IMG/VR virus record: IMGVR_UViG_3300018429_000003
Coordinates: 1-64,000 of that record
Origin: a virus
DNA: 64,000 nt
Direction: 5' to 3' (one strand)
Position numbers and translations under genes: made by a program. Positions 1-64,000 of this stretch are shown one piece after another. The notes under the pieces are model-generated. The model made no database searches and was not told where the DNA came from. It saw only the letters and a list, made by a program, of their open reading frames with translations. How positions within the stretch are numbered: position 1 is the stretch's first letter; every line of letters starts with the position of its first letter.

Positions 1-339
1 CAGACGAAGATCATGCAGGGCTCAGTTGGCACGTTTAAGTTTGGCCAGAGCTTTGGATTCTTGCGCGGTTGCCTGGTAACCATCGGAATCCCCTTTGAAG
101 AGGCGCGACCTCAGGCTTGGCAGAAGCTACTCGGCTGCATGACACGAGGCGAGAAAAACGTGAGTAAAAGGAAGGCTCAGCAGTTATTTCCGCAGTTGAC
201 AATAACTCACGCAACGGCAGATTCACTTTGCCTTGCCGAATACGGAAGAAGAGTTAAAGCCGGTGGTCCACTGTTCGCCGGGAACCCCACCAACAGAAAC
301 GGCGCCGCCATGGGAGACGGCCCATCAATAACCACTTAA
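1..339 (+). CDS. RuvC-like phage Holliday-junction resolvase, C-terminal part (5' truncated by window edge)
   Basis: The frame is open from base 1 and stops at 337-339, so the N-terminal half with the first catalytic acidic residues lies outside the window. The visible part has the FKFGQSFGFLRG stretch, a PQAWQK segment and the closing ATADSLCLAEYGRR motif. In phage RuvC-family resolvases this last motif carries the final catalytic Asp. The enzyme would cut four-way junctions formed in replication and recombination before packaging, which fits a position a few kilobases before the terminase genes. Family assignment is by motif recognition only. Confidence 0.75.
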   Translation, partial: QTKIMQGSVGTFKFGQSFGFLRGCLVTIGIPFEEARPQAWQKLLGCMTRGEKNVSKRKAQQLFPQLTITHATADSLCLAEYGRRVKAGGPLFAGNPTNRNGAAMGDGPSITT

Positions 340-352
340 AAGGAGAATTCAA

Positions 353-748
353 ATGAACAAGTTACGAACGAACTACAACATTGTGCGCGAGGGCGCGAAG
401 CTCGTTTACACGATCCCCGCTACGGATGAATTGGTCGATTTTTCAATTGGCACCGATAACGGCAGCTCGTTGGGCGTTGAGCTGGTCCGAGAGAAAGGTG
501 TCGTCACGGTTACCGCAACCGCAAAGCAGCAGGGCTATGCAGCGCTGACCGTACTTGCATCGCGCAAGAGCGATGGCGTGCCGCTGGCGGTCTTTGGTGA
601 ACAGGTCTTTGTTGTGGGCCCTGAGCAGGCGCTACCGATTGCCGGGAGCATGGAGCCCAGACTGTCGGAGGTAGTTGCGCCTGTCGACACGTCGAAGACT
701 GAGACTGCAACTAAGGCAACCGCCCCGTCGTCAACCGCGAAGGTCTAA
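353..748 (+). CDS. unknown protein, 131 aa
   Basis: A ribosome binding site (AAGGAG) lies about 8 bases before the ATG. The protein is rich in beta-branched residues over its first 95 residues, then has a low-complexity Thr/Ser/Ala/Lys tail. No membrane segment, signal peptide or cysteine is seen. It follows the resolvase by 13 bases and probably shares its transcript. A small beta-structured domain with a disordered tail is plausible; no family was recognised. Confidence 0.6.
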   Translation: MNKLRTNYNIVREGAKLVYTIPATDELVDFSIGTDNGSSLGVELVREKGVVTVTATAKQQGYAALTVLASRKSDGVPLAVFGEQVFVVGPEQALPIAGSMEPRLSEVVAPVDTSKTETATKATAPSSTAKV

Positions 749-761
749 TCGGGGAGTGCCT

Positions 762-1040
762 TTGTCGTCAATCCCTCGTAAAGCTTTTCGAGAGCTAGAG
801 CGTAAGTCCATCGCTGTCCTCACCGCAGCTGGCTACGCTTGTTCGACCGTCTCCATTGACGCGTTCAATATCATCGGGATAGGCAGGAGCGATATCGTGC
901 TGGTGCAGACGACGGCGAACCACTGGCCGGATGCTAAGCAGTTGCGAGGGATGAAAGCTCTTACGGTACCAAGGAACGCGAAGCGTCTTGTTCATCGGTG
1001 GCGAGCATATGCCAAGACGCCGGAAGTGAGGGAGGTTTAA
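762..1040 (+). CDS. VRR-NUC-like small nuclease fold with altered catalytic residues
   Basis: The likely start is TTG at 762 with GGGGAG upstream; GTG at 756 would sit on that site. The 92-residue protein begins with a helix like those of small phage VRR-NUC proteins (RELERKSIAVLTAAGY). The core follows as FNIIGIGRSDIVLVQTTANHWP, with the ending VHRWRAYAKTPEVREV. Active relatives as I know them read F-D-L-x-A and L-V-Q-x-K; here the Asp is Asn and the Lys is Thr. This suggests an inactive DNA-binding derivative. The family call is moderate, the loss of residues is direct. Confidence 0.5.
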   Translation: MSSIPRKAFRELERKSIAVLTAAGYACSTVSIDAFNIIGIGRSDIVLVQTTANHWPDAKQLRGMKALTVPRNAKRLVHRWRAYAKTPEVREV

Positions 1041-1042
1041 CT

Positions 1043-1363
1043 ATGGAGAGACTAGAAGTCAGAGCGTCCCTGGAACTATGGAACGACGCGGTTGCTTTAC
1101 TGTTTCGGATACGAGGCCAACTCGGCGCACCGAACCAGTATGGCTCGAATATCATTATGTCTCAGATTGACGATCCCGCCGTGTCCATCCCGCCGACGTG
1201 CGTATTGGAGATGACGGCCGCACAGTCACTCATGGACCAGCTTTGGCAATGCGGCTTGCGACCGACTGAGGGCTCTGGCAGCGCGGGAGCCTTGCGAGCA
1301 GTCGAAAGCCATCGCGACGATCTAAGGAAGCTACTCTTTCATAAAGAAGGGATTCAATCATGA
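1043..1363 (+). CDS. unknown protein, 106 aa
   Basis: Starts at ATG 1043 after GGGAGGTT. The protein is mixed helical, with no cysteine cluster or membrane segment, and I recognise no family. It lies between two copies of an 18-bp leader (1020-1037 and 1364-1381), the second being the ribosome-binding region of the next gene. Gene plus leader may therefore have entered as one unit. Confidence 0.55.
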   Translation: MERLEVRASLELWNDAVALLFRIRGQLGAPNQYGSNIIMSQIDDPAVSIPPTCVLEMTAAQSLMDQLWQCGLRPTEGSGSAGALRAVESHRDDLRKLLFHKEGIQS

Positions 1364-1385
1364 CCGGAAGTGAGGGAGGTTGATT

Positions 1386-1688
1386 ATGGCGTCACGTCCA
1401 TGGCCATCTCAACTGATGGACCCAAGCTACAAATATCCGGTCGCGGTCGTCTTTCGCTTCTGGCATGCGCTGGTTACGTTGAAGTGGCTGCTTTCGAGAC
1501 TGTGTGTAATAGATAACTATTGTAAGCAGTGCGGAAAACGAGCGGAAGCATTTCAGATGGAGCAAGAGGTTTGGGATGTAGTAATGGCTGACGGCAAACA
1601 CCTGGAAGTCTGCTTTCACTGCTTTGACAGAATATCTCGCCGTCGCGGCTACTCGTTTGTTTACCGAATTACCGAAGCGTTGGACTGA
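1386..1688 (+). CDS. small protein with hydrophobic N-terminal region and two CxxC-type pairs
   Basis: ATG 1386 follows the repeated GAGGGAGGTT leader. Residues about 17-40 are hydrophobic (VAVVFRFWHALVTLKWLLSRLCVI). A CKQC pair and a CFHC pair follow about 40 residues apart, which would suit a zinc-binding domain. Membrane association of a small zinc module is possible. No family was recognised. Confidence 0.5.
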   Translation: MASRPWPSQLMDPSYKYPVAVVFRFWHALVTLKWLLSRLCVIDNYCKQCGKRAEAFQMEQEVWDVVMADGKHLEVCFHCFDRISRRRGYSFVYRITEALD

Positions 1689-1702
1689 GAGGAAAAATAA
1701 TC

Positions 1703-2734
1703 ATGACCTTAGCACTAGCTCGACTACCAAAAGACTTAGTTGCGCGAATCGAGAACAAAACATCAAAGAAGATTCTAACCTTCGGGCGCGACGGGTTGCC
1801 GGTATTCAACGGCGCAACGCTTGAAGAGCACGTGAGCGCGTGGACGCAGATTGACGAATCCCTCCAGTGCCGCTTTTGGGCGATGGGAGCGATTGCGGCC
1901 TCGTTGGTTTCGAAGCATAACGAGCAGACGATCGCGACGTTCGCCAATCACCCGCTAGTCAAGAGAAGCCCGCGCCGGATCCGGCAATACGCACAAACCT
2001 ATCGAGCTTTTCAAAATGGAAACCGGTTTCCGAGTTTGTCCTTTCGGCACCATAGTGTGGCCGCAACGACCAACAATCCTGTCCGTTTCGCCCAACTTGC
2101 CGCAGATAAGGGGTGGTCCGTACAAGAGCTTGAGAAGTGGATAAAGTTAAACGAGCCGAACCGTCAAACGCCCCGGCTCGTCGGGTTACCATCCCCTGGC
2201 GCGCCGACGCTCTCAGGTTCCGTTACCGTGATCGGAGACCTTCTGGACCCCGACGTTGAAGAGGCAGAACAGGAAGATTCAGAGCTTTCAGCCGAGGAAG
2301 TCGAACAGCTCCGGGCTGAGATTGAAAAGAGCCTTCGCGTATTGTCCGCGCTTCGTGATGGCTGTCAGAGTCCCTACCTCGTTAGTCGCTACATTGGTGG
2401 CTGGATTGAAGAGCTTGATTGGGAGTTGGCTGAGATAACGAAAGCGCCCGGTAAGTTCAGCGAGCGGGTAATGTCGCTGATTAACGCTGGGTGCTACGTT
2501 AAGGAACAGATTGCAGCGCGCGCGCGCGGTTCAGTTATCGACACTCAACAAGCCCTTGACCTGCTGAAGAAGCAGAGGAAGATTGAGCGCCGAAAGCAAC
2601 GCAAAACCCAGATGGCCAGAGGACTCCCAACGTACCTATGGATGCCGGTGGACATGCCTGCCGGCAGTGACCTGGATCTTGGTGGGCGGCCATCGTTCGA
2701 GAGCGAGGATGAAGGGAGTGAGGAGCATTACTGA
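1703..2734 (+). CDS. ParB/KorB-like phage DNA-binding protein
   Basis: The 343-residue protein starts at ATG 1703 with GAGGAAAAATAATC upstream. It opens with LPKDLVARIENKTSKK. In the middle are helix-turn-helix-like helices (RSPRRIRQYAQTYRAF) and a segment FRHHSVAATTNNPVRFAQLAADKGWSVQELEKWI, typical of ParB-type phage regulators. A long acidic, coiled-coil-prone region (about 185-300) follows. A role in transcription control or segregation is inferred; no ParB CTPase motif was identified, so a DNA-binding protein of unknown purpose is the safe reading. Confidence 0.5.
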   Translation: MTLALARLPKDLVARIENKTSKKILTFGRDGLPVFNGATLEEHVSAWTQIDESLQCRFWAMGAIAASLVSKHNEQTIATFANHPLVKRSPRRIRQYAQTYRAFQNGNRFPSLSFRHHSVAATTNNPVRFAQLAADKGWSVQELEKWIKLNEPNRQTPRLVGLPSPGAPTLSGSVTVIGDLLDPDVEEAEQEDSELSAEEVEQLRAEIEKSLRVLSALRDGCQSPYLVSRYIGGWIEELDWELAEITKAPGKFSERVMSLINAGCYVKEQIAARARGSVIDTQQALDLLKKQRKIERRKQRKTQMARGLPTYLWMPVDMPAGSDLDLGGRPSFESEDEGSEEHY

Positions 2735-2822
2735 ATTGATTGGGGTCTTCTCCGCGAAGCTTACCGGGACGTTAAGGATGCAAGGCAAAATATCACCAAC
2801 GCACATAAGGAGTTGAAACGTG

Positions 2823-3230
2823 ATGCTGGGTGAAACCATACAGGTGACAGTGTTAAGTCATGGCGTCGCGTTTGTGAATACGGACGCGGCCCGGCGGCTG
2901 CGCGAGGTTGGGGTTATTCGAAAAGGGACAGGAAAAATCACGAACTATCCTCTAAGCAAGTTGCAGGCGTTATATCTGAAGGGCTTTCCGCAGATACGCG
3001 ATTTGGACCACTACCGAGAATTAGTCGGCGATCCGCGTTCACCCGGGCTAATGTTCCACTTTACCCACGGGCAGACCGTAACGATGGTGCGACACGAGCG
3101 GGGCAAAAAGAAGGTTCTGTGGTACGCGGTCTTGGATACAGCGATAGGGTGTCGGGCGGACTTTCTTGAAGAGATGCAAAAGCTTGGACGCCTAAGGATT
3201 TCAAGTGTTCCCGCCCCACCGGGGCAATAG
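2823..3230 (+). CDS. unknown protein, about 135 aa
   Basis: ATG at 2823 (an overlapping GTG at 2820 is possible), preceded by AAGGAGTTGAAACG. The sequence has alternating beta and helical character, several basic patches (KKKVLWYAVLD) and no membrane segment. It is separated by about 90 bases from the ParB-like gene. No family was recognised. Confidence 0.5.
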   Translation: MLGETIQVTVLSHGVAFVNTDAARRLREVGVIRKGTGKITNYPLSKLQALYLKGFPQIRDLDHYRELVGDPRSPGLMFHFTHGQTVTMVRHERGKKKVLWYAVLDTAIGCRADFLEEMQKLGRLRISSVPAPPGQ

Positions 3231-3329
3231 TGCGGCCAATCAAAAATAAACCTCAGGTCCGCGCTATTCTTCAGGCTGACTTGGTTAACCATTTATGGTG
3301 TCAACGTTCACTTTGCAAAGGAGATGCGT

Positions 3330-3668
3330 ATGAGAAAAGGTTGGATTCCCGTTCTGGTAGTCACCGCTCTGATGGTGACGGCCAGCATTGCGCTCGCACG
3401 AGGAGCGCCGAGTGAAAAGGTATTTACCGATCAGGCTATTGTTTCGGTTGACCCGCCCGCTGTGGCAGGTGGTTCGCCGATGACAGTCGGCTTTGACGTG
3501 ACCCAAAACTACAGTACCGCCGTGATTCGCATTGGCAATGCGCAACCAATTACAGTCGATACTTCGACACAGGTGAGGCAGAGCACTACGGTCGCTGAAT
3601 ACGGTGTGACGTTGGGCGCCTACTCGGCACGCTCTGGCCCTTCACCCGACTTGGTGCTGCTGGCTTGA
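3330..3668 (+). CDS. secreted or membrane-anchored small protein
   Basis: ATG 3330 is 7 bases after AAAGGAG; ATG 3324 is too close. The N-terminus is a clear export signal: MRKG, a hydrophobic stretch WIPVLVVTALMVTASIALA and a small-residue cleavage region near ARG. About 80 residues of probable beta structure follow. An intrinsic terminator starts 35 bases after the stop, so this gene ends a transcription unit. No function assigned. Confidence 0.55.
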   Translation: MRKGWIPVLVVTALMVTASIALARGAPSEKVFTDQAIVSVDPPAVAGGSPMTVGFDVTQNYSTAVIRIGNAQPITVDTSTQVRQSTTVAEYGVTLGAYSARSGPSPDLVLLA

Positions 3669-3700
3669 ACGGTGAGCCGCCAAGAAACAGCAAAGAAGGT

Positions 3701-3730
3701 AAGAGGCTGGAGCGATCCGGCCTTTTGCTT
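3701..3730 (+). terminator. intrinsic terminator
   Basis: Stem AGGCTGGA (3704-3711) pairs with TCCGGCCT (3716-3723) around the tetraloop GCGA, with one G-U pair. Three more pairs form with the flanking AAG and TTT. The run TTTTGCTT follows. It separates the upstream small-gene cluster from the gene at 3797. Confidence 0.8.
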
Positions 3731-3796
3731 GTCTGAAAATAAATCCCCGTTCGCGGCTATGCTGACCGAAGAAAGCGAACAGTGAGCGGATGAGAG

Positions 3797-4297
3797 ATGA
3801 GCGATCCCGGCATGATTGGAGAGTCCAGCCTCGAAAAGCGGATGATCGAGAGCCTCCGCCGTCTTGATGAGAGGATCGACTCCGAGCGGCATCTGACAAA
3901 TGAAAAGTTTGCTCATTCAAAGAGCATTATAGAGGGCAACGATAAAAGATACGCAGAGCGATTTGAGGCACAGAAGGAAGCTAACGCGCAGCGATTCGAC
4001 GCCCAAGAGGTAGCTAACAAGTACGATCAGGAGAAATCCAACGAATTCAGAGGCGCGTTAGAGGACGTAGGAAAAAGGCAGATGCCTCGCACCGAATGTG
4101 AGGCGATGTTTAAAGCGATATCGGAGAACGCTAACGCCGCCATACATGCCAACAGTGAAAAGATTGCGGCGCTTCAGGCGAGACTGGATCGAAACGAAGG
4201 ACGCGGGAGCGGGTTTGATGCGGGATGGAAGATATTGATCGGAGTAGTCGCATTGGCCGCGGCGCTGCTTACAATCTTTTTAGGACTGAAGCCGTGA
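3797..4297 (+). CDS. coiled-coil protein with C-terminal membrane anchor
   Basis: The 166-residue protein is helical and highly charged (repeating ERFEAQKEANAQRFDAQ). It has the phage motif NEFRGALEDVGKRQMPR and ends in one membrane segment, about residues 144-162 (ILIGVVALAAALLTIFLGL). This plan is common in phage lysis and late regions, where the anchor leaves the coiled coil in the cytoplasm or periplasm. A holin- or spanin-associated role is possible but unproven. It is the first gene after the terminator at 3701. Confidence 0.6.
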   Translation: MSDPGMIGESSLEKRMIESLRRLDERIDSERHLTNEKFAHSKSIIEGNDKRYAERFEAQKEANAQRFDAQEVANKYDQEKSNEFRGALEDVGKRQMPRTECEAMFKAISENANAAIHANSEKIAALQARLDRNEGRGSGFDAGWKILIGVVALAAALLTIFLGLKP

Positions 4298-4310
4298 GGG
4301 AGGTAGGTTG

Positions 4311-4367
4311 ATGCAGTGTGACGACCGGATTCACTACTACCGGATAGTAAACATGGGAGACGAATAA
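4311..4367 (+). CDS. 18-residue leader peptide or micro-gene
   Basis: ATG 4311 follows GTGAGGGAGGTAGG. The frame ends in a TAATG overlap with the next start at 4367, a geometry typical of translational coupling. The product is too short for family assignment. It could be a real micro-protein or a leader. Confidence 0.35.
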   Translation: MQCDDRIHYYRIVNMGDE

Positions 4368-4630
4368 TGGAAAGAAATCAAGTGGCGACGGTTGATCCTA
4401 CTGCTAGGTGGAGCGGTATTACAGACGAAGATTACATACATATCTGCATTCAGGCGTCACACTGGGACGGATTGCCCGAGGCGTTTAGGCAGACACAAGA
4501 AGCCATTGAGCGCAACCCGCAACCGATACCAAGCGTGGAAGATCTGAAAGGATTTAAGGAAAAGTCTTTGTTAAAAATCTTCGTGGGTCAGACGTATCCA
4601 ATGGAGTGCGTGTTTACCATTCCGTTTTGA
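4367..4630 (+). CDS. unknown protein, 87 aa
   Basis: Start ATG overlaps the stop of the 18-codon frame. The protein contains the segment ITDEDYIHICIQASHWDGLPEAFRQTQEAIE, which looks helical. There is no signal or membrane segment. No family was recognised. Confidence 0.5.
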   Translation: MERNQVATVDPTARWSGITDEDYIHICIQASHWDGLPEAFRQTQEAIERNPQPIPSVEDLKGFKEKSLLKIFVGQTYPMECVFTIPF

Positions 4631-4650
4631 GAGGCGGGAGTGAGCGCCCT

Positions 4651-4908
4651 ATGGACTACATGCAATGCGATCCGAAAGATATACCTGAGTGGAAAGGGGC
4701 GGAATTGATGGTTGATAACGGCAACGGATATGTGCCCGTTTCCCATGTTCACAGTTGGGTTGTTTGCAAGGCGTGGGGGCCAGCGTATGTTTGGTGTAGC
4801 GATTGCGATACCAGCCGGGACTTCACTCGGGATGAACTGAGTCGGCATATCCAGGTACTTAATGGGCAGATGTCTGTAGATGAATTCATGCGAAGGTTGA
4901 ACGGCTGA
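4651..4908 (+). CDS. small zinc-binding-type protein
   Basis: ATG 4651 after GGCGGGAG. Cysteines occur at MQCD, VVCK and a CSDC pair, together with SHVHSW, so a compact metal-binding fold is likely. The C-terminal helix (RDELSRHIQVLNGQMSVDEFMRRL) may mediate contacts. Function unknown. Confidence 0.5.
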   Translation: MDYMQCDPKDIPEWKGAELMVDNGNGYVPVSHVHSWVVCKAWGPAYVWCSDCDTSRDFTRDELSRHIQVLNGQMSVDEFMRRLNG

Positions 4909-5089
4909 AAACAGGAGCGGGCTGCCCCCGAAGAAGCAGCCCAACTGTCACGCACGCCCAATCCGATCAAAGACTCGGGCGCACGCGGCGGGATACAATA
5001 AACCGAAATCCCCGAAAAGGACAGAATTCAGCACACAGATAGCAGAGGATTGAAACGATGTACTCGCTGAGTTTTGACACGCTGGGGAC
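4909..5089. other. intergenic region with a GC hairpin
   Basis: About 180 bases without a convincing gene. GGGCTGC (4919-4925) and GCAGCCC (4936-4942) form a perfect 7-bp stem, but no T run follows, so termination would be weak. A 20-codon frame at 5058-5120 overlaps the next start and is not supported. Nothing else recognised. Confidence 0.4.
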
Positions 5090-5599
5090 ATGCGAAACCG
5101 AAAAGAAATCGACCAATTGAGTGCACACTCACGCGCAACCAAAGCATCAGGAAGGCATAATGGCAACGGAAATACCTTGCCTGTCAATTTGCACTTTCCA
5201 GAACCTCAACCGGAACAGCCAGATTCGCGTGAGCCTAAAGGTTGGCGCGAATACTTCCCCCACTGGGAGACTCTCAGCATGGCCGGCGGCAAGACGATAG
5301 AAAAGGGCTTTGTAATCACACCTGGCATTGCCGCAGTTCTCTTGGCGGCATTCCTCGCTGTTCTGGGTTGGGCGTACAAGTCCAGCACGGCGGATTCGCG
5401 GGAGACACGGGATTCGATCATCCGCATGGAGACGATGCTTGACGAGCGGACGCGAACCTTTGACGCGCAACAAGCAAAGTTGCAGGCCGAGATCAAGGAA
5501 GAGCGCGACATGGGGCAAGTCTATCGCGAGCGGCAGAATGAGAAGATGATGAAAATCACGCTGGCGATGCAGGCGAACGGAATTAAACTCAACCAGTGA
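5090..5599 (+). CDS. single-pass membrane protein with coiled coil
   Basis: The 169-residue protein has a Pro-rich, soluble N-terminal third, a membrane segment at about residues 78-98 (VITPGIAAVLLAAFLAVLGWAY), then a long charged helix (RDSIIRMETMLDERTRTFDAQQAKLQAEIKEERDMG broken here into its parts: a heptad-like coil). The arrangement resembles phage i-spanin or holin-accessory proteins. It may act with the similar protein at 3797. Assignment to lysis is an inference from topology. Confidence 0.5.
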   Translation: MRNRKEIDQLSAHSRATKASGRHNGNGNTLPVNLHFPEPQPEQPDSREPKGWREYFPHWETLSMAGGKTIEKGFVITPGIAAVLLAAFLAVLGWAYKSSTADSRETRDSIIRMETMLDERTRTFDAQQAKLQAEIKEERDMGQVYRERQNEKMMKITLAMQANGIKLNQ

Positions 5600-5609
5600 G
5601 GGTAATTAA

Positions 5610-5849
5610 ATGGGCGGCACTGCATGTAAAAAGATAATCTTAAACGGCCTCGTGATCGAGACGCTAACGAGCCACGTTCGAGAAGCTGCTGAGAAAGCGG
5701 ACGCAGCTGGCGAGTACATGGAGAACTCGAAAGAGATCGTTGGGATCTTTAACGATATGGAAGACTTAGCTTTCAAGGCCGCACATCTTTACCTCAAGGG
5801 CACCGGATTCGAAGGACCGTGGCCGCACAGTTTGCAAATCAAAATCTAA
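5610..5849 (+). CDS. unknown protein, 79 aa
   Basis: ATG 5610 is preceded by GAGGGTAAT. The protein is helical and mildly acidic, with VREAAEKADAAGEYMENSKEIVGIFNDMEDLAFKA in its middle as the longest helix. No membrane segment or motif was recognised. Confidence 0.45.
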   Translation: MGGTACKKIILNGLVIETLTSHVREAAEKADAAGEYMENSKEIVGIFNDMEDLAFKAAHLYLKGTGFEGPWPHSLQIKI

Positions 5850-5935
5850 TTCCTGGCGCCGTTCCCCTTGCCGACGCCGCCGGAGAGTTAGTCCTCAGAA
5901 ATAAGATTTCAATTCACAGTACGCTGAGCAATAGA

Positions 5936-6376
5936 ATGATTAAAGCTCAACAGATAGATGTCGTCACTCACGAAAGGAAGCTATGCCCGACTTGTGTCAG
6001 GCTGCTTGATGTGGCGATGTTTCGAGATCCCTCAATTTGCATCGAGTGCTGGAATCTGAAGGGCGTCCGCCCGAACGAGAGAAGACCCTTACCCGCGAAA
6101 CTAAGAGAACGCAGTAGCCGACTTGAGCGGGTCTACGGGATCACGTTTAGCGAATACCGGAAAATGTATCAGGCTCAGGCCGGTAAGTGCGCGATTTGCG
6201 AGACGGAGCGGCCTTTAAGCGCGGATCGTCCGTTGCCGTTCGGAGTTGACCACCACCACGATACTGGGCAGATTCGTGGTTTGCTCTGCACAAACTGCAA
6301 CGCGGGGCTTGGAATGTTCAAAGACATGATAGAACGATTCGATAACGCTAAAGCCTACCTGGAGCGGTTCAAGTGA
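5936..6376 (+). CDS. endonuclease VII-like HNH recombination endonuclease
   Basis: The core YGITFSEYRKMYQAQAGKCAIC ... VDHHHDTGQIRGLLC ... CNAGLGMFKD is the endonuclease VII/HNH pattern: paired CxxC zinc ligands around a D-H-x-H catalytic loop. An extra N-terminal zinc ribbon (LCPTC, ICIEC) precedes it. I chose ATG 5936; a GTG at 5819 in frame would add 39 residues but overlaps the upstream gene. Such enzymes resolve branched DNA or assist terminase, and its place just before the terminase pair fits that role. Confidence 0.8.
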   Translation: MIKAQQIDVVTHERKLCPTCVRLLDVAMFRDPSICIECWNLKGVRPNERRPLPAKLRERSSRLERVYGITFSEYRKMYQAQAGKCAICETERPLSADRPLPFGVDHHHDTGQIRGLLCTNCNAGLGMFKDMIERFDNAKAYLERFK

Positions 6377-6822
6377 GAGTCTCACGGGGTAAAAGTCCTC
6401 GTGTGTCGGACAGTACAAAGCGGACGCCTCAACGCGCGCGCGTGGCCCCAAAGCGTGTAGCTCCAAAGCAAATAGATAACTCCTGGCACCAGCGGTTCAT
6501 CCGTAGTTACGCGAAAACGGGCAACATCACTCTCTCCTGTAAGGCGGCCCGAATTGGTCGGCAGACTTACTACGAGCACTTGGCGAAGGATGCGCAGTTC
6601 CAGTTGGCCGTAGATGTAGCGAAAGAGGAAGCGCTCGACGAACTGGAAGCGGTAGCCCGAAAGCGCGCGCTCGATTCCAGTGACTTTCTAATTAAATTCC
6701 TTTTGGAGAACCTTCGACCCGACGTTTACCGGCAAACCATTCGCAACCAGCACAGCGGGTCTATAGCAGTCGATGTCAGTCAACTTTCAGACGACGAACT
6801 CCGCAAGCTCGCTCAAGGTTAG
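6373..6822 (+). CDS. terS: small terminase subunit
   Basis: The GTG start at 6373 overlaps the upstream stop. After a basic 35-residue tail comes a helix-turn-helix segment (FIRSYAKTGNITLSCKAARI, then GRQTYYEHL). It is followed by a helical oligomerisation region with VARKRALDSSDFLIKFLLENLRPDVYR, typical of TerS. It recognises the packaging site and recruits the large subunit. The last 50 bases overlap the start of the large-subunit gene, as is usual for coupled terminase pairs. Confidence 0.8.
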   Translation: MRVSRGKSPRVSDSTKRTPQRARVAPKRVAPKQIDNSWHQRFIRSYAKTGNITLSCKAARIGRQTYYEHLAKDAQFQLAVDVAKEEALDELEAVARKRALDSSDFLIKFLLENLRPDVYRQTIRNQHSGSIAVDVSQLSDDELRKLAQG

Positions 6823-8383
6823 AGCGCGGGCTGAGCTTGAACTGCGACGGCGGCATGCGGCTAAGAACTCACGTTACGATGCCTATCGAAGTGATCCGGT
6901 TCTGTATGCGAAGCGCGAGCTCGGGGTTGATTGGTGGGTAAAGCAGATAGAGGTTGCCGAGTCTGTAGTTAACAATCCCAAGACGTTCGTTAAAGCTTGC
7001 CACAGCGTAGGAAAAACTCATTTAGCCGGCGGACTCGTAAGCTGGCATTACGACTGCTTCAATCCTTCCATCACAAAGACTACGGCGCCGACGAAGGTTC
7101 AGGTGGTCGACCTCACCTGGAAGGAAGTTCGTCTTCAGCGCCGCGGCCGAAACATGCTCCCGAAGGCTGCGCGCATTGAATCCTTTCTACAGAACGGAGA
7201 CTTTGACCCTGCGCACTTCGCCGCCGGCTACACAGCCAAGGACGCCAACTCGTTTCAGGGTGACCATGAAGAGCACCTGTTAATCATGTTCGAAGAGGCG
7301 GTGGGAATTGAGGAGCAGTTCTGGACTGCGGCCGAGGGCATGCTTTCGTCAGGACCAGGTAACCGCTGGCTGGCGATAATGAATCCAACCGATACGAGTT
7401 CACATGCCTACCAGGAAGAGCTTTCGGGCGACTGGAATGTTATCAATATCTCTGCGCTCGAGCATCCGAACTTAGCCGCGGAGCTGCGCGGACTTTCAAA
7501 GCCTTTCCCGAAAGCCATCAGCTTGTCGTGGGTTGAAGAGCGGGTCCGAAAGTGGTGCACGCTAATTCAGGAGAGCGAGAAGAAGGCGAGCGACTTCTGC
7601 TGGCCGCCTCTCGATTATTGTCTTGAAAAAGGAATCGGACCGAAGTGGTATCGCCCGGGCCCGCTGTTTGAGGGTAAGGTTCTGGGGCGCTGGCCATCTC
7701 AGTCGACCGATTCAGTATGGTCCGAGGCGATGTGGCTTTCCGCGATCGAGGAAAAGCCGGATCTTCAGCGGAAATCGGAAGCGGTCCTTCCGGAGATTGG
7801 CTGTGACGTCGCACGCTTTGGTGACGACAATACGACAATACACGTACGCCGCAGCTGCGTGAGCATTCACCACGAATCACACAACGGCATGTCAACCTCA
7901 CAGACCGCTGGCCGTCTTAAGCAGATTGTTGACGAGGTCGCCAATCAAGCCAATTGCGAGAAAAATCAGATAGTAGTGAAAGTGGATGATGACGGAGTGG
8001 GCGGCGGCGTCATCGACCAACGAGGAGCGTACAACTTCGTCGGGTTATCAGCTGGGAGCCGTGCACTTGAGGAAGATAAGTATCCGAATCGCCGGAGCGA
8101 GTTTTGGTTCTCGACTGCAGCGCGCGCGGATGACAACCGGCTGGACTTCTCACACCTATCGCCGGAAGCGCTCACCGACTTGAGGCGTCAATTCATGGCG
8201 CCAAAGTGGAAGCTGGACAATCAGGGCCGTCGGGTCGTTGAAAAGAAGGAAGACACGAAGAAGCGAATCAAGCGCAGCCCGGACGATGCAGACGCTGTGA
8301 ACCTGGCATACGCACCAACCGGAATTGAGTTGCCGACGATTGGGCCAATCTCGATCACTCAAAAGAGTTCATGGAGGGTCTAA
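6773..8383 (+). CDS. terL: large terminase subunit
   Basis: The 536-residue protein is the packaging motor. ATPase motifs: Walker A CHSVGKTH (76-83) and Walker B LLIMFEEA (169-176), with TTAPTKVQV between. The RNase H-like nuclease has GCDVARFGDD (Asp345), VKVDDDGVGGG (405-407) and SPDDADA (504-507) as its acidic triad region. It cuts concatemeric DNA and drives it into proheads through the portal encoded at 18946. Length is within the usual range. Confidence 0.92.
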   Translation: MSVNFQTTNSASSLKVRARAELELRRRHAAKNSRYDAYRSDPVLYAKRELGVDWWVKQIEVAESVVNNPKTFVKACHSVGKTHLAGGLVSWHYDCFNPSITKTTAPTKVQVVDLTWKEVRLQRRGRNMLPKAARIESFLQNGDFDPAHFAAGYTAKDANSFQGDHEEHLLIMFEEAVGIEEQFWTAAEGMLSSGPGNRWLAIMNPTDTSSHAYQEELSGDWNVINISALEHPNLAAELRGLSKPFPKAISLSWVEERVRKWCTLIQESEKKASDFCWPPLDYCLEKGIGPKWYRPGPLFEGKVLGRWPSQSTDSVWSEAMWLSAIEEKPDLQRKSEAVLPEIGCDVARFGDDNTTIHVRRSCVSIHHESHNGMSTSQTAGRLKQIVDEVANQANCEKNQIVVKVDDDGVGGGVIDQRGAYNFVGLSAGSRALEEDKYPNRRSEFWFSTAARADDNRLDFSHLSPEALTDLRRQFMAPKWKLDNQGRRVVEKKEDTKKRIKRSPDDADAVNLAYAPTGIELPTIGPISITQKSSWRV

Positions 8384-8506
8384 CCTGCAGTTGTCACGTT
8401 TATATCAGCCCAAAGCGCCAGTTTTGCTTCTGTTATAGCCTTAAAAACGTGACATGCGGGCTCGTCGCAAAAATAAATCAGCGGCAAGGTGTACGCTTCC
8501 GCTCTC
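8384..8506. repeat. intergenic region with a 10-bp inverted repeat
   Basis: TGTCACGTTT (8392-8401) and its exact reverse complement AAACGTGACA (8445-8454) are separated by 43 bases. The spacing is long for a terminator, and the right arm is not followed by a T run. It might be a protein-binding or processing site between packaging and lysis genes. Confidence 0.5.
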
Positions 8507-9397
8507 ATGGCAAACTGGCGACTAGCAAAATCACTCGAACAACTCAGGTCTCAGGTAAACACTGCCAGCCCAAAGCGGAGCAAGGTTAGTGACGGCACGA
8601 TTGGCGATGCCGCGCATGCCTCGCGCAGCTCTGATCATAATCCGTGGATAAAAGATTCAAAGGGCGTCGGGGTAGTTTCCGCGATGGACATCACGCACGA
8701 TCCCGGCGATGGCGTCGATGGAAACATTCTGAGCCGGGCGCTAATCAAAGACTCCCGCGTTAAGTATGTGATCTTCAATTCGCAAATCTGGAAGGTCCGC
8801 ACAGGCAAGTGGGAGAGGTACACAGGCTCAAATGCTCATAAACAGCATGTCCACGTCTCTGTTAACCCGGAATCCCTTGACGACGTGAGACCGTGGCCGT
8901 GGCCTGTTTCCGTCGCCCCAACTCCCTTCACAGCAGCGGCAGCCAACCTGGGCACTTCGATACCAGTAAGCACCTTTATGTCGCCCCAGGCGGCTGTAAT
9001 ACCGGAAGAATCGACCAAGGAAGATACTCCCGCTCCTGACAAGCCGGCCGATATAGTGGAAGTCCAGAAAGAGAAGCCTGTCCCGTCCGATCAACCCGCC
9101 AGCACGCCGGGGATCAAGGGGAGCTTGGTCGGAGTTCTGACCTTTATCACTACTTCTGGCAGCGCGATTGTTGCCGCACTTGGTGGGTGGCCGACTACGA
9201 TAATTCTTGGCCTCTTCGTCGTTGCTGGATTGATTGGACTGATTTGGTTGGTGATGCGGTTCTGGTTCGCTAATCAGGATGCAAGGCGGAAAGCGGCAGA
9301 AAAAGAAGCCGAGGCGACGCGGGCACACCAGATCACCATGGCGAAGATTGCCAGCGCGAGGGATAAGGATTCGCCAACGATTGAGGTCACAGGATGA
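8507..9397 (+). CDS. endolysin (zinc peptidase type) with C-terminal membrane helices
   Basis: ATG 8507 gives the usual MANWRLAKSLEQL start; GTG 8489 is an alternative. Residues 1-120 form the peptidase domain with SDHNP (His44), DITHDP (Asp61, His64) and HVHVS (His114, His116), the expected zinc ligands of an M15-like peptidoglycan peptidase. A Pro/Glu-rich linker (about 125-203) leads to two hydrophobic helices (206-226 and 230-250) and a charged cytoplasmic-type tail. The enzyme would thus be made as a membrane protein. It is directly coupled to the holin-like gene at 9394. Confidence 0.8.
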   Translation: MANWRLAKSLEQLRSQVNTASPKRSKVSDGTIGDAAHASRSSDHNPWIKDSKGVGVVSAMDITHDPGDGVDGNILSRALIKDSRVKYVIFNSQIWKVRTGKWERYTGSNAHKQHVHVSVNPESLDDVRPWPWPVSVAPTPFTAAAANLGTSIPVSTFMSPQAAVIPEESTKEDTPAPDKPADIVEVQKEKPVPSDQPASTPGIKGSLVGVLTFITTSGSAIVAALGGWPTTIILGLFVVAGLIGLIWLVMRFWFANQDARRKAAEKEAEATRAHQITMAKIASARDKDSPTIEVTG

Positions 9398-9606
9398 ACG
9401 AAACCATCATCGCGTATTTCATCCTTGCATCTGGTGCGGTGCTGTTCTATGTCTGCCTCGTTACGGATGTAACAAATAAGCTGAGGTACGTTCTCAGCAT
9501 TCTCGGATGGTTCTTTGCGTGGCCGGTGATGGTGATTTACTTCGTGGGCAAGGCGCTCGTTGGATATTTCAAGACAGACTTTCGCCGGGAACTGAAAGAC
9601 TTATGA
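9394..9606 (+). CDS. holin-like two-helix membrane protein
   Basis: Overlaps the endolysin stop (ATGA). The 70 residues hold two hydrophobic segments (about 5-25 and 32-55) and a charged C-terminus (FKTDFRRELKDL), the plan of small phage holins. Coupling to the endolysin supports a role in lysis timing. The holin call rests on topology and position only. Confidence 0.5.
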   Translation: MNETIIAYFILASGAVLFYVCLVTDVTNKLRYVLSILGWFFAWPVMVIYFVGKALVGYFKTDFRRELKDL

Positions 9607-9624
9607 GCGGCGAAGGGAGGCGCG

Positions 9625-9801
9625 ATGAGTCACGGCGTAGTTTGTATGAACTGCGAGCATTTTGAAGGAGCGCACGATCCTGTGACAGGGAAGTGCGCTG
9701 CGTCTTGGCAGGGACAGAAATGCCAATGTGAGCAGTTGGCGCTTCCGCCCGACGCTGATGAGCAGCGGGAGTTTAGTCGCCGGATAATGGAAGGCCGATG
9801 A
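9625..9801 (+). CDS. 58-residue cysteine-rich protein
   Basis: ATG 9625 with CGAAGGGAGG upstream, stop at 9799-9801. It has CMNC, then GKCAA, then KCQC, a pattern suited to one zinc or iron site. It overlaps the start of the DUF3307 gene by four bases. Function unknown. Confidence 0.5.
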   Translation: MSHGVVCMNCEHFEGAHDPVTGKCAASWQGQKCQCEQLALPPDADEQREFSRRIMEGR

Positions 9802-10229
9802 TTACAGCAGATCAGCTACTTTGCCATGCGATAGGCGACTACATCCTGCAGTCTGACTGGATGGCAAATGAGAAAACAAAGAAGACGATTGCGGCTCTCG
9901 CACACGTCGCCACCTATGGACTGCCATTCTTGTTTCTCCGCCCGTCGTGGACGGCTTACGCGGTAATTATCGGAACGCACTTTGTGATTGATCGTTGGCG
10001 GTTAGCAAGGTTTGTTGTTTGGGTGAAGAACTGGATGGGCGCAAGGCAGTTTCATGTTGACTCGGCATCTCCCAGCGGGAAGTCGTGGAAGATCAACCCA
10101 CCGTGGACCGAGTGCGCTGGAACGGGTTATCCGTCAGATCGCCCCGCGTGGTTGGCGGTTTGGTTGCTTATTATCGCGGATAACATTTTGCACGTTACCA
10201 TTAACGGATTGGCTTTGAAGTATCTGTGA
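9798..10229 (+). CDS. DUF3307-type membrane protein
   Basis: The 143-residue protein starts LLCHAIGDYILQSDWMA and continues with HFVIDRWRLARFVVW, GYPSDRPAWLAVWLLIIADN and HVTINGLALKYL. All are hallmark segments of DUF3307 proteins often found in phage lysis regions. Three to four hydrophobic helices are visible. Its biochemical role is unknown. It is translationally coupled to the preceding small gene. Confidence 0.75.
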   Translation: MITADQLLCHAIGDYILQSDWMANEKTKKTIAALAHVATYGLPFLFLRPSWTAYAVIIGTHFVIDRWRLARFVVWVKNWMGARQFHVDSASPSGKSWKINPPWTECAGTGYPSDRPAWLAVWLLIIADNILHVTINGLALKYL

Positions 10230-10268
10230 TGTGAAGCGCTTATGAGCAGGGAAAGGATGGGATGTGAG

Positions 10269-10355
10269 ATGGAATGGGCAATTCTGATTCTATTTATCAT
10301 CCTCGCCGCAATCGGGATCTTTTTCTATCTGGTGAAGAAAGGGACCGGGGGATAG
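10269..10355 (+). CDS. 28-residue single-helix membrane peptide
   Basis: ATG 10269, TAG 10353-10355, immediately abutting the next ATG at 10356. The peptide is one hydrophobic helix (WAILILFIILAAIGIFFYL) with a KKGTGG tail. Small single-span peptides next to spanins often act as holins or antiholins. Position and tight spacing support expression. Confidence 0.5.
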   Translation: MEWAILILFIILAAIGIFFYLVKKGTGG

Positions 10356-10826
10356 ATGTTCACCTTCATCAACAACCTGCTCTCGAAAATCAAGACCCCT
10401 TGGCGGCGATATGCCGTGGAAATTGGGGCGGTAATTGTCCTTCTGTTTTTGCTCTTTGCGATTACGGCTCAAACAGATTCATGTGGCTACAGTCGAAGCA
10501 GTAAGAAGTATCACGCTGAGTCAGCGGCATGGCAGACAGACAGAACCAAGATCCTTGCCCGAGCAGAGGCCAGCGAGAAGCGAGCGGCGGAATTAGAACC
10601 AAAGGCAATAGCGTTTGATGCGTTAGCCGAGCAGCATAAGGTAGCTGATGCGGGGTTGGTAAAGAAGATTGAAGAGGTATCACAAAATGCAGCGAACGAA
10701 GAGGCTCGTGCTGAACAGCCTACGGATTGCATTACTAGGGTGCAGCGTGTGTGCGACGGTTTACGGGCAAACCGGATCAATCACGATTGCGGAGCAATCA
10801 CACGCGAGTCCTGCGGCCCAAGATAG
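10356..10826 (+). CDS. Rz-like i-spanin candidate
   Basis: The 156-residue protein has one N-terminal membrane segment (about 20-38, VEIGAVIVLLFLLFAITA) and a long charged periplasmic helix (WQTDRTKILARAEASEKRA onward), then a short Cys-containing tail. This is the inner-membrane spanin plan. A second gene starts inside it in another frame at 10687 and encodes a predicted lipoprotein, matching the classic nested Rz/Rz1 arrangement. Spanins fuse inner and outer membranes in the last step of lysis. Confidence 0.7.
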   Translation: MFTFINNLLSKIKTPWRRYAVEIGAVIVLLFLLFAITAQTDSCGYSRSSKKYHAESAAWQTDRTKILARAEASEKRAAELEPKAIAFDALAEQHKVADAGLVKKIEEVSQNAANEEARAEQPTDCITRVQRVCDGLRANRINHDCGAITRESCGPR

Positions 10827-11187
10827 CCAGACGCTTAAGGCGCTGGAAATTGCGAATATAAGGCTGTCGGCGGCCAACGAAAAGATTGCGCTACTTGAGC
10901 AACGGATTGTCGAGAAAGACGCGGTTATCGAGGCGCTGGACGGCAAGGACGCGGTAAAGAGCGAGATGATCGAGCTATTGAAATCGGCAAATAAGGATAG
11001 AGCGTTTGTGAATACAGGGGACGCGCGGATGCTTGAGTCGTGCAACCTTCAACTTTCTAAGGCGGAACTTAGGATTCACAAGCTAGAAAATCCAGGATTC
11101 CTGCGCAGCGTGTTCGACTACAGGTCCGCAAGCGGCTTCATGGTTGGCTACGGCGCGCGCGCTGCGCAGGGCGCGTTCACAAAGTAA
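10687..11187 (+). CDS. Rz1-like o-spanin candidate (lipoprotein) nested in the i-spanin gene
   Basis: ATG 10687 lies 140 bases inside the preceding gene, in a different frame. The start has basic residues, a hydrophobic stretch and the lipobox LLGC (Cys19), so the mature protein should be lipid-anchored. A coiled coil follows (about 60-100). At 166 residues it is much longer than lambda Rz1, and it ends in a conserved-looking Gly/Ala segment. Outer-membrane anchoring is inferred from the lipobox. Confidence 0.65.
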   Translation: MQRTKRLVLNSLRIALLGCSVCATVYGQTGSITIAEQSHASPAAQDSQTLKALEIANIRLSAANEKIALLEQRIVEKDAVIEALDGKDAVKSEMIELLKSANKDRAFVNTGDARMLESCNLQLSKAELRIHKLENPGFLRSVFDYRSASGFMVGYGARAAQGAFTK

Positions 11188-11192
11188 AGGCG

Positions 11193-11369
11193 ATGAAAGA
11201 CTTTAAGGGAACAATGGGCGAAGCTGAGCGACTACTACAAAGTCTCAGGGCAAATCAGCAACCCCGAGAGTTGACGCCAGAGGAAGCACAGCGAGCAGTC
11301 GAGATTGCACGACGGGAGTTTAAACAGGCCAAGGAAGCACAGGAACGGGAGCGGATGGTCAAGCAATGA
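11193..11369 (+). CDS. 58-residue helical protein
   Basis: ATG 11193, stop TGA 11367-11369 overlapping the next start. It is strongly helical and charged (TPEEAQRAVEIARREFKQAK). No family recognised. Confidence 0.5.
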   Translation: MKDFKGTMGEAERLLQSLRANQQPRELTPEEAQRAVEIARREFKQAKEAQERERMVKQ

Positions 11370-11557
11370 AAAAGAAGAATCCAACCGACGCCACAATGCG
11401 CAACGTGAAGGCCGGAGCCAAGCGAGATGTGGCGATGGCGAAGCGGGTGTTGAAATTGGAGTCACAGGTTAAACAGATGGCGGAGGTCATCTACGAGCAT
11501 CTCGGCGTTGTCATAGAGACCGGGCGAAAGTCGCGCCGCAAGGGTGAAGATGACTAA
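11366..11557 (+). CDS. 63-residue basic helical protein
   Basis: Coupled to the previous gene by ATGA. Lys/Arg-rich, with a probable coiled coil (RVLKLESQVKQMAEVIYEHL). May bind nucleic acid or act as a small assembly factor. No family recognised. Confidence 0.5.
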   Translation: MKKKNPTDATMRNVKAGAKRDVAMAKRVLKLESQVKQMAEVIYEHLGVVIETGRKSRRKGEDD

Positions 11558-11672
11558 CTTTGCTTCCAACTACCTTTTTCCTTTTAGCGGCCCGCGCTGG
11601 GTCTTGCGCTTTTCGAGCTTTCAGCAATTATTTTCGCTCAACGCAATTATTTCTAACTGAAAGGAAAGACAA
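11558..11672 (+). promoter_or_regulatory. AT-rich intergenic region, possible promoter
   Basis: The 10-bp GCAATTATTT occurs twice (11624-11633 and 11643-11652), 19 bases apart. Candidate -35/-10 pairs are weak. The repeats could bind a late regulator. AAAGGA at the end is the ribosome binding site for the next gene. Confidence 0.35.
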
Positions 11673-12347
11673 ATGTCCCAAAAAGTAAACGAGCCATTGC
11701 TAAATAATACTCAACTTCAGCAGGTTAAAGGGCTGATCTCAACGGCGATAGAAAAGGCAGAGACAAATCTCGCTACCACGCTATCGGATTTTCAGGTAGA
11801 GATGCGCGGCATGATCGAGAAGAGCGTTAAGGACGCGACGTCGAGCGTTGACGCTGAATCGGTTGAGATCATGTCCGATCCGGCCGTGTGGGGTGGGAGT
11901 AAGGCGGAAGGTGGACTATCTCGATTCAAGTGGCTTGATAAGAATGGCACTGCACGGCTAATCGACGTTGACGAGCCGCCGAGGGTGATTAGCACCTTCT
12001 CAGGCGAGCCAAATGCAAAGCCTGTGGTTACAGGTGCAGAAGCCAAACATAAATGGCTGCAGAAGTATCGCCCAGTTCAAGCGGCCGGCGGCAGGAGCCT
12101 CGAGAGCATCCAAACCAGCGGCGAGAACGATGGTCAGCATGAAGCGGATTGGCAGACAGCGAAAGAAACCCAGTTTGAAGTCCAGGCGGGGCACAAGTGG
12201 ACTTCATCCAAGGACGGCACACAGGGGCTCAGCGGCACAAGTCAGTTTGCTGAGAAGCCGGGCATCGACCTGGGACAAAAGGATGATGGCGGGGCCATGA
12301 TTGGCTCGACTGAGGTCAAGGTGGGCGGGGTGGATTCGAGGGGGTAA
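11673..12347 (+). CDS. unknown protein, 224 aa
   Basis: Preceded by GAAAGGAAAGACAA. The first 70 residues are helical (QQVKGLISTAIEKAETNLA), followed by a long hydrophilic, Gly/Ser/Gln-rich region that looks disordered. There is no signal or membrane segment and I recognise no family. Placed among small membrane proteins between the two spanin pairs. Confidence 0.5.
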   Translation: MSQKVNEPLLNNTQLQQVKGLISTAIEKAETNLATTLSDFQVEMRGMIEKSVKDATSSVDAESVEIMSDPAVWGGSKAEGGLSRFKWLDKNGTARLIDVDEPPRVISTFSGEPNAKPVVTGAEAKHKWLQKYRPVQAAGGRSLESIQTSGENDGQHEADWQTAKETQFEVQAGHKWTSSKDGTQGLSGTSQFAEKPGIDLGQKDDGGAMIGSTEVKVGGVDSRG

Positions 12348-12349
12348 AC

Positions 12350-12553
12350 ATGAAGCAAATCATTCAGTTCATTTGGAACGCGCCGGCTTGGGTGATCATT
12401 GTCCCGATCTGCATTGTGGTTGGAATGGTAGGCTTAGGCATTTACCGTATCAATAGAGGGCGGCAAGAAGCGATGAGCGAGTTTCATCAACGGCGGGAAG
12501 AGATGCGGGAGCGAATGGATCGCGGCGCCCGGCGGACAGGGACGGGAGGGTAA
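12350..12553 (+). CDS. 67-residue single-pass membrane protein
   Basis: One helix (about 13-33, AWVIIVPICIVVGMVGLGIY) followed by a highly charged Arg/Glu coil. Starts 3 bases after the previous stop. Topology suits a holin or lysis accessory; not proven. Confidence 0.5.
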   Translation: MKQIIQFIWNAPAWVIIVPICIVVGMVGLGIYRINRGRQEAMSEFHQRREEMRERMDRGARRTGTGG

Positions 12554-12557
12554 TGCT

Positions 12558-12830
12558 ATGAGCGAAACCCTATTGTTAGTCGTCCTGGCGATTGCGATCA
12601 CGCTCGTGATCTTCTTTCTGAAGCGGCAAGTCGCCGCGCGCACTGCGCCTTTAGACAAAAGAGTTGAGTTGGGCGTCAGGATCTTGCTGACGTTTCTCGG
12701 TGCTTTGATTGCTCACTGGCAGTATGGACGATCATCGGGTGGGCTGACCTTCTGGCTGGCCGTAGGCGCATCGTGTTTGATTCTCTACGCCGTGACCCAC
12801 ATGGCAGATCGGATTGTGCTGAAGGGATAA
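12558..12830 (+). CDS. 90-residue three-helix membrane protein, holin-like
   Basis: Hydrophobic helices at about 3-21, 42-58 and 66-82 separated by charged loops fit a class I holin-type topology. It lies between the two nested spanin-like pairs. The holin call is by topology and location only. Confidence 0.45.
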   Translation: MSETLLLVVLAIAITLVIFFLKRQVAARTAPLDKRVELGVRILLTFLGALIAHWQYGRSSGGLTFWLAVGASCLILYAVTHMADRIVLKG

Positions 12831-12832
12831 TA

Positions 12833-13015
12833 ATGAAGTGTCCCAACTGCGGAGACGACGACTGGGAGGTCTGGTATATGAAAGCGCCATGGTTTAAGCG
12901 GGAAAGCAGCGGCGTTCAAGCCGGTACTGCTGACGGCCCGGCGGTTCATTGGGCTGAGGGCGAGCAGACTTGCCCAACGTGTAAGCATGCATGGTGGGTT
13001 TCGGACAGCGACTAA
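12833..13015 (+). CDS. 60-residue zinc-ribbon protein
   Basis: Begins MKCPNC and has CPTC 45 residues later, the two halves of a zinc ribbon, with a Trp-rich core. TAATG coupling links it to the gene at 13015. Function unknown; such ribbons often bind nucleic acid. Confidence 0.55.
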   Translation: MKCPNCGDDDWEVWYMKAPWFKRESSGVQAGTADGPAVHWAEGEQTCPTCKHAWWVSDSD

Positions 13016-13473
13016 TGAGTTTCTTGGACACCATCCCGGCCCCGGTGAAGTGGATAGTCGGCACCGCATTGGTCGTTGTCTTTTTGATCTTCGCATGGCT
13101 GTTTCTTACCCGGGGAATGAATGCGGTTAAGGACTTTGTTTTCTGGCGACAGGCAAATCAAAAACAGCAGGAAGTCAACACCAAGCTGGCGAAGGCGGAA
13201 GAGCAACAGAAGGCTCTCGATATAACCCTTCAGGAGTACGCGAAATCGAAAGAAGCGCTGGCGGCGGCGAAAAAGGAAAGCGAAATTAGAGAGAAGATAT
13301 TCAATGACAATTCCAAGACCGCATCACAAAAGGTTGCTGCCTACAAAGACGCTTTGTCTGCTGCTCCCACTGTTACTGATCCTGTTGGGGTTTCCACAGA
13401 TGACCTCTGTCAGCGCGCAAAGGCCATTGGAGGGAGTTCGCAACTTATCGCTGCCCTCTGCCCAGAAGGCTGA
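13015..13473 (+). CDS. second Rz-like i-spanin candidate
   Basis: ATG 13015 overlaps the preceding stop. One membrane segment (about 12-31, KWIVGTALVVVFLIFAWLFL) is followed by a long charged coiled coil (NTKLAKAEEQQKALDITLQE onward) and a short Cys-containing tail. The next gene begins inside it in another frame at 13304 and carries an export signal. This repeats the nested layout at 10356/10687. Confidence 0.6.
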   Translation: MSFLDTIPAPVKWIVGTALVVVFLIFAWLFLTRGMNAVKDFVFWRQANQKQQEVNTKLAKAEEQQKALDITLQEYAKSKEALAAAKKESEIREKIFNDNSKTASQKVAAYKDALSAAPTVTDPVGVSTDDLCQRAKAIGGSSQLIAALCPEG

Positions 13474-13852
13474 CGAACTCACCAGGCTTCGCAATGCGGT
13501 AGTCGCAGCACAGGACCAAATTGACGATTTACAAAAGAAACTGAAGGCCGCAGACGCAGCGGTTGATAGTTTGACTTTAGCGGTTGAGTCGGCAAAGCAA
13601 GCGTTCGAGGCGAATAGGGTTACACGCGAAGCCTACGAGAATAGTTTGGCCCTTGCCGATAAAGCGATTAAGCAACAGCAGGATTTGATAGCCACGTACC
13701 AGAGCGCAATTAAGACGCTGCAAGAGTTGGTAGGCATGGTGATGGCACGAGTAGCGAGCCTTGAAAAGGAGCGGGATAGCGCGAATAAGCGGGCGGCGCT
13801 GATGGGAATTGTATTAACGGCGGTAGGTGTGTTGGCTTCATTGCGAAAGTAG
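13304..13852 (+). CDS. nested exported coiled-coil protein, o-spanin-like partner
   Basis: Starts within the preceding gene in a different frame. N-terminal signal (KTLCLLLPLLLILLGFPQM...SVSAQ) with no Cys at the cleavage region, so it is not a standard lipoprotein. Two long coiled-coil stretches follow (about 55-150), then a C-terminal hydrophobic segment (about 166-180, LMGIVLTAVGVLASL). A membrane-bound periplasmic partner of the i-spanin-like protein is plausible. Lack of a lipobox is the main argument against a true o-spanin. Confidence 0.55.
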   Translation: MTIPRPHHKRLLPTKTLCLLLPLLLILLGFPQMTSVSAQRPLEGVRNLSLPSAQKADELTRLRNAVVAAQDQIDDLQKKLKAADAAVDSLTLAVESAKQAFEANRVTREAYENSLALADKAIKQQQDLIATYQSAIKTLQELVGMVMARVASLEKERDSANKRAALMGIVLTAVGVLASLRK

Positions 13853-13917
13853 AGCCGCAGATAGCATTCACGAGGTAGTCAAAAAATAAAATCCAGCGGC
13901 GTGCTAGCGTCAGGCCG

Positions 13918-14211
13918 ATGATTGCACCACGCCAAGTTTCGGTCCCACAGGGAACGTTTGCAAGCGCAGAGATTCACGCAACGGTTATTCGCTGCGGATG
14001 TGGTAACCCGCAAGCGCACGCGAAGCTGAACAAGCCTTGCCCAACGCCTAAAGCATTGGAACTTGCCGGGGATGGCGGACTGGTTGGACGGGTGACGGCC
14101 AGTGAAATCGGTGCCTACACGTTTGAGCGGGAACCAACCTTGAACGAACTTCTTTCAGACCTTTACCACGCGACTATCGGCCGAGTGACGGCCAAATTAA
14201 GGAGAGCTTAG
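13918..14211 (+). CDS. unknown protein, 97 aa, cysteine-containing
   Basis: Starts MIAPRQVSVPQGTF and contains CGCG plus a further Cys (KPCPTP), which may bind metal. No membrane segment. About 65 bases upstream are A/T-rich without a clear promoter. No family recognised. Confidence 0.45.
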   Translation: MIAPRQVSVPQGTFASAEIHATVIRCGCGNPQAHAKLNKPCPTPKALELAGDGGLVGRVTASEIGAYTFEREPTLNELLSDLYHATIGRVTAKLRRA

Positions 14212-14213
14212 AC

Positions 14214-14528
14214 ATGGGTGACGGTTTTGATATTGCCGACATGAAGACTCGCCAGCTCACTGGCTTCCTTCAATTGAATGACATCACGCCGGAGACTGAA
14301 GGCGGTCGTCACATGCTTTTGAAGCGCTTCGTTGACGAACTCGAGGATGACTGGAATAACGAGCACCGCGACCAACTGCGCAGAAGCGATTGTCAAAAGC
14401 TTTTCACTGCCGATGACGTGCGACGGTATGCCGGCATAACGGAGGATGGCGTTGCGGAAAACGCGCCCTTGCCGCTTAAGGACCGCGCTGAGTTTGCCGA
14501 CTTTCTTGAAGCCGGTGGAGCGGACTGA
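14214..14528 (+). CDS. unknown acidic protein, 104 aa
   Basis: Preceded by AAGGAGAGCTTAGAC. The protein is acidic and helical, with DVRRYAGITEDGV near the middle and an Asp/Glu-rich surface. No motif recognised. Confidence 0.5.
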   Translation: MGDGFDIADMKTRQLTGFLQLNDITPETEGGRHMLLKRFVDELEDDWNNEHRDQLRRSDCQKLFTADDVRRYAGITEDGVAENAPLPLKDRAEFADFLEAGGAD

Positions 14529-14568
14529 GCCTTTCATTTCTGAGTTGATTTAAGGGAGAGTTGGACCA

Positions 14569-15039
14569 ATGAAACAATACAAGAAAGATGCCTTGCGGCT
14601 GGGCTTCATTATCTCGATGGTGATCGCTCTGGCTGTCCAGTTGGGCTCGCTGATGCCGGTTCTGCTTGCGGCGGGACCCTTCTTTCAAGATAGCGGTAAG
14701 GCCATCTGCTCGAACCTCGTATCAGGCCTGGGTGGGACCGTGCCGCGCTACGTGGCCATAGGTACTGGCGCCGGGCCGGCTGACTCTACCGCCACAGCCC
14801 TGACAACTGAAGTCGAAACCCGCACGTCTGGCACGCCAACCCGCGTAACCACTACGGTAACGAACGATACTCTTCAGGTCGTGGGCACGATTACGATGAC
14901 GGCCAATCGCGCGCTCACTGAAGTCGGACTGTTTGATGCGTCGTCTGCCGGGAGCGCGTTGATCTTATCGGGCATTTCAGTGATTAACCTGTTGACTGGC
15001 GACAGTATCCAATTGACCTTTCGCCTACAGTTTTCTTAA
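14569..15039 (+). CDS. phage structural protein of tail-appendage type
   Basis: Residues about 10-35 are hydrophobic. From about 60 the pattern YVAIGTGAGPADSTATALTTEV, RVTTTVTNDTLQVVGTITM, LTEVGLFDASSAG and SGDSIQLTFRLQFS matches a widespread family of small phage structural beta proteins with the EVGLFDA signature. I split it here into pieces shorter than 20 residues where possible. It is likely a fibre- or capsid-associated protein. It lies just upstream of the long fibre gene at 15120. Confidence 0.6.
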   Translation: MKQYKKDALRLGFIISMVIALAVQLGSLMPVLLAAGPFFQDSGKAICSNLVSGLGGTVPRYVAIGTGAGPADSTATALTTEVETRTSGTPTRVTTTVTNDTLQVVGTITMTANRALTEVGLFDASSAGSALILSGISVINLLTGDSIQLTFRLQFS

Positions 15040-15072
15040 GCGGCTTAGTTTTTCAGGCGAACTTCTTATTTT

Positions 15073-15112
15073 AGTGGCCGCGTCGCTTACCAAGTCGGCG
15101 CGGCCAATCTTT
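15073..15112 (+). terminator. probable terminator hairpin
   Basis: TGGCCGCG (15075-15082) pairs perfectly with CGCGGCCA (15099-15106), followed by ATCTTTAA. The 16-base loop and short T tract make it moderate in strength. It separates 14569 from the fibre gene. Confidence 0.55.
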
Positions 15113-15119
15113 AACGCTA

Positions 15120-16817
15120 ATGGATAATGTCGCAAACTTCGCGGTTAGCACTTTAGCGGCGGGGATTGCCGCTGGCGCTACTTCGATGTCTGTTGCTACC
15201 GGCGAAGGCGCTGCCTTTCCTGATGAACCCTTCACAATCGTCATTTGGGATAGATCAAGCTATTCGCGAGCATCGCTCGATCCAAATAAAGAAATCATAC
15301 GAGTACTGGTGAAGGATGGAGACGACTTCACTACGATCGTTCGCGGTCAGGAAGGAACCGGGGACAGCGCGCATGACACCTCCGGGCATGTGTACGAGGT
15401 CACCAACAGTCCAACGGCCGGAATGTTCGAGACCATTGCCACTGCGTTTGCCGATCAGTCCGCAGGGCAGGTATGGGCCGGACCTGTATCAGGTGGAGCA
15501 GATGCGCCGGGCTTTAGGTCACTGACCGCTACAGACTTTTCCTTTCTCACTCCCGGTTCAGTGCTTTTTGGAGGAGAGGATGGAGAGCTCGCCGAAGACA
15601 ACGACGTTCTCCATTACGATGCCGTCAATAAAGTTCTGACGTTTGACGTTGAAGGTGGTCTGGGGTCACAGACAGACTTGGCAAGTTGGGCGCTGAGCAC
15701 GTTTCGCATAACCAAGAGCGTGGACTCTTCAGCAGGTCAATATCTGGTTGCCCTCCAGCCTTACGCAACCGATGACTCCGGCGCGGTCGGTAATTACGAA
15801 AAAGCCGCCCTTCTAATTCAAGCTAAGACAAACGATCCCTCGGAACCAGGTTCGGATCGCGACATGGTGGGCATCGACTCTCGCGGGATCATCGCTTCAA
15901 CCAATCCTACAGGTCGCGCATGGGGCGGCGCATTCCAAGGTGTCGTTGAGGACGGTGGTGACGGCTATGCCATAGCATGCGAGTTCTCCATTGACAACGA
16001 GGGAGTGGACCAACCGCTGATCGGTCAAACTAACAGCAAGAACGTCTTGAATGTGATAACAACTGGAAACGGAGCAACTGCAGCAATAAATATCTTTGGC
16101 TCAGGAGGTGGTTTTCACAAAGGGCTTTACATGAACCCCACCCACATCCTCGGGACGCACGCGAACGACTCCTTTATTGAGCTTCTGGATACCTGGAAAG
16201 TCAAAAAGGATGGCTCGACTTTCGTAACTGGAGGCGTGAACAACCTTACGCTCCTCACGTTAAAGCGCAACACTGACACCGCTCCGACCGGGAAGTTTGT
16301 TGACTTTCAGAATGCCGCTGGCGGCTCGCTGTTTTCGGTAAATGTCGCGGGGCTGGTCACTACCGCCAACGGCTTTTCTGGCCCAACACACGGCGTTATC
16401 GACGGCAGCAATGCGACGGCTGGAGACGTGGGCGAATACATTACCGCAACCTTAGCGTTAGGTTCTGAGACTTCTCTAACAACCGCGACCGGGAAAACTG
16501 TAATAAGCATTTCACTGACCGCGGGTGATTGGGACGTGTGGGGCACAATGGTTCACAAGATCGCTGCCACCACTAACATCACCCTGCTGACTTGTAGTAT
16601 CGGAACTGTCGATAACACGCTGAACGCTGCTGTAGAGCAGCGAAACCATGTCGCCTATCCGGGTGTCGTGATCGGCGCTGGGAGTATCACCCAAAACGCG
16701 CCCATGACGCGCATCTCCGTTTCTGGGACGACCACCGTATATCTGGTTGCTTTAGACGTTTTCTCTGTTAGCACAATCTCTGCCTACGGTTTTATTTCAG
16801 CACGAAGAGTGCGGTAA
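15120..16817 (+). CDS. tail-fibre or host-recognition protein, 565 aa
   Basis: The first 110 residues (ANFAVSTLAAGIAAGATSMS; DPNKEIIRVLVKDGDDFTTI; RGQEGTGDSAH) match the N-terminal module by which many phage fibres attach to the tail. The middle is low-complexity beta structure. The C-terminal 140 residues (IDGSNATAGDVGEYITATLA onward) look like a beta-sandwich receptor-binding tip. It likely binds the host surface. The start ATG 15120 follows a hairpin without a strong ribosome binding site. Confidence 0.7.
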   Translation: MDNVANFAVSTLAAGIAAGATSMSVATGEGAAFPDEPFTIVIWDRSSYSRASLDPNKEIIRVLVKDGDDFTTIVRGQEGTGDSAHDTSGHVYEVTNSPTAGMFETIATAFADQSAGQVWAGPVSGGADAPGFRSLTATDFSFLTPGSVLFGGEDGELAEDNDVLHYDAVNKVLTFDVEGGLGSQTDLASWALSTFRITKSVDSSAGQYLVALQPYATDDSGAVGNYEKAALLIQAKTNDPSEPGSDRDMVGIDSRGIIASTNPTGRAWGGAFQGVVEDGGDGYAIACEFSIDNEGVDQPLIGQTNSKNVLNVITTGNGATAAINIFGSGGGFHKGLYMNPTHILGTHANDSFIELLDTWKVKKDGSTFVTGGVNNLTLLTLKRNTDTAPTGKFVDFQNAAGGSLFSVNVAGLVTTANGFSGPTHGVIDGSNATAGDVGEYITATLALGSETSLTTATGKTVISISLTAGDWDVWGTMVHKIAATTNITLLTCSIGTVDNTLNAAVEQRNHVAYPGVVIGAGSITQNAPMTRISVSGTTTVYLVALDVFSVSTISAYGFISARRVR

Positions 16818-16833
16818 TAATAGGAGCAAAGAC

Positions 16834-17337
16834 ATGAAACTTACTTACCGGAGATCCTTTGAATTTGGAAGCGGTGGGCGGATAGCCGGCATCAGGCTTG
16901 GCTTGGCTCACGTCTATCTCGCGAATAACAAAGATGAGACGAAGGTCGCTTATTCGATGCAGCGGAGCTTGGTCCAAATGCGCAAGATAGAGCAAACCTA
17001 CCTTGACGCAGGGAGGGCCATCGATCGCCAATTCTGCGCCACAAATGAAAAAGGAATTGTTCTCAAAGACGTGCACGGTAACTTCGATTTTACCAAAGAG
17101 GATCTGACCAACCGTGATAACGCGGTTATGGCATTGCTGAATTCTGAGATTGAATTTACCCAATACCTTGCGACCAGCATTCCTCAGTCAGTTGCCGACA
17201 CGCTTACGTATGAACAGTTAGAGTGTTTTGACGGAATCGTGATTTCCCACGAGGATGTAGAGCGCATACTGGCCGAGCGAGAACAAAGAGCTGGAGGGGT
17301 CAAGTCGCCCCAGGCCGCTCAAGAGCAAGTAATGTAA
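16834..17337 (+). CDS. unknown protein, 167 aa, in the appendage region
   Basis: ATG 16834 after TAGGAGCAAAGAC. Mainly helical, ending with an Asp/Glu/Gln-rich tail; contains VADTLTYEQLECFDGIVI. No motif recognised. Position between fibre and repeat protein suggests a structural or chaperone part. Confidence 0.45.
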   Translation: MKLTYRRSFEFGSGGRIAGIRLGLAHVYLANNKDETKVAYSMQRSLVQMRKIEQTYLDAGRAIDRQFCATNEKGIVLKDVHGNFDFTKEDLTNRDNAVMALLNSEIEFTQYLATSIPQSVADTLTYEQLECFDGIVISHEDVERILAEREQRAGGVKSPQAAQEQVM

Positions 17338-17355
17338 GCATGATCGGGAGACTGA

Positions 17356-18600
17356 ATGTATCTTGGAGGTGAAGCACTTGGCGAGAACGCTCTGGCAGAT
17401 AGCCACGCCTCACAGGTGTCATTCGAGATCAGCGCGCTAAGCTCGAACTTTGCTTCAGCAATCAAACAGCCCCGCCAGATTATTGCGCTTGCCACGGCAA
17501 ATGAAGCCACGTCGATCGCCTCCCGCCTGTACGTCCTTGCCTTAGACGTTGCGACCACAACTATCGCGCTAGTTGTTTACGCAGTGACAAGGGAGGTAGT
17601 CGCTACGGCAACGGCTGTGGCCACCTTCATCCAGTCGGTTCTCAGGCAGGTATTTATCGACGTCAACTCCTCGGAAGAGACTTTCGTGGTCAAGATGGCA
17701 GCGCCGATTATTCGAGCAAATGCGGCGGGCGTTCCATCGCTTTCGAGGGCGGTTTACGTATCAGTCCTATCAATCGCTAACGCTAACCCAGCAATCGCCC
17801 GGGACGTGCTTGTCGCTATCAGCGTAGATGCGAGCGGCGTTGCAACTACGGTGAAGTCAGCCTTGTTGCGCGTGGCCGTCGTAACCGCGACTGTCGAGGC
17901 GAGTGTTATTCGGTTCGTGATGTTCGTCGTGAGTGCCACTGCTAATGCGGCCAGCTTTGTCGAACGTCTTCCTTTGGTCTCGTTTGCTTTGGTAGCCAGC
18001 GGCACATCGTTTCTATCAAGAGCGGTATCGACCTCTGTAGCTGCCGCGAGCGGTAGCCTGGCCACACTTCTCAGGGATGCCGCGGTCCACGCTTCCACTC
18101 AATCCATTGGTGAACCCTCGGTTATTCGTCTGCCTGAAATGATTGTTAGCGCCAACAGTGAGGCCCAGCCTTCCATTATTAAGCTCTCACTGATTGCGTT
18201 GGAAGCAATGGCCACGGGAATGCCGGCGGAGGTGATAAAGCAAGCTCAAGTGCGTATCAGTGCAAACGCCGTGGGCCATCCTTCAATACTTCGGTCAATC
18301 ATCCTGCTCGTTGCGATTGTCGTCTCTTCTGAAGTGGCCTCGATCAAACGGGAAGTGTCGACCTCAGTACAGAGTGTGATTGCTACCGGCGTTTCTTCTG
18401 TCCTGGTGTCGCCGCTGCGAATCCTGGTGGCTCTCGCAACCGGGATGGCCTCGCTGAGTAATCGCTCTGTTGGGATTATCGTGCGGAAGGCTACTAACGC
18501 GCTGGCCTCGTTTCTTACTCTGCAGATTCGACGCGTGCGCTTGCCGTCTTCGGTGAAGCTGGACTCGGACGGAACAACCAAGGTGAAGGTTGATAATTGA
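17356..18600 (+). CDS. tandem-repeat appendage protein, 414 aa
   Basis: ATG 17356 follows GGGAGACTGA. Nearly the whole protein consists of about 20 imperfect repeats of 17-20 residues with the form (A/S)-x-x-G-x-P/A-S-(I/L/V)-x-R then a hydrophobic strand; examples are NAAGVPSLSRAVYVSVLSI, NAVGHPSILRSIILLVAIV and QSIGEPSVIRLPEMIVSA. Only the last 25 residues (SSVKLDSDGTTKVKVDN) differ. Alternating hydrophobic strands suggest a beta-solenoid or stacked fibre rather than membrane helices. It lies between the fibre and the BppU-like gene, so a virion appendage is likely. Confidence 0.55.
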   Translation: MYLGGEALGENALADSHASQVSFEISALSSNFASAIKQPRQIIALATANEATSIASRLYVLALDVATTTIALVVYAVTREVVATATAVATFIQSVLRQVFIDVNSSEETFVVKMAAPIIRANAAGVPSLSRAVYVSVLSIANANPAIARDVLVAISVDASGVATTVKSALLRVAVVTATVEASVIRFVMFVVSATANAASFVERLPLVSFALVASGTSFLSRAVSTSVAAASGSLATLLRDAAVHASTQSIGEPSVIRLPEMIVSANSEAQPSIIKLSLIALEAMATGMPAEVIKQAQVRISANAVGHPSILRSIILLVAIVVSSEVASIKREVSTSVQSVIATGVSSVLVSPLRILVALATGMASLSNRSVGIIVRKATNALASFLTLQIRRVRLPSSVKLDSDGTTKVKVDN

Positions 18601-18601
18601 G

Positions 18602-18946
18602 ATGCTGAATCCGGACATCACAATTAAGAGAGGGGACCACGGCAAGGTCGTTGCCGGTCAGTTTCTCGACTCCCACGGCGCACCGGTACCTCTTCCAGGT
18701 TCAATCACGCGCAAGCTCTTTATGCGTGGCTACTCAACCAACGTAATAAAGATCAACGGTGCGAATTTTATCTTTCTTGACGCGGAGGTTGGCACCTGGT
18801 CCTACACGATGACACCTGAGGACGTGGACACGAGCGGCGTTTACAAAATCGAGTTTGAAGTAACGCGGCCCGGAATTGTCGATACCTTTCCCACGGATCC
18901 AGAGAACCCTTACCTGATAGTGCTGATACAGGACGATATGGGCTAA
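18602..18946 (+). CDS. BppU N-terminal-like baseplate/appendage protein
   Basis: ATG 18602 gives MLNPDITIKRGD; the ITIKRGD...GxPVPLxG and GTWSYTMTPEDVDTSGVYKIEFEV pattern fits the N-terminal domain of baseplate upper proteins (DUF2479-like). The domain docks fibres onto the baseplate. At 114 residues it is only this domain. It overlaps the portal start by one base. Confidence 0.6.
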   Translation: MLNPDITIKRGDHGKVVAGQFLDSHGAPVPLPGSITRKLFMRGYSTNVIKINGANFIFLDAEVGTWSYTMTPEDVDTSGVYKIEFEVTRPGIVDTFPTDPENPYLIVLIQDDMG

Positions 18947-20439
18947 TGGCTGAGAACGACACATCGCTACCAGATGCAATGCGGGTACCTGCTTCGAAGC
19001 GCGGCTACTTCGACGAGCTCGGGCGCACCGGTCTATTGCAGTATGGTGGCTGGATTCAGGAAGAGTTTCTGTCAGAACTCACGGGCGCTCGTTGGGTTCG
19101 CATCGTCAAGGAGATGCTGGCGAACGATCCTGTTATTCATTCAATGTTCTTCACTGTTGAGTTACTAACTCGAGGCGTTGAGTGGAAGGTAACGCCGGGC
19201 TCCGACGACAACGAAGGCAGGCAACGCGCAGACTTCGTGCAATCGAACCTCGACGACATGTCACAGAGTTGGAAGGATATGATTTCCGAGATTCTGTCGT
19301 TTCTCGCCTGGGGCTTTAGCTATCACGAGATTTGCTACAAGCTGCGGAACGGTGACAAGCCGGGTACGTTTGTTAACGCTGAGGGGAAAGAAGAAGAGCT
19401 GCCGATAAGCAAGTTCAACGACGGGCGTATTGGTTGGCGCAAGCTGCCCATTCGCTCGCAAGACTCACTTGAGCGTTGGGAGATAGACGACAAAGGCGGG
19501 ATTCAAGGCTTCTGGCAAAATACACTGTTCAGCCGGAATTTTATTCCTATCGATAAAAGTCTGCTGTTCAGGACTTCGATAAACAAGAATTCGCCTGAAG
19601 GTAGGTCGCTTTGTAGACGGATATATCGGCCATGGTATTTCAAGCAAAAGATCGAGAACATCGAGGGCATTGGAATTGAGCGGGACCTTGCCGGGCTGCC
19701 CGTCATTAAGCTTCCCGCCGAGTACTTCAACCCAGCTGGTACATCTGAGCAAAAAGCAGTGCTTGCGCAGTATATGAAGGTCGCTACGAATATCCGAAAC
19801 GATGAGCAGGCAGGCCTCCTCGTGCCTTCCAACTGTTTCCCTGACACTCAGATTCCGATGTTTGACGTCAAGTTGTTATCTGCCAGCGGAACTCGCCAGT
19901 TCGACACTGGCAAGATTATTCAACGGTACGATCAGCGAATCCTCATGACGATGATGGCTGACTTTCTATTGTTGGGCCATGAGAAGGTTGGATCGTTCGC
20001 CCTGGCAAGTTCCAAGACCGAATTATTCTCCATCGCGCTCAGCGGATTCCTCGATATCATCTGTGACGTCTTCAATCGTCATCCTATCCCGAAACTGCTA
20101 CGGCTCAATGGCATGCCGACCGACAAGCAACCGATGCTCACACACGGTGATGTTGAAACGGTCGACCTTAAGGAGCTCGCACAACTTGTCTCAAGTGTCT
20201 CAGGTACCAAGATTGAATTGAGCACCGACGAACAAGACTGGGTACTATCACAAGCTGGCTTCCCTGTCGTCGCCGGGGCCCGTGAGAAGCTACAAAAGGA
20301 AGCTGAGAAGAAAGCGGAGAAGATAGCGAAGCAAACGGCAGCGAATGCGCCTCCGCTCAATAAACCTGAGACGAATGGAAATAAGCCGCCAACTCCACAA
20401 CTGCAAGAGCAGGATGGCGCTGTTCTCAATGCAACCTGA
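18946..20439 (+). CDS. portal protein (Mu gp29 / DUF935-like)
   Basis: The 497-residue protein has VHSMFF-type helical entry (DPVIHSMFFTVELLTRGVEW), the conserved WGFSYHEICYKL, RDLAGLPVIKLP and GHEKVGSFALASSKTELFS segments of DUF935 portal proteins, and a Lys/Ala/Pro-rich disordered tail. It forms the ring at one capsid vertex through which TerL moves DNA. Downstream genes (head morphogenesis, protease, capsid) follow the Mu-like order. Confidence 0.85.
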   Translation: MAENDTSLPDAMRVPASKRGYFDELGRTGLLQYGGWIQEEFLSELTGARWVRIVKEMLANDPVIHSMFFTVELLTRGVEWKVTPGSDDNEGRQRADFVQSNLDDMSQSWKDMISEILSFLAWGFSYHEICYKLRNGDKPGTFVNAEGKEEELPISKFNDGRIGWRKLPIRSQDSLERWEIDDKGGIQGFWQNTLFSRNFIPIDKSLLFRTSINKNSPEGRSLCRRIYRPWYFKQKIENIEGIGIERDLAGLPVIKLPAEYFNPAGTSEQKAVLAQYMKVATNIRNDEQAGLLVPSNCFPDTQIPMFDVKLLSASGTRQFDTGKIIQRYDQRILMTMMADFLLLGHEKVGSFALASSKTELFSIALSGFLDIICDVFNRHPIPKLLRLNGMPTDKQPMLTHGDVETVDLKELAQLVSSVSGTKIELSTDEQDWVLSQAGFPVVAGAREKLQKEAEKKAEKIAKQTAANAPPLNKPETNGNKPPTPQLQEQDGAVLNAT

Positions 20440-20458
20440 CCTGTGGTATTAACACCCT

Positions 20459-20659
20459 ATGCCACGTCGCTTTGTCATCAGACCCCCAGCCAGCGAGCCC
20501 GTACAGGCCACAGAGTCTACCGGGGCGTTCGATTGGTCTGAGGCTGAACTTGATGCGCTCAGTGAAGTCTCACGTGAGGACATGGATGACACCCGCGACT
20601 GGTTGAGGAGGCTGGGCCAGGATGGAGCGGCGGCGCTGTTTGAAGCGGAGGTGGAGTGA
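20459..20659 (+). CDS. unknown 66-residue protein in the head operon
   Basis: Small acidic helical protein (WSEAELDALSEVSREDMDDT) between portal and head-morphogenesis genes. Its stop overlaps the next start. No family recognised. Confidence 0.5.
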   Translation: MPRRFVIRPPASEPVQATESTGAFDWSEAELDALSEVSREDMDDTRDWLRRLGQDGAAALFEAEVE

Positions 20660-20844
20660 TGGACGTACCGCAAGGTCAATCGATAATCGACAGTGAGCTT
20701 TCGCCGGGCCATCGCGAGCTACTCGCCGATTACTTAACCTCCCTTGATGGACTAATCGAAGCCAGTCAGAAGGCTGCCGAGGCGGGCCGTCAGATGATCG
20801 CACGGGCAGAGGTCGCCGAACTGGAGGAGCTATATCGAAAGTAA
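20659..20844 (+). CDS. unknown 61-residue helical protein
   Basis: ATG 20659 with GGAGGTGGAGTG just before it. One long helix (HRELLADYLTSLDGLIEASQ continuing to the end) suggests an oligomeric assembly factor. Overlaps the next start by one base. Confidence 0.5.
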   Translation: MDVPQGQSIIDSELSPGHRELLADYLTSLDGLIEASQKAAEAGRQMIARAEVAELEELYRK

Positions 20845-21464
20845 TGCCCGTCACTCTCACTTCAGTCTCATGGGACGCTACCCGCCAACGCTACGTAACA
20901 GCGAGCGGCAAGACTCTCACTCACGCGCAGGTCCGCAAGCTCATTGATGCAGCCGTAACGGCCTCCAGCGCCCGGCTCAAAGGTTGGGCCGCTCAGATGC
21001 AAGCTGGAAAGCTCAGCGTTCCCAAGTGGCAGGCACTGATGGCCCGCGAGGTTAAGAACGTGCACGCCGCGGTGTCCGTGATAGCCAACGGCGGGCGTAA
21101 CGCAATGACACCTTCGCTTTGGGGTAAGTTGGGAGCCGACCTTAAGTTTCAATTCAAGCATCTTCGTGACTTCGCTCTTGCGGTCCCGCGAACGATTAGC
21201 GACCGAACAGGATCCATTCCACCGCGCGCTGAGATGTACGGCACTGCGGCAATCGGGAGTTACGAGAACGCGGTCTTGGAGCGTAATAAGAAGTTTGGAT
21301 TGAGCATTGCCCGGCGGGTGATGGCCCGAGGCGTCGATTCATGTGATGTCTGTATTGATGAAGACGACTTAGGCTGGCAGGACATCAATGAGATTCGGGC
21401 GATAGGAGATTCGCCGTGTATGGGCAGGTGTAATTGCCGGATAGAGTATGAAGAGGTTAGCTAA
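20844..21464 (+). CDS. head-morphogenesis protein (Mu gpF-like)
   Basis: 206 residues: a helical N-terminal region, then the phage head-morphogenesis core (RAEMYGTAAIGSYENAVLER) and a C-terminal metal-binding end with CDVC and CMGRCNCR, the usual ending of Mu F-like minor head proteins. It binds portal and helps start prohead assembly. Its stop overlaps the stop of a leftward cassette (21461-21844). Confidence 0.75.
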   Translation: MPVTLTSVSWDATRQRYVTASGKTLTHAQVRKLIDAAVTASSARLKGWAAQMQAGKLSVPKWQALMAREVKNVHAAVSVIANGGRNAMTPSLWGKLGADLKFQFKHLRDFALAVPRTISDRTGSIPPRAEMYGTAAIGSYENAVLERNKKFGLSIARRVMARGVDSCDVCIDEDDLGWQDINEIRAIGDSPCMGRCNCRIEYEEVS

Positions 21465-21658
21465 GCATTCCCTGAATCGTAGATATCGCACAACTTGAAA
21501 AGCAAGTCCTGAGAAAGAGAACCGCCTTCACCAACGACTACCGACTCAAAGCCCAAAACGGTCGCCCCTGTGGGCTTCCTTCGCACTTCGGTCTCACAGA
21601 CAACGAGAACTTGTTCGTCTATGCCGTATACCGCAGTCGTGAATCTATTTACTCGCAC
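21461..21658 (-). CDS. leftward small protein, 65 aa, second gene of a two-gene insert
   Basis: GTG 21658 is preceded on the minus strand by AAAGGGAATACGC. The product (MRVNRFTTAVYGIDEQVLVV onward) looks like a small beta/alpha domain without motifs. It follows the zinc-ribbon gene at 21844 on the same strand and ends against the head-morphogenesis stop. This opposite-strand pair between two head genes is probably an accessory (moron) insert. Confidence 0.5.
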   Translation of the reverse strand: MRVNRFTTAVYGIDEQVLVVCETEVRRKPTGATVLGFESVVVGEGGSLSQDLLFKLCDIYDSGNA

Positions 21659-21688
21659 GCGTATTCCCTTTGATGAACGTAGCCGCGC

Positions 21689-21844
21689 TTAGCGTACACG
21701 CTGCGCTGTCATCTTTATTCGATCAATAAGCCAGTCGAATCCACAGCGGCAGGTGAACCTCACTAAGTCGCCGACAATTGGTACCTTAAACAGTTCCGTG
21801 CTGCACTTCGTACAAACGGCGTTGGTTATTTCTTTGTCGCTCAT
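21689..21844 (-). CDS. leftward 51-residue zinc-ribbon protein, first gene of insert
   Basis: ATG 21844 to TAA 21689 encodes MSDKEITNAVCTKCSTEL, a loop, then FTCRCGFDWLI and a basic tail: a compact CxxC/CxC zinc ribbon. A perfect TATAAT (minus strand, 21856-21851) lies 6 bases before the ATG, so the message is probably leaderless. Function unknown; possible small regulator or host-interaction protein. Confidence 0.55.
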   Translation of the reverse strand: MSDKEITNAVCTKCSTELFKVPIVGDLVRFTCRCGFDWLIDRIKMTAQRVR

Positions 21845-21850
21845 ACCGCA

Positions 21851-21856
21851 ATTATA
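21851..21856 (-). promoter_or_regulatory. -10 element TATAAT for leaderless transcript
   Basis: Read on the minus strand TATAAT is followed by six bases and then the ATG at 21844, placing the expected transcription start on or next to the start codon. No good -35 match is seen at 16-18 bp. Confidence 0.5.
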
Positions 21857-21923
21857 CTTCCCACCAACGCCCCTCGCCTACCTCTAAAACGTAAAAATTC
21901 CCCTCGTGGTAATTTCGCCAGCG

Positions 21924-23843
21924 ATGGCAACGACCTCCAAGAAAACCCCCGGGCTCCACTACCTCTCCAAGATCGTTGCGGCGATTAAGGAGAAGCTGAA
22001 AGCCGGAAATCTCACTGAGACGGACCTTGACGGCATCGTTAAGAGCGCTCGCTCACACGCCGGAGGTAAAGCAAAAGCTGAAAAGATGAAAGCCGACACT
22101 GCGGCGCTGGTTGCGTTTGAACAGCAGTTTGAAGCTGCTGAGGCTGGCGGTAATCAAACTGGCCTGATGATTTGTTTCTATCTTTCTGATGACGCAGCGG
22201 CTCGGCTGGCTATTCCCCAAGGCGAATCACATGAAGACCTTCACCTGACCCTTTGCTACCTGGGCGACTCTTCACAGTTTGGCGAGATAGCAATTGCGGA
22301 GATTCTCATTGCTTGCCGCAATCATGCGAACTGGCAAACACCACTATCCGGCGTAATCTCTGGAACCGGCCGCTTCATAGGTGACGAGATCGACGTCTAC
22401 TACGCATCGGTCGATATCCCGATGCTTGCCGAGTTCCGTACTGACCTTGCGCGAAGGTTAGCGAGTTGCGGAACGCCCGCCAAGACAGAGCATGGTTTTG
22501 ACCCGCACATCACGCTCGCCTACTTGGAAAAAGACGATCCAACGCCTGACTACGATGTGAGTGATATCGAGCTTCGGTTCGACACCATGTCCGTGATGAT
22601 TGCAGGGCGACGCGTTGACCTACCAATGGCCATGTCGAGCAATTTCAACGAGGTTGCCGATTTGTGCAACCAGTCAGGGCCCATGCGCTTATTCATGGAA
22701 CAGCAGTTCGCGGACGCGCCCGAGTGGATTAACTATCTGCCAAAGCCCGGTGTATACACCAGCCCGCGCTATGGGCAAATCACCATCACAAAGGAGCGCA
22801 ACCAGAGCTTTGTAGATAACTTCCTTAACGAGGTCTACCAGAAACAGCTTCCGATCGATAACGAGCATGATCTCGCGCAGTCCGGCGCTTCTGGCTGGAT
22901 TACGTCGATGAAGATCAACGACGACGGAGGCGTTGACGCGAAAACCGAGTGGACCGATCGCGGCAAGAAACTAATCGAGGAAGAGCGGTTCAAGTATTTT
23001 TCGCCCGCCTGGTTTGATAGCTGGACCGATCCGGTTAACCCGGAAACCAGACATAAAAACATCGCAATCGGCGGCGCACTGTGCATTCGCCCTTTCTTCA
23101 AAGAAAACGCTTTGCGCCCAATCGTGGCTAACGAGCAAGGCCTTTCCATTCTTACCGGTGATGTTCCGGAAAACTTAAATTCATCCGATACGGTAAACCT
23201 ACACTTCGAGGCGCTCACGCCAGTAACCGATCAACAAGGAGCTAGTGACATGACCCAAAGTGCTAATCCGACGCCGCAACAGTTCACGGAACTGGAAACC
23301 AAATTCCAAGCGGCGGAAAAACTGGCCAACGAAGAGAAAGCCCGTGCGGATGCCGCGGAGGCCAAGCTCAACGAGCAAAAGCAGGCCGCCGAAGCTGCAA
23401 CGACCGAACTCACCAAAGCCACGGAATCAGTCACGAAGCTGAATGAGCGCGTCGCAAGTCTTGAGAAAGACAAGCGCACTTCTCGCTTTACCGAAATCTC
23501 ACGCAACTGGATTGGCGAGCGCCAGGGCCACATCGACATGCTCGAACTCATCGTTAACGCCACCGAGAAGGGCGAAGAGTCCACGGAGTTCAAGGCTTAT
23601 GTCGAGTCTCAGAACGCTGCGGTCGAACGTGTGAGAACTGCCGGCTTGTTCACTGAAGCTGGAAGCACGGCGCCGGCTGCTGGCGGTGCGATTCAGAAGA
23701 TTGAAGCGAAGGCTCGCAAGATGGCCGAAGACAGCGCCGGCCAGCTGAGCTACGAGGCCGCAATGACTGCCGTTTTGGAAGCTGAGCCGCAACTCTACAA
23801 AGAGCACCTTGCGGAAATGCGCGGCGGAGCAGTCGCCGGTTAG
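21924..23843 (+). CDS. 2H-phosphoesterase / capsid protease / scaffold fusion protein
   Basis: One 639-residue frame holds three modules. Residues about 75-235 form a 2H phosphoesterase-like domain with both signature motifs intact, HLTL (107-110) and HITL (195-198). About 264-415 is a Mu gpI/XkdF-like prohead protease (APEWINYLPKPGVY, PIDNEHD, YFSPAWF). From Met443 a Glu/Ala/Lys coiled coil and helical tail form the scaffold. ATG 21924 was chosen; GTG 21906 would add six residues. The protease should cut scaffold during maturation; the 2H domain may act on RNA or cyclic nucleotides. Neighbours are head morphogenesis and decoration genes. Confidence 0.75.
   Translation: MATTSKKTPGLHYLSKIVAAIKEKLKAGNLTETDLDGIVKSARSHAGGKAKAEKMKADTAALVAFEQQFEAAEAGGNQTGLMICFYLSDDAAARLAIPQGESHEDLHLTLCYLGDSSQFGEIAIAEILIACRNHANWQTPLSGVISGTGRFIGDEIDVYYASVDIPMLAEFRTDLARRLASCGTPAKTEHGFDPHITLAYLEKDDPTPDYDVSDIELRFDTMSVMIAGRRVDLPMAMSSNFNEVADLCNQSGPMRLFMEQQFADAPEWINYLPKPGVYTSPRYGQITITKERNQSFVDNFLNEVYQKQLPIDNEHDLAQSGASGWITSMKINDDGGVDAKTEWTDRGKKLIEEERFKYFSPAWFDSWTDPVNPETRHKNIAIGGALCIRPFFKENALRPIVANEQGLSILTGDVPENLNSSDTVNLHFEALTPVTDQQGASDMTQSANPTPQQFTELETKFQAAEKLANEEKARADAAEAKLNEQKQAAEAATTELTKATESVTKLNERVASLEKDKRTSRFTEISRNWIGERQGHIDMLELIVNATEKGEESTEFKAYVESQNAAVERVRTAGLFTEAGSTAPAAGGAIQKIEAKARKMAEDSAGQLSYEAAMTAVLEAEPQLYKEHLAEMRGGAVAG
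23250..23843 (+). CDS. nested in-frame scaffold protein start
   Basis: Inside the fusion gene an ATG at 23250 (codon 443) has AAGGAG at 23236-23241, 8 bases before it. Translation from here gives a 197-residue product that is just the coiled-coil scaffold. This is the arrangement of lambda C/Nu3, where a separate scaffold is made from the 3' end of the protease gene. The same leader AACAAGGAGCTAGT stands before the gene at 25399. Confidence 0.65.
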   Translation: MTQSANPTPQQFTELETKFQAAEKLANEEKARADAAEAKLNEQKQAAEAATTELTKATESVTKLNERVASLEKDKRTSRFTEISRNWIGERQGHIDMLELIVNATEKGEESTEFKAYVESQNAAVERVRTAGLFTEAGSTAPAAGGAIQKIEAKARKMAEDSAGQLSYEAAMTAVLEAEPQLYKEHLAEMRGGAVAG

Positions 23844-23910
23844 TGATTCTATCTCTCAGGTTTTCAAATCATTCGTTTAGAAACGCGACTCAAATTAAGG
23901 AGCGACACAA

Positions 23911-24285
23911 ATGGCATACGAAATTCCCGGTCCAGGTTGGCCTCTTGAAGCTGCTGCCGATTACCGAACCAAGCAGTTCTACTTCCTGACCGTCGACGGT
24001 AACGGTCGTGCGCTCCTTCCCACTGGTGACGGCACCGTTTGTGTTGGCGTTCTCCAAAACGACCCGCTGCAATTTGAGGCTGCGACAATTGTTGACCGTG
24101 GCATCGTCAAGCTCGTTTCGAACGGCACGATTGAGGCCGGCGACAACGTCGCGTGCGCCAATGGCGGCAAAGGTAAGGAAGCTGCCTCCGGTGAATACAT
24201 TCAGGGTACTGCACTTGAAGGCGATGGCGCTGTTGACGGCGCGATCATTTCAGTCCTTTTACGGCCTCAGGGTCGGTTGGCTTAA
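23911..24285 (+). CDS. capsid decoration protein (DUF2190-like)
   Basis: 124 residues, preceded by AAGGAGCGACACAA. Alternating strands and turns with RALLPTGDGTVCVGVLQND, VDRGIVKLVSNGTIEAGDNV and GDGAVDGAIISVLLR match small head-decoration/stabilising proteins encoded just before the capsid gene. It would bind the capsid surface after expansion. Confidence 0.65.
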   Translation: MAYEIPGPGWPLEAAADYRTKQFYFLTVDGNGRALLPTGDGTVCVGVLQNDPLQFEAATIVDRGIVKLVSNGTIEAGDNVACANGGKGKEAASGEYIQGTALEGDGAVDGAIISVLLRPQGRLA

Positions 24286-24355
24286 TCGCCCAAGTAATGA
24301 CAGTTGAGCGGCTGAATAATCCGCAACGATTCTTTTCAAACTAGGAGCATCTACC

Positions 24356-25330
24356 ATGCAACCAACTCCAGGCCAGGTCCACGTAGATCGGCTGCTTTCA
24401 AATCTGTCGATTGCGTTTATCCAGGGACTAGATCAATTCATCGCGAACAAGATCTACCCCGTCGTACCGGTCGAGAAGCGGTCGGACCTGTTTCGCGTCT
24501 ATCCAAAGGACGACTGGTTCAGGGATGAGGCGAAGAAGCGCGCTCCTGGTACAGAATCAGCAGGTGGCGGATACGACGTCTCCACTGATAGCTATTTCTG
24601 TGAGACCTACGCGTTTCACAAGGATATTGACGATCAGACCCGCGACAATTCAGATGCGGATCTAAATCTCGATCGCGATACGACTCAGTTTGTCACCACA
24701 AAGATGTTGCTCAAGCGCGAGAAGGTTTGGGTCACGAAGAACTTTCAACCAGGCGTGTGGGGAACGACCACCACAGGCGTAGCGGCTGCCCCTGGGGCCG
24801 GTCAGGTGCTTCGCTGGGATGATGCCAATTCTGATCCCCGCGCGAACGTGAAGGCTGCCCGTCGCCAAATTCTCGCAACCACCGGCTACAAGCCCAACAC
24901 TCTTGTTGTGCACTATGACGTCATGGATGCGCTGATTGACCATCCGGACTTCATTGAGCGCATTAAGTACACATCGCGCGAGTCCATCAACGAAGACGCG
25001 CTCGCTAAGATTTTCGGTGTTGACCGTGTGCTCGTTGCAGGTGCTATTGAAAACTCCGCCAAAGAAGGTGTCTCACCTGCCGTGATCGACTTCGTTTACG
25101 GGAAACATGCGTGGCTGGGCTACGTAGCGCCGTCGCCAAGCCTGATGGCTCCTTCAGCTGGTTACACGTTCTCATGGAAGCACGCGCCGTTGAATAACAA
25201 TATGGGCGTTCAGATCAAGCGCTTTCGCATGGAACATATCGAATCGGAACGCATCGAAGGTCAGATCGCCTTTGACGATAAAATCGTTTCGACAGAATTG
25301 GGGTATTTTTTCGAGTCAATTGTTGCCTGA
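24356..25330 (+). CDS. major capsid protein
   Basis: 324 residues in the normal place after protease/scaffold and decoration genes. Segments such as IANKIYPVVPVEKRSDLFRVY, ETYAFHKDIDDQTRDN, NTLVVHYDVMDALIDHPDF and KYTSRESINEDALAKIFGVDRVLV are typical of the HK97-fold capsid proteins found with Mu-like portals. ATG follows TAGGAGCATCTACC. Forms the icosahedral shell. Confidence 0.85.
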   Translation: MQPTPGQVHVDRLLSNLSIAFIQGLDQFIANKIYPVVPVEKRSDLFRVYPKDDWFRDEAKKRAPGTESAGGGYDVSTDSYFCETYAFHKDIDDQTRDNSDADLNLDRDTTQFVTTKMLLKREKVWVTKNFQPGVWGTTTTGVAAAPGAGQVLRWDDANSDPRANVKAARRQILATTGYKPNTLVVHYDVMDALIDHPDFIERIKYTSRESINEDALAKIFGVDRVLVAGAIENSAKEGVSPAVIDFVYGKHAWLGYVAPSPSLMAPSAGYTFSWKHAPLNNNMGVQIKRFRMEHIESERIEGQIAFDDKIVSTELGYFFESIVA

Positions 25331-25398
25331 TGCAGCCCTCGATTTCGCAGGTGTCGTCTCTTACTCAGAGGCGAGTCAATGAACAAGGAGCTAGTCCA

Positions 25399-25938
25399 AT
25401 GACCAAACAATTCAAAGTCCTTCGACACTTCAAAGTTGACGGCGCAATGCGCAAGCCTGGTGACCTACTTGAGGTCGCGAGTGTGAAAAACCCTCAGGCT
25501 TTGATTGATCAACGCTACATCGTTGACGCAAGCGACGATTCAACCAGCTTCAATCCAGGCGGCCCAACTCCCGATCCCAAGATTGCCCAGGACCGCATGG
25601 TTGAACAGGCGGCAGGGCGGCAGGGTGGACCAGAGAACGACGTTGCGGATGATGATCCTATCACCAGCGAGAACGAAGAAGAGAACGGAGCTCTTGCCAA
25701 ACCGTCTCAACTCCGAGGTTCACTGCCTGATGACTTCCCGGGCCACAAGCCATTGACTGAAGCAGGCTTTAATACCTACGCAAAGGTTCGTAAACAGCTT
25801 GATAACCTGGAAGACGTTGACGGCATCGGTAAGGCGACCGCTGACAGGATTCGCGCTGAGTTTGCCAACGAAGACGCGGGGGGCGACGACGACAGCGAGC
25901 CCGGCGATTCGACGGTACCCAAAGCGCCCAACGTCTAA
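25399..25938 (+). CDS. head protein with C-terminal helix-hairpin-helix
   Basis: ATG 25399 is selected by AAGGAG 8 bases upstream; an upstream frame to 25330 is open but lacks a binding site. The N-terminal 55 residues form a small beta domain (FKVLRHFKVDGAMRKPGDLL), the middle is disordered and acidic, and residues about 145-165 hold LDNLEDVDGIGKATADRI, a helix-hairpin-helix of the type used in DNA contact. A role at the capsid-connector junction is possible. Confidence 0.55.
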   Translation: MTKQFKVLRHFKVDGAMRKPGDLLEVASVKNPQALIDQRYIVDASDDSTSFNPGGPTPDPKIAQDRMVEQAAGRQGGPENDVADDDPITSENEEENGALAKPSQLRGSLPDDFPGHKPLTEAGFNTYAKVRKQLDNLEDVDGIGKATADRIRAEFANEDAGGDDDSEPGDSTVPKAPNV

Positions 25939-25990
25939 CTGGGATAGAAGGATTTAGGACACCAAGTACTGCTGGAGGCGGTTCCACACC

Positions 25991-26656
25991 ATGGGAAAAC
26001 TAAGAAAACGCGGAATGACCTATCTCATGACCGGTATCGAAGTTGATGCTGGCAAAGCTCTGGCTGGTGGTCAGGAGCTTGCCACCACAACTCAGTACGG
26101 TCGGACGTTATACGTTGACGCGAGTAAAGCCGCATCTGGTGATGGCCGCTCATGGGCAGGCGCATTTAAGACGATGGCCGAAGCTTTTGCTGCTCTGGCT
26201 GGCGGCGAGCGCGTGTTCTTCCGCGGCAATGTGCGCGAACAGTTGACGTCGCCAACCGGTGTTCCGGATGTCACGATCATCGGCGCCGGGAATCGGCCGC
26301 GACATGCAGACACTCATCCGCTCAATGGTGAAAAATCCGCGTCGACATGGAAGCTGCCAGCGTCAGGTAGCACTAATAATCCTCTTCTTATTCTTCGCAA
26401 TCCGGGCTGGAGAATCTTTAACGTTCTCTTCGCCGCACATGCCAGCAACTATGCCCTCAGGTTGGAGCGCACCGGCGTAGAAGACGAAACCGAACAGGAC
26501 GCTTCGCACCTGGAGGTTATGGGCTGCCGATTCGCTTCAGGCGGCGGCGGTATCAGTGACGTAGGTGGCTGTTTCAACGTGAAGATTGAAGGCAACCACT
26601 TTGGAGCTTTGACAGTCGCCTGCATTCTCGGCGTGGGCAATATCGGCGTGGGCTAG
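25991..26656 (+). CDS. beta-helix protein, N-terminal portion before an in-frame amber stop
   Basis: 221 residues. It contains a typical parallel beta-helix entry (TLYVDASKAASGDGRSWAGA, then AFKTMAEAFAALAGGERVFF) followed by rungs such as NPLLILRNPGWRIFNVLFA and GCFNVKIEGNHFGALTVACI. The frame is stopped by TAG at 26654-26656, but rungs continue in the same frame to 26959. It sits between capsid and connector genes and could be a head fibre or surface enzyme-like fold. Confidence 0.6.
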   Translation: MGKLRKRGMTYLMTGIEVDAGKALAGGQELATTTQYGRTLYVDASKAASGDGRSWAGAFKTMAEAFAALAGGERVFFRGNVREQLTSPTGVPDVTIIGAGNRPRHADTHPLNGEKSASTWKLPASGSTNNPLLILRNPGWRIFNVLFAAHASNYALRLERTGVEDETEQDASHLEVMGCRFASGGGGISDVGGCFNVKIEGNHFGALTVACILGVGNIGVG

Positions 26657-26959
26657 TTGGCCTGGCAGGTACGCGATAACCACTTCAACAACTTCACCAA
26701 CGGCGTAAAGATTGCCGGTCACGAGTGCGTAATCTCAGGCAACTTTTTCACCGATGGCGGAACGCCCAACACAACCTTCGTGCTGAACACCAACAACGGC
26801 GGCGGTCGAGATAATTTCGTCGTTGATAACTACTTCCAGACCGCGACCGCTAACTTCAATACACCGGACGTCGTTGGGACCGCGACGGACGTTTGGAATA
26901 ACACCAGCATCGACGGTGAAGCCAGCATGATGGGCCGCGAGGTGGGCGTGCCGGCGTAA
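26657..26959 (+). pseudogene. beta-helix protein continuation downstream of the amber codon
   Basis: Same frame as 25991-26656. The first residues WQVRDNHFNNFTNGVKIAGH and later VISGNFFTDGG and NFVVDNYFQTATANF are ordinary beta-helix rungs, so the two parts were one gene. There is no ribosome binding site before 26657. Readthrough, a recent nonsense mutation or a base-call error are all possible; TAG is used as a normal stop elsewhere in the window (for example 3228-3230 and 10353-10355). Confidence 0.6.
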
Positions 26960-26985
26960 ATCTGGCTCTTTGAACTGAGGTAGCA

Positions 26986-27432
26986 ATGGGCTGGACCTAT
27001 GATTCCGACCTTCCAACCGCTAAAGACAAAGTTCGCTTCATGGTCGGCGACGTTGAGCGCGGCGACCAACTGATTGAAGACGGCGAGATTAACTTTGCCC
27101 TCGCTTCTACTGGTAACAATCTCCACAAAGCTGCTGCCGTTTGCTGCCGGGCAATGTCGGCCAGACTGCGACGGGAACTGACCTTAAACCCTGCGGCTGG
27201 TTCACTCTCTCTCGATTCACAAGTACAAGCTGACGGATTCCTTGAACTGGCTGAGAAGTTCGAGCGCGAAGCCTTACTGAGTGGAGGCGCGGGAATCTTC
27301 GCGGGAGGTATCTCAAAGGCCGGGAAGCGCAGTGTTGAGCAGGATCGCGACCGTGTACTCCCTGCGTTCACCGCGAATCGGCATCACCCGAGTCAGCCGG
27401 GTTCAGAAAGGCTATCGCAGACAGATGACTAG
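26986..27432 (+). CDS. head-tail connector protein
   Basis: 148 residues beginning MGWTYDSDLPTAKDKVRFMV, with an all-helical middle (LHKAAAVCCRAMSARLRREL, then FLELAEKFEREALL). This plan is that of small helical adaptor proteins that dock below the portal. It overlaps the next gene. Family-level name not certain. Confidence 0.6.
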   Translation: MGWTYDSDLPTAKDKVRFMVGDVERGDQLIEDGEINFALASTGNNLHKAAAVCCRAMSARLRRELTLNPAAGSLSLDSQVQADGFLELAEKFEREALLSGGAGIFAGGISKAGKRSVEQDRDRVLPAFTANRHHPSQPGSERLSQTDD

Positions 27433-27862
27433 AGCACTCGCAATGGGCGTCAAGGCAAACCGGTTCGCCATACGGGTGGCGCGCCGTGCTGCTGGGAGAA
27501 TGCCAGACCTGTGCGTTGTTATTTCAACGTCAAGTGAGCGCGACGATCGCGGCGGCGTTCGCGTACTGCCAACCGAGCTGCCTGTGCTGCCAGACCTTGA
27601 CCCTGCGGAACTAATTCCCTGTCGCGTCGAAGGCAGGGCGGGGCAGGAGCGTGAGGTTGGCGGCATCGTACTGTCCGTGACCATCTACACGATGCGACTA
27701 ATGGCGCTGAAGCCTGACGGAAAGACTGCGGTAGTCGTTCAACAGAAGGATCGTGTCTACGTGCTGCCACGCGGGACCGTTCCCGGGCGGTTACTTGAGG
27801 TTGAAACAATGGCCTATCGCGAGGGCGTAACGATTGATGTTGTGGGGTTGCTGGCAAACTAA
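27425..27862 (+). CDS. head-closure / head-tail joining protein
   Basis: ATG 27425 lies just before the upstream TAG. 145 residues with beta-rich middle (ELIPCRVEGRAGQEREVGGI, VLSVTIYTMRLMALKPDGK). Position between adaptor and tail-terminator-like genes fits head closure. No firm family match. Confidence 0.5.
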   Translation: MTRALAMGVKANRFAIRVARRAAGRMPDLCVVISTSSERDDRGGVRVLPTELPVLPDLDPAELIPCRVEGRAGQEREVGGIVLSVTIYTMRLMALKPDGKTAVVVQQKDRVYVLPRGTVPGRLLEVETMAYREGVTIDVVGLLAN

Positions 27863-27871
27863 GCAAATGAA

Positions 27872-28291
27872 ATGTCATGGGAACTCGACAAGGTTGAACG
27901 ATGGATGGTTTCAGCGCTGGAAACAGCGGTTGACCATACCCGCGTTTACAACAGCTTTCGCGCAGCCAGGGAAGCTCACGGTTCAGCCGGCTTCATCGTC
28001 TTTCGGCTCGTGCCTGGAGTTAGAAGCGACGTTCGAGTTCAGGGCCCACAGAGAATCATGGTGCGACCAACTTATGACGTTACGGTCATCACGAAAGGCA
28101 GCCCGACCGACGCATCAGAGGCGATGGTTTCAGCCATGGATGACGCACTTAATATCGGCGAGCCTGTTAGTTTTGAAGAGATGCTTATCAGCTGTACTCG
28201 ACTCAACCCTTTGTCTTACGAATCGCCGGGCCTTATTCCAGAAGAGTTTTTTGTCTACCGGGGCGGAACTTACCAACTTTGGATTACTTAG
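27872..28291 (+). CDS. tail-terminator-like protein
   Basis: 139 residues. The alternating helix and strand pattern, the RPTYDVTVITKGSPTDASEA segment and its place directly before the tail-tube gene match tail terminator/completion proteins, which cap the tail and join it to the head. Call rests mainly on position. Confidence 0.5.
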   Translation: MSWELDKVERWMVSALETAVDHTRVYNSFRAAREAHGSAGFIVFRLVPGVRSDVRVQGPQRIMVRPTYDVTVITKGSPTDASEAMVSAMDDALNIGEPVSFEEMLISCTRLNPLSYESPGLIPEEFFVYRGGTYQLWIT

Positions 28292-28303
28292 CGAGGTGTC
28301 ACC

Positions 28304-29296
28304 ATGCCAGCACGTCCGTTAGTCTCGATCATCACCCAGCTTGGCGTTGAGGTAACGCCAGGTACAGCGGTCGCAGCGAACCGCATTATTCGCTCGCTAA
28401 GCTTTATGCCAAAGCTGCGGCGCGAGACAAAGCCCTTTCGGCCCAGGGGATATAAATTTGCCACGCTGAGCACGCCTCACAAGGTATGGGGCGAAGGTAA
28501 TTATGAGGGCGTTGGTTGTTATAACGGTATCCTCTACGTTTGCTCCGGATTGCTCCCACATCCGACTCCGACGGCCGTAGGAGCTTCCGCTGCGAAGAAA
28601 TGGACCTATATACCGAACACGCGGCAGGAAGACGATACACGCAAGACTTACACCTTTGAAGTGGGCAGCGCCGTTACTGTAGACAAGTTCGCGTTTGGCC
28701 AATTGGCCAGCATGGAGTTCAGTCTGACTCAGGACGATGTTGCTATTTCCGGAAATCTCTTTGCACGCAAGCCAGTCTTCAATCAAGTTCAGACTGTGAG
28801 CCCAACAGAAATCGCAGCCCGGCCGATCCAACGTGGGCAAATCAACGTTTACCTTGATACGACCTTCGGCTCGATCGGGACAACTAAAATAACGGACGCC
28901 GCGCAAGAGACGATATCGATGGGGGATAAGTGGCATCCCACGTGGGCTCATAACACTAGCTCGTCTTCATTCAGGGATACCGTCGAGGTGGCGCCCGACC
29001 TGAACTTTAGCTTTGTCACTCCGCATAACTCCCAGTCCCGCGCCTACCTGGACGCGCTCGACACGAACGCTCTCCAGTACATGCGCATTGAGTGTATTGG
29101 GGATCAGATTTCGCTCGATGGCGCTACCCCGGTTCTCGAGTCCGTGAAATTTGATATCGCCGGCAAGTTCACCCAGCCGGACGACGACGAAGAGCAAGAC
29201 ACTTACGCGCGCAAATTCAACTTTCAGGCACTTGATGACAGCTCTCTTGGCGGCGCATTCAAGGTTGAAGTTGTTAATTTGATTGCCGCCCTCTAA
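28304..29296 (+). CDS. major tail tube protein
   Basis: 330 residues, starting PLVSIITQLGVEVTPGTAVA. Beta-rich throughout, with segments such as KTYTFEVGSAVTVDKFAFGQ and AQETISMGDKWHPTWAHN. The frameshift chaperone genes and tape measure follow, so this is the tube subunit. RBS: GCGAGGTGTCACC. Confidence 0.75.
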   Translation: MPARPLVSIITQLGVEVTPGTAVAANRIIRSLSFMPKLRRETKPFRPRGYKFATLSTPHKVWGEGNYEGVGCYNGILYVCSGLLPHPTPTAVGASAAKKWTYIPNTRQEDDTRKTYTFEVGSAVTVDKFAFGQLASMEFSLTQDDVAISGNLFARKPVFNQVQTVSPTEIAARPIQRGQINVYLDTTFGSIGTTKITDAAQETISMGDKWHPTWAHNTSSSSFRDTVEVAPDLNFSFVTPHNSQSRAYLDALDTNALQYMRIECIGDQISLDGATPVLESVKFDIAGKFTQPDDDEEQDTYARKFNFQALDDSSLGGAFKVEVVNLIAAL

Positions 29297-29309
29297 CGAA
29301 AGGGATTCT

Positions 29310-29774
29310 ATGGGATTCGATTACGCCAGTTTGCTGGGACCGCCGACGAAAGTCCCAATGATTGCCGACGATGGCAGCAAGCTGAACATGGAACTAAACC
29401 TATCTCTCGTGACAGCCGACTTTTTGAGCACGCTGGAAAACACCACGAATGCTCTCGCGGCGGCCAGAGCCCCACGAGCCGCACGCAGGGCCGCTAAAGC
29501 CAAACAGAGACATCTTGCCGCCCAGCCTGAGCCCGAGTCAGTTGTGCGAGCGCGCGTTAATGAGATGCGCTTCATGGCGAGCGTTCTTGGCGGGCCGGAA
29601 GGTGACGATGATCCAACCGCTCGAGTCGTTGTCGCCTGGGATATGACTCGAAATAAAAAGCCAGTTCAGCCAAGCTTTGAATTCTTCTATGGTCTGCCTT
29701 ATGCCGTGCTTGCCAAACTGTTTGCCTTTTGCTGCTTTGAAGCCGCTGCGCCAAAAAAAACAGAAGAGAAATAG
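29310..29774 (+). CDS. tail assembly chaperone (gpG-like), zero-frame product
   Basis: ATG 29310 with AAAGGGATTCT upstream; 154 residues, helical and Ala/Arg-rich in the centre. Near its end eight A bases (29753-29760) form A_AAA_AAA in the reading frame, followed 15 bases later by TAG. Slippage by -1 extends the protein into the downstream frame (29759-30001). This is the usual G/GT arrangement before a tape-measure gene. Confidence 0.75.
   Translation: MGFDYASLLGPPTKVPMIADDGSKLNMELNLSLVTADFLSTLENTTNALAAARAPRAARRAAKAKQRHLAAQPEPESVVRARVNEMRFMASVLGGPEGDDDPTARVVVAWDMTRNKKPVQPSFEFFYGLPYAVLAKLFAFCCFEAAAPKKTEEK
29753..29760 (+). promoter_or_regulatory. slippery A8 frameshift site
   Basis: CC followed by eight A and then CAG. 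In the zero frame this is CCA AAA AAA ACA, so both lysine anticodons can re-pair after a -1 slip. No stop separates the slip site from the continuation frame. Confidence 0.75.
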
Positions 29775-30001
29775 TAGCGATAAAGCGCTGGATCGTGGAC
29801 GGAATGATCTACGATGGCGAACCTCTCCCTGAATGGTTTACCGACTTCGATGATGCGCGGCTTCTGCGTATTAGCGTCCTTGAGATAGGTAAGGTACCTC
29901 TGCATATCCGCCGGCGAGCACGCGTTTACGATGTCGCACGGCGTGAGGCTCGAATGCGCATCGCAAAGGGCGCTTGGGCGGTATTCAATATCGAGATCTG
30001 A
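29759..30001 (+). CDS. tail assembly chaperone extension (gpT-like), reached by -1 frameshift
   Basis: In the -1 frame from codon AAC at 29759 the sequence is open to TGA at 29999-30001 (81 codons including stop). It encodes IVDGMIYDGEPLPEWFTDF and a basic helical end. Fused to the 150 zero-frame codons this gives a protein of about 230 residues. An independent start at GTG 29795 lacks a good ribosome binding site, which favours the frameshift product. Confidence 0.7.
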   Translation, partial: NRREIVAIKRWIVDGMIYDGEPLPEWFTDFDDARLLRISVLEIGKVPLHIRRRARVYDVARREARMRIAKGAWAVFNIEI

Positions 30002-30002
30002 C

Positions 30003-30350
30003 ATGCCTGTCAAAACCAAACGCACAAGTTCAACGATGAGCACTTACCACGCGACCGCGAAACGTCTTAACGAAACCGTCGAGCGTCACGCGAAGGGCGC
30101 AGCGGTTCTGGTGAGTGAACTGGCTCCCGTAAGTGAGAAGGACCATCTGCATATGTACCAAACTGTGAGCGCGCGGGAGGAGAGAAAGGGCAGGTGGAGA
30201 ATAATCGTAGCTGCTGTTTATTCCGTCTTTCAAGAGTATGGGACGATTTTTATGGAGGCTCAGCCATTCTTCAGACCTGGAATTGCGTCGGCCCGAAGAG
30301 CACTTCGACGTGATTTGAAGATTGTGAAGGGACCACCGCGGATTAGCTAA
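30003..30350 (+). CDS. HK97 gp10-like tail-completion protein
   Basis: ATG 30003. 115 residues with the family ending VYSVFQEYGTIFMEAQPFFR followed by PGIASARRAL, typical of HK97 gp10-type neck/tail proteins. In most phages this gene precedes the tube gene; here it lies after the chaperones. Its stop overlaps the stop of the leftward endonuclease gene. Confidence 0.65.
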   Translation: MPVKTKRTSSTMSTYHATAKRLNETVERHAKGAAVLVSELAPVSEKDHLHMYQTVSAREERKGRWRIIVAAVYSVFQEYGTIFMEAQPFFRPGIASARRALRRDLKIVKGPPRIS

Positions 30351-31140
30351 TTTTTGTTCTCTTTCTCTTTATCCACGCACTGCGGCGATGGCCCGCATTT
30401 TCTTTAGGTGTTGCCCACCTGCAATTCCCCGGTTCATAGTCACCGTCATTGTTAATACGATCAATTTGATGCCTGGAAGTTGGCCGTCTCCCCATATCAG
30501 CAAGAAAGTTTTCGAAGGTCTGCCAGCGCTCACATACCTTTATTCCACGGCCTCCGTAGTATTCCCAACTGGCCATTCTTGGATTTGAGCAGCGTGATTT
30601 CATCCCAGCCCAAACTTTATATTCTGCGCTCTTAGTCTCGCCGTGGACCAAGTTCCCCTTATTCTCAAGTGGAATTCCAAGATGTCTGCAATGCGATGCG
30701 ATGCAATTACCCGAAACCGCAAAGCGCCTACCCACATCATTAGCTGATAACCCGTCGTTAATCAGTTCGCGCAATTCATCAGCGGACGGCATCGGCAAGT
30801 CCTCTTTGCGTCGCGTAGTCCATATCTTTGGCTTTGCAATGCCGTGCCGTTTAAGCCAGAAAGGGACCGCGGTGAAGTCCACGCCGAACATCGCAGCGAT
30901 TTCACGGTAACTATGATGCTCACCGTGAACCAATCTCTCTAGATCTTCCTTCGTGGGTTCTTGCTGTCCTCGATTCAGCAGGCCGTTATGACTTGCTCGC
31001 GGTTGAATCCCATAGTGAAGTAGCCACCGGCGCACCGTGATGTGAGCAACCTCATAGATGCTCCCAATCTGACGTGTAGTAAGGCGTTGAGCCTCATACA
31101 AGTCGCGAACCGTTTCTTTGCTTGGACGTTTACGTTTCAC
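30343..31140 (-). CDS. HTH plus HNH/AP2-type homing endonuclease
   Basis: 265 residues on the opposite strand to the tail operon. Three or four helix-turn-helix repeats fill about residues 5-160 (LTTRQIGSIYEVAHITVRRW; SYREIAAMFGVDFTAVPFWL; LSANDVGRRFAVSGNCIASH). The C-terminal 90 residues (VWAGMKSRCSNPRMASWEYY; GGRGIKVCERWQTFENFLAD; QIDRINNDGDYEPGNCRWAT) match free-standing phage homing nucleases. Serial HTHs would read a long target. It overlaps the gp10-like stop, so it probably invaded the late operon. Confidence 0.75.
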   Translation of the reverse strand: MKRKRPSKETVRDLYEAQRLTTRQIGSIYEVAHITVRRWLLHYGIQPRASHNGLLNRGQQEPTKEDLERLVHGEHHSYREIAAMFGVDFTAVPFWLKRHGIAKPKIWTTRRKEDLPMPSADELRELINDGLSANDVGRRFAVSGNCIASHCRHLGIPLENKGNLVHGETKSAEYKVWAGMKSRCSNPRMASWEYYGGRGIKVCERWQTFENFLADMGRRPTSRHQIDRINNDGDYEPGNCRWATPKENAGHRRSAWIKRKRTKIS

Positions 31141-31230
31141 TGTGTTCTTTCTTGTCGAACCAAGCGCAGATAAGGCAGTGGCTTTGGCTTCAAAGTCATC
31201 CTGAGAACCTTCTTGCGTGGTCTAATCTTT

Positions 31231-31270
31231 GGCCTCAGCACTATCACAAAGTACTGAGGCCGTTTGTCTG
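31231..31270 (+). terminator. strong hairpin, probable rightward terminator
   Basis: GGCCTCAGCACT (31231-31242) pairs with AGTACTGAGGCC (31250-31261), one mismatch, 7-base loop; GTTTGT follows on the plus strand. It lies between two leftward genes. It would stop rightward late transcription entering the accessory region. Confidence 0.6.
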
Positions 31271-31294
31271 GTAGTGGTAAGCAGATGCTTTTCA

Positions 31295-31657
31295 TTAGTT
31301 GCTTATCGCCTCCTGAAATTCAGACTCCGTCAGCGGGCGGAAGAGTTTCAATGGGCCTCCGTACTTTTCGGGGTTCATCGTTACGTGCTGCGCAACCATG
31401 TCCTCTTGTGCAACGTCCACTCCTTCGTTTGTCGCTTCTTCGCAAAGAACTGCGTAGCAAGCACGGATAACCCGCGGGTTCCAAATAGGAACAACCGATA
31501 GCAGTTCCAATAGATGATCTTTGATTCCAGCGGCTACGCCTTCCGGCGTGTCGTCGTTCTCGATGAGGCTGGCATACTGAGCGGCCAACTTCTCAAAACG
31601 TTTGCGGTTTCTGGTGGCGGTGGAATGTGAGCGGGTGCTATTCTTTGAACGTGACAT
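31295..31657 (-). CDS. unknown leftward protein, 120 aa, of the 31.3-32.9 kb insert
   Basis: ATG 31657 with AGGAGAAGAGTCA upstream on the minus strand. The N-terminus is basic (MSRSKNSTRSHSTATRNRKR), the rest helical and acidic (DTPEGVAAGIKDHLLELL; VIRACYAVLCEEATNEG). It diverges from the HTH gene at 31812 across a promoter region with two operators. Basic tail plus acidic helical body could suit a DNA- or RNA-associated effector. No family recognised. Confidence 0.5.
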   Translation of the reverse strand: MSRSKNSTRSHSTATRNRKRFEKLAAQYASLIENDDTPEGVAAGIKDHLLELLSVVPIWNPRVIRACYAVLCEEATNEGVDVAQEDMVAQHVTMNPEKYGGPLKLFRPLTESEFQEAISN

Positions 31658-31693
31658 TGACTCTTCTCCTAATCCGGGTTGGTTGATGTCGCC

Positions 31694-31736
31694 TGGCTCA
31701 GCAGTGTTTCAGCACTGGCTGGGCCGTTTTGTTGAC
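31694..31736 (+). terminator. hairpin with GTTTTG tail, possible rightward terminator
   Basis: GGCTCAGCAGTG and CACTGGCTGGGCC pair with one bulge around a 6-base loop, followed by GTTTTGTTG. Together with 31231 it would insulate the insert. On the minus strand it forms a leader hairpin for the 31657 gene. Confidence 0.45.
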
Positions 31737-31742
31737 AGAGAC

Positions 31743-31803
31743 AGTCTAAGCCTAAAGCTTAGAACTTGTCAAGCTTGAATTTAAGCGTGAGGCTTAGTAT
31801 AGT
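31743..31803. promoter_or_regulatory. divergent promoter pair with two identical-arm operators
   Basis: Two inverted repeats TAAGC-N5-GCTTA lie at 31747-31761 and 31782-31796, centres 35 bp apart. Rightward: -35 TTGAAT (31775-31780), 17 bp, -10 TATAGT (31798-31803), with the second operator between them. Leftward: -35 TTGACA (31772-31767), 18 bp, -10 TAGACT (31748-31743), touched by the first operator. The HTH protein encoded at 31812 is the obvious binder. Confidence 0.7.
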
Positions 31804-31811
31804 GTTTCTCA

Positions 31812-32006
31812 ATGGAAGGTTCGGAATTAAAGAGACGCCGTGAAGCGATGGGATACTCCCAGGGAGAGATGGCCCGGCTGATGGGTGTGCACTCAATGAC
31901 GCTGTCAAAATGGGAGCGTGACGTTCTCCCGGTCCCGCTCTACATCGAACTTGCCCTTAAGACTCTCGAACGTGAAAAGCTTGCCAAGCCACGCTCTAAG
32001 AAATAG
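31812..32006 (+). CDS. XRE-type helix-turn-helix regulator, 64 aa
   Basis: A compact HTH: LKRRREAMGYSQGEMARLMG, VHSMTLSKWERDVLPVPLYI, then a dimer helix. The -10 box ends 8 bases before the ATG and no ribosome binding site is present, so the message is probably leaderless. Probably represses its own promoter and the divergent gene. The secreted-protein gene at 32018 follows 11 bases later on the same transcript. Confidence 0.75.
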   Translation: MEGSELKRRREAMGYSQGEMARLMGVHSMTLSKWERDVLPVPLYIELALKTLEREKLAKPRSKK

Positions 32007-32017
32007 AATTTTGGGAC

Positions 32018-32851
32018 ATGAAAACCCTCCCAGCGCTCTTCCTCCTCTCCTTTCTGTTTTGCTTCTCTTCTGTTTTCAGCCAGCAAGGCAAGGTGGTCGA
32101 ACAGACGAAGGAGCAAGCCAAGTTACAACGACAGGCTGTAAAGGATGCTGAAAAGCGGCGAAAGCGCGAAGAAAAGGAACGACTAAAATATCCTGCATCA
32201 GTCCAGATCTCCGGCGCGGCTGATCAAATCGGCGCACTAATCGTACAGCATATGAACAGCCTGAATTACCAGATTGTTGAGGAAGGTAAATACCGAATAG
32301 TTTTCAGCCAAGAAGTTGCCGGTTTTCGGGGTGCTTTGTATGGAGGGCTCGTGGGAGCGCAAGGACCGCCATTGCGGATCTTGGCGTTTACGATTACACA
32401 GCTTGGGGATACCAGCACAGTATCGGTGGACATCTCCCTACGGATAAGGAAGGCTTTTGGCAGAGTTGACCGCGTAGATTTGAACAAAAACAGGGAATGG
32501 CGCTCCGACGTGGACAGTTTTCTTGGGACGCTCAAGTATCGCACCGAGCTACGCGCGGATACTGGCAGACCAGAGGTTAAGATCGAACGTCCTCCGGCTG
32601 TAGTTGATGAAAAGTTCCACGGCGTCACGCTGCGAGGCTTTGAACAATTGAAAGACGGAATGGACTACGCGACCGTTGTACGCGTTCTGGGATCTGATGG
32701 TGTCGCGATTGAGAATCCCGTCAAAACGTCAGTGGCCGATTCAGTAACAACGTATCAGTGGAAAGTGCCCAGAGGCTCTGGCTTTGCAATCGTTATTGTT
32801 ATGTTTAAGAACGACCGACTCTTGCACAAACTCCAGTCCGGCCTCGACTAA
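32018..32851 (+). CDS. exported protein with C-terminal DUF3862/SmpA-like domain
   Basis: 277 residues. Clear signal peptide (about 1-22, LPALFLLSFLFCFSSVFSQQ), a Lys/Glu-rich helix, a beta-rich middle domain and a C-terminal module GFEQLKDGMDYATVVRVLGS ... TTYQWKVPRGSGFAIVIVMF, the SmpA/DUF3862 pattern. Such domains occur in envelope proteins. Secreted and inserted in the late region: a likely lysogenic-conversion or superinfection-exclusion factor, by inference. Confidence 0.6.
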   Translation: MKTLPALFLLSFLFCFSSVFSQQGKVVEQTKEQAKLQRQAVKDAEKRRKREEKERLKYPASVQISGAADQIGALIVQHMNSLNYQIVEEGKYRIVFSQEVAGFRGALYGGLVGAQGPPLRILAFTITQLGDTSTVSVDISLRIRKAFGRVDRVDLNKNREWRSDVDSFLGTLKYRTELRADTGRPEVKIERPPAVVDEKFHGVTLRGFEQLKDGMDYATVVRVLGSDGVAIENPVKTSVADSVTTYQWKVPRGSGFAIVIVMFKNDRLLHKLQSGLD

Positions 32852-32935
32852 GACGAACCTCCCCAAAACATAAATTCCGCTTCCCTCTTAGAATCCGCCT
32901 GTGGCCCGCACATTTAGCGTTGACCCCAGGAGCGG

Positions 32936-35644
32936 ATTCTTGTCATCGAAGTCGAACGCCTAGAGGCTCTGTTCACCGCAAATACTGCGTCAGCAGAGCG
33001 TAACTTTGCCTCTCTTGATCAAAAGGTCTCAGCACTCGACCGCAAACTCCAAGGCTTCCAGGGCGTAGATCATCTCGCCAGTAAACTAAACAAGGGCAGC
33101 AAGGCCGCTGGCGTCATGGCTGGAGCCGTGGGAGGCTTAGTCGTCATGCTTGGCCAGCGTTTGGTTGACGCACTCACTTCCGGCGCCAGCGCGTGGCTCA
33201 ATTACAGCTCCAAACTCGAATCAACAAAAATAGCCTTTACCACCATGCTGGGTAGCGTTGACCTGGCCACTGAACACCTCGCGGAACTTCAAACATTCGC
33301 CCTAAAGACTCCCTTCGAATTTGAGGGCCTGATCGATGCCTCCCAGACGATGCAGGCACTTGGCTTCAACGCCTCTCAGGTTATCCCGATCTTAGAAGAC
33401 GTTGGCAACGCGGTTGCTGGAGCCGGTGGCGGTAAAGAAAGGCTCGACCGCGTAGTCCTGGCGTTAGCTCAGATCCAATCAAAAGGAAAAGTTGCCACCC
33501 AGGAAATTAACCAATTAGCAGAGTCTGGAATCAGCGGCTGGAAGATTCTCGAAGCGCAGTTGGGTAAGAGCCGCGCTGAGCTAACGAAGATGGTCGAATC
33601 TGGCCAGATATCTTCAGCCGTTTTCCTCGAAGCGTTTCAGAAGTTCTCTAAGCAAAACTTTGGCGGCTTGATGGAGGCCCAGTCAAAGACCTTCGCGGGC
33701 GCCATGAGCAACATCAAAGACGCGCTGCTCCAGACTTCGGCAACCGCCTTCGCACCGCTCTATCAAAAGCTCAGCGAAACTGCCCTGGCTTTAGGTGACA
33801 TGGCGAATAACTCCAAGAAGTTCAAAGACGACATGGAGAGTCTTGGAAAGGTGATGGTCACCGTCTGGGAGGGAGCGGGAACCCTTATCTACGCGGCCAG
33901 GGATGCGGTAGGCATCGTCTCCGCGCTGGCTACCCAGCAGTTCGCGATTATGACGCACGGTGCGATGGCGTTCGCCCGTGGCCTTCAATCGGTGCTGTAC
34001 AACATGGAGGCTTTTGCGAGGCTTGCAGTTGGCGATTTCTACGGGGCTGCCATAGCGATGATAAAGAGCAATCAGCAGGCGGCGCTTGCTGTGGGCGAGA
34101 TGAAGGAAGCAGTTGAGGCCAGCGGCATCGCCATCCGCGCGGCAGGTCAAATGTGGACCGATCTTAGCGATCGTGCGACTCGGGCCGCGATGAAAACGGT
34201 CGAAGCTGGGGTAATGATTAACGCCGCCGCAGCAAACCTGCTGGGCGCTAACGTTGGACAGAGCGCTTTGGGTGCGGGAATCTTCCGACAGAAAGCCGCT
34301 CCCACCAGTCTGGGTACATCAACGTCGAAAGGCACTGACCCGGCTGTTGCTCAGCAACGAATGGAAGAGCTGAGGCTCAAGGCTACGCTCGCAAGACTTG
34401 ACGAGGAAGATCGAGCGAGAGAACGAAGCCTTGAGAAAAGAAAAAAGCAGTTCGAAGTGTTCATGTTCGAACTCGGAGTTAGCGAGGAAAGCCGCCACCT
34501 AATAATAAAGAACAGCCTGGAGAGCGAAAAGAAGGCTGCGGAAGCTTTGCGCGATCCTCAGCAACGCAATATTCAACTGCTCGAAATCGCAAATAAAATC
34601 ACTGAGGAGAATAATCGACACCAGAAGGCTAACGAGGATATGGCCGACAGGCGCGCTAAGGTTCTCGACGAGACCAACGACTTCATCAAGGATCAAAACG
34701 AGGCGATGGCCGAGAGCGTTGTGCGCACCGACCGATGGACCGCCGCAGTCAATGCCCATATTAAATCGCTGGCTAAGCAGGGGGTTGCCCTCCGGTATGA
34801 GCAGGAACTGATGTTGCGCATGAGCGCGCTCGATAAGGTCGTCGCAGAGAACAGGGAGCGGGCCATTGAGGCGATGGCGGACCCGTCTAATATGCGCATC
34901 CCCTCCGGTCTGGATCAAATATTTGGAGATATCGAGGCGCAGCGCGACGCGTTGGCCGATGCCATCAACCAAGGAATGGGCGGCGAGCTTCCACCTGTGA
35001 TGATGGACCTGTCTTCTTTCTACGATCAGATGCGCCAACTTGGGCGCGACCTCACTAACACAATTGACGATTCCATCCGCACGGGCTTTGAGCGAGGCAT
35101 TGGCGCGGGCGTGCTGACCTTCTTTCAGGGAATACTGGAGATGATCAACAGTGCCGCTCTGAATGCGCTGGAAAAGCGCCTTGCAGACGTTTTCTCGGGC
35201 TTAGGCGGGGGTAGCGCGGGCGGCGGTGGTAGTTGGTGGCAAAAGCTGCTGGGAATAGTGGTAGGGGGGATTGCTGGAGGCGTTGGCGGCAGTCTAACCG
35301 GAGGCGGCACGCCGGGCGGTACCGACATTGGCCGCTCCGTCAACCTTCCAGGCTTCTCAGGGTTCGGCCGGCGGGCCAAAGGTGGAGATGTAAGCGCTTG
35401 GAAGCCTTACATGGTCGGTGAAAAAGGCCCGGAGATGGTTATCCCAAACCGCAACTCTTACGTCGTTCCCAACAATCAACTGGCTGCGATGAATGGAGGC
35501 GAGGCAAAGAATTACCACTTGCATTTAACGCAGTTAATTCAAGCACCAAGCGGCCGAGTTGCGCCCGAAAGCGCGGAACAAGCCGCCGCGAAAGCGATGA
35601 GCGCGATGGCGAGTTTTAGCGCGAAACGAGGAGGGAACTTCTGA
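32936..35644 (+). CDS. tail tape-measure protein (start anomalous)
   Basis: The frame is open from 32924 and encodes VIEVERLEALFTANTASAER and more tape-measure-like sequence before the first ATG at 33116. AGGAG is at 32928-32932, but no ATG, GTG or TTG is in frame near it; ATT 32936 is given as a nominal start. The tape-measure domain (STKIAFTTMLGSVDLATEHL; GKVATQEINQLAESGISGWK) spans about 80-260. Hydrophobic helices, coiled coil and a Gly-rich end with YMVGEKGPEMVIP follow. Protein length sets tail length. At least 842 residues from 33116. Confidence 0.8.
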   Translation: MLVIEVERLEALFTANTASAERNFASLDQKVSALDRKLQGFQGVDHLASKLNKGSKAAGVMAGAVGGLVVMLGQRLVDALTSGASAWLNYSSKLESTKIAFTTMLGSVDLATEHLAELQTFALKTPFEFEGLIDASQTMQALGFNASQVIPILEDVGNAVAGAGGGKERLDRVVLALAQIQSKGKVATQEINQLAESGISGWKILEAQLGKSRAELTKMVESGQISSAVFLEAFQKFSKQNFGGLMEAQSKTFAGAMSNIKDALLQTSATAFAPLYQKLSETALALGDMANNSKKFKDDMESLGKVMVTVWEGAGTLIYAARDAVGIVSALATQQFAIMTHGAMAFARGLQSVLYNMEAFARLAVGDFYGAAIAMIKSNQQAALAVGEMKEAVEASGIAIRAAGQMWTDLSDRATRAAMKTVEAGVMINAAAANLLGANVGQSALGAGIFRQKAAPTSLGTSTSKGTDPAVAQQRMEELRLKATLARLDEEDRARERSLEKRKKQFEVFMFELGVSEESRHLIIKNSLESEKKAAEALRDPQQRNIQLLEIANKITEENNRHQKANEDMADRRAKVLDETNDFIKDQNEAMAESVVRTDRWTAAVNAHIKSLAKQGVALRYEQELMLRMSALDKVVAENRERAIEAMADPSNMRIPSGLDQIFGDIEAQRDALADAINQGMGGELPPVMMDLSSFYDQMRQLGRDLTNTIDDSIRTGFERGIGAGVLTFFQGILEMINSAALNALEKRLADVFSGLGGGSAGGGGSWWQKLLGIVVGGIAGGVGGSLTGGGTPGGTDIGRSVNLPGFSGFGRRAKGGDVSAWKPYMVGEKGPEMVIPNRNSYVVPNNQLAAMNGGEAKNYHLHLTQLIQAPSGRVAPESAEQAAAKAMSAMASFSAKRGGNF

Positions 35645-35660
35645 TGCGTAGAAATGAAAA

Positions 35661-35686
35661 CGGCCAACCGAAGTTGACCGTCTTTC
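35661..35686 (+). terminator. hairpin with TCTTT tail after the tape measure
   Basis: CGGCCAAC (35661-35668), loop CGAA, GTTGACCG (35673-35680), one mismatch, then TCTTT. It is 17 bases past the tape-measure stop and directly before the pentamer array. Confidence 0.5.
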
Positions 35687-35690
35687 CGTA

Positions 35691-35780
35691 CCATGCCTTG
35701 CCTGGTCTCGCCGCGCCGAGCCTCGCCGGGCCGCTCCACATCTTGCCTTGACGCGCCAGGCCTAGCCTAGCCGTGCCGGG
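35691..35780. repeat. degenerate 5-bp tandem array, consensus CCNNG
   Basis: Eighteen consecutive pentamers in strict 5-bp phase, for example CCATG, CCTTG, CCTGG, CCGCG, CCGAG, CCTCG, CCGGG, CCTAG, CCTAG, CCGTG. Fifteen begin CC and sixteen end G; positions 3 and 4 vary. The complement reads CNNGG. It lies in a non-coding gap after the tape-measure hairpin. A non-coding phase pattern with free middle bases is not explained by codons. Confidence 0.8.
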
Positions 35781-35813
35781 CGCAGTGTACGCGAAGAATG
35801 GAGGATTTGACAA

Positions 35814-36461
35814 GTGGCTTGGATAAATTTTGACGAAGTTTTGCTCGATCCGTTTTATACGAACCTCGCGCGCGGCGGCCCGGAATATGCGACCGCGACT
35901 ATCGACACCATAGCAGGCGTCGAGCAAACACGATCGAGTCGTTACGATTATATTAGTCGGTATCAAATTGACTTCGCAGAGCTATCGAACCAGAGACGTA
36001 AGGACATCCGCACCTTCCACATTTTGCGCTTTGGCATGCTCTACGGGTTCCGCTTTCTCGCACCAGATGACTCGACAGACGATGGCAAGGGCGTGTTGCT
36101 GGATGCTTCCGGCGTTCAGGTGAGTTCGGTGGTGAACGGTTCGACCTATTATTTGGCCAAGCGGTATGTCGATGTTCGAACTTATTACCGTCGCATCGTG
36201 AAGCCAATCGGGGGAGCGTGGGGGACAGCGCCTCAGTTGCTACTCGCTGGTTCGCCGGCTGCTTCAACCACAAACACAACGAACGGGCAGATAGTTGCCG
36301 GTGCAAACGGGAACACTCCTACATGGACCGGAACATTCCATCTGCCTGCAAGATTTTTGACTGATTTTTCCGACATGGCCACCGATGAAACCACGATATC
36401 GGAGTGGACCGGGATCGGGCTCAGAGAATTGTTGCCCATTGCTTTAGGAATTTCGGCTTAA
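35814..36461 (+). CDS. DUF2460 tail-tip/baseplate protein
   Basis: GTG 35814, GGAGG 9 bases before. 215 residues: the N-terminal SRYDYISRYQIDFAELSNQR and FHILRFGMLYGFRFLAPDDS pattern and the C-terminal DETTISEWTGIGLRELLPIA are typical of DUF2460 (gene-transfer-agent-type distal tail proteins). First of the four-gene tail-tip set. Confidence 0.8.
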   Translation: MAWINFDEVLLDPFYTNLARGGPEYATATIDTIAGVEQTRSSRYDYISRYQIDFAELSNQRRKDIRTFHILRFGMLYGFRFLAPDDSTDDGKGVLLDASGVQVSSVVNGSTYYLAKRYVDVRTYYRRIVKPIGGAWGTAPQLLLAGSPAASTTNTTNGQIVAGANGNTPTWTGTFHLPARFLTDFSDMATDETTISEWTGIGLRELLPIALGISA

Positions 36462-36466
36462 ACATC

Positions 36467-37324
36467 ATGCCTATTTCAGTTGGGATGAAAGAGTATATCC
36501 GTGGAAGCGCCTTTGTAAGCACCTTCATCAAAGTCACCGCCAAGGACGGCACCGTAATCGCGATTAGTAACCACACTCGCAATCTGGTTATTGATGGAAC
36601 GAATTACCTTGCCTGGCCGTTGCAGCCAACTCAATTCAATCAGACCGCGGGACTGAACGCCGACAACGCCGAACTCGATACGGTGATGGCGGATCCATTC
36701 TCGGACATCAAACTGCGGGGTAAGAAATGGTCAGGCGCACGCGTGCTCTATCAACTGTTCAATCCTGCGGACATCACCTTAGGCCCGCTGTTCAGCAAGT
36801 CTGGATTCATCGGTGACCTCACAATCCGCAAGTTTAGTGTGACTTCACAGTTCCGCTCGATGTCGCAGCTGCTAAATCAGCCAATCGGCGAAATGGTCAT
36901 GGAGGATTGCATTGTTATTGAACTTGGCGATGCTGACTGTGGCGTCAATCTGGCTGGTAATACGGTGACCGGATGGCCCATCTCAGTTAACACCTCGATT
37001 AGCTCCTTTGCCAATCAGCAACAGTTTACGGTTGGGTTGGGTTCACCACGGCCCGATGACTTTTTCAAGATGGGCAAGGTGCTGTGGACCTCAGGCGGTA
37101 ACGATGATCTCGAGATGCACATTTTGAAAAGCGTCGGTAATCAGATCACTTTATTCGGTCCCGCATTTTTCAACATGCAGGTTGGCGACACGTTGACGCT
37201 GATTGCCGGTTGCAACCGCACGCGCGCTCAGTGTCGCGATACTTTTGCGAACGTGCGCCGGTTCAAGGGCTACCCAGACTTACCTGGAAGATCGAGGCTT
37301 CTTCGTTTTCCTGAGGGCGCGTAA
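36467..37324 (+). CDS. DUF2163/BR0599-family tail-tip protein
   Basis: ATG 36467. 285 residues with TRNLVIDGTNYLAWPLQPTQ near the start and the closing LTLIAGCNRTRAQCRDTFAN then RFKGYPDLPG. This Cys-containing ending is diagnostic of the BR0599/DUF2163 family. It is a hub-type protein acting with DUF2460 and the tail-tip protein. Confidence 0.8.
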   Translation: MPISVGMKEYIRGSAFVSTFIKVTAKDGTVIAISNHTRNLVIDGTNYLAWPLQPTQFNQTAGLNADNAELDTVMADPFSDIKLRGKKWSGARVLYQLFNPADITLGPLFSKSGFIGDLTIRKFSVTSQFRSMSQLLNQPIGEMVMEDCIVIELGDADCGVNLAGNTVTGWPISVNTSISSFANQQQFTVGLGSPRPDDFFKMGKVLWTSGGNDDLEMHILKSVGNQITLFGPAFFNMQVGDTLTLIAGCNRTRAQCRDTFANVRRFKGYPDLPGRSRLLRFPEGA

Positions 37325-37331
37325 TAGAAAT

Positions 37332-37799
37332 ATGACCACCAGACTCGAAATCGTTGCGGCTGCGGAATCGCTACTCGGCGCGCGCTATGCCCATCAGGGC
37401 CGGTCAATGGAGATTGGTTTTGATTGCGCAGGTACGTTGATCGAGGTGGGCCATAAAACAGCGGTCACAGCTTTTGAGTTTCTTGGCTACTCATCTGAGC
37501 CTGACGGGGAAACATTCGAGCGATTGCTTGACGAGAACCTCGAACGGTTGCCGGAAATCTATGACGCGCGACTTGCCGACGTGCTGGCTTTTGATTTTGG
37601 CAAAGGGATCCAGCATTGCGCCATTGTTGTCTCAGTTATCGAGCACCGATTCGACTGGCGCCGGTTTACCGTCGTGCATGCGTTACGGCCGCGCGCGAGT
37701 AACAGACCGGATGGCTATGGAGTTGTGAGAGGCCCGCTGATGCCAGTGTATTCCAAGGCTCTCAAAGTCGCTTACCAAATCCCTGGGATTATTGATTGA
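37332..37799 (+). CDS. NlpC/P60-type tail-tip peptidase
   Basis: ATG 37332. 155 residues with GFDCAGTLIEVGH (catalytic Cys), LADVLAFDFGKGIQHCAIVV (His) and the usual spacing, as in gpK-like and GTA tail peptidases. It would open peptidoglycan or process tail parts at infection. Usual relatives read DCSG or DCxGL; the DCAG here keeps Cys. Stop overlaps the next start. Confidence 0.75.
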   Translation: MTTRLEIVAAAESLLGARYAHQGRSMEIGFDCAGTLIEVGHKTAVTAFEFLGYSSEPDGETFERLLDENLERLPEIYDARLADVLAFDFGKGIQHCAIVVSVIEHRFDWRRFTVVHALRPRASNRPDGYGVVRGPLMPVYSKALKVAYQIPGIID

Positions 37800-40700
37800 T
37801 GAGTTGGTTTCGTTCATTGCTGAGGGTTACCGTACCGGCGCTGCTGTTGATTTGCGGCTGGCCAATTACTGCGCATGCTGATCCAAGTTTCGGAATAGGG
37901 ACTGGAATCCTTATCTCCATGGCCATCTCAGCTGCGACGGCCGGGGCAAGCATGCTCCTGACGCGCATCCTCACTCCGAAGCCAAAGGGTCAGGTCAAAG
38001 GAAAGATGCAGGGCGAGATTCGCTTATCGGACTCGACCTGGGACGTTGCCAAGAATGAAATCTTTGGGTTTCGTTTTGCCGATGGCATCGGTGGTGTCGA
38101 AGTCGGGGTCAACTTTATCTGGCTGAACAAGGAAGGCATTAGGGAGCATCGAACAGTGGTTCAGGCCTCGAGTAGCGGCGGTGGCGGTGGTAAAGGACCG
38201 CCTAAGCCGCCTCCGGAGACTCGGATTACTTACGACTGTGATTGCGCGTTCCTGGTGGGCAAGGGTCCGCTCCGGATCCTGCGCATGAAATTCAACGAGG
38301 ATATCGTTTACAACGTGCCCCCCTCAGGAGCGCCAGGTACAGGTCAAATCACCGGCATTCACGATCCGACTTACCCCCCGGAGGTTCCTTATGACCACTA
38401 TCTCCCACCGAACCCGTACACGGCAGATACCAGCCCCAGACTGCGCCACGATGATGCGATTGTGGTTGACCCGGTTGATAACTCCGTGGGTGTAACGATC
38501 GTCGGCGGTGCTTATGCCGATATTCAGATCTACGAAGGCAACGAAGATCAAGAGCCGGACCCGGTAATCCAGACCGACGTTGACAGTATCTACGGCGCCA
38601 ACTCAACGCCGGCGTATTTGAATGACTGCTACGTGCGGCTCAGCGGGTTGAACATCACGAAGTACAACGGCTTTCCGAATATCGTTGTGCTGGCTGAAAA
38701 CGTTGAACTGCAGACCATCGAAGAGATTGTTGTGCACCGAACTGTGCGGTCGGGTTTATTAACCAGCGACCTTGATATGTCTGCGCTGAGCACTACGCCA
38801 TGCCGGGGTTATGCAATCACGACACAGCAGGCGGCGAAGAAAGACCTCGAAGACTTTGCCATCATGTTCAACTTCGACTTTGTTGAGACTCCGGACGGCA
38901 CACTACAGGCCGTTGATCTATCGAGTCGCACACTCACAGCGACGCTAACGGATGCGGATCTCGGAGCCTATGTGAAGGATGGCCAGTCGAAAGCTCCTAT
39001 CGATGCCGTGGTTACCAAAATTCCAGATGAGTCGGAGATGTGGAAGACCGTTCGCGTTCAGTTCTTCAATCCCCTGATGGAGTTTCAGGTCGACGCCAAA
39101 CAGCAGACCTATCCCTTTACGACCTCACAGCGGAATGAGTCGATCGAGTTGATGGCCACGTTACTCCCACAAGAGGCCGACTTGATTGCGTTGCGCATCC
39201 TGCAGATGCACTGGGCCGGGGCGTTTCCTCACGAGTTCTCTATCTCCGATCAATGGATCTGGCTTTATCCCACTAATAGAATCCTGATGCCAATTTCGGG
39301 CGAGGTTCGCGCGGTGCGATTAAGCGAAGTGCAGGGCATTTCGCCGGGAGTGTTGCGTTGCTCTGCTTACCCTGATGAGCTGGTTGTCTTTGCGGCTGCT
39401 AACTTGAATCCAGTTCCGCCCTCAAACAACGTCGCGGTTCCGGCTAATACCGTCGCCACCTTCCTCGATATCCCGTGGCTGCATCCGCAAGCGGTACCCG
39501 GGATCTACATTGCAGCAACGCCCAAGGACATTGATTCAGGCTATTGGCCGGGCGCGACCGCTTACCGATTCAAGGACGCCGATGAGCAGCAGATGACCAC
39601 CTTCGTTGCCCCGGCGACGATGGGGCGCACGACTAACGCGCTGGCAGACGTTCCCGCTTCGTGGTCCGGTAATCGAAACAACTTTGTAAAGCGATTCTAT
39701 GCTGGAGCCGCAGCTGGTGGCGGCGGGGGAACTGGCGCACTCAATCGCATGCCCGACACCGTAAGTGAATTGGAGCCGTGGGCAGAGAGATTGCGAGGCT
39801 CAGATCCGTTGCTGGTAGCGCGCAACCTTGGACGGGCCTTGTTTCTGTCACAGGAGTACATGAATCGCCTTAGCCTGTCGAGTGGAGGAACATCGATAAC
39901 GCGAACTAACCTCGTTGGCGTAATCGAATCTGGCGGTAATGCTGTCAAGACCGCTTCGTCTGGGTGGAGCAATGGCGGCTTTTCCAGTGTTGAGACTCTT
40001 GTTGGTGACGGGTATATCGAGTGGGTGGCAATAGGATCTATTTCCGATCACTTGATGGTTGGACTGTCAACAACTGATGCTGATGCCGATTTCGCTACTA
40101 TCGGTTTTGCGATTTACCAGGGCGGCAGTAGCTTGGTTATTTACGAAGGCGGCTCCAGCGTGGGGACTTTTGGGACCTACACGACCTCGACGATGTTTCG
40201 CATGGAGCGCGTCGGGTCAACTCTCTCGTACTACAAAGATGGAGGTTTATTAAGGTCGACCACGATTACGACGGCTGACCTGATCGTAGACTGCGCAATC
40301 AATACCAGTGGCGGCACCGTTGGACCGATTACGCTTTCAACCGGCAGTCCGGTTTACGTCCCGCGCACGAACCTCGAGTTTGTAACCGATTTATATTCTG
40401 CTTATTTGAATCGAGATCCTGACGATGCTCCTGATGTTGACATGTCCGGCCGTGACTTTTGGGTTGGCGAACTGGATGGAGGCGACACGCGCGACCATGT
40501 AATCCTGGCATTCGAAGTCTCCCCGGAATTTGAAGCGCGAGTACAAGCGGCCGCTGCAACTTTCTTCGATACGACGTCGACAGTGACCATTGACCTGTTC
40601 GGTCAGGGCGAGCCCACGTCGTTGACTGATGACCAGGCGCGCGCAGGTTTAGGCGTTTGGGTGTTTGGTAATGAGGCTGTCATTCCCTGCGTCTGGACTC

Positions 40701-41809
40701 GCGACATGTCGGCTGCAAATCGATGGACTGGCACGCGGATGATTCGAAGGCTAAAGAATACTGATGCTGCCAGCGGGACTCATGTAGCGTTTGAGCGGTG
40801 CGTGCTAATGAACTCAGCAGTCCGGTTCGTCGAGCTTGACGAGTCAGAGCAAGGCATCACACGGATTTGGAGAGTGATTACGACGGGCGCGAGGCTGCAG
40901 GATGGCGCCGATATAGAGGTCACATGGAACGGCAAGAGTATTCCTCCCGATCCGCTCCTGGATCCGCATGTGCCGGGGCTGGGTGATGTAGCCACAATTA
41001 CAAAAGATGAAGCTTCGCCGAGCTGGATCATCTACACACCCAAGCCGGCAATCTATGGCGCCACGATTACCGACCTTGAGTTGTGGCAGTACAGCGACTC
41101 CGGTGGTACAACGCTGATTCGCAGCCATATAGGCAACCTCAGCGGTCGGTCAGTACTGGCTCAGACAGTCGCTGATGCCTACTTTCGTTATCGATGGCGC
41201 AACAAGTCTCTGGAGGATATTGGCTCAGGCCGCGGATGGTCAGAGTTATCTGGTGTCTCATCAGTAGCTGCTGGCACTGGCAGCGGAACGCCTCCACCAG
41301 ATGACGGGCCAACGGTTCCGCCTCCAATTGATCCGACTGATGGCGGCGCTGGTGGCGGACCAGGCGGCTGCTTTGTCGCCGGTACGATGCTCAGGAGACC
41401 TGACGGCATTCAGGCGATTGAAACCTTTGAAGCCGATTCGCCGATCATGGTTTGGGACTTCGCGTTAGGCCAGCTCGTAGCTTCAGAAGTAGAGCGTGTT
41501 GAGGTCCATGAAAGAAAGCTCACGCGCGAGCTCGTAACCGGAGACGGACGTACCGCAAGACTCAGCGATGAGCAACCTATTCATACTGGCGCAGGCAACT
41601 TTACTCGATCAGATAGATTGCTGGTTGCGAGAAGTATTGAGGCTGTGAATGACAGCGGAGAGCTAGTTACCGACCGGGTAGACTCGCTGGATACTGCCGC
41701 CTACGCCACCGTGCACCATCTGCATGTGAAGCATCCCGACCATAACTATGTGCTCGAAAACGGCATCATCGCTCACAACATCAAGCGTCCCGTGATGCTT
41801 CCACCCTAA
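37799..41809 (+). CDS. tail-tip host-specificity protein with DUF4214-like segment and C-terminal Hint domain
   Basis: 1336 residues. The N-terminus has a hydrophobic signal-like stretch and a second hydrophobic helix (about 38-62). The GTA/lambda J-like hub domains follow. About 697-847 is a beta-sandwich region (GDGYIEWVAIGSISDHLMVG), about 857-915 a DUF4214-like repeat (DLYSAYLNRDPDD ... AFEVSPEF). After a Pro/Gly linker residues 1191-1336 form a Hint domain: Cys1191 (CFVAGTML), QPIHTGAG block and the ending HNYVLENGIIAHN, then IKRPVMLPP. The residue after HN is Ile, so normal splicing is not expected. Confidence 0.8.
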   Translation: MSWFRSLLRVTVPALLLICGWPITAHADPSFGIGTGILISMAISAATAGASMLLTRILTPKPKGQVKGKMQGEIRLSDSTWDVAKNEIFGFRFADGIGGVEVGVNFIWLNKEGIREHRTVVQASSSGGGGGKGPPKPPPETRITYDCDCAFLVGKGPLRILRMKFNEDIVYNVPPSGAPGTGQITGIHDPTYPPEVPYDHYLPPNPYTADTSPRLRHDDAIVVDPVDNSVGVTIVGGAYADIQIYEGNEDQEPDPVIQTDVDSIYGANSTPAYLNDCYVRLSGLNITKYNGFPNIVVLAENVELQTIEEIVVHRTVRSGLLTSDLDMSALSTTPCRGYAITTQQAAKKDLEDFAIMFNFDFVETPDGTLQAVDLSSRTLTATLTDADLGAYVKDGQSKAPIDAVVTKIPDESEMWKTVRVQFFNPLMEFQVDAKQQTYPFTTSQRNESIELMATLLPQEADLIALRILQMHWAGAFPHEFSISDQWIWLYPTNRILMPISGEVRAVRLSEVQGISPGVLRCSAYPDELVVFAAANLNPVPPSNNVAVPANTVATFLDIPWLHPQAVPGIYIAATPKDIDSGYWPGATAYRFKDADEQQMTTFVAPATMGRTTNALADVPASWSGNRNNFVKRFYAGAAAGGGGGTGALNRMPDTVSELEPWAERLRGSDPLLVARNLGRALFLSQEYMNRLSLSSGGTSITRTNLVGVIESGGNAVKTASSGWSNGGFSSVETLVGDGYIEWVAIGSISDHLMVGLSTTDADADFATIGFAIYQGGSSLVIYEGGSSVGTFGTYTTSTMFRMERVGSTLSYYKDGGLLRSTTITTADLIVDCAINTSGGTVGPITLSTGSPVYVPRTNLEFVTDLYSAYLNRDPDDAPDVDMSGRDFWVGELDGGDTRDHVILAFEVSPEFEARVQAAAATFFDTTSTVTIDLFGQGEPTSLTDDQARAGLGVWVFGNEAVIPCVWTRDMSAANRWTGTRMIRRLKNTDAASGTHVAFERCVLMNSAVRFVELDESEQGITRIWRVITTGARLQDGADIEVTWNGKSIPPDPLLDPHVPGLGDVATITKDEASPSWIIYTPKPAIYGATITDLELWQYSDSGGTTLIRSHIGNLSGRSVLAQTVADAYFRYRWRNKSLEDIGSGRGWSELSGVSSVAAGTGSGTPPPDDGPTVPPPIDPTDGGAGGGPGGCFVAGTMLRRPDGIQAIETFEADSPIMVWDFALGQLVASEVERVEVHERKLTRELVTGDGRTARLSDEQPIHTGAGNFTRSDRLLVARSIEAVNDSGELVTDRVDSLDTAAYATVHHLHVKHPDHNYVLENGIIAHNIKRPVMLPP

Positions 41810-41831
41810 AAATAAAGGACTTATATTAAAC

Positions 41832-42326
41832 TTAACTTCCCTGTCTCAAAGTGAACCTCTCAACCTGTGTTGAGTAGGGCAGCATCAAGGGGTGTCGCGG
41901 TGTGCCGTCGCCGTTACGTCCGAAGCAGTACAGATCCGGAATCTCTCTCTCGATTGCTTCGCAACGTCCGACAAAATAGTTTCCGTTTTTACCCCACGCG
42001 GCGATAACTTTCGTCGGCTTGAATTGCCGAATGTATTGCAGCAAGTGCTCAACACTGTTCTCTGGGCCAACAGGATCAATGGCTTTGCGGCATTTCCGGG
42101 GATCTGTTTCACGGTAGGCCGCTACATTCAACTTTAGTATCCCGCCAAATCCAAGACGGGAGGCAAACCCAATGTCCTTGAGGATGGTTTGATCGTTCGT
42201 TCGCCAGTCCGCTGTCGATGGATTTACGCCGATGATCGCGAGCAACGGCAACCGGGAATCCCAAACACGAATCAACCAATAGCGATACTTGCCGTCCTCA
42301 GAAATGTAGGCGTCACTTATTTGCAT
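41832..42326 (-). CDS. DUF1643 family protein
   Basis: 164 residues with the family pattern LAIIGVNPSTADWRTNDQTI, GFGGILKLNVAAYRETDP, VIAAWGKNG and DGTPRHPLMLPYS. Function unknown; found in phages and in nucleotide or base-modification settings. Last gene of the leftward operon that contains the DpdA-like gene, converging on the tail-tip gene. Confidence 0.8.
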   Translation of the reverse strand: MQISDAYISEDGKYRYWLIRVWDSRLPLLAIIGVNPSTADWRTNDQTILKDIGFASRLGFGGILKLNVAAYRETDPRKCRKAIDPVGPENSVEHLLQYIRQFKPTKVIAAWGKNGNYFVGRCEAIEREIPDLYCFGRNGDGTPRHPLMLPYSTQVERFTLRQGS

Positions 42327-42991
42327 GGTTCAATTTGACTTGGGGTAGTTAAGTATATAAGTCCCAAAATAAAGGTTTCAAGATATTCAGTTTCATGCAG
42401 CCCAACCCCCTCATCGGGTGACTTTGCGGGAAGCGCCGAGACGGACGCAGATTCAGGCTTGGAGGCGGACGGAAAAATCTCACGATAGCGAACCTCACAA
42501 CGATTTTGATCAGGAAAGCGATCAGGCTCTAACGCTTCCTGAAATCCCGCGTTCCATCCCGCTTCAAACATTTTCCGGTTGTTGTCGGGTGAGTTTGCGG
42601 TTGTCGCGGAAGCCGTCTCGGTGTCTTGAATGATCGGGGACAATTCGGGCCTGTTATCTTCGTTTCGCAGGTTGGCCAGCGCGCAGTCCTGATGAGGGTT
42701 CCATCCGAGCGCGTGACAGATATCGCACGAGTACGTGGAACCGTGTGCGGTGATGTCAGAGATAAACGTCCACAGCGGCGAACCTTTCCACTTTGCCTTT
42801 TTGCCAAATCGAGAGTGCAGGATGATCAACATCCTACGTGGCAACGCTTCCAGAGTTCTTGCTACCTCACTCGAATTGTCTTTTTCCATCGCTACCGGGG
42901 CCACAGGAGGGGTATATCCTCCTAAACTTTGATCCTGATCTGCTTTCCCTTCAGTAAGGACGGAAATGGCTGTGTATTTTGATTCGTTCAT
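42317..42991 (-). CDS. phage protein with DITAHGSTYSCDICHALGW motif, unknown function
   Basis: ATG 42991 (ATGA overlap with the small upstream frame). 224 residues with a conserved-looking central zinc-type motif, CDIC plus downstream DC, and a disordered Ser/Pro/Ala-rich C-terminal half. Similar central motifs occur in many temperate phages. Function not known. Confidence 0.55.
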   Translation of the reverse strand: MNESKYTAISVLTEGKADQDQSLGGYTPPVAPVAMEKDNSSEVARTLEALPRRMLIILHSRFGKKAKWKGSPLWTFISDITAHGSTYSCDICHALGWNPHQDCALANLRNEDNRPELSPIIQDTETASATTANSPDNNRKMFEAGWNAGFQEALEPDRFPDQNRCEVRYREIFPSASKPESASVSALPAKSPDEGVGLHETEYLETFILGLIYLTTPSQIEPCK

Positions 42992-43074
42992 TTCTGCTCC
43001 TGTTTCCATTCTCGAACCTTCGCGAGCCAGGAATCTACTATTGCTCTCGCAGCTTGAATTGCTAAACTTTCCAT
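42988..43074 (-). CDS. 28-residue micro-gene coupled to the next gene
   Basis: Minus-strand ATG 43074 has GAAAGGGATAAGTA upstream, and its TGA overlaps the next ATG. The peptide is a single amphipathic helix (LAIQAARAIVDSWLAKVREW). Good binding site and coupling argue for translation. Confidence 0.45.
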   Translation of the reverse strand: MESLAIQAARAIVDSWLAKVREWKQEQK

Positions 43075-43231
43075 TACTTATCCCTTTCGGTGGGGTGGAT
43101 ACAAATCCATCTGTTTATGCGGAACACTACTCCTTTACCCTGTCATCACGGTTGTACCCGCTTCGCGGTGCTAGTGCGCTCTCTCCATATCTTTCGCATC
43201 TCAGGATCGCGGTAGTCGAATGATTCGCTTT
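43075..43231 (-). other. leftward spacer with a possible start-less coding remnant
   Basis: On the minus strand a frame reads SFDYRDPEMRKIWRERTSTA before a stop. It looks protein-like, but only an internal ATG is available (17 codons). It may be a decayed gene. Nothing else recognised. Confidence 0.3.
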
Positions 43232-43609
43232 TTAGTTTTCCGCAAGAATAAACACTTCCTCAGTAACTTCGGCGTGTGGGTGATTCTTGGCTATTTCGTT
43301 AGCGCAAGGCTTGTCTACGTTGCCGCACCAGTACGATCCGACAGCGATGTGGCAGGTTGCCGCCTCTCCGCAGGTAGCGCCACTGCGAACGTGCGGGCAG
43401 GTGGTCTTGTGCGAGCCGATGAGGCCGCTCATGTGGTTCTTTTTCAGGATGCAGGTCACTGCTTCGCCCTTCACTTCAATCCGCTCAATCTCAATCTGGT
43501 TCGGTATCCGCGAGCGCATCACGGCAACCTTTACGGCCGTCTCGATCTGCTCGGGCGTCAACGTTAGCTCCGGGGTTTCGATCTCAATGGTTAGGCTGAT
43601 TGTGGGCAT
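43232..43609 (-). CDS. unknown protein with cysteine/histidine-rich C-terminus, 125 aa
   Basis: The first 60 residues form a beta/alpha piece (PELTLTPEQIETAVKVAVMR). The rest has about six Cys and several His (TTCPHVRSGATCGEAATCHI; YWCGNVDKPC), a likely two-metal module. Start overlaps the stop of the upstream gene. Unknown family. Confidence 0.5.
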   Translation of the reverse strand: MPTISLTIEIETPELTLTPEQIETAVKVAVMRSRIPNQIEIERIEVKGEAVTCILKKNHMSGLIGSHKTTCPHVRSGATCGEAATCHIAVGSYWCGNVDKPCANEIAKNHPHAEVTEEVFILAEN

Positions 43610-44079
43610 TAGGAATCATCCTTGTTGTCGCTGACGATTTCCGGCCACCCGAACTTGCCCTCATGCTTTTGCATCATTGTTAATATCGGCTTCATTAAGA
43701 CATCGAACTGCTCGTTGAGTTTTATGAACTCCGACGCTAAGAAGCCATCCGGGTCGGGGTTAATCTTCTTCTCTCCCGGCTTTCTCACCATCCGGTTCCA
43801 GTAGTTGGCGTCGATAAAGTTGAACGCGATATTCAGCCGAATAGCAACGTTATCTCGCAACAGTCGTCCTCTCGACACCTCAAGTGGTCGGCCGAGTTTA
43901 ACGAGACATTCAGAGCAGGTAACTTCGTCGTGGAGCCATTCAGACATCACGACATATTCCAAGTCTTGGTCGATGGAATGCGGCGGTTCAAAACACAGCG
44001 CGCCAACTTCCCCGCATGGCCCAATCAGACCTTTGTGAGTGATCCTTATCTCCGGTGGCACTATCACGCAGCCTTCCAT
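43609..44079 (-). CDS. unknown protein, 156 aa, in the DpdA operon
   Basis: Contains VTCSECLVKLGRPLEV, a CxxC pair, then a helical C-terminal region. Overlaps neighbours at both ends, as expected for tight operon packing. No family recognised. Confidence 0.5.
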   Translation of the reverse strand: MEGCVIVPPEIRITHKGLIGPCGEVGALCFEPPHSIDQDLEYVVMSEWLHDEVTCSECLVKLGRPLEVSRGRLLRDNVAIRLNIAFNFIDANYWNRMVRKPGEKKINPDPDGFLASEFIKLNEQFDVLMKPILTMMQKHEGKFGWPEIVSDNKDDS

Positions 44080-44348
44080 TCTCCGACCGTACGGGCTTCA
44101 ATTCGCGCAAACTTGAGCGGCCCCTCTAACCTGATGCGTGCGGTTTTTTGCTTGAAGGTTTCGCCGCCGCAATCGCAGTGATAGCCGGTACAACAAACTC
44201 GGTCGTCGGCTTCGAAGCCGAGCAGCTTCCAAGGTTCATCGCTCGTAAGCAGTCCGTACCGCACTCTCGCCCCTTTCTCTCCGGCGTAGCGTCTGACTTG
44301 CTGAACGCCGCCCTCGCGCTGCCAGATAACTCGATATTCAAACGCCAT
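44064..44348 (-). CDS. unknown 94-residue protein with CxC motif
   Basis: ATG 44348 gives MAFEYRVIWQREGGVQQVRR; a longer frame upstream would overlap the neighbour. The middle holds VCCTGYHCDCGGETFKQ, four Cys and one His close together, a compact metal site. Function unknown. Confidence 0.5.
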   Translation of the reverse strand: MAFEYRVIWQREGGVQQVRRYAGEKGARVRYGLLTSDEPWKLLGFEADDRVCCTGYHCDCGGETFKQKTARIRLEGPLKFARIEARTVGEWKAA

Positions 44349-44701
44349 CACGCGGCCCTCGATTGCTTCTTTAAGTTGATTTCCATCTGCCGAAGTACTG
44401 CGTAAACATGCGAACACATCCTGCCTGTCTTCGGCTTCTCGGGATTGCCAGGTACGAAGTCTGCGTTCGCCTCGCAGATATCGCCGGTAAATCGATCTGC
44501 ACATTCAGCGGTGCGGTTATCCAGGTCGATGACGACAATGCGCTTTGTCTTGTTGTGGTGGTCGAACTCGGCGCCGTAGGGCGTTACTCTGTAGACGAGC
44601 TTGTTTGTTGTGCTCGCTGATGTGCGAACCGCCCACATGTTTTTTGCCCGTCCGCGAATCCAGGCAGAAGGCTCCCCTGATATGCTTTCTAAGTGGATCA
44701 T
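44348..44701 (-). CDS. SWIM-like zinc-binding protein, 117 aa
   Basis: The second half reads ICEANADFVPGNPEKPKTGR then MCSHVYAVLRQM. C-x-A-N followed after a loop by C-S-H resembles a SWIM-type zinc finger (CxCx(n)CxH) with one ligand changed. It could bind DNA or protein. Start overlaps the downstream gene by one base. Confidence 0.5.
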   Translation of the reverse strand: MIHLESISGEPSAWIRGRAKNMWAVRTSASTTNKLVYRVTPYGAEFDHHNKTKRIVVIDLDNRTAECADRFTGDICEANADFVPGNPEKPKTGRMCSHVYAVLRQMEINLKKQSRAA

Positions 44702-44703
44702 TT

Positions 44704-44886
44704 TTACCTTCTTTCTCCATGCTTCTCAGGCTTCGCACACTTGGCCCAACTCGGCACCGATTCACGGATGTACTGATTGCAGTGTTCGCAGCGTTCCCAT
44801 CGCTTGGCCCACAGGAGCGCGTCTCTCCTGGCTATCACTAGCTGTTCCGGGCTCATATCCTTGGAGGTAGTCAGGCGGTAATCCAT
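44704..44886 (-). CDS. 60-residue CxxC protein
   Basis: ATG 44886 overlaps the upstream TGA and has AAGGAGGCG in front. One CEHC pair and another Cys (SWAKCAKPEKH) suggest a small zinc ribbon. Function unknown. Confidence 0.5.
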   Translation of the reverse strand: MDYRLTTSKDMSPEQLVIARRDALLWAKRWERCEHCNQYIRESVPSWAKCAKPEKHGERR

Positions 44887-45332
44887 CACGCCTCCTTCGT
44901 ATCTACGGCGACCACCCCGTTGCGCTCGTCAATTTCCCTTAGCCGCGCTTCGTGGTTCGCGATAATCCGATCTGCCTCAGTCTTGAACTTGGCGGCGTAT
45001 TCGCTCGCGAGTTCCTCGGCGATTCGTTTCCCTTCCTGCTCAAGGTAGGCAATGGTTTCCGGTGCGGTCCCATAGCCCTCAGCGCAGCAACCGGGGCACG
45101 TTTCCTTCACGGGCCGTCCTTCGCCGTTGTCGTTCCCGGTCGCAGCAAGCCAGCGCTGTGAGCACGCCGAGCAATCCCTCGCTCTGCATCCAGTGCTGTC
45201 GTGGTTCAGCCCGCAGTGTCCGCACATGTCGTAACTGGAGAGTGCCCATTGATCACGTGCGGAAAGGTTGATGTATTGGGTGGCCATTTTGGACAAATCC
45301 TCGTAGTGGTCGTAAAGCAGGAGGTAGCTCAT
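44886..45332 (-). CDS. protein with zinc cluster and C-terminal coil, 148 aa
   Basis: ATG 45332 begins MSYLLLYDHYEDLSKMATQY, 7 bases after the DpdA-like stop. Residues about 35-85 hold CGHC, CRARDCSAC and CPGCC, probably two zinc sites. A long charged helix ends the protein. As the gene immediately after the transglycosylase-like gene it might assist it; this is inference. Confidence 0.5.
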   Translation of the reverse strand: MSYLLLYDHYEDLSKMATQYINLSARDQWALSSYDMCGHCGLNHDSTGCRARDCSACSQRWLAATGNDNGEGRPVKETCPGCCAEGYGTAPETIAYLEQEGKRIAEELASEYAAKFKTEADRIIANHEARLREIDERNGVVAVDTKEA

Positions 45333-45339
45333 ATCAGCT

Positions 45340-46071
45340 CTAGGAAGTGCCGCTGCCGGCCCTTTCCCTTTGGCTCTTTTCAATGGCCTGAGTAAATCGA
45401 ATCGCCTCACGGTAATCGTTACCATTGCGGCGTTGTTTTCGCGCTGCATAGCTCCACGCCATGGAGTCGGCAGAATGTAAGAGGTGTCGTATGGTTCCGT
45501 TTGCCAGAGCTGTAGATTTCAGCCCAAAGCCATGCAGCCGAAGGTCGGGTCTGAGCGTTTTTACCGAAGAGAGGACCGCAAGAATCGCTCCGATGTCGGC
45601 GTTCCGTTTGCAGACCGAGCCCACTCCTACCCAAGCGCCAATTGGAAACCGCTCTCCGTACATCTGGACATGCCTTGCATAGTCAAGCGGTTCATAGCCT
45701 TGCAGGACCGGCAGGATGTAGGTATCGGTCTTCTCGGTTATTAGATCATCGTATTCACGAATCGTGAGACGCTGATGCTGTTCGACTGTCATCCCGGTTC
45801 TGGCCAGCATTGGCGCCTCGCACATGTAATCGCGGCTCACGGCGGCAACGAGATTTCCGTTACCTCTCCAGCGATTCACTTCACGGGCGAAGTCCGATGT
45901 GGGCTTTGGATAGCCGCCGTGCTTTTCGATTGTGGTGAAACCTGCGCAATCCATAATCCAATCCCTTACCTCGAACGGTCCCTTGCGATCGCAAATCCGA
46001 TTGACAGAGATAAAGCACCGCTCAAAATGCTTAGCGTCTGACGGCTGGTGGAGTCCCACATAGAAATCCAA
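45340..46071 (-). CDS. dpdA: DpdA-like tRNA-guanine transglycosylase homologue (7-deazaguanine-in-DNA enzyme)
   Basis: 243 residues, starting FYVGLHQPSDAKHFERCFIS, VNRI. Key segments: WIMDCAGFTTIEKHGGY (substrate Asp in a TGT-like DxxGF), DYMCEAPML, ILPVLQGYEPLDYARHVQMY, GAWVGVGSVCKRNA, LHGFGLKSTAL and HSADSMAWSY, the last holding the Asp expected as nucleophile. TGT relatives swap guanine for a 7-deazaguanine; phage and genomic-island DpdA proteins do this on DNA. No preQ0-synthesis gene is visible in the window, so the base would come from host queuosine synthesis. Family moderate to high, exact substrate unknown. Confidence 0.75.
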   Translation of the reverse strand: MDFYVGLHQPSDAKHFERCFISVNRICDRKGPFEVRDWIMDCAGFTTIEKHGGYPKPTSDFAREVNRWRGNGNLVAAVSRDYMCEAPMLARTGMTVEQHQRLTIREYDDLITEKTDTYILPVLQGYEPLDYARHVQMYGERFPIGAWVGVGSVCKRNADIGAILAVLSSVKTLRPDLRLHGFGLKSTALANGTIRHLLHSADSMAWSYAARKQRRNGNDYREAIRFTQAIEKSQRERAGSGTS

Positions 46072-46074
46072 GCT

Positions 46075-46356
46075 TTACACAGCCCTTTCTTCCATCGTTA
46101 TCAAGTGGTCTGTTTTCGCGAGAATCGCTTGCAACCGCGCCTCTTCCTCATCAAACAGCGGTCTCGCGTAAAGCACTCGCACCCGAGTCTCATCGAAGGG
46201 GTAGCCCTTGGTCTTAAATCGGCCGCTCGCCTCTTTCACCGCTTGCTGTTCGCTCTCCGCAACGACCGTGACCTCGTAGCGCTTCTCGCTGGGACGAAAA
46301 GGCGGCTGAAACTCTCGAATCGTGACCTCGATGCTGAATTCTGTTTTGGTTGACAT
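46075..46356 (-). CDS. unknown 93-residue protein, first gene of the DpdA operon
   Basis: CAGGAGACGCA stands before the ATG at 46356. A beta/alpha sequence (EFSIEVTIREFQPPFRPSEK; RYEVTVVAESEQQAVKEASG) with no Cys. Ends four bases before the dpdA-like start, so the two are co-expressed. No family recognised. Confidence 0.5.
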   Translation of the reverse strand: MSTKTEFSIEVTIREFQPPFRPSEKRYEVTVVAESEQQAVKEASGRFKTKGYPFDETRVRVLYARPLFDEEEARLQAILAKTDHLITMEERAV

Positions 46357-46390
46357 TGCGTCTCCTGATTGGTCTTGCTTTTCGGCTTTG

Positions 46391-46447
46391 GTTGCAGTAA
46401 AGTTGCAACGCTTGCAATGTTAACAAAGTTAGCGACACAACGCAAGC
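46391..46447. promoter_or_regulatory. operator region of the DpdA operon; carries the shared 17-bp operator
   Basis: GCTTGCAATGTTAACAA at 46410-46426 is identical to 48763-48779 in the immunity region. TTGCAACG directly precedes it at 46403-46410 and also occurs at 48747-48754. The site lies between the leftward DpdA operon and the rightward gene at 46490. Promoter hexamers are not clear. Confidence 0.7.
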
Positions 46448-46489
46448 ATTATTTTTCAGGCGGGAAAGACGGGGTTAGGAGGGGCTTGT

Positions 46490-47014
46490 GTGGAACAGGT
46501 AGTTGATGGAAGGCAGGCAGTGCAGTTTACCCTTGGGAAACAGGTGGAAGAATTTGTCTCTGAATGGAAAAGTCGCAGAGGCGAAATTGTGATTGAGATT
46601 GACGCTCGCGGTGTGGGCGACCTTATTGCCGACTATTTTGCTCGGCACGGCCTTAAGACTAGGCGTTTGTGTTCTACCCGGGACTGCCGTTCCTTTATGC
46701 ATCCCTTTCACGTGGTGCAGGGGAGCAATAGAGGCGTCAGCGAAGAACGAAAGATCCCGACGCAGTTTGTCAGACAAAAGAGCCCGTTCCGGCTCTCGAC
46801 AAAGCCGGGCGTCCGGTACGACAACCGTTTTGTTGATGCAACGACTATTGAGTGGAGCGTGTTTTGCCGTGCACGATTCTGGATTATTGAACAGCTCGTC
46901 GCTAGGTTTCATCGAAGGGGAACGCTGGCGCGACATCCGTGGCTGATACGCACTCGGCCTAATTTCACTGAGACAACGGAAGGGCTTCGGTGGGACACCA
47001 ATGCTACGAACTAG
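46490..47014 (+). CDS. unknown rightward protein, 174 aa
   Basis: GTG 46490 with a strong AGGAGGGG 5 bases before it. The segment EIVIEIDARGVGDLIADYFA faintly recalls the RNase H-like nuclease of terminases (D-x-x-G-V-G), but no second motif follows. The C-terminal half is basic. It is isolated on this strand and diverges from the DpdA operon. Could be a regulator, a nuclease remnant, or unknown. Confidence 0.45.
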   Translation: MEQVVDGRQAVQFTLGKQVEEFVSEWKSRRGEIVIEIDARGVGDLIADYFARHGLKTRRLCSTRDCRSFMHPFHVVQGSNRGVSEERKIPTQFVRQKSPFRLSTKPGVRYDNRFVDATTIEWSVFCRARFWIIEQLVARFHRRGTLARHPWLIRTRPNFTETTEGLRWDTNATN

Positions 47015-47061
47015 TTACGACTCGTTAACAGCGGAGGCGCGCCGCCAACTAATCCGGTACT

Positions 47062-47484
47062 TTAATTTGAGGGCATGTCGTTACGTAGCTTTTCGATTTG
47101 TCGCATCGCATCCAAAAGCGCCTCTACGTGTTCTAGTGTCAAGAGGACCTGGATCTCATGATCCATTACGTCTTGAATCTGGAGATCAAGAGCGCCGGAC
47201 TCGGGGCGTACTATGCACTGAAGGCCGCCAGGCGCGGCGTAAAAGATAGGCGGCGGGGCGTCAAACGATAACACGGGCGGGTCCGAGTCCGGCGGAACGT
47301 GACGCTTAATCTCCGCTTGATCGTTAAACCGCATTAGCTGAAACGCTAGATTTGTTAATGCCCATCCGGGAACAACCAGTGTTAGCTTCTCTCGCTGCGC
47401 CGTCTGAAACTCAAGAAGCAGTTCTCCCCCGTCTGAGCGTAACCGAACATCCGAAATACCCTTGATTTTGAACTTATGGGCCAT
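47062..47484 (-). CDS. unknown beta/alpha protein, 140 aa, immunity-region operon
   Basis: ATG 47484. The first half has KFKIKGISDVRLRSDGGELL and LTLVVPGWALTNLAFQLM, the second half hydrophobic strands and an acidic helix with HVEALLDAMRQIEKLRND. No Cys or signal. It follows the exported DUF2846 gene and is probably co-transcribed. Function unknown. Confidence 0.5.
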   Translation of the reverse strand: MAHKFKIKGISDVRLRSDGGELLLEFQTAQREKLTLVVPGWALTNLAFQLMRFNDQAEIKRHVPPDSDPPVLSFDAPPPIFYAAPGGLQCIVRPESGALDLQIQDVMDHEIQVLLTLEHVEALLDAMRQIEKLRNDMPSN

Positions 47485-47495
47485 CAAGTCCTCGT

Positions 47496-47954
47496 TTACT
47501 TGGACACGACTGTTTGGTCCACCAGCGACTTGTCAAAGATGTCGTTCTTTTTTATCGGCTGAAGCTGCTTAACGGTAAATTCGCCTTCCTCTTTCGGGAT
47601 AATCGAGAGGCCTCGGAATCTCATGAAGTAAGTGCCCTCATCGATGTTCACTTTCAGGTAGTAAGTCTCGCCTGGCTCAACTGTGAACTGTACGCCTCCG
47701 AGCTTCTTTTCCTTTATGTAGAACTCGTGATTTCCCGGAGGGAGTCGAAGTAGGAAATACCGATTCTTATTGATTTCCGCAACCCGTTTGTTATCTACGA
47801 AGACCTTCGCGGAGAATCGCCCTAACGTCTTGGCGTGGCCCAACATGTACACAAAGACCTTGGCCGGCTCCTGACTTTGCGCCACCGTTCGATGATGGGT
47901 AGGTAAAAGGCTCAGCAGTAGCAGCGATACAGTGAGAACGTGCTTAACCGTCAT
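47496..47954 (-). CDS. exported DUF2846-like protein
   Basis: 152 residues. Signal peptide at about 1-25 (VLTVSLLLLSLLPTHHRTVA). The mature part has the DUF2846 plan: KVFVDNKRVAEINKNRYFLL, RLPPGNHEFYIKEKK, GETYYLKVNIDEG. DUF2846 proteins are envelope proteins of unknown role. Lying next to the repressor-region genes and transcribed with them, it is likely expressed in the lysogen. Confidence 0.65.
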   Translation of the reverse strand: MTVKHVLTVSLLLLSLLPTHHRTVAQSQEPAKVFVYMLGHAKTLGRFSAKVFVDNKRVAEINKNRYFLLRLPPGNHEFYIKEKKLGGVQFTVEPGETYYLKVNIDEGTYFMRFRGLSIIPKEEGEFTVKQLQPIKKNDIFDKSLVDQTVVSK

Positions 47955-47982
47955 GGGTGAGAGTCTCCTAAGTGGACATAGC

Positions 47983-48369
47983 TTACCAGTCGCGCTCGGT
48001 GCGAACAGCTTTGCTTACCCGATGAATCGCGAACTTTACGATCCCCCACACATCAGGCTCAGCCGACGTCTTCAAGGTTGCCGTGTCTGGCACCAGGCGC
48101 AAGCTACCGTGGTGAGCTTCAAAGAGACGGGTAATAACTAGTTGCCCGTTATGAAGAATTATTACCACGTCGCCAACGTTCGCCTCAGCGCCTTTTTCTA
48201 CAACCAGGAGATCCCCAAGGTGAATCCCCGCCTCGACTATGCCTTCGTCTTCGACGCGAATCAGGTAACACCCGTCTGAGCGGACTCCAAGGTACGCGGA
48301 GAGGTTGATACGCTCATCAGTAAAAAAGTCCCCCTCTGCTGGGGTGGGAGGACCAGCGCGATTAGTCAT
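47983..48369 (-). CDS. LexA/UmuD-fold protein without catalytic Ser/Lys
   Basis: ATG 48369 chosen; GTG 48393 adds eight residues but lies in a hairpin. The body reads YLIRVEDEGIVEAGIHLGDL, LVVEKGAEANVGDVVIILHN and GQLVITRLFEA then a beta end with VWGIVKFAIHRV, the S24 peptidase fold. In UmuD the motif is GDSM and VKKL; here Ser is Gly (EDEGI) and Lys is Thr (ITRL). No DNA-binding domain precedes it. It cannot self-cleave by the known route. Confidence 0.65.
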   Translation of the reverse strand: MTNRAGPPTPAEGDFFTDERINLSAYLGVRSDGCYLIRVEDEGIVEAGIHLGDLLVVEKGAEANVGDVVIILHNGQLVITRLFEAHHGSLRLVPDTATLKTSAEPDVWGIVKFAIHRVSKAVRTERDW

Positions 48370-48387
48370 CAGTATCAGCGGCAACAG

Positions 48388-48407
48388 GGCCACTTGGGAG
48401 AGTGGCC
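48388..48407. other. 7-bp perfect hairpin between two leftward genes
   Basis: GGCCACT and AGTGGCC flank TGGGAG (plus strand). No T run follows on the minus strand. It may regulate translation of the S24-fold protein or act as a weak attenuator. Confidence 0.4.
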
Positions 48408-48417
48408 GTAAAAGAGA

Positions 48418-48708
48418 TCAGCCCTTTTTCTTTTTTCGGGGAGTGTCTAGGTAGGTCTTTGCGCCTTTGACTGGCAGCGTTTCGCTACCATTGTCGGAAT
48501 CTGGCTTTCCGCTATTGCCGCCACCTTCGCCGCCTTCCGGCTCGAATAGCAGCCCGTCTCTTTTGAAGGCCGCAACGCCGCGCTCAAATAAAGCCAGCTC
48601 AATCTCGCTCAGCTTTCGCCGCTCCCTCTTTGCGAGGTCTGTTACGACCTGATAAAGCGACGAATAAACGCGAAAGGCAACCATTTCCGACAATCGGGCT
48701 CGCTCCAT
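48418..48708 (-). CDS. ribbon-helix-helix-type candidate repressor
   Basis: ATG 48708 gives MERARLSEMVAFRVYSSLYQ. VAFRVYSSLYQVVTDLAKRE and RRKLSEIELALFERGVAAF fit a ribbon-helix-helix domain (strand, helix, turn, helix). A Gly/Glu-rich linker and a Lys-rich end follow. A longer frame to 48825 would run through the operator and is less likely. Leftward from the operator region; candidate lysogeny repressor, by position. Confidence 0.55.
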   Translation of the reverse strand: MERARLSEMVAFRVYSSLYQVVTDLAKRERRKLSEIELALFERGVAAFKRDGLLFEPEGGEGGGNSGKPDSDNGSETLPVKGAKTYLDTPRKKKKG

Positions 48709-48740
48709 GTAGGCTACTGTACCCACTCTTTTGCCTCCGT

Positions 48741-48802
48741 CAATGTTTGCAACGAAAATACTGCTTGCAATGTTAACAATAATGTTGTAGAGTCCGCTCC
48801 CG
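48741..48802. promoter_or_regulatory. immunity-region divergent promoter/operator
   Basis: Holds TTGCAACG (48747-48754) and the 17-bp GCTTGCAATGTTAACAA (48763-48779). AATGTT recurs at 48742-48747, 48769-48774 and 48781-48786. It separates two divergent RHH-type genes. Short repeated half-sites suit RHH proteins. Confidence 0.65.
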
Positions 48803-48982
48803 ATGGCTACCAAGACTAAAAACAAAAGCGACGAGCAGAAGTTGGACGTAACGGTCGGAACCCGAATTCCGGCATGGGTGCGTGAGTTCTACGAACGCCA
48901 GGCCGACAGTGAGCGACGAAAGCTCGGCGCTGTCCTCCGTAACGTTCTTATCGACCACGCAGCAAAGAAGCGCGCCGCCTAA
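48803..48982 (+). CDS. small RHH-type regulator, Cro-position
   Basis: ATG 48803, 59 residues: LDVTVGTRIPAWVREFYERQ, ADSERRKLGAVLRNVLIDHA, basic ends. A short strand and two helices as in Arc/CopG-like proteins. First rightward gene of the early region, facing the leftward RHH gene across shared repeats. Likely controls lysis-lysogeny choice, by position. Confidence 0.55.
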   Translation: MATKTKNKSDEQKLDVTVGTRIPAWVREFYERQADSERRKLGAVLRNVLIDHAAKKRAA

Positions 48983-49118
48983 TCAGGAGAGAGGACGGAG
49001 GGACCGACTTGTAGCGTTTCGTCTGCGCCCCTCCCAGGGTCTGCCTTTGTCGAGCGTCAAGTTAATCGAAGCGCTTACCGGATACCACTGTTAGTTTTCG
49101 GGAAACTTAAGGAATCGC

Positions 49119-49598
49119 ATGGACGAAGTTGATCAATACCAGACTGAGTTGTTTCTTCACCAAACATTAGTCCGTGGCGACAAGTCCAAGCTGGCTGAAA
49201 AGCTGGGCGTGACCCTCTCGGAGATCTCGCAGCAATGTAATCCTGCTGAGACGGCCCGCAAAAGCTACTACTACCAATTTAAGCGATTTCTAACGGCACT
49301 GAAGGCGGTAAACCCACGAGCGCACGAGCTATTACTGGCGGACCTGCACTCTACTGTCGACACAGAGCCGCGCAGTCAAAACCTTTCGCAACTAGTGGCG
49401 GACGCGAGTAGAGAACATGCCGAGCTAATCGGCGCGTGCCTGGAAGCAAAGCCCGCATCGCTTCAGCTAAAAGAAGCCCTTGAGACTCAGGTAGCACTTT
49501 CCCGGGTAGTTAAGGAGTTAAACCACGTAGCCCGCAAAGGCGCACAGATAGCCCAGTTTCCGCAGAGGAAGGCTGAGCTACGGAGGAAGACACGGTGA
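49119..49598 (+). CDS. CII-like phage regulator
   Basis: 159 residues. LVRGDKSKLAEKLGVTLSEI, SQQCNPAETARKSYYYQFKR is an HTH of the phage regulatory CII-type, followed by a helical oligomerisation region. Preceded by AAGGAATCGC. Typical of the first large gene of the early rightward operon; would activate or repress lysogenic promoters. Confidence 0.6.
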   Translation: MDEVDQYQTELFLHQTLVRGDKSKLAEKLGVTLSEISQQCNPAETARKSYYYQFKRFLTALKAVNPRAHELLLADLHSTVDTEPRSQNLSQLVADASREHAELIGACLEAKPASLQLKEALETQVALSRVVKELNHVARKGAQIAQFPQRKAELRRKTR

Positions 49599-49652
49599 GG
49601 GGATGGATACCACCTGAAGAGAATCAGGCTTGGGCAAGAGCCTGAGAGGGGG

Positions 49653-49700
49653 ATCGCAAGTGGATTCAGGGGTGAGGCTACTTGCGATTCCCAAATATCA
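49653..49700 (+). repeat. inverted repeat and first copy of a 19-bp direct repeat
   Basis: ATCGCAAGT (49653-49661) and ACTTGCGAT (49680-49688) can pair. TTGCGATTCCCAAATATCA (49682-49700) recurs exactly at 50300-50318, so the copies bracket the gene at 49719. The right arm of the hairpin is part of the direct repeat. Confidence 0.7.
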
Positions 49701-49718
49701 AAGAGAGAGAGAGAAAAA

Positions 49719-50297
49719 ATGCGAGTCTTAATTGCATGTGAGTTTTCGGGGGTAGTGCGGGACGCCTTTGCTGCGCGAGGCCACAATGCGTGGTCATGCG
49801 ATCTGCTTCCGAGCGAGACGCCCGGCCAGCACATTCAGGCTGACGCGATTGAGACTGCATATCTAACTCAGGATTGGGATCTCTTAATAGCCCACCCGCC
49901 TTGCACGCACCTTGCGGTCAGCGGTGCGCGGTGGTTCAAGGATAAGCAGTCAGAGCAAGCGGACGCCTTGCGGTTCGTGGAAAAGCTGACGCTCGCGCCG
50001 ATCGGTAAAATTGCCATTGAAAACCCAATCAGCATTATCAGTTCGCGTATCCGCAAGCCTGATCAAATTATTCAGCCCTGGCAGTTCGGGCACGGCGAAA
50101 CCAAGGCTACCTGCCTGTGGCTAAAGAATCTCCCACTGCTTACGCCAACCAATATCGTTGATGGGCGAACGCCCCGAGTGCACTACGAGCCGCCGGGGGC
50201 GAATAGGTGGAAAAACAGATCGCGCACGCTTCAAGGAATCGCGGATGCGATGGCTGATCAATGGGGCGGCATTGTCTCGGCATCGGCTGCCGCGTGA
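49719..50297 (+). CDS. phage DNA-cytosine-methylase-like protein
   Basis: 192 residues. VLIACEFSGVVRDAFAARGH (motif I-like), LLIAHPPCTHLAVSGARWF (PPC), IAIENPIS (motif VI-like ENP), FGHGETKATCLWLKNLPLL and a closing RSRTLQGIADAMADQWG are those of small phage proteins related to C5 methylases. It lacks a clear target-recognition domain and is shorter than active C5 methylases. Flanked by 19-bp repeats. Confidence 0.65.
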   Translation: MRVLIACEFSGVVRDAFAARGHNAWSCDLLPSETPGQHIQADAIETAYLTQDWDLLIAHPPCTHLAVSGARWFKDKQSEQADALRFVEKLTLAPIGKIAIENPISIISSRIRKPDQIIQPWQFGHGETKATCLWLKNLPLLTPTNIVDGRTPRVHYEPPGANRWKNRSRTLQGIADAMADQWGGIVSASAAA

Positions 50298-50299
50298 GA

Positions 50300-50318
50300 T
50301 TGCGATTCCCAAATATCA
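50300..50318 (+). repeat. second copy of the 19-bp direct repeat
   Basis: Identical to 49682-49700; both lie just before a start codon (19 and 17 bases). The duplicated leader suggests insertion of a gene with its own expression signal. Confidence 0.8.
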
Positions 50319-50334
50319 GAAAAGAGGTTGAGTG

Positions 50335-50562
50335 ATGGTGATGATTGTAAACCCACGCAATAAGGCTGACGAGGCCACGATCGTAGCGGCGCGAGAGTAC
50401 ATAGCGTTCCTAGAGGAAGGCGTCAAGGCCGCACATGCGGAGCTTGATAAGGCGGGGATTGAGCGCGAAACCATCGAGTGGGAAGGCCCCATTCAGCACG
50501 TAACTGAATATCCCGTGTGCGACCGAATTAAGCTCCTAGCAGCACGGAGGGCGAAACGGTGA
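50335..50562 (+). CDS. unknown 75-residue protein
   Basis: AAAAGAGGTTGAGTG precedes ATG 50335. Helical (EATIVAAREYIAFLEEGVKA). Stop overlaps the next GTG. No family recognised. Confidence 0.5.
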   Translation: MVMIVNPRNKADEATIVAAREYIAFLEEGVKAAHAELDKAGIERETIEWEGPIQHVTEYPVCDRIKLLAARRAKR

Positions 50563-50753
50563 CACCCAGTAAACACTATCGATACCGCGTGCGCGTGCCC
50601 TACATCAGTTCAGCCGTAAAGCCTGCCCAGTACCGGCGGAACCTGCGCAGTGAACGGCGGATCGCGATGTGGAGGACAGTGGCCGTGATGTGTACCTGCG
50701 CCGCGCTTCTGTTCTTGATGTTGGCGGCTGGATTTCTGGATTGGCTTCTATGA
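50559..50753 (+). CDS. 64-residue single-pass membrane protein
   Basis: GTG 50559 overlapping the previous stop. Basic N-terminal half, then a membrane helix at about 42-63 (VAVMCTCAALLFLMLAAGFL). Could be an early membrane-acting factor. Unknown. Confidence 0.5.
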   Translation: MTPSKHYRYRVRVPYISSAVKPAQYRRNLRSERRIAMWRTVAVMCTCAALLFLMLAAGFLDWLL

Positions 50754-50821
50754 AAAGTCTTAGATACCGATTCTGGCGAGCAGTGAGACGACTTATTGGT
50801 GACGAGTTGTTTCGTTTCTAA
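50750..50821 (+). CDS. 23-residue basic micro-gene
   Basis: ATGA overlap with the previous stop; a very basic helix (LRYRFWRAVRRLIGDELFRF). Too short for family assignment; coupling supports translation. Confidence 0.35.
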   Translation: MKSLRYRFWRAVRRLIGDELFRF

Positions 50822-50830
50822 GGTGAATTT

Positions 50831-51877
50831 ATGAGCGCAGCAATTGAATCTCAGCCGATTACGGCCCCGCCACCTGATGCCCGCTCTTTAGCGGAAAAGA
50901 TGAGCGCCACCTGGGCAAAGATGGTTGCCAGCGACCGCACGCCCCCGTCGCCACGCCAGTACGTTTACGCGTCTTCTTATCGTGCCTGTGATCGCCGGAT
51001 GGTCTACGACATGACGCATCCGGACCAGGTGCAGCCCTTTAGCCCTGACACTCTGGCCAACTTCAGACGCGGTAACGACCGTGAGCGAGAGCTGCTCATC
51101 GACCTCGCGCGCGTCGGTCGGGCGAATGAGCCTCAATTCGAGATAGTCGGACAGCAGGAACGATTTGAACTGAAAGACCGTAAGGGCCGGGTTGTTATCG
51201 TCGGCAAAGTTGACTGTCGGCTTAAGTTCGGGAGAGCCAGCGCGCCGGTTGAAACGAAATCCTGGAATCCAAACACCGTCGCTCGCATACATCGCTTTGA
51301 TGACCTGTTTTTGAATCCGTGGACACGTTCCGGCGCTTACCAGCTGCTTTGTTATCTCTACGGTTCAAACGAGCCGATCGGGTTCATGATTCTTGACCGA
51401 AACGGTTTACCGCTCATTCTGCCAGTAGTCCTTTACGACCACCTGGATCTCGTAGAAGAGTTTCTTAATAAAGCTACAAAGGCAATGGACCATCGCGAGG
51501 CCGGGACTCTTCCGGACTTCCATCGGGACCCATCGGAATGTAAGCGATGTTCTTTCTTCGGCACGGCCTGCAACCCCCCATTGAAGTACGACGGCGCTCA
51601 AGTTCTGACGGATCCTGAAATCCTTCAGATGCTTGAAATCCGCGAACAGAACAAGAAGGCGGCAAAGGACTTTGAGTGGGTCGATAAGGAACTTAAAAAG
51701 CGACTTCGCGGCGTTGAGCAGGGGATAGCAGGCGGGTTTGTGTTGGCTGGAAAATGGACGGCTCAAACCTCTTACGACTTGCCGCCGGCGGTTAAAGAAG
51801 AGTTCAAGCGGACTGACCCTAAGGGGCAATTCAGACTGACAATTACTAAGGTGGATGGTCAGCCTGAGAAAGAATAA
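50831..51877 (+). CDS. Cas4/RecB-like PD-(D/E)XK exonuclease with Fe-S cluster motif
   Basis: 348 residues. Nuclease core: GKVDC (Asp128), VETKSW (Glu141, Lys143), AYQLLCYLY (Gln171). Cys53 before the core and Cys237, Cys240, Cys247 after it form the four-Cys pattern of Cas4/AddB-type iron-sulfur nucleases. It would resect double-strand ends. The adjoining gene encodes a putative annealing protein, so the pair likely acts as a phage recombination system. Confidence 0.75.
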   Translation: MSAAIESQPITAPPPDARSLAEKMSATWAKMVASDRTPPSPRQYVYASSYRACDRRMVYDMTHPDQVQPFSPDTLANFRRGNDRERELLIDLARVGRANEPQFEIVGQQERFELKDRKGRVVIVGKVDCRLKFGRASAPVETKSWNPNTVARIHRFDDLFLNPWTRSGAYQLLCYLYGSNEPIGFMILDRNGLPLILPVVLYDHLDLVEEFLNKATKAMDHREAGTLPDFHRDPSECKRCSFFGTACNPPLKYDGAQVLTDPEILQMLEIREQNKKAAKDFEWVDKELKKRLRGVEQGIAGGFVLAGKWTAQTSYDLPPAVKEEFKRTDPKGQFRLTITKVDGQPEKE

Positions 51878-51922
51878 TCACCTTAACCCAATCAAACAAT
51901 CAATAAAGCATAGGAGCAAATC

Positions 51923-53011
51923 ATGGAAACACAAACTGTTGACGGCGAGATTATCGACACGTCACAAGCTATAGACCTGCGCCACCCTGCGGCGCCTGCC
52001 ACTCTCGAGCAGATAGCCGCCCTGGGAGACGGCGGCAACGAAATTGTAAGGGCCCGCATTCAAGTTCTTCAGACCCTTCGTAAAGCGTCTATCCAAGCGA
52101 CGAACCCAGAAGACTGGCTGCTGTTTCATGCCGTGGACCGACGAACAGCTCAGGAGCGCACTGTTGCGTACCTGCAGGACGCGGGCTGTGACCGGGTGGC
52201 CTCACTTTGGGGTATTGAGGTTTTCGGTATCGGCAAACCGGAAAAGATTATAGCGAACGATGGGACTGCGAATTTTATGTACCTGGTTACCGGGAGCGGT
52301 CGGTGCTCAATTACTGGGCAGACTGTTGAAAGCGTGGAGGGAGGCCGGTCCTCGGCTGATGACTTCTGTAAGGATAAGACAGGCACAGCCCTGGAACTCG
52401 CGACTCGGAAGGCCGCGCGCGCGAACCTTGACGGGAATATCGTTCGAGAACTGACCGGGCTCAAGTCGGTGCCGTTGGAGCAGTTAAGAGAGGCATGGTC
52501 CGTTTCGAATAAGAATTCGGATAACTGCGTGAAGGCCCGCGGCTACGGAAGTAGTAACGACCAATCTAACAGTGTCGGTGCTCAGGTTGACATGAGCGCG
52601 CCGGTACCTAACTGCCCGAAATGCCAAGGGCCTATGTGGGATAACAGACTCAAGAAAGCGAGTCCGAAATCCCCGGACTTCAAATGCAAAGATAGAAGCA
52701 ACTGTGATGGCGCTGTATGGGCCGACAAGAAGCCTGCTCAGACCGTCGCGTCAAATGCGCCATCAGGCCCAGGCGATAGCGACGGTCAAGGCGTCGCTAT
52801 TAACGGCATCGCGTTCCCGGCTGACTGTAAGGCCGCGAAAACTAATCCGGTCCTGTTGTCCTCAATGCAGCAAGAAGCCAGCCGCGCGGACGCCAATCTC
52901 TATCAGCTGGTTTGGTCCAACCTGAAGACAAAGCCTAACGAAATGTCTGACGAAGCGGCGCGCCTGATGGTTGAAGTTTTACGCGCAATGCCGGACGGAG
53001 GTGGCGACTAA
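51923..53011 (+). CDS. putative single-strand annealing recombinase with zinc ribbon
   Basis: 362 residues, after TAGGAGCAAATC. The N-terminal 200 residues end in GTALELATRKAARANLDGNI and VRELTGLKSVPLEQL, a helical pattern seen in Rad52/Sak- or RecT-like phage proteins. A zinc ribbon follows (NCPKCQGPMWDNRLKKA and CKDRSNCDGAVW). The annealing role is inferred from this pattern and from the two exonucleases around it; no certain family match. Confidence 0.5.
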   Translation: METQTVDGEIIDTSQAIDLRHPAAPATLEQIAALGDGGNEIVRARIQVLQTLRKASIQATNPEDWLLFHAVDRRTAQERTVAYLQDAGCDRVASLWGIEVFGIGKPEKIIANDGTANFMYLVTGSGRCSITGQTVESVEGGRSSADDFCKDKTGTALELATRKAARANLDGNIVRELTGLKSVPLEQLREAWSVSNKNSDNCVKARGYGSSNDQSNSVGAQVDMSAPVPNCPKCQGPMWDNRLKKASPKSPDFKCKDRSNCDGAVWADKKPAQTVASNAPSGPGDSDGQGVAINGIAFPADCKAAKTNPVLLSSMQQEASRADANLYQLVWSNLKTKPNEMSDEAARLMVEVLRAMPDGGGD

Positions 53012-53232
53012 TGTCAAAACGTACATCACTGGTCCAACACGTGACCAACTTCTTTACCACGGCCGACGAAGGCGCGGTCAACGTCATGCTTGAGGTGGTC
53101 CGGCAAATCATCGCCAGCCGCTTCAAGAAAGAGGTTAAGAGGCGCGGTCCGAATAAGCCGAGGGGTAGCCAGGCTCCGAGTCTTCTGACGAATCAGGGAG
53201 ATGCACAGGGCAGTGACGCGGCGGACGCTTGA
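53011..53232 (+). CDS. unknown 73-residue basic protein
   Basis: Overlaps the preceding stop (TAATG). Helix LVQHVTNFFTTADEGAVNVM, LEVVRQIIASRFKKEVKRR, then a disordered tail. Possibly a partner of the annealing protein. No family recognised. Confidence 0.45.
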   Translation: MSKRTSLVQHVTNFFTTADEGAVNVMLEVVRQIIASRFKKEVKRRGPNKPRGSQAPSLLTNQGDAQGSDAADA

Positions 53233-53479
53233 AGCTTTGCGGGATTGCCAGAAGGCAACGACTGGCGGGCCACTCCTGAGCCTGGACCGTCCCGCATTGA
53301 AATGTGGTTGCTTGCGGGGGGCTTGCAATCACTAACGCGGGCAGGGTTTGGGGTTAAGGTTCTGCTCGCACCTTTGAAATTGCTGGCCTTCAAGTGTGAC
53401 ACGCTGGTTATGTCCCGGCTGCGTTTTACGCGACAGACATTTCGAAGGTCAGCACGTTATCGCCGATTCTTAGAGACAC
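53233..53479 (+). other. spacer without a supported gene
   Basis: About 250 bases before the second nuclease. A frame at 53245-53616 overlaps that gene and is Leu/Arg-rich without a binding site, so it was not accepted. No clear promoter, terminator or RNA structure recognised. Confidence 0.4.
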
Positions 53480-54103
53480 ATGGCCCAACTAAGAGACAAG
53501 CCCTACTTCTGGGTGACGTGGTTATCGTCGCTGCTTTCTGGCGAGGACTCCTGCGAATGGAAAGTATGGATGAAGGGCCACTATCAGGGCTTAACGAAGC
53601 TGAATCGAGACTTTGATTCAGCTCAGTGGAACGAGAACCATACCGCACTGCTGAACGACCTGAAGGAAGAGTATAGAAGCAAGTCTGCAGGTTTACTCGT
53701 TGAAGGTCAGACTTCGTGGAGGGTTGACGGAAGGACGGCAACCGTCGCGGGCAAGATGGACCTGATTACCATCAATCCAAACCTGATCATCGACGCCAAG
53801 ACAGGTAAGCGAAAAGACGCCCACGTTATGCAGATGAAGATTTACCTTCTGGCGGCACAACGCGGCGCCGTTAAGGGAGTCTCAGGGATTGCTAAAGCGG
53901 TTTTAAGGTACACCAACAGCCCAACGGTCGAAGTTTTCAGTTGTGACGATGTGTTCAAGAAACGGTTCTTTGATCTCGTCGTGCGACTTGCGGGGCCGGA
54001 ACTTGAACCGGTGCCAAGCCTGAACGAATGCAAGTTTTGTGATCTGGCTGATTGCAAGGTTCGAGCGGAAGAGAATCCGGCGGTGAAGGTGGATGAATTT
54101 TGA
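53480..54103 (+). CDS. second Cas4-like PD-(D/E)XK nuclease with Fe-S motif
   Basis: 207 residues. AGKMDLI (Asp94), IIDAKTGK (Asp105, Lys107), MQMKIYLLA (Gln118) form the nuclease core. Cys25 with Cys184, Cys187 and Cys192 (ECKFCDLADC) gives a four-Cys iron-sulfur pattern. Smaller than and distinct from the nuclease at 50831. Both flank the annealing-protein gene. Confidence 0.7.
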   Translation: MAQLRDKPYFWVTWLSSLLSGEDSCEWKVWMKGHYQGLTKLNRDFDSAQWNENHTALLNDLKEEYRSKSAGLLVEGQTSWRVDGRTATVAGKMDLITINPNLIIDAKTGKRKDAHVMQMKIYLLAAQRGAVKGVSGIAKAVLRYTNSPTVEVFSCDDVFKKRFFDLVVRLAGPELEPVPSLNECKFCDLADCKVRAEENPAVKVDEF

Positions 54104-54104
54104 A

Positions 54105-54383
54105 ATGAGCGCTCAATTCTCAAAGCTACATCAGCACCGATGCCGCGCCTGCAATGAGCCATACGACTGCTCGAACATGGATTGCAAGGCTGGCACCGTC
54201 AACTTCAGTGTTCGCAGAGAGACTTGTCCGGCCTGTAGCCAGGGACCGGGACAACTTAAGACGCGGCTCGCAGAGGGTGGTCTAACCGAAGTCTACTGCG
54301 AGACGTGCGGGGCTGTCGGTACGGCCGGGAGACGGTTGCCGGCGTGTAACGGTGAGCATCTCGACGCGGAGATCATCGCATGA
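54105..54383 (+). CDS. double zinc-ribbon protein
   Basis: ATG 54105 (or ATG 54093). CRACN, CSNMDCKAG, CPACS and CETCG pairs over 92 residues suggest two zinc ribbons. Overlaps the DUF1376 start. May bind nucleic acid in replication. Confidence 0.55.
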   Translation: MSAQFSKLHQHRCRACNEPYDCSNMDCKAGTVNFSVRRETCPACSQGPGQLKTRLAEGGLTEVYCETCGAVGTAGRRLPACNGEHLDAEIIA

Positions 54384-55192
54384 GATCGCCGGCGTTTCAG
54401 TTTTACCCGTCAAACTATCTCGGCAGCCGTGCCGTTCGCTTGATGGACGCCGAACAAAGAGGATGGTACACGCAGCTGCTTTTTGAATCCTGGGAGTCGG
54501 AGCCGCAGGCAACGCTCCCAAACGATGACGCCCTTCTCCGGGTGTTAGCAGGCGTGAACAGCCGTTCAACAGATGTTGAGCAGCGCTGGGAATTTGTTAA
54601 GTCGCAGTTCAAACAGAAAGGGAAACTCCTCTATAACAGCAGGCTTTTGGACGAGTTCGTGAAGCAAGAAGAAAACAGAGAACTAAAGAGGCGCGCAGGA
54701 AAGGCAAGTGGCGAGGCAAGGCGCACGCAGCGCGAAGTCGTTAAAACCCATCACCTTACAAGCGCGGGTAGCTCGAACGGAAGTTCAACAGGTGTTCCAG
54801 AACGTTCACTTTTCGTTCGAACAGAAGACGAGCAAAATCGAACCCTCTTATCTCTTACTCCTACTCCATCACCAAACTCTACCTTAGGGAATACTGAAGA
54901 GGCTCGCACGGCCAAGCCGCGCTCACCCAGCACACCGAAACTTTGCGATGAGGCATACCTTGACGAGCTTCAAAAAGACGAAGCTTACAAGTCACTGGAC
55001 GTTCGTCACGTCTATTCGAAGATGCTTCGCGTGTGCAAAGAGCGAGGCAAGCGGCCGACAAGGCTGAGATTGATTAACTGGCTGAATCGGGAAGATCAGC
55101 CCATGGGAAGCAATGGAACACCTAAAACAAATCGCGGAGAAAGTAGCAGAACAAGTGCTACTGAAGCAGGATTCCGCGGCTCAATTACCTAA
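54380..55192 (+). CDS. DUF1376-type replication initiator
   Basis: 270 residues. FQFYPSNYLGSRAVRLMDAE, QRGWYTQLLFESWE, ATLPNDDALLRVLAGV and a basic KRRAGKASGEARR hinge are DUF1376 features; the family supplies a winged-helix origin-binding module in temperate phages. The C-terminus is Ser/Thr/Pro-rich, then a helical end. Overlaps the helicase-loader gene. Confidence 0.8.
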   Translation: MRSPAFQFYPSNYLGSRAVRLMDAEQRGWYTQLLFESWESEPQATLPNDDALLRVLAGVNSRSTDVEQRWEFVKSQFKQKGKLLYNSRLLDEFVKQEENRELKRRAGKASGEARRTQREVVKTHHLTSAGSSNGSSTGVPERSLFVRTEDEQNRTLLSLTPTPSPNSTLGNTEEARTAKPRSPSTPKLCDEAYLDELQKDEAYKSLDVRHVYSKMLRVCKERGKRPTRLRLINWLNREDQPMGSNGTPKTNRGESSRTSATEAGFRGSIT

Positions 55193-55862
55193 CTGCATGC
55201 GCTGTTTTGATACCGGAACCGTGATGGTTCAGCGGGTCGTCGCGGACGTGGGTAGTTGGCAGGAAGCGAAGGTTTGTCGCTGCCGGCGGGCTGACGCTTA
55301 CCGAAAAGCTTTGAGCCGTGTTCCCCCGGTGTTCGGTAATCCAAAGCTCTCTCGGTTGAAGCCACGAACGGACCGCCACCCAAACCAAGCCAAGGTCATT
55401 GCTCACGTCAAAGCAAATCCTGACGCTTCGTATTTGCTGATGGGTCGAAATGGGTCCGGTAAGACGCATATTGGATGGGCATTATATCGCAGTGCTGTGG
55501 TAAGCGGGCGAGGAGTGGTTGCTTGTAGCGTGCGGGACTTACTCAACGAGTTTCGCCAGTTCGAGGTACAGGGACCAAATGCGCCGGAGACACTGCCGCG
55601 AATCACCGTGGACCAGCTCCGGAGGTCACCCGGCAAGTGGCTGCTCTTTTTGGACGAATTTGAGAAAGCGCGCCCGAGTGAGTTTGCTTCGGAGATGCTT
55701 TTCGGAGTGCTCGACGCGGCGAGGTCTTTTAAGCACCAGCTCGTGATTACCAGCAACCTCAACTGGGTGGACTTAAAGAACCATTGGAGCCGTCAAGACG
55801 TCACGTGGGGCAACAGCATCATCGAGCGCCTAAAAGATTGTTACACAGCGGAACTGTTCTAA
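55113..55862 (+). CDS. DnaC-like helicase loader ATPase
   Basis: 249 residues. A four-Cys site (Cys28, Cys31, Cys55, Cys57) precedes Walker A GRNGSGKT (111-118), Walker B LLFLDEFEK (Asp181, Glu182) and sensor-1 LVITSNLN. Loads host or phage helicase at the origin with the DUF1376 protein. Starts inside the preceding gene. Confidence 0.8.
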   Translation: MEHLKQIAEKVAEQVLLKQDSAAQLPNCMRCFDTGTVMVQRVVADVGSWQEAKVCRCRRADAYRKALSRVPPVFGNPKLSRLKPRTDRHPNQAKVIAHVKANPDASYLLMGRNGSGKTHIGWALYRSAVVSGRGVVACSVRDLLNEFRQFEVQGPNAPETLPRITVDQLRRSPGKWLLFLDEFEKARPSEFASEMLFGVLDAARSFKHQLVITSNLNWVDLKNHWSRQDVTWGNSIIERLKDCYTAELF

Positions 55863-55865
55863 CTC

Positions 55866-55977
55866 ATGACTTCCGAACCACAAACAGACCAGCGCGCGGC
55901 GTACCTAAGATTCCTCGAGGGGAAGCGCGTCGAGATCGAAGCGTCAGGCTTTGCGGACTGTGGTATAATTACTGGAA
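55866..55977 (+). pseudogene. displaced N-terminal remnant of the helicase gene
   Basis: ATG 55866 is 3 bases after the loader stop. Bases 55902-55952 encode YLRFLEGKRVEIEASGF, which aligns with YADFLSSKRVDISPSGF at the start of the helicase gene (56432-56482). After this the frame loses similarity and the HNH gene begins. The helicase gene therefore probably once began here. Confidence 0.7.
55961..55977 (+). promoter_or_regulatory. extended -10 promoter of the HNH gene
   Basis: TGGTATAAT (55961-55969) is an extended -10 element; the ATG follows 8 bases after it and there is no separate ribosome binding site. Such a start gives an almost leaderless message. Confidence 0.55.
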
Positions 55978-56463
55978 ATGCAGGTAAATCTACATTGCGC
56001 GGAGTGCGGAGTCGAGTTTTTCAGGCTTCAGTGTCAATTGGGTCGGGGTCGAGGCCGTTTTTGCTCGAAAGCGTGTTTAGGCAAATCGAAACGCCACGGT
56101 TCGGAGTTGTTTTGCGCTCCGTGCGATTCGCCGTTCTATCGCCGATTTGGGGAACAGGATATAGGTGTAGCCATACGCCAATTTTGCTCGCGAGACTGCT
56201 ACTCGGAATGGCGGGCGATGAATCGAAGTCCGAATACTTACCTAAAAACGGGCCGCGTGCATACACATCGCGTGGTAGCCGAAGCGGTCTTAGGGCGGCA
56301 GCTTATGCCCGAAGAGGTGGTGCATCATATAGACCTGAACAAGCAAAACAATCACCCGTCAAATCTCGCCGTCTTCCCGGATCAAGCCATGCACGCGAGT
56401 TGTCATCAGGGAGGGCTTTCTGATGACGAACTACGCCGATTTTCTCTCATCCAAGCGGGTTGA
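55978..56463 (+). CDS. HNH homing endonuclease
   Basis: 161 residues. Two zinc-type pairs (LHCAEC with FCSKAC; FCAPCD with FCSRDC) precede the HNH core HRVVAEAVLGRQLMPEEVVH, HIDLNKQNNHPSNLAVF. The core matches phage HNH nucleases with an N-terminal zinc module. It lies between the helicase remnant and the present helicase gene and overlaps the latter's start by 41 bases. Confidence 0.8.
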   Translation: MQVNLHCAECGVEFFRLQCQLGRGRGRFCSKACLGKSKRHGSELFCAPCDSPFYRRFGEQDIGVAIRQFCSRDCYSEWRAMNRSPNTYLKTGRVHTHRVVAEAVLGRQLMPEEVVHHIDLNKQNNHPSNLAVFPDQAMHASCHQGGLSDDELRRFSLIQAG

Positions 56464-57808
56464 TATCAGTCCCTCCGGCTTCCCGGTTGATAAGTCTTCT
56501 CTAAATCCCCAACTGTGCAGCTTTCAGCGCGACCTAACGGCGTGGGCCATCGAAAGAGGCCGCGCCGCGCTATTCTGCGATTGTGGCTTGGGCAAAACGC
56601 CGATGCAGTTAGCCTGGGCCGAACAGGTAACACGCAAGCTGAACAAGCCCGTTCTGATTCTTGCGCCGCTGGCGGTCTCGAAGCAGACAGAGCGAGAGGG
56701 TAAGAAATTTGGTATAGCCGTAAAGGTCGCGTCGTCGGATATCGAGGTCCGCAAGCATGGTGTTTACGTCACTAACTACGAAAAGCTACAGCACTTCGAT
56801 CCGTCGCGATTTGGTGGCGTGGTTCTGGATGAAAGCTCGATCCTGAAGTCCTTTACTGGCTCAACCCGCAACCTGCTGATCGAGAAGTTCAGTAACACGC
56901 CGATGAAGCTTTGCTGTACCGCGACGCCAGCACCGAACGACTTCATGGAGCTAGGGAATCATTCTGAATTTCTCGGAGTGCTTACACGCACAGAAATGCT
57001 TTCCACGTTCTTTGTGCACGACGGCGGCGATACCGCCAAGTGGAGGCTGAAGGGCCACGCAGAGGAAGAATACTGGAAGTGGATTTGCCAGTGGGCCGTG
57101 ATGATTCGCAAGCCTTCGGATCTCGGGTACTCAGATAAGGGTTTTGACCTACCACCGCTCACGCTTCACCACGTCACGGTGAGCGGCAAGAACGCGCTGG
57201 AAGGGTTTCTATTCCCGGTCGAAGCTCAAACCATGCAGGAGCGCCGGGACGCTCGTAGAGGTAGCTTGCAAGACAGAGTGCGAGCATGTGCTGACCTTGT
57301 GAATGCGAGCACGGAGCCCTGGCTGGTTTGGTGCGACCTGAACGCGGAAGGTGAACTGCTGGAAAAGGCGATTCCAGATTCCGTTCAAGTGGCGGGCGCG
57401 GACAAGGACGAAGTTAAAGAATCGCGGATGCTGGAATTCAGTGATGGTGCCCATCGCGTGCTGATCAGCAAGCCTTCGATCTGTGGATTTGGAATGAACT
57501 GGCAGCACTGCCCAAACGTGGCATACGTCGGCTTGAGCGATTCTTATGAAAAGTTCTACCAATCGCTTCGCAGGGCTTGGCGATTTGGGCAACGGCGACC
57601 GGTTAACTGTTACGTGATTACGTGTGAACAGGAAGGCGCAGTTGTCAAGAATATCGAGCGCAAGGAGAAAGACGCGATGCGCATGGCCCAGGAGATGGTT
57701 AAGCACATGAGCGTTTACAACACGGAAGCCGTTCATGGGACCGTGCGAACTGGAGAAAACTATCGACCGATCAGGGCAATGGAATTGCCGGAATGGATGC
57801 AAGTATGA
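56423..57808 (+). CDS. SNF2-like phage DNA helicase/translocase
   Basis: 461 residues. Walker A DCGLGKT (53-59), motif II LDESS (Asp136, Glu137), TATPAPNDF, and a C-terminal half ending in SLRRAWRFGQRRPVNCYVIT (motif VI). It belongs to the SNF2-like helicases often encoded before DNA methyltransferases in phages. It may remodel or unwind DNA for replication. First residues duplicate an upstream remnant. Confidence 0.85.
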   Translation: MTNYADFLSSKRVDISPSGFPVDKSSLNPQLCSFQRDLTAWAIERGRAALFCDCGLGKTPMQLAWAEQVTRKLNKPVLILAPLAVSKQTEREGKKFGIAVKVASSDIEVRKHGVYVTNYEKLQHFDPSRFGGVVLDESSILKSFTGSTRNLLIEKFSNTPMKLCCTATPAPNDFMELGNHSEFLGVLTRTEMLSTFFVHDGGDTAKWRLKGHAEEEYWKWICQWAVMIRKPSDLGYSDKGFDLPPLTLHHVTVSGKNALEGFLFPVEAQTMQERRDARRGSLQDRVRACADLVNASTEPWLVWCDLNAEGELLEKAIPDSVQVAGADKDEVKESRMLEFSDGAHRVLISKPSICGFGMNWQHCPNVAYVGLSDSYEKFYQSLRRAWRFGQRRPVNCYVITCEQEGAVVKNIERKEKDAMRMAQEMVKHMSVYNTEAVHGTVRTGENYRPIRAMELPEWMQV

Positions 57809-58716
57809 AAGTAGTCGATCAAAGATTCGGTAAGACGTGGGCCATGTATCTCGGCGATTCGTGCGAGGTCATTCAAGGAGTGCCGTCTAGCTCAATTCAC
57901 TATCAGATATTCTCTCCGCCGTTCGCTTCGCTTTACACCTACTCGGCGAGCGAGCGCGACCTTGGCAACTGTCGAACCCACTCGGAATTCTATGAACACT
58001 TCAAATTCCTAATCGCGGAAATGTATCGAGTGGCAATGCCGGGGCGGTTGCTATCTTTTCATTGCATGAATCTGCCTTCATCGAAGCAGCGCGACGGGGT
58101 GATCGGGATATTGGATTTCAGGGGCGACCTGATCCGCATGTTTAGGGAGGTAGGGTTTATCTACCACTCAGAAGTCGTGATCTGGAAAGATCCCGTCACC
58201 GCAATGCAACGGACAAAAGCTCTTGGTCTATTGCATAAACAGATCAAAAAAGATTCGTGCATGAGTCGGCAGGGGATTCCTGACTACCTCGTTACGATGC
58301 GTAAGCCGGGAGAGAACCCCGAGCGCGTCACTCATACAAACGAATCTTTCCCTGTCTCGGTTTGGCAAAGGTACGCTTCGCCTGTCTGGTTTGACATTAA
58401 CCCGTCCAAAACACTGCAACGCGAATCAGCGCGAGAAGATAACGACGAGCGCCACATATGCCCGTTGCAGTTGGAAGTGATTGAGCGAGCAGTTGAACTG
58501 TGGACCAACCCCGGCGATACGGTTGCGAGCTGGTTTGCGGGCATCGGCAGTGAAGGGTATGTCGCGATTCAAAAAGGCCGTCGCTTCATCGGCGTTGAAT
58601 TGAAACCGAGTTACTACAAGCAAGCGGTCGCGAACCTTGACCACGCAGAGAATGAGGCGCCCAGGGATCAATTGTTTGCTGCTGCCGACCTAATGAGTGT
58701 TGAGGCTATCGCATGA
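57805..58716 (+). CDS. DNA adenine/cytosine-N4 methyltransferase, beta class
   Basis: ATG 57805 overlaps the helicase stop. 303 residues; catalytic motif SPPF (37-40) lies before the SAM-binding motif WFAGIGSEG (243-251), the beta-class order. N-terminal FGKTWAMYLGDSCEVI and C-terminal RFIGVELKPSYY support it. SPPF differs from the common SPPY/DPPY by the aromatic. Likely modifies phage DNA against host restriction. Confidence 0.8.
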   Translation: MKVVDQRFGKTWAMYLGDSCEVIQGVPSSSIHYQIFSPPFASLYTYSASERDLGNCRTHSEFYEHFKFLIAEMYRVAMPGRLLSFHCMNLPSSKQRDGVIGILDFRGDLIRMFREVGFIYHSEVVIWKDPVTAMQRTKALGLLHKQIKKDSCMSRQGIPDYLVTMRKPGENPERVTHTNESFPVSVWQRYASPVWFDINPSKTLQRESAREDNDERHICPLQLEVIERAVELWTNPGDTVASWFAGIGSEGYVAIQKGRRFIGVELKPSYYKQAVANLDHAENEAPRDQLFAAADLMSVEAIA

Positions 58717-58919
58717 ACAGTTACACCGAGCGCCGGAAGCTAAGAGAATCTTCAAACCTTGAGGGCGCGAGCATCGATCAGGGCAAGCGCTGCATTTGCC
58801 CAACGTGCGGAGGCGAGCATTACACGAAGCGGGAAAACGTCACAAGCAGTGACGTGAGAACAGAGCAGGCGGACAGTTTCACAAACGCTGAGACCGCGAT
58901 TCTAACTTTTGGAAAATAA
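58713..58919 (+). CDS. 68-residue CxxC protein
   Basis: ATGA coupling with the methyltransferase. CICPTCGGEH gives a single half zinc ribbon; the rest is polar. Unknown. Confidence 0.45.
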   Translation: MNSYTERRKLRESSNLEGASIDQGKRCICPTCGGEHYTKRENVTSSDVRTEQADSFTNAETAILTFGK

Positions 58920-58929
58920 AGGAGACACC

Positions 58930-59610
58930 ATGCAATACGAGATCTCAAACGAAATAGAAAAGATGGCCCGCGGCATCATCAAGCAACACCATCCAGACCT
59001 TACCAGCAAGAACATCGTCTACGTCTTCCAAGCGCGCAAAGACAAAGGCACCGGTGAGGCGCAGGCGCAGATGCGCAAGGGCAAGCCAATTCTCGCTGAC
59101 GTAAAGATTGTCGGTGGCCTGAATGCCTTTCTCGTCTCCGGTGAGGCGCGCACAGATGAGAATGGACCAACGCCTTTCGTGGTCATGATCGTCAGTAAGC
59201 ACGCTTGGAACCTGCTGAAACCTGAGCAGCGCCAGGCGATGATTGACGAGCAGCTGTGCCGCGTTGACTACGACATTGAAACCGGACGGCCCGCGCTTCT
59301 CGCTTACGACGTTAACGCTTTCAGTCTGAACGTGAAGCGCTACGGAGCTTGGCATAACGACCTCGCTACGTTCCTCAAAGTCGCAAAGCAGCATCCACTA
59401 TTCGAAGACCTCGAAAACCAGCCTGACCCTCAGCCTGTCGTTGAACAGACCGCATCAGCCGAAGCGAAGCAGCAAGTGAAGGTGCTGAAGGCTGGTAGCG
59501 GTAATGGCGCTGAGAAGGTTGAGCCTGCGAAGGAAGCGCCAAAGCCCAACGAGCTTCGGATTATCAAACAGAAAGTCGCAGAGCGAAGTGCGGCAAGGGC
59601 GACGAAGTAG
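58930..59610 (+). CDS. phage metallopeptidase-family protein with lost zinc site
   Basis: ATG 58930 after AAAGGAGACACC. 226 residues. The putative phage metallopeptidase family pattern is followed: IYVFQARKDKGTGEAQAQMR-like opening, LKPEQRQAMIDEQLCRVDYD, YDVNAFSLNVKRYGAWHNDL. Family members have D-H-E-L-C-H at the active site; here it is D-E-Q-L-C-R, so all three key residues are gone. Likely a DNA-binding or structural relic. C-terminal 60 residues are disordered. Confidence 0.6.
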   Translation: MQYEISNEIEKMARGIIKQHHPDLTSKNIVYVFQARKDKGTGEAQAQMRKGKPILADVKIVGGLNAFLVSGEARTDENGPTPFVVMIVSKHAWNLLKPEQRQAMIDEQLCRVDYDIETGRPALLAYDVNAFSLNVKRYGAWHNDLATFLKVAKQHPLFEDLENQPDPQPVVEQTASAEAKQQVKVLKAGSGNGAEKVEPAKEAPKPNELRIIKQKVAERSAARATK

Positions 59611-59716
59611 GAAGCTTGAATCCGATTAACGTTTTGCGCGTCACGCTGCCAAATCCATGCTTTCTAAAGTGTGGCGCATAAATGGCTCGAAATTGGAAGT
59701 GTGAAAGGGAAAAGCG

Positions 59717-59884
59717 ATGGCAGACCAACCTATTGATTTTCATTGCGCTGACTGCGGTTGTGATCGTGGTGGCGTGATCGATTTGGCGGAAAAACCCACT
59801 GTGCTGCGATGCTTCGAATGCACACAGAAACCCAGAAAGGAAAATGCAAATGCCAGAGACAGTAGACAACGGCAAGCCCGGTAA
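59717..59884 (+). CDS. 55-residue zinc-ribbon protein
   Basis: ATG 59717 with GAAAGGGAAAAGCG. CADCGC and CFECT make one ribbon; the tail is basic. An overlapping frame at 59682 encodes a short hydrophobic peptide but has no binding site. Unknown function. Confidence 0.5.
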   Translation: MADQPIDFHCADCGCDRGGVIDLAEKPTVLRCFECTQKPRKENANARDSRQRQAR

Positions 59885-60209
59885 CGGTTTCGACGCGTGG
59901 TGCGTTCTCGATCTGTTTGGACACCAGCGTACAGCGGGCCACGTCACTGAACAGACAATCGGCGGGTGCTCTTTCATTCGAATAGATGTTCCTGAGAAAG
60001 ACGGAGGATATCGGACGGAGTATTACGGCAATGGAGCGGTCTACAGCATGCGCCCCGTCACAGAGGAATTAGCGCGGGCGATTGCGTTACGTGCTGCCGC
60101 TCCCGTGAGTGCGTGGGATCTTTCAAGACTCGGGTTGAATCCCGCCCCGGCAGAGGGCACTGCAGCCCATGTTGATCACGCTGGGGAAGATGACGAACAG
60201 GACGATTAG
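59850..60209 (+). CDS. conserved phage protein, 119 aa
   Basis: ATG 59850 with AAAGGAAAATGCAA upstream. The core WCVLDLFGHQRTAGHVTEQT, IGGCSFIRIDVPEKDGG and YYGNGAVYSMRPVTEELARA is a pattern seen in many temperate phage early regions. Mechanism unknown. C-terminus acidic. Confidence 0.6.
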   Translation: MPETVDNGKPGNGFDAWCVLDLFGHQRTAGHVTEQTIGGCSFIRIDVPEKDGGYRTEYYGNGAVYSMRPVTEELARAIALRAAAPVSAWDLSRLGLNPAPAEGTAAHVDHAGEDDEQDD

Positions 60210-60217
60210 CCGTGGTA

Positions 60218-60508
60218 ATGACCCAGCGATACCTTCACGGAGTGGCCCAATCATTTTGGCGTGGATGCCGTTGCGGTCCCTGTCGCGTTGCTGGTTCAGA
60301 GTATTCAAGGTTCCGCTATCTGGAGCGAGCGAAGGGGCGACGGAAAGATTGCCGAAAGGCGTGGCGATCAAGGGCGGCGATTCGTGGAATTGGAACGCAA
60401 AGGGAGATCGCGGAACTGCTGGGAATCGGACAGGCAACAGTCTCTCGGATACTCGCCGGGAAGAAGATCAGGCCCGAGACAGAGCGGAAAGTACTGAGGG
60501 CTGCGTAA
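60218..60508 (+). CDS. HTH protein, 96 aa
   Basis: ATG 60218 (GTG 60212 possible). The basic N-terminal half has CRCGPC. Then RGIGTQREIAELLGIGQATV and SRILAGKKIRPETERKV form a canonical helix-turn-helix. Probably a DNA-binding regulator of the late early region. Confidence 0.6.
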   Translation: MTQRYLHGVAQSFWRGCRCGPCRVAGSEYSRFRYLERAKGRRKDCRKAWRSRAAIRGIGTQREIAELLGIGQATVSRILAGKKIRPETERKVLRAA

Positions 60509-60539
60509 TTGGATTACTGAAAGTGGCAGGGGTGAATTG

Positions 60540-60809
60540 ATGAAATACAGACTGCGATGGCGCGTTCAAGAAAAGATGCGGGCCGTGTGGCGCAATACCA
60601 TCGGGTTTCGTTTGGCGCTTTGGCTGGATAAGAGATTTCCGAAATGGTGCTGGGCTGAACTTTGCACCACGATCGGTCTTGGCTATGACATTCAAGACTG
60701 GCGCAAGGCTCGTGAGACTGGCCCATCTTGTGCCCGAGATTGCGAAACATTTGGATCGTGCTACTGCGGCAAGATGGTCAAGTCGGAAGCAAAAGCGGTG
60801 ACCGCATGA
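60540..60809 (+). CDS. unknown 89-residue protein with Cys-rich C-terminus
   Basis: ATG 60540 after GGCAGGGGTGAATTG. Basic helix (MKYRLRWRVQEKMRAVWRNT), then CARDCETFGSCYCGK. Overlaps the next start by ATGA. Unknown. Confidence 0.45.
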   Translation: MKYRLRWRVQEKMRAVWRNTIGFRLALWLDKRFPKWCWAELCTTIGLGYDIQDWRKARETGPSCARDCETFGSCYCGKMVKSEAKAVTA

Positions 60810-61021
60810 ACAGCAACGAGATCCAATATCAAATGAATCGGCTGATTCAGAAAATCGTAACAGCCCAGCAAGCGCAGGGTGAGCGATGCAATCACGATCA
60901 CCACTGCCACTGTGTGCCTGAATTAAGCGAAGCCGAAAACATCGCACGAGACTTGAAGCGCGAACTTGAAATGCAGGAGTCGGAGCGGGTGATAGCTCAG
61001 GGAAAGGTGGTGACGGCGTGA
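60806..61021 (+). CDS. 71-residue helical protein with His/Cys cluster
   Basis: ATG 60806 overlapping the previous stop. RCNHDHHCHCVPELSEAENI is a tight Cys/His cluster between two helices and would bind metal. Ends in GTGA coupling. Unknown. Confidence 0.5.
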   Translation: MNSNEIQYQMNRLIQKIVTAQQAQGERCNHDHHCHCVPELSEAENIARDLKRELEMQESERVIAQGKVVTA

Positions 61022-61239
61022 GCACTGAAATCAAATACGTTGGCGGTTCAAAGGATGGCCAGACCAAGCGCGTGCGCTCTGTCGGTGAACAAAAGTCTAT
61101 AGAGCGATACGTTTGGAAAGAGTTCAATAAAGCGACGAACCAGCCGACAGGTCGCACGCGACGGGAGAACTATCGCCTTGAGCGCGGGCGGGGCGAATAC
61201 GTCCTTCAGGGAGACATTGAAAGCGAGGCGGTTCAATGA
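61018..61239 (+). CDS. unknown 73-residue protein
   Basis: GTG 61018 coupled to the previous gene. TEIKYVGGSKDGQTKRVRSV is a typical short phage beta domain. Ends with ATGA coupling. Confidence 0.45.
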   Translation: MSTEIKYVGGSKDGQTKRVRSVGEQKSIERYVWKEFNKATNQPTGRTRRENYRLERGRGEYVLQGDIESEAVQ

Positions 61240-61331
61240 GAATCCAACTCCCCAGCGGCGGGACCGCAACAGTGTCAGAAGACGTTCAGCCAAAGACGGT
61301 GGCGGCGTTGGACCAGGGTTATCGAGTTTAA
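61236..61331 (+). CDS. 31-residue micro-gene
   Basis: Coupled start; RIQLPSGGTATVSEDVQPKT. Possible structured micro-protein; length limits confidence. Confidence 0.35.
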   Translation: MRIQLPSGGTATVSEDVQPKTVAALDQGYRV

Positions 61332-61354
61332 GAAACTGTGACCAAGGACTACGA

Positions 61355-61417
61355 ATGACCATTCAACTTGAAATCCCACGCGAACCAATCGAGCAGATTA
61401 AGTGTTTGCGCAGATGA
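61355..61417 (+). CDS. 20-residue micro-gene
   Basis: ATG 61355 to TGA 61417, ITQLEIP-like start. It lies just before the excisionase-like gene and its stop is 8 bases upstream of that start. Very short; may be a leader peptide. Confidence 0.25.
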   Translation: MTIQLEIPREPIEQIKCLRR

Positions 61418-61424
61418 GGTGAGT

Positions 61425-61628
61425 ATGAGCGCTGAATTAGAAAAGCACTATTACACCGATAAAGAGTTCTGCGAAATGATGGAGATAGATCGTCGCACGT
61501 CGAAGCGCTGGCGTGAGAAGCGATTGATCGGCTACATCCGCACGCCCACCGGGAAGATTCGCTATCTGCAGCGACACATCGAAGCGTTCGACAAGCGCAA
61601 CGAAAGGAAAGCGAAGACAGCAGCGTGA
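61425..61628 (+). CDS. excisionase-like MerR-type HTH protein
   Basis: ATG 61425, 67 residues. YYTDKEFCEMMEIDRRTSKR, WREKRLIGYIRTPTGKIRYL fits the winged-helix fold of phage excisionases. Its stop meets the integrase stop exactly, with the genes converging. Would direct the integrase toward excision. Confidence 0.7.
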   Translation: MSAELEKHYYTDKEFCEMMEIDRRTSKRWREKRLIGYIRTPTGKIRYLQRHIEAFDKRNERKAKTAA

Positions 61629-62831
61629 TTACTCGTCATCCTCTTCAAGCAGTTTTGCAGCTCGCTTCCGTGTTGACTTATCGACGTGCATGTAGCGCCA
61701 GGTTGTTTTAGGTTGAGAATGGCCCATAAGTTTACCCGTTTCTTCCAAGCTCAGTCCGCGCCGAATCAGGCGCGTGGTAGCCGTGTGCCGCGCATCGTAA
61801 AGTCGAAAGCCTTCCAGCGAAATTCCTTCAAGTCCGGCCAACCGTTTGGCTGTAGCAAAGGACCGCTTCACCGACTTAAACGGCAAGGTCTTCTTTCCTT
61901 TCTTGTACGTGAAAACAAACTCGTCGGGTTTCTTGCCTTCGCACAACGGGGTGACAGCGGCCCTGGCTTTGGCTGTCAGATCGAAGGACCGCTCCTTCCG
62001 GCGTTTTCCTTTGTACGAAACAACGGTGATGCAGTTGTCGGCCAGGTCAACATCCTTGACGCGAAGCTGGAAAAGTTCAATCGGTCGGCAACCGGTAGCG
62101 AATGCGCAGATCAAAAGTGGCTTCAGGTGCTTGCGTCGATCGTCTTCATCGCAAGCGTCAATCAAGGCCTGCTCTTCTACCTTAGTGGCGATACGTTCGC
62201 GCTCTGTCTCTTCAGCTTTCTCTACCAAAGAGTCGCCCTCGTGAAATGGATTGCGCTTGATCCATCGATGCTGATGGGCAATAACGAACAGTCGGCGAAG
62301 GACTTCAAGTTCACGGTGGACGCTGGCTATCGAACGCTGCCAGGTCTCTTTGATTTTGATTGCGGTTCGCTTCCCTTCCGTGTCGCGCTGGTACTTATCT
62401 CGGGTCGCAGGGGTTTTGAGGCGGGCAGACTTGAAGTCAGCAAGGTCTCCATAGGTAATGCTTCTAACTCGCCTGTTGGGTCCGAAGAAATCCACGAGCG
62501 CATCGGCCTTACGGCGCGCGTCTCGCCAGGATCGCATTCCAGCCTTCTTCATTCCCTTACGGTCGTATTCAGCCTCGATGGCGTAGTTGTCTTTGTAGTG
62601 GTCCACCAACTGCTTGATCGTAAGGGTGGCGCCGTCAACCGCTGCGTCGTCGCGGTCGTCGTCAATGTCTTCCATCAAATCCTTGATGTGGTTGCGGGCT
62701 TCTTTTTTGGTTCCGCTTACAGACTTCCGTTTCTTGTCGTGAACCTTCCCTTTAGAGTCGGTCCACGTGATGCGACCGTAAAGATAGCCTTCAGCGTCAT
62801 ACCAAAAACTGCCAGTTCGCGCTCGGGGCAT
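61629..62831 (-). CDS. int: tyrosine-recombinase integrase
   Basis: ATG 62831 (MPRARTGSFWYDAEGY) was chosen; ATG 62870 would add 13 residues. 400 residues: N-terminal arm-binding domain (LYGRITWTDSKGK), core-binding domain (about 70-190) and catalytic domain with Arg249 (TGCRP), Lys274, Arg348 (YDARHT; the usual first His is Tyr345), His371 (GHSQ) and Tyr380 (WRYMHV). It recombines attP with the tRNA site next to it. Confidence 0.9.
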   Translation of the reverse strand: MPRARTGSFWYDAEGYLYGRITWTDSKGKVHDKKRKSVSGTKKEARNHIKDLMEDIDDDRDDAAVDGATLTIKQLVDHYKDNYAIEAEYDRKGMKKAGMRSWRDARRKADALVDFFGPNRRVRSITYGDLADFKSARLKTPATRDKYQRDTEGKRTAIKIKETWQRSIASVHRELEVLRRLFVIAHQHRWIKRNPFHEGDSLVEKAEETERERIATKVEEQALIDACDEDDRRKHLKPLLICAFATGCRPIELFQLRVKDVDLADNCITVVSYKGKRRKERSFDLTAKARAAVTPLCEGKKPDEFVFTYKKGKKTLPFKSVKRSFATAKRLAGLEGISLEGFRLYDARHTATTRLIRRGLSLEETGKLMGHSQPKTTWRYMHVDKSTRKRAAKLLEEDDE

Positions 62832-62890
62832 TTTTCCAGATTCAACTTCCAGATTCAGGCTGCGACACACGGTATATCAAAGTCCCGCAA

Positions 62891-62980
62891 TGTCACAATA
62901 GGGAGTATAATAGAGCCGCTTTTATCTGCGATAAATGGCAATGAATCGGTAAGATGTCCGGTGGTGTCACGGACTGTCAC
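62891..62980. promoter_or_regulatory. putative integrase arm-binding repeats
   Basis: TGTCAC occurs at 62891-62896, 62965-62970 and 62975-62980; the last two are 10 bp apart, one helical turn. They lie between int and the tRNA-like core, the position of arm sites in attP. Confidence 0.5.
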
Positions 62981-62996
62981 AAGAGCGGGATGGGTG

Positions 62997-63038
62997 CTTT
63001 TAACCAGTGGGTCGCAGGTTCGAGCCCTGCTCGGCTCA
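62997..63038 (+). other. attachment core: 3' part of a tRNA-Lys(UUU)-like gene
   Basis: The sequence runs from the anticodon loop (CTTTTAA) through CCAGT, a 5-base variable loop, the T arm (GCAGG TTCGAGC CCTGC) and the acceptor strand TCGGCTC with discriminator A. The 5' half of the tRNA and a CCA are absent. This is the usual core copied by phages that integrate in a tRNA 3' end. It is attP, or the attR of a prophage. Confidence 0.85.
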
Positions 63039-63131
63039 TACTTAAATCAAGCCCTTTCTAAGCCCTCACCGGGTTTCCTTCCAGATTCCACTTCCATTAA
63101 CGCCGCAGAATCTTCGATTTTGGAGGGTTCT

Positions 63132-63221
63132 ATGGGTCACGGTACTGCTCTGGGAGAGGTGTGTTTGATGCCGCTTTTTAGGAAAGCGCGACGGAGATTG
63201 GAGGCGGGGAATGGCCGCTGA
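63132..63221 (+). CDS. 29-residue micro-gene, coupled
   Basis: GGAGGGTTCT is just before ATG 63132. The peptide has a basic end (PLFRKARRRLEAGNGR). Its stop overlaps the ATG at 63211, so it may be a translational leader for that gene. Confidence 0.4.
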   Translation: MGHGTALGEVCLMPLFRKARRRLEAGNGR

Positions 63222-64000
63222 GTTAGCCCAACAAGATCCATATACGCTGGTTGCGCATCATCTTCAGGATGGCGAAGCGACCCGGGCCGAACTGAAGGCG
63301 TTAACCGGTTTGGACTATGCGCAGATCGAAGCGGCCTTGTATCGACTTGTTGGGGTGACGGAATGCGTTGGCGTTCGGGAAGACGGGTCGGGTATTGAGC
63401 ACTACTACTGGAAGGATAATGCGGAGCCTTTTCAGCCCCAGCCTCAGAGCCCAAGGCTCGTACCAGCGGAGCCCGCCGAGTCGCGCGAGGTTTTTAGTGA
63501 CGGAGTAGCAGACGATTTGGAGGCGGGGCCAAGTAGGGCAGCCCGGCCGACTGGCTGGAGCCTTGCGGCAAAGGTTCGAGAGTTTCTCAGCGAAGTCGAG
63601 AGTGATGAGCAGTTTTCAATAAGCGAGATATACGACTTTTTGACTAAGCGTTACCCCAACGCGTGTGAAACCTACGAAGCCGGAGCCTTGCGGTCGCAAC
63701 TAACCCCAACGCTGAATTCTTTTATCAATAAAGAAGTTGTTTTAGTCAGCAAGGGGTCAGGGAAATACCCCAACCTCTACGAGAAGAAGATCGGGGCCAA
63801 TATCGACCTCTCAAGAGTCGAGTCCCTCATTGCAGCGGACCTTAGTATCACAGCGATGTGCGCTGAGTTAGGTGTTTCAGTGGCGACGTGGACTCGTCAT
63901 CGCAAGGCGGACCCAAGACTTCAAGCCGCGTACGAGAAAGGCATTCAGCGCCGTGATGCGCTCGAACAGATCGCGCAAAAAAACTCAGACTCTGACAAGC
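63211..64000 (+). CDS. multi-domain winged-helix/HTH protein (3' truncated by window edge)
   Basis: Open from ATG 63211 to the last base; at least 263 residues visible. Residues 8-70 look like a winged helix (EATRAELKALTGLDYAQIEA). A linker leads to a second (SLAAKVREFLSEVESDEQFS). Residues about 225-260 (LSITAMCAELGVSVATWTRH) are an HTH of small-terminase type. Whether it is a phage early gene or host DNA beyond attR cannot be decided here. Confidence 0.6.
   Translation, partial: MAAELAQQDPYTLVAHHLQDGEATRAELKALTGLDYAQIEAALYRLVGVTECVGVREDGSGIEHYYWKDNAEPFQPQPQSPRLVPAEPAESREVFSDGVADDLEAGPSRAARPTGWSLAAKVREFLSEVESDEQFSISEIYDFLTKRYPNACETYEAGALRSQLTPTLNSFINKEVVLVSKGSGKYPNLYEKKIGANIDLSRVESLIAADLSITAMCAELGVSVATWTRHRKADPRLQAAYEKGIQRRDALEQIAQKNSDSDK

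Follow-up and report, generated by a model that had tools for sequence, protein, structure and literature searches.

The locus raises the question of what a 2H phosphoesterase domain does at the front of a gene that otherwise encodes a capsid maturation protease and its scaffold. We studied it within the window, the whole analysed stretch of 64,000 nucleotides, which comes from a 66 kb virus record; this record encodes a terminase and an integrase and therefore probably belongs to a temperate tailed phage. The frame of 639 codons runs without interruption from an ATG at 21924 to a stop at 23843. A GTG at 21906 is a possible alternative upstream start, and the ATG is favoured because the relative on contig L008, which is 64% identical, begins with an ATG at the matching place. 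The preliminary description had placed a 2H domain with two intact H-x-T-x motifs at about residues 75-235, followed in the same frame by a Mu I/XkdF-like protease and a coiled-coil scaffold, and this layout was recovered by our analysis (Table 1).

Pfam detects PF13563 (2_5_RNA_ligase2) at residues 99-207 (E 2.5e-8; 34.6 bits, cut-off 27), and we set the domain at residues 78-236; PF10123 (Mu-like_Pro) matches residues 286-363 (E 5.7e-11; 43 bits, cut-off 25.2). The PHROGs matches of the fusion protein agree with those of Pfam, with an RNA ligase family (E 9e-28) and a head maturation protease family (E 9e-14), while phmmer with the whole protein against the PDB gave coiled-coil noise only. 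The fusion is not a product of chance, since the complete architecture was found again in four other virus contigs (L062/L008, L067, L063 and L068) at about 35-65% identity. The name "RNA ligase", which many records of relatives carry, was rejected: no ligase domain was found, only the 2H domain.

Table 1. Position and supporting evidence of the features of the fusion gene and of the neighbouring head genes in the window.
Feature	Positions	Strand	Evidence
2H / Mu-I-type protease / scaffold fusion protein, 639 aa	21924..23843	+	translation, Pfam, PHROGs, four full-length homologues
N-terminal helices and linker, residues 1-77, with SHAGGKAKAE motif	21924..22154	+	alignments, model
2H phosphoesterase domain, residues 78-236	22155..22631	+	PF13563, AlphaFold2, PDB matches
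First catalytic motif, H107-L-T109 (HLTL)	22242..22250	+	His in 72/72, Thr in 71/72 sequences
Second catalytic motif, H195-I-T197 (HITL)	22506..22514	+	PH in 72/72 (partly selected), Thr in 70/72
Tyr200, at the place of LigT Arg130, five residues past the second His	22521..22523	+	alignment
Linker, variable and predicted disordered, residues 237-270	22632..22733	+	pLDDT about 30 (238-270 below 50)
Mu-I-type capsid maturation protease, residues 271-404	22734..23135	+	PF10123, phrog_328
AAGGAG ribosome-binding site of the nested scaffold gene (predicted)	23236..23241	+	sequence; same layout in relatives
Scaffold domain / nested scaffold gene, residues 443-639	23250..23843	+	in-frame ATG at residue 443; long helix
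Mu-type portal protein, upstream	18946..20439	+	PF06074 E 1.1e-29; phrog_113
Probable MuF-like minor head protein	20844..21464	+	C-terminal Cys motif, place after portal; phrog_24776 (function not known)
Small head protein, likely cement or scaffold-type	23911..24285	+	phrog_673 E 1.8e-17, labelled head scaffolding protein
Major capsid protein (family E)	24356..25330	+	phrog_1005 E 3.6e-90; PF03864 E 1.7e-5

To place the 2H domain among its relatives, viral contigs were scanned with a 2H profile and with a full-length profile, which gave 53 and 37 loci; with near-copies removed and the window included, 72 sequences were retained, gathered with patterns that contain part of the second motif. 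The full-length-profile scan of genome contigs found no relative, and the 2H-only scan of genome contigs returned mostly cellular ThpR proteins, which served as a control. The catalytic His residues, on whose conservation in relatives the preliminary description had let its interpretation depend, are kept in every sequence of the set. The conservation of the first is unselected, because its motif is absent from the search patterns, and the invariance of the second is partly selected, because the PH of that motif was included in two of them.

The AlphaFold2 model of the domain, made from the 72-sequence alignment, is confident (pLDDT 92.8, pTM 0.85) and has the 2H fold, together with the two H-x-[T/S] motifs of the superfamily. 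Its top match in the PDB is the Deinococcus CPDase 5h7e (Z 18.1, rmsd 2.7, 159 aligned); the Thermus protein TT0787 reaches Z 17.6, E. coli LigT Z 16.3 (rmsd 2.4, 151 aligned) and Acb1 (7t26) Z 11.3 (rmsd 3.3, 129 aligned), and mitoribosomal 2H proteins are also among the matches. The model thus shares the fold of Acb1 too, but less closely than that of the RNA cyclic phosphodiesterases. Sequence profiles rank the families in the same order as the fold, with RNA 2',3'-cyclic phosphodiesterases nearest and Acb1 further away. In each of the eight proteins scanned, TIGR02258 (ThpR/LigT) aligns with the 2H part but stays below its cut-off (31.3 bits for the window protein against 65.7). PF23474, the Pfam model of Acb1, finds nothing in the window protein even at E values as high as 1, and gives relatives only about 17-22 bits, with a cut-off of 27. 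Judged by the model, the fold assignment is right, and the substrate is not fixed by fold or profile matches. The results as a whole indicate a real and probably active 2H enzyme, linked to the head as an effector domain.

The protease that follows has its His315 (22866-22868) and Ser360 (23001-23003), which are invariant across six phages, including Rhodobacter phage RC1 and Microcystis phage yong1. The Mu-I proteins of RC1 and yong1 open with the protease and have no 2H domain, which is therefore an added N-terminal module. Between the window protein and that of L062, identity is 74% in the 2H domain and 74% in the protease but only 50% (residues 237-270) and 34% in the linkers, which argues that the 2H domain and the protease are separate domains under selection. 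A second stretch of predicted disorder lies between protease and scaffold. Because the linkers that flank the 2H domain are predicted to be disordered, the domain could be cut free, as the preliminary description had supposed. In the full-length AlphaFold model the protease part has a pLDDT of about 55-78, too weak for a claim about its fold, and a fold search with this model returned 2H matches only.

The scaffold part contains a long predicted helix at residues 454-525, consistent with the coiled coil proposed before, to which we add a nested start at 23250, eight bases downstream of an AAGGAG. This start is kept in three of the four relatives with the full architecture (L062, L067 and L063), and to judge by the sequence it very likely yields a separate scaffold protein as well. 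In Mu I/Z-type genes the scaffold is made from a nested start, and the window gene resembles Mu gpI/gpZ both in this and in its PF10123 His/Ser protease; unlike it, the I proteins of the other phages examined start directly with the protease, with no 2H domain in front. The scaffold part of the relative at L067:1865-4063 contains a DnaJ-type CxxCxGxG zinc-binding insertion at about residues 515-541, which is unusual for a scaffold.

Upstream of the 2H domain, helices are predicted at residues 10-26, 32-44 and 57-71; confidence is low around 47-71. The SHAGGKAKAE motif (22053-22082), which precedes the domain, is unchanged in two relatives and almost unchanged in a third, and its HAGGKA core occurs once in the window. 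Whether this motif may be a cleavage or docking site is a question that its conservation raises.

The relatives carry the 2H domain on a wide range of head proteins. According to Pfam and iterated models, 41 of the 72 sequences share their ORF with a head domain: a portal in 14, an XkdF-type protease in seven, an HK97-type S78 protease in six, a Mu-I protease in five, MuF alone in five and a major capsid protein in four, two of these being triple fusions of 2H, protease and capsid protein. Leaving the window aside, a head or packaging gene lies within the fetched stretch at 62 of 71 loci, and no head gene was found at the other nine with the small model set used. This proportion (87%) is higher than the window by itself would lead one to expect, with about half of its positions within 7 kb of a head or packaging model hit. 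The carrier types are scattered on the tree and many changes are needed to explain them; most branches of this tree are weak. Fusion to almost every kind of head protein fits carriage of the 2H domain in the prohead. It suggests, without proving, that virions take the domain along for use against host RNA or alarm molecules.

Several individual fusions deserve a record of their own. At L088:6995-9943 and L089:4793-7465, 2H, HK97-type protease and major capsid protein are joined in single ORFs. The protein at L099:6824-10588 combines 2H, a uracil-DNA glycosylase and an XkdF protease, which suggests that protease genes carry other enzymes too. Elsewhere the domain is fused with a Zeta toxin (L041:2842-4359), with MuF and an ADP-ribosyltransferase (L049:6155-10804), with NUDIX (L013:6026-8290) and with a topoisomerase IB-like domain (L097:6818-10318); the ADP-ribosyltransferase, Zeta toxin and NUDIX partners are known or suspected effectors.

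One active-site position separates the phage domains from their cellular relatives. Arg130 of LigT is the binding residue for the nucleophilic water and for the phosphate of the product (PMC5283653), and the window protein has Tyr200 at this place. Tyr is found there in 71 of the 72 phage sequences, and in 29 of the 30 rows whose search pattern left the residue free, whereas Arg occupies it in 51 of the 52 bacterial relatives that could be scored, which were collected with patterns lacking that residue (Fisher p = 7e-20 for the unbiased set, a value that is only indicative because the rows are related by descent). E. coli ThpR has Arg130 and T4 57B (Acb1), according to the T4 record, Tyr118; six annotated phage proteins have Tyr in four cases, Trp in one and Lys in one. 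A joint tree divides the 65 phage rows from the 21 ThpR rows without exception, with support of 94 for the ThpR side and 57 for the phage side, and the branch of T4 Acb1 is too long to be placed. The phage 2H group is distinct from cellular ThpR, and the position offers a simple marker to tell the phage enzymes from housekeeping ThpR.

By its residues, the phage group appears to have abandoned the ThpR active-site arrangement and to have one trait in common with Acb1, a hint, and no proof, of 2'-OH-assisted cleavage rather than action on 2',3'-cyclic ends. This residue is like that of Acb1, which the preliminary description had named, although profile and fold are nearer to ThpR/LigT. With ThpR/LigT the window protein shares the 2H fold (Z 16-18) and the HLTL and PHITL motifs, but ThpR/LigT is a stand-alone cellular enzyme. 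With Acb1 it shares the fold, two HxT motifs and the Tyr five residues past the second His, and differs in that Acb1 is small and stands alone. The T4 57B gene (L103:92-911, which is T4 73591-74410) is still annotated "RNA ligase" and adjoins ipI, whose annotation is internal virion protein.

Our preferred reading, to which we give a probability of about 0.45, is that the locus is a capsid protease-scaffold gene with an enzyme as cargo, delivered by way of the head to protect the phage by cutting alarm nucleotides or RNA. The C-terminal scaffold should draw the full-length protein into the prohead, as in Mu gpI/gpZ-type genes, so that the 2H domain would end inside the shell. The protease would then cut the flanking linkers and some of the 2H domain may be kept in the head, although retention is not assured, since maturing heads commonly lose their scaffold and protease by exit or degradation. 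Retained enzyme may pass with the DNA into the next host. There its two histidines might, with no need of a metal, attack a phosphodiester bond with assistance from the 2'-OH; the target could conceivably be alarm signals made of cyclic or 2'-5' oligonucleotides, or else host RNA, and the phage would be protected. In the carriers, the 2H domain would sit on parts which, by the topology of heads of the HK97, SPP1 and T4 types, face the prohead interior: protease, scaffold, the N-terminus of the capsid protein, the C-terminal side of the portal, and MuF. T4 Alt and the internal proteins are housed in the head and ejected with the DNA. The simplest common reason for such carriers would be an enzyme meant for the head interior and for ejection with the DNA.

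The domain may instead be an RNA enzyme that trims or heals 2',3'-cyclic RNA ends or acts as an RNA-cutting enzyme of the Usb1 kind; its substrates could include tRNAs that a host defence system has cleaved, and the head linkage would serve only for delivery. The ranking of profile and fold matches and the sub-threshold TIGR02258 hits in all eight proteins speak for this, and RNase action is among the options put forward in PMC5512222. The replacement by Tyr of the phosphate-binding Arg130 of LigT (PMC5283653) speaks against it; a non-exhaustive scan of the window genes detected neither an RNA ligase nor a 5' kinase, and such 2H domains have no RNA-ligase association according to PMC5512222. 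On balance we find this reading rather unlikely. The chief alternative as to timing is that the domain stays on the protease during assembly and degrades an alarm nucleotide where head assembly is sensed, and not in the next host. Occurrence of 2H on proteases of several families would fit, as would an interaction, reported by Richmond-Buccola 2024 according to a review (PMC12409349), of a phage prohead protease with a CBASS sensor, with growth arrest as the outcome; yet portals, MuF and capsid proteins carry the domain as well, and we regard local action of this kind as improbable.

Least probable of all is a purely structural role, in which the 2H fold would serve head assembly as a spacer or as a binding module, irrespective of any catalysis. 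The domain does occur mostly in assembly proteins, and some of its relatives elsewhere are structural, such as the mitoribosomal proteins among the PDB matches; but the catalytic His and Thr are almost invariant over strongly diverged carriers, the domain sits on unrelated partners, and the protease works without it in other phages. Returning to the cargo reading, a bolder form of it, which we consider unlikely, is that the protease-scaffold gene is a general cargo slot and the Tyr-marked, phage-only 2H clade a virion-carried enzyme against the cyclic oligonucleotide signals of defences that sense head assembly, so that alarm trigger and antidote would be joined in one polypeptide.

The interpretation offered by the preliminary description is, as a whole, partly supported, and its general idea was already published in 2017 and 2022 (PMC5512222, PMC9503650). 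Fusions of 2H domains with MuF and with portal proteins were described by Iyer et al. (2017, PMC5512222), who suggested that they act as RNases or against signals; packaging and injection of such fusions was proposed in 2022 (PMC9503650), where NUDIX domains fused to a capsid-processing peptidase are also described. Those fusions and ours have in common a 2H domain on a head protein, but the carrier here is a capsid protease with its scaffold, and relatives are attached also to the HK97 and XkdF types of protease and to the major capsid protein. Our results extend these proposals by the protease, scaffold and capsid-protein carriers, the Arg-to-Tyr signature and the split from ThpR. No description of 2H on a Mu-I protease-scaffold or capsid protein, or of the Arg/Tyr split, was found in the literature covered, which lay mostly outside subscription journals. 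The phage metallophosphoesterase of PMC12287305 belongs to another superfamily and was set aside.

A close described counterpart is Laroyevirus gp18 (Arthrobacter phages Edmundo, Salgado and Wheelbite; phrog_14859), in which 2H and a capsid protease follow each other in one gene between the MuF and capsid genes. Like the window protein, gp18 keeps both HxT motifs and the Tyr; unlike it, gp18 has an XkdF-type (S78_2) protease and no scaffold part, and identity is 31-38%. GenBank labels these Arthrobacter 2H-XkdF fusions "RNA ligase" or "capsid maturation protease", and across many phages the genes so labelled seem to encode a single phage-specific 2H enzyme. If packaged, it would be a widespread virion-carried counter-defence or RNA-acting enzyme, and it could be tested directly in cultured relatives from phages of Arthrobacter, Gordonia and Streptomyces.

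The gene layout around the fusion fits a head-packaged (polyvalent-type) effector, with the effector domain fused to protease and scaffold and with portal and terminase in the window. The product of 20844-21464 has no Pfam match, and its C-terminal Cys motif and position weakly suggest a MuF-like minor head protein. Between it and the 2H gene lies a gap of 0.45 kb, which looks inserted because the two genes are only 93 bases apart in L008; the gap contains a small Cys-rich ORF of 51 aa on the minus strand (21689-21844, CTKC...CRC). Upstream of the portal, an Ala/Val/Ser-rich repetitive protein (17356-18600 in the window, 414 aa; L008:327-3110, 927 aa) has short diverged repeats and looks like a repeat expansion in a virion or surface protein. 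Within the morphogenesis module, a minus-strand ORF at 30343-31140 has HTH-like repeats and a GGRGIKVCERW motif, which we take to be typical of HNH/NUMOD homing endonucleases.
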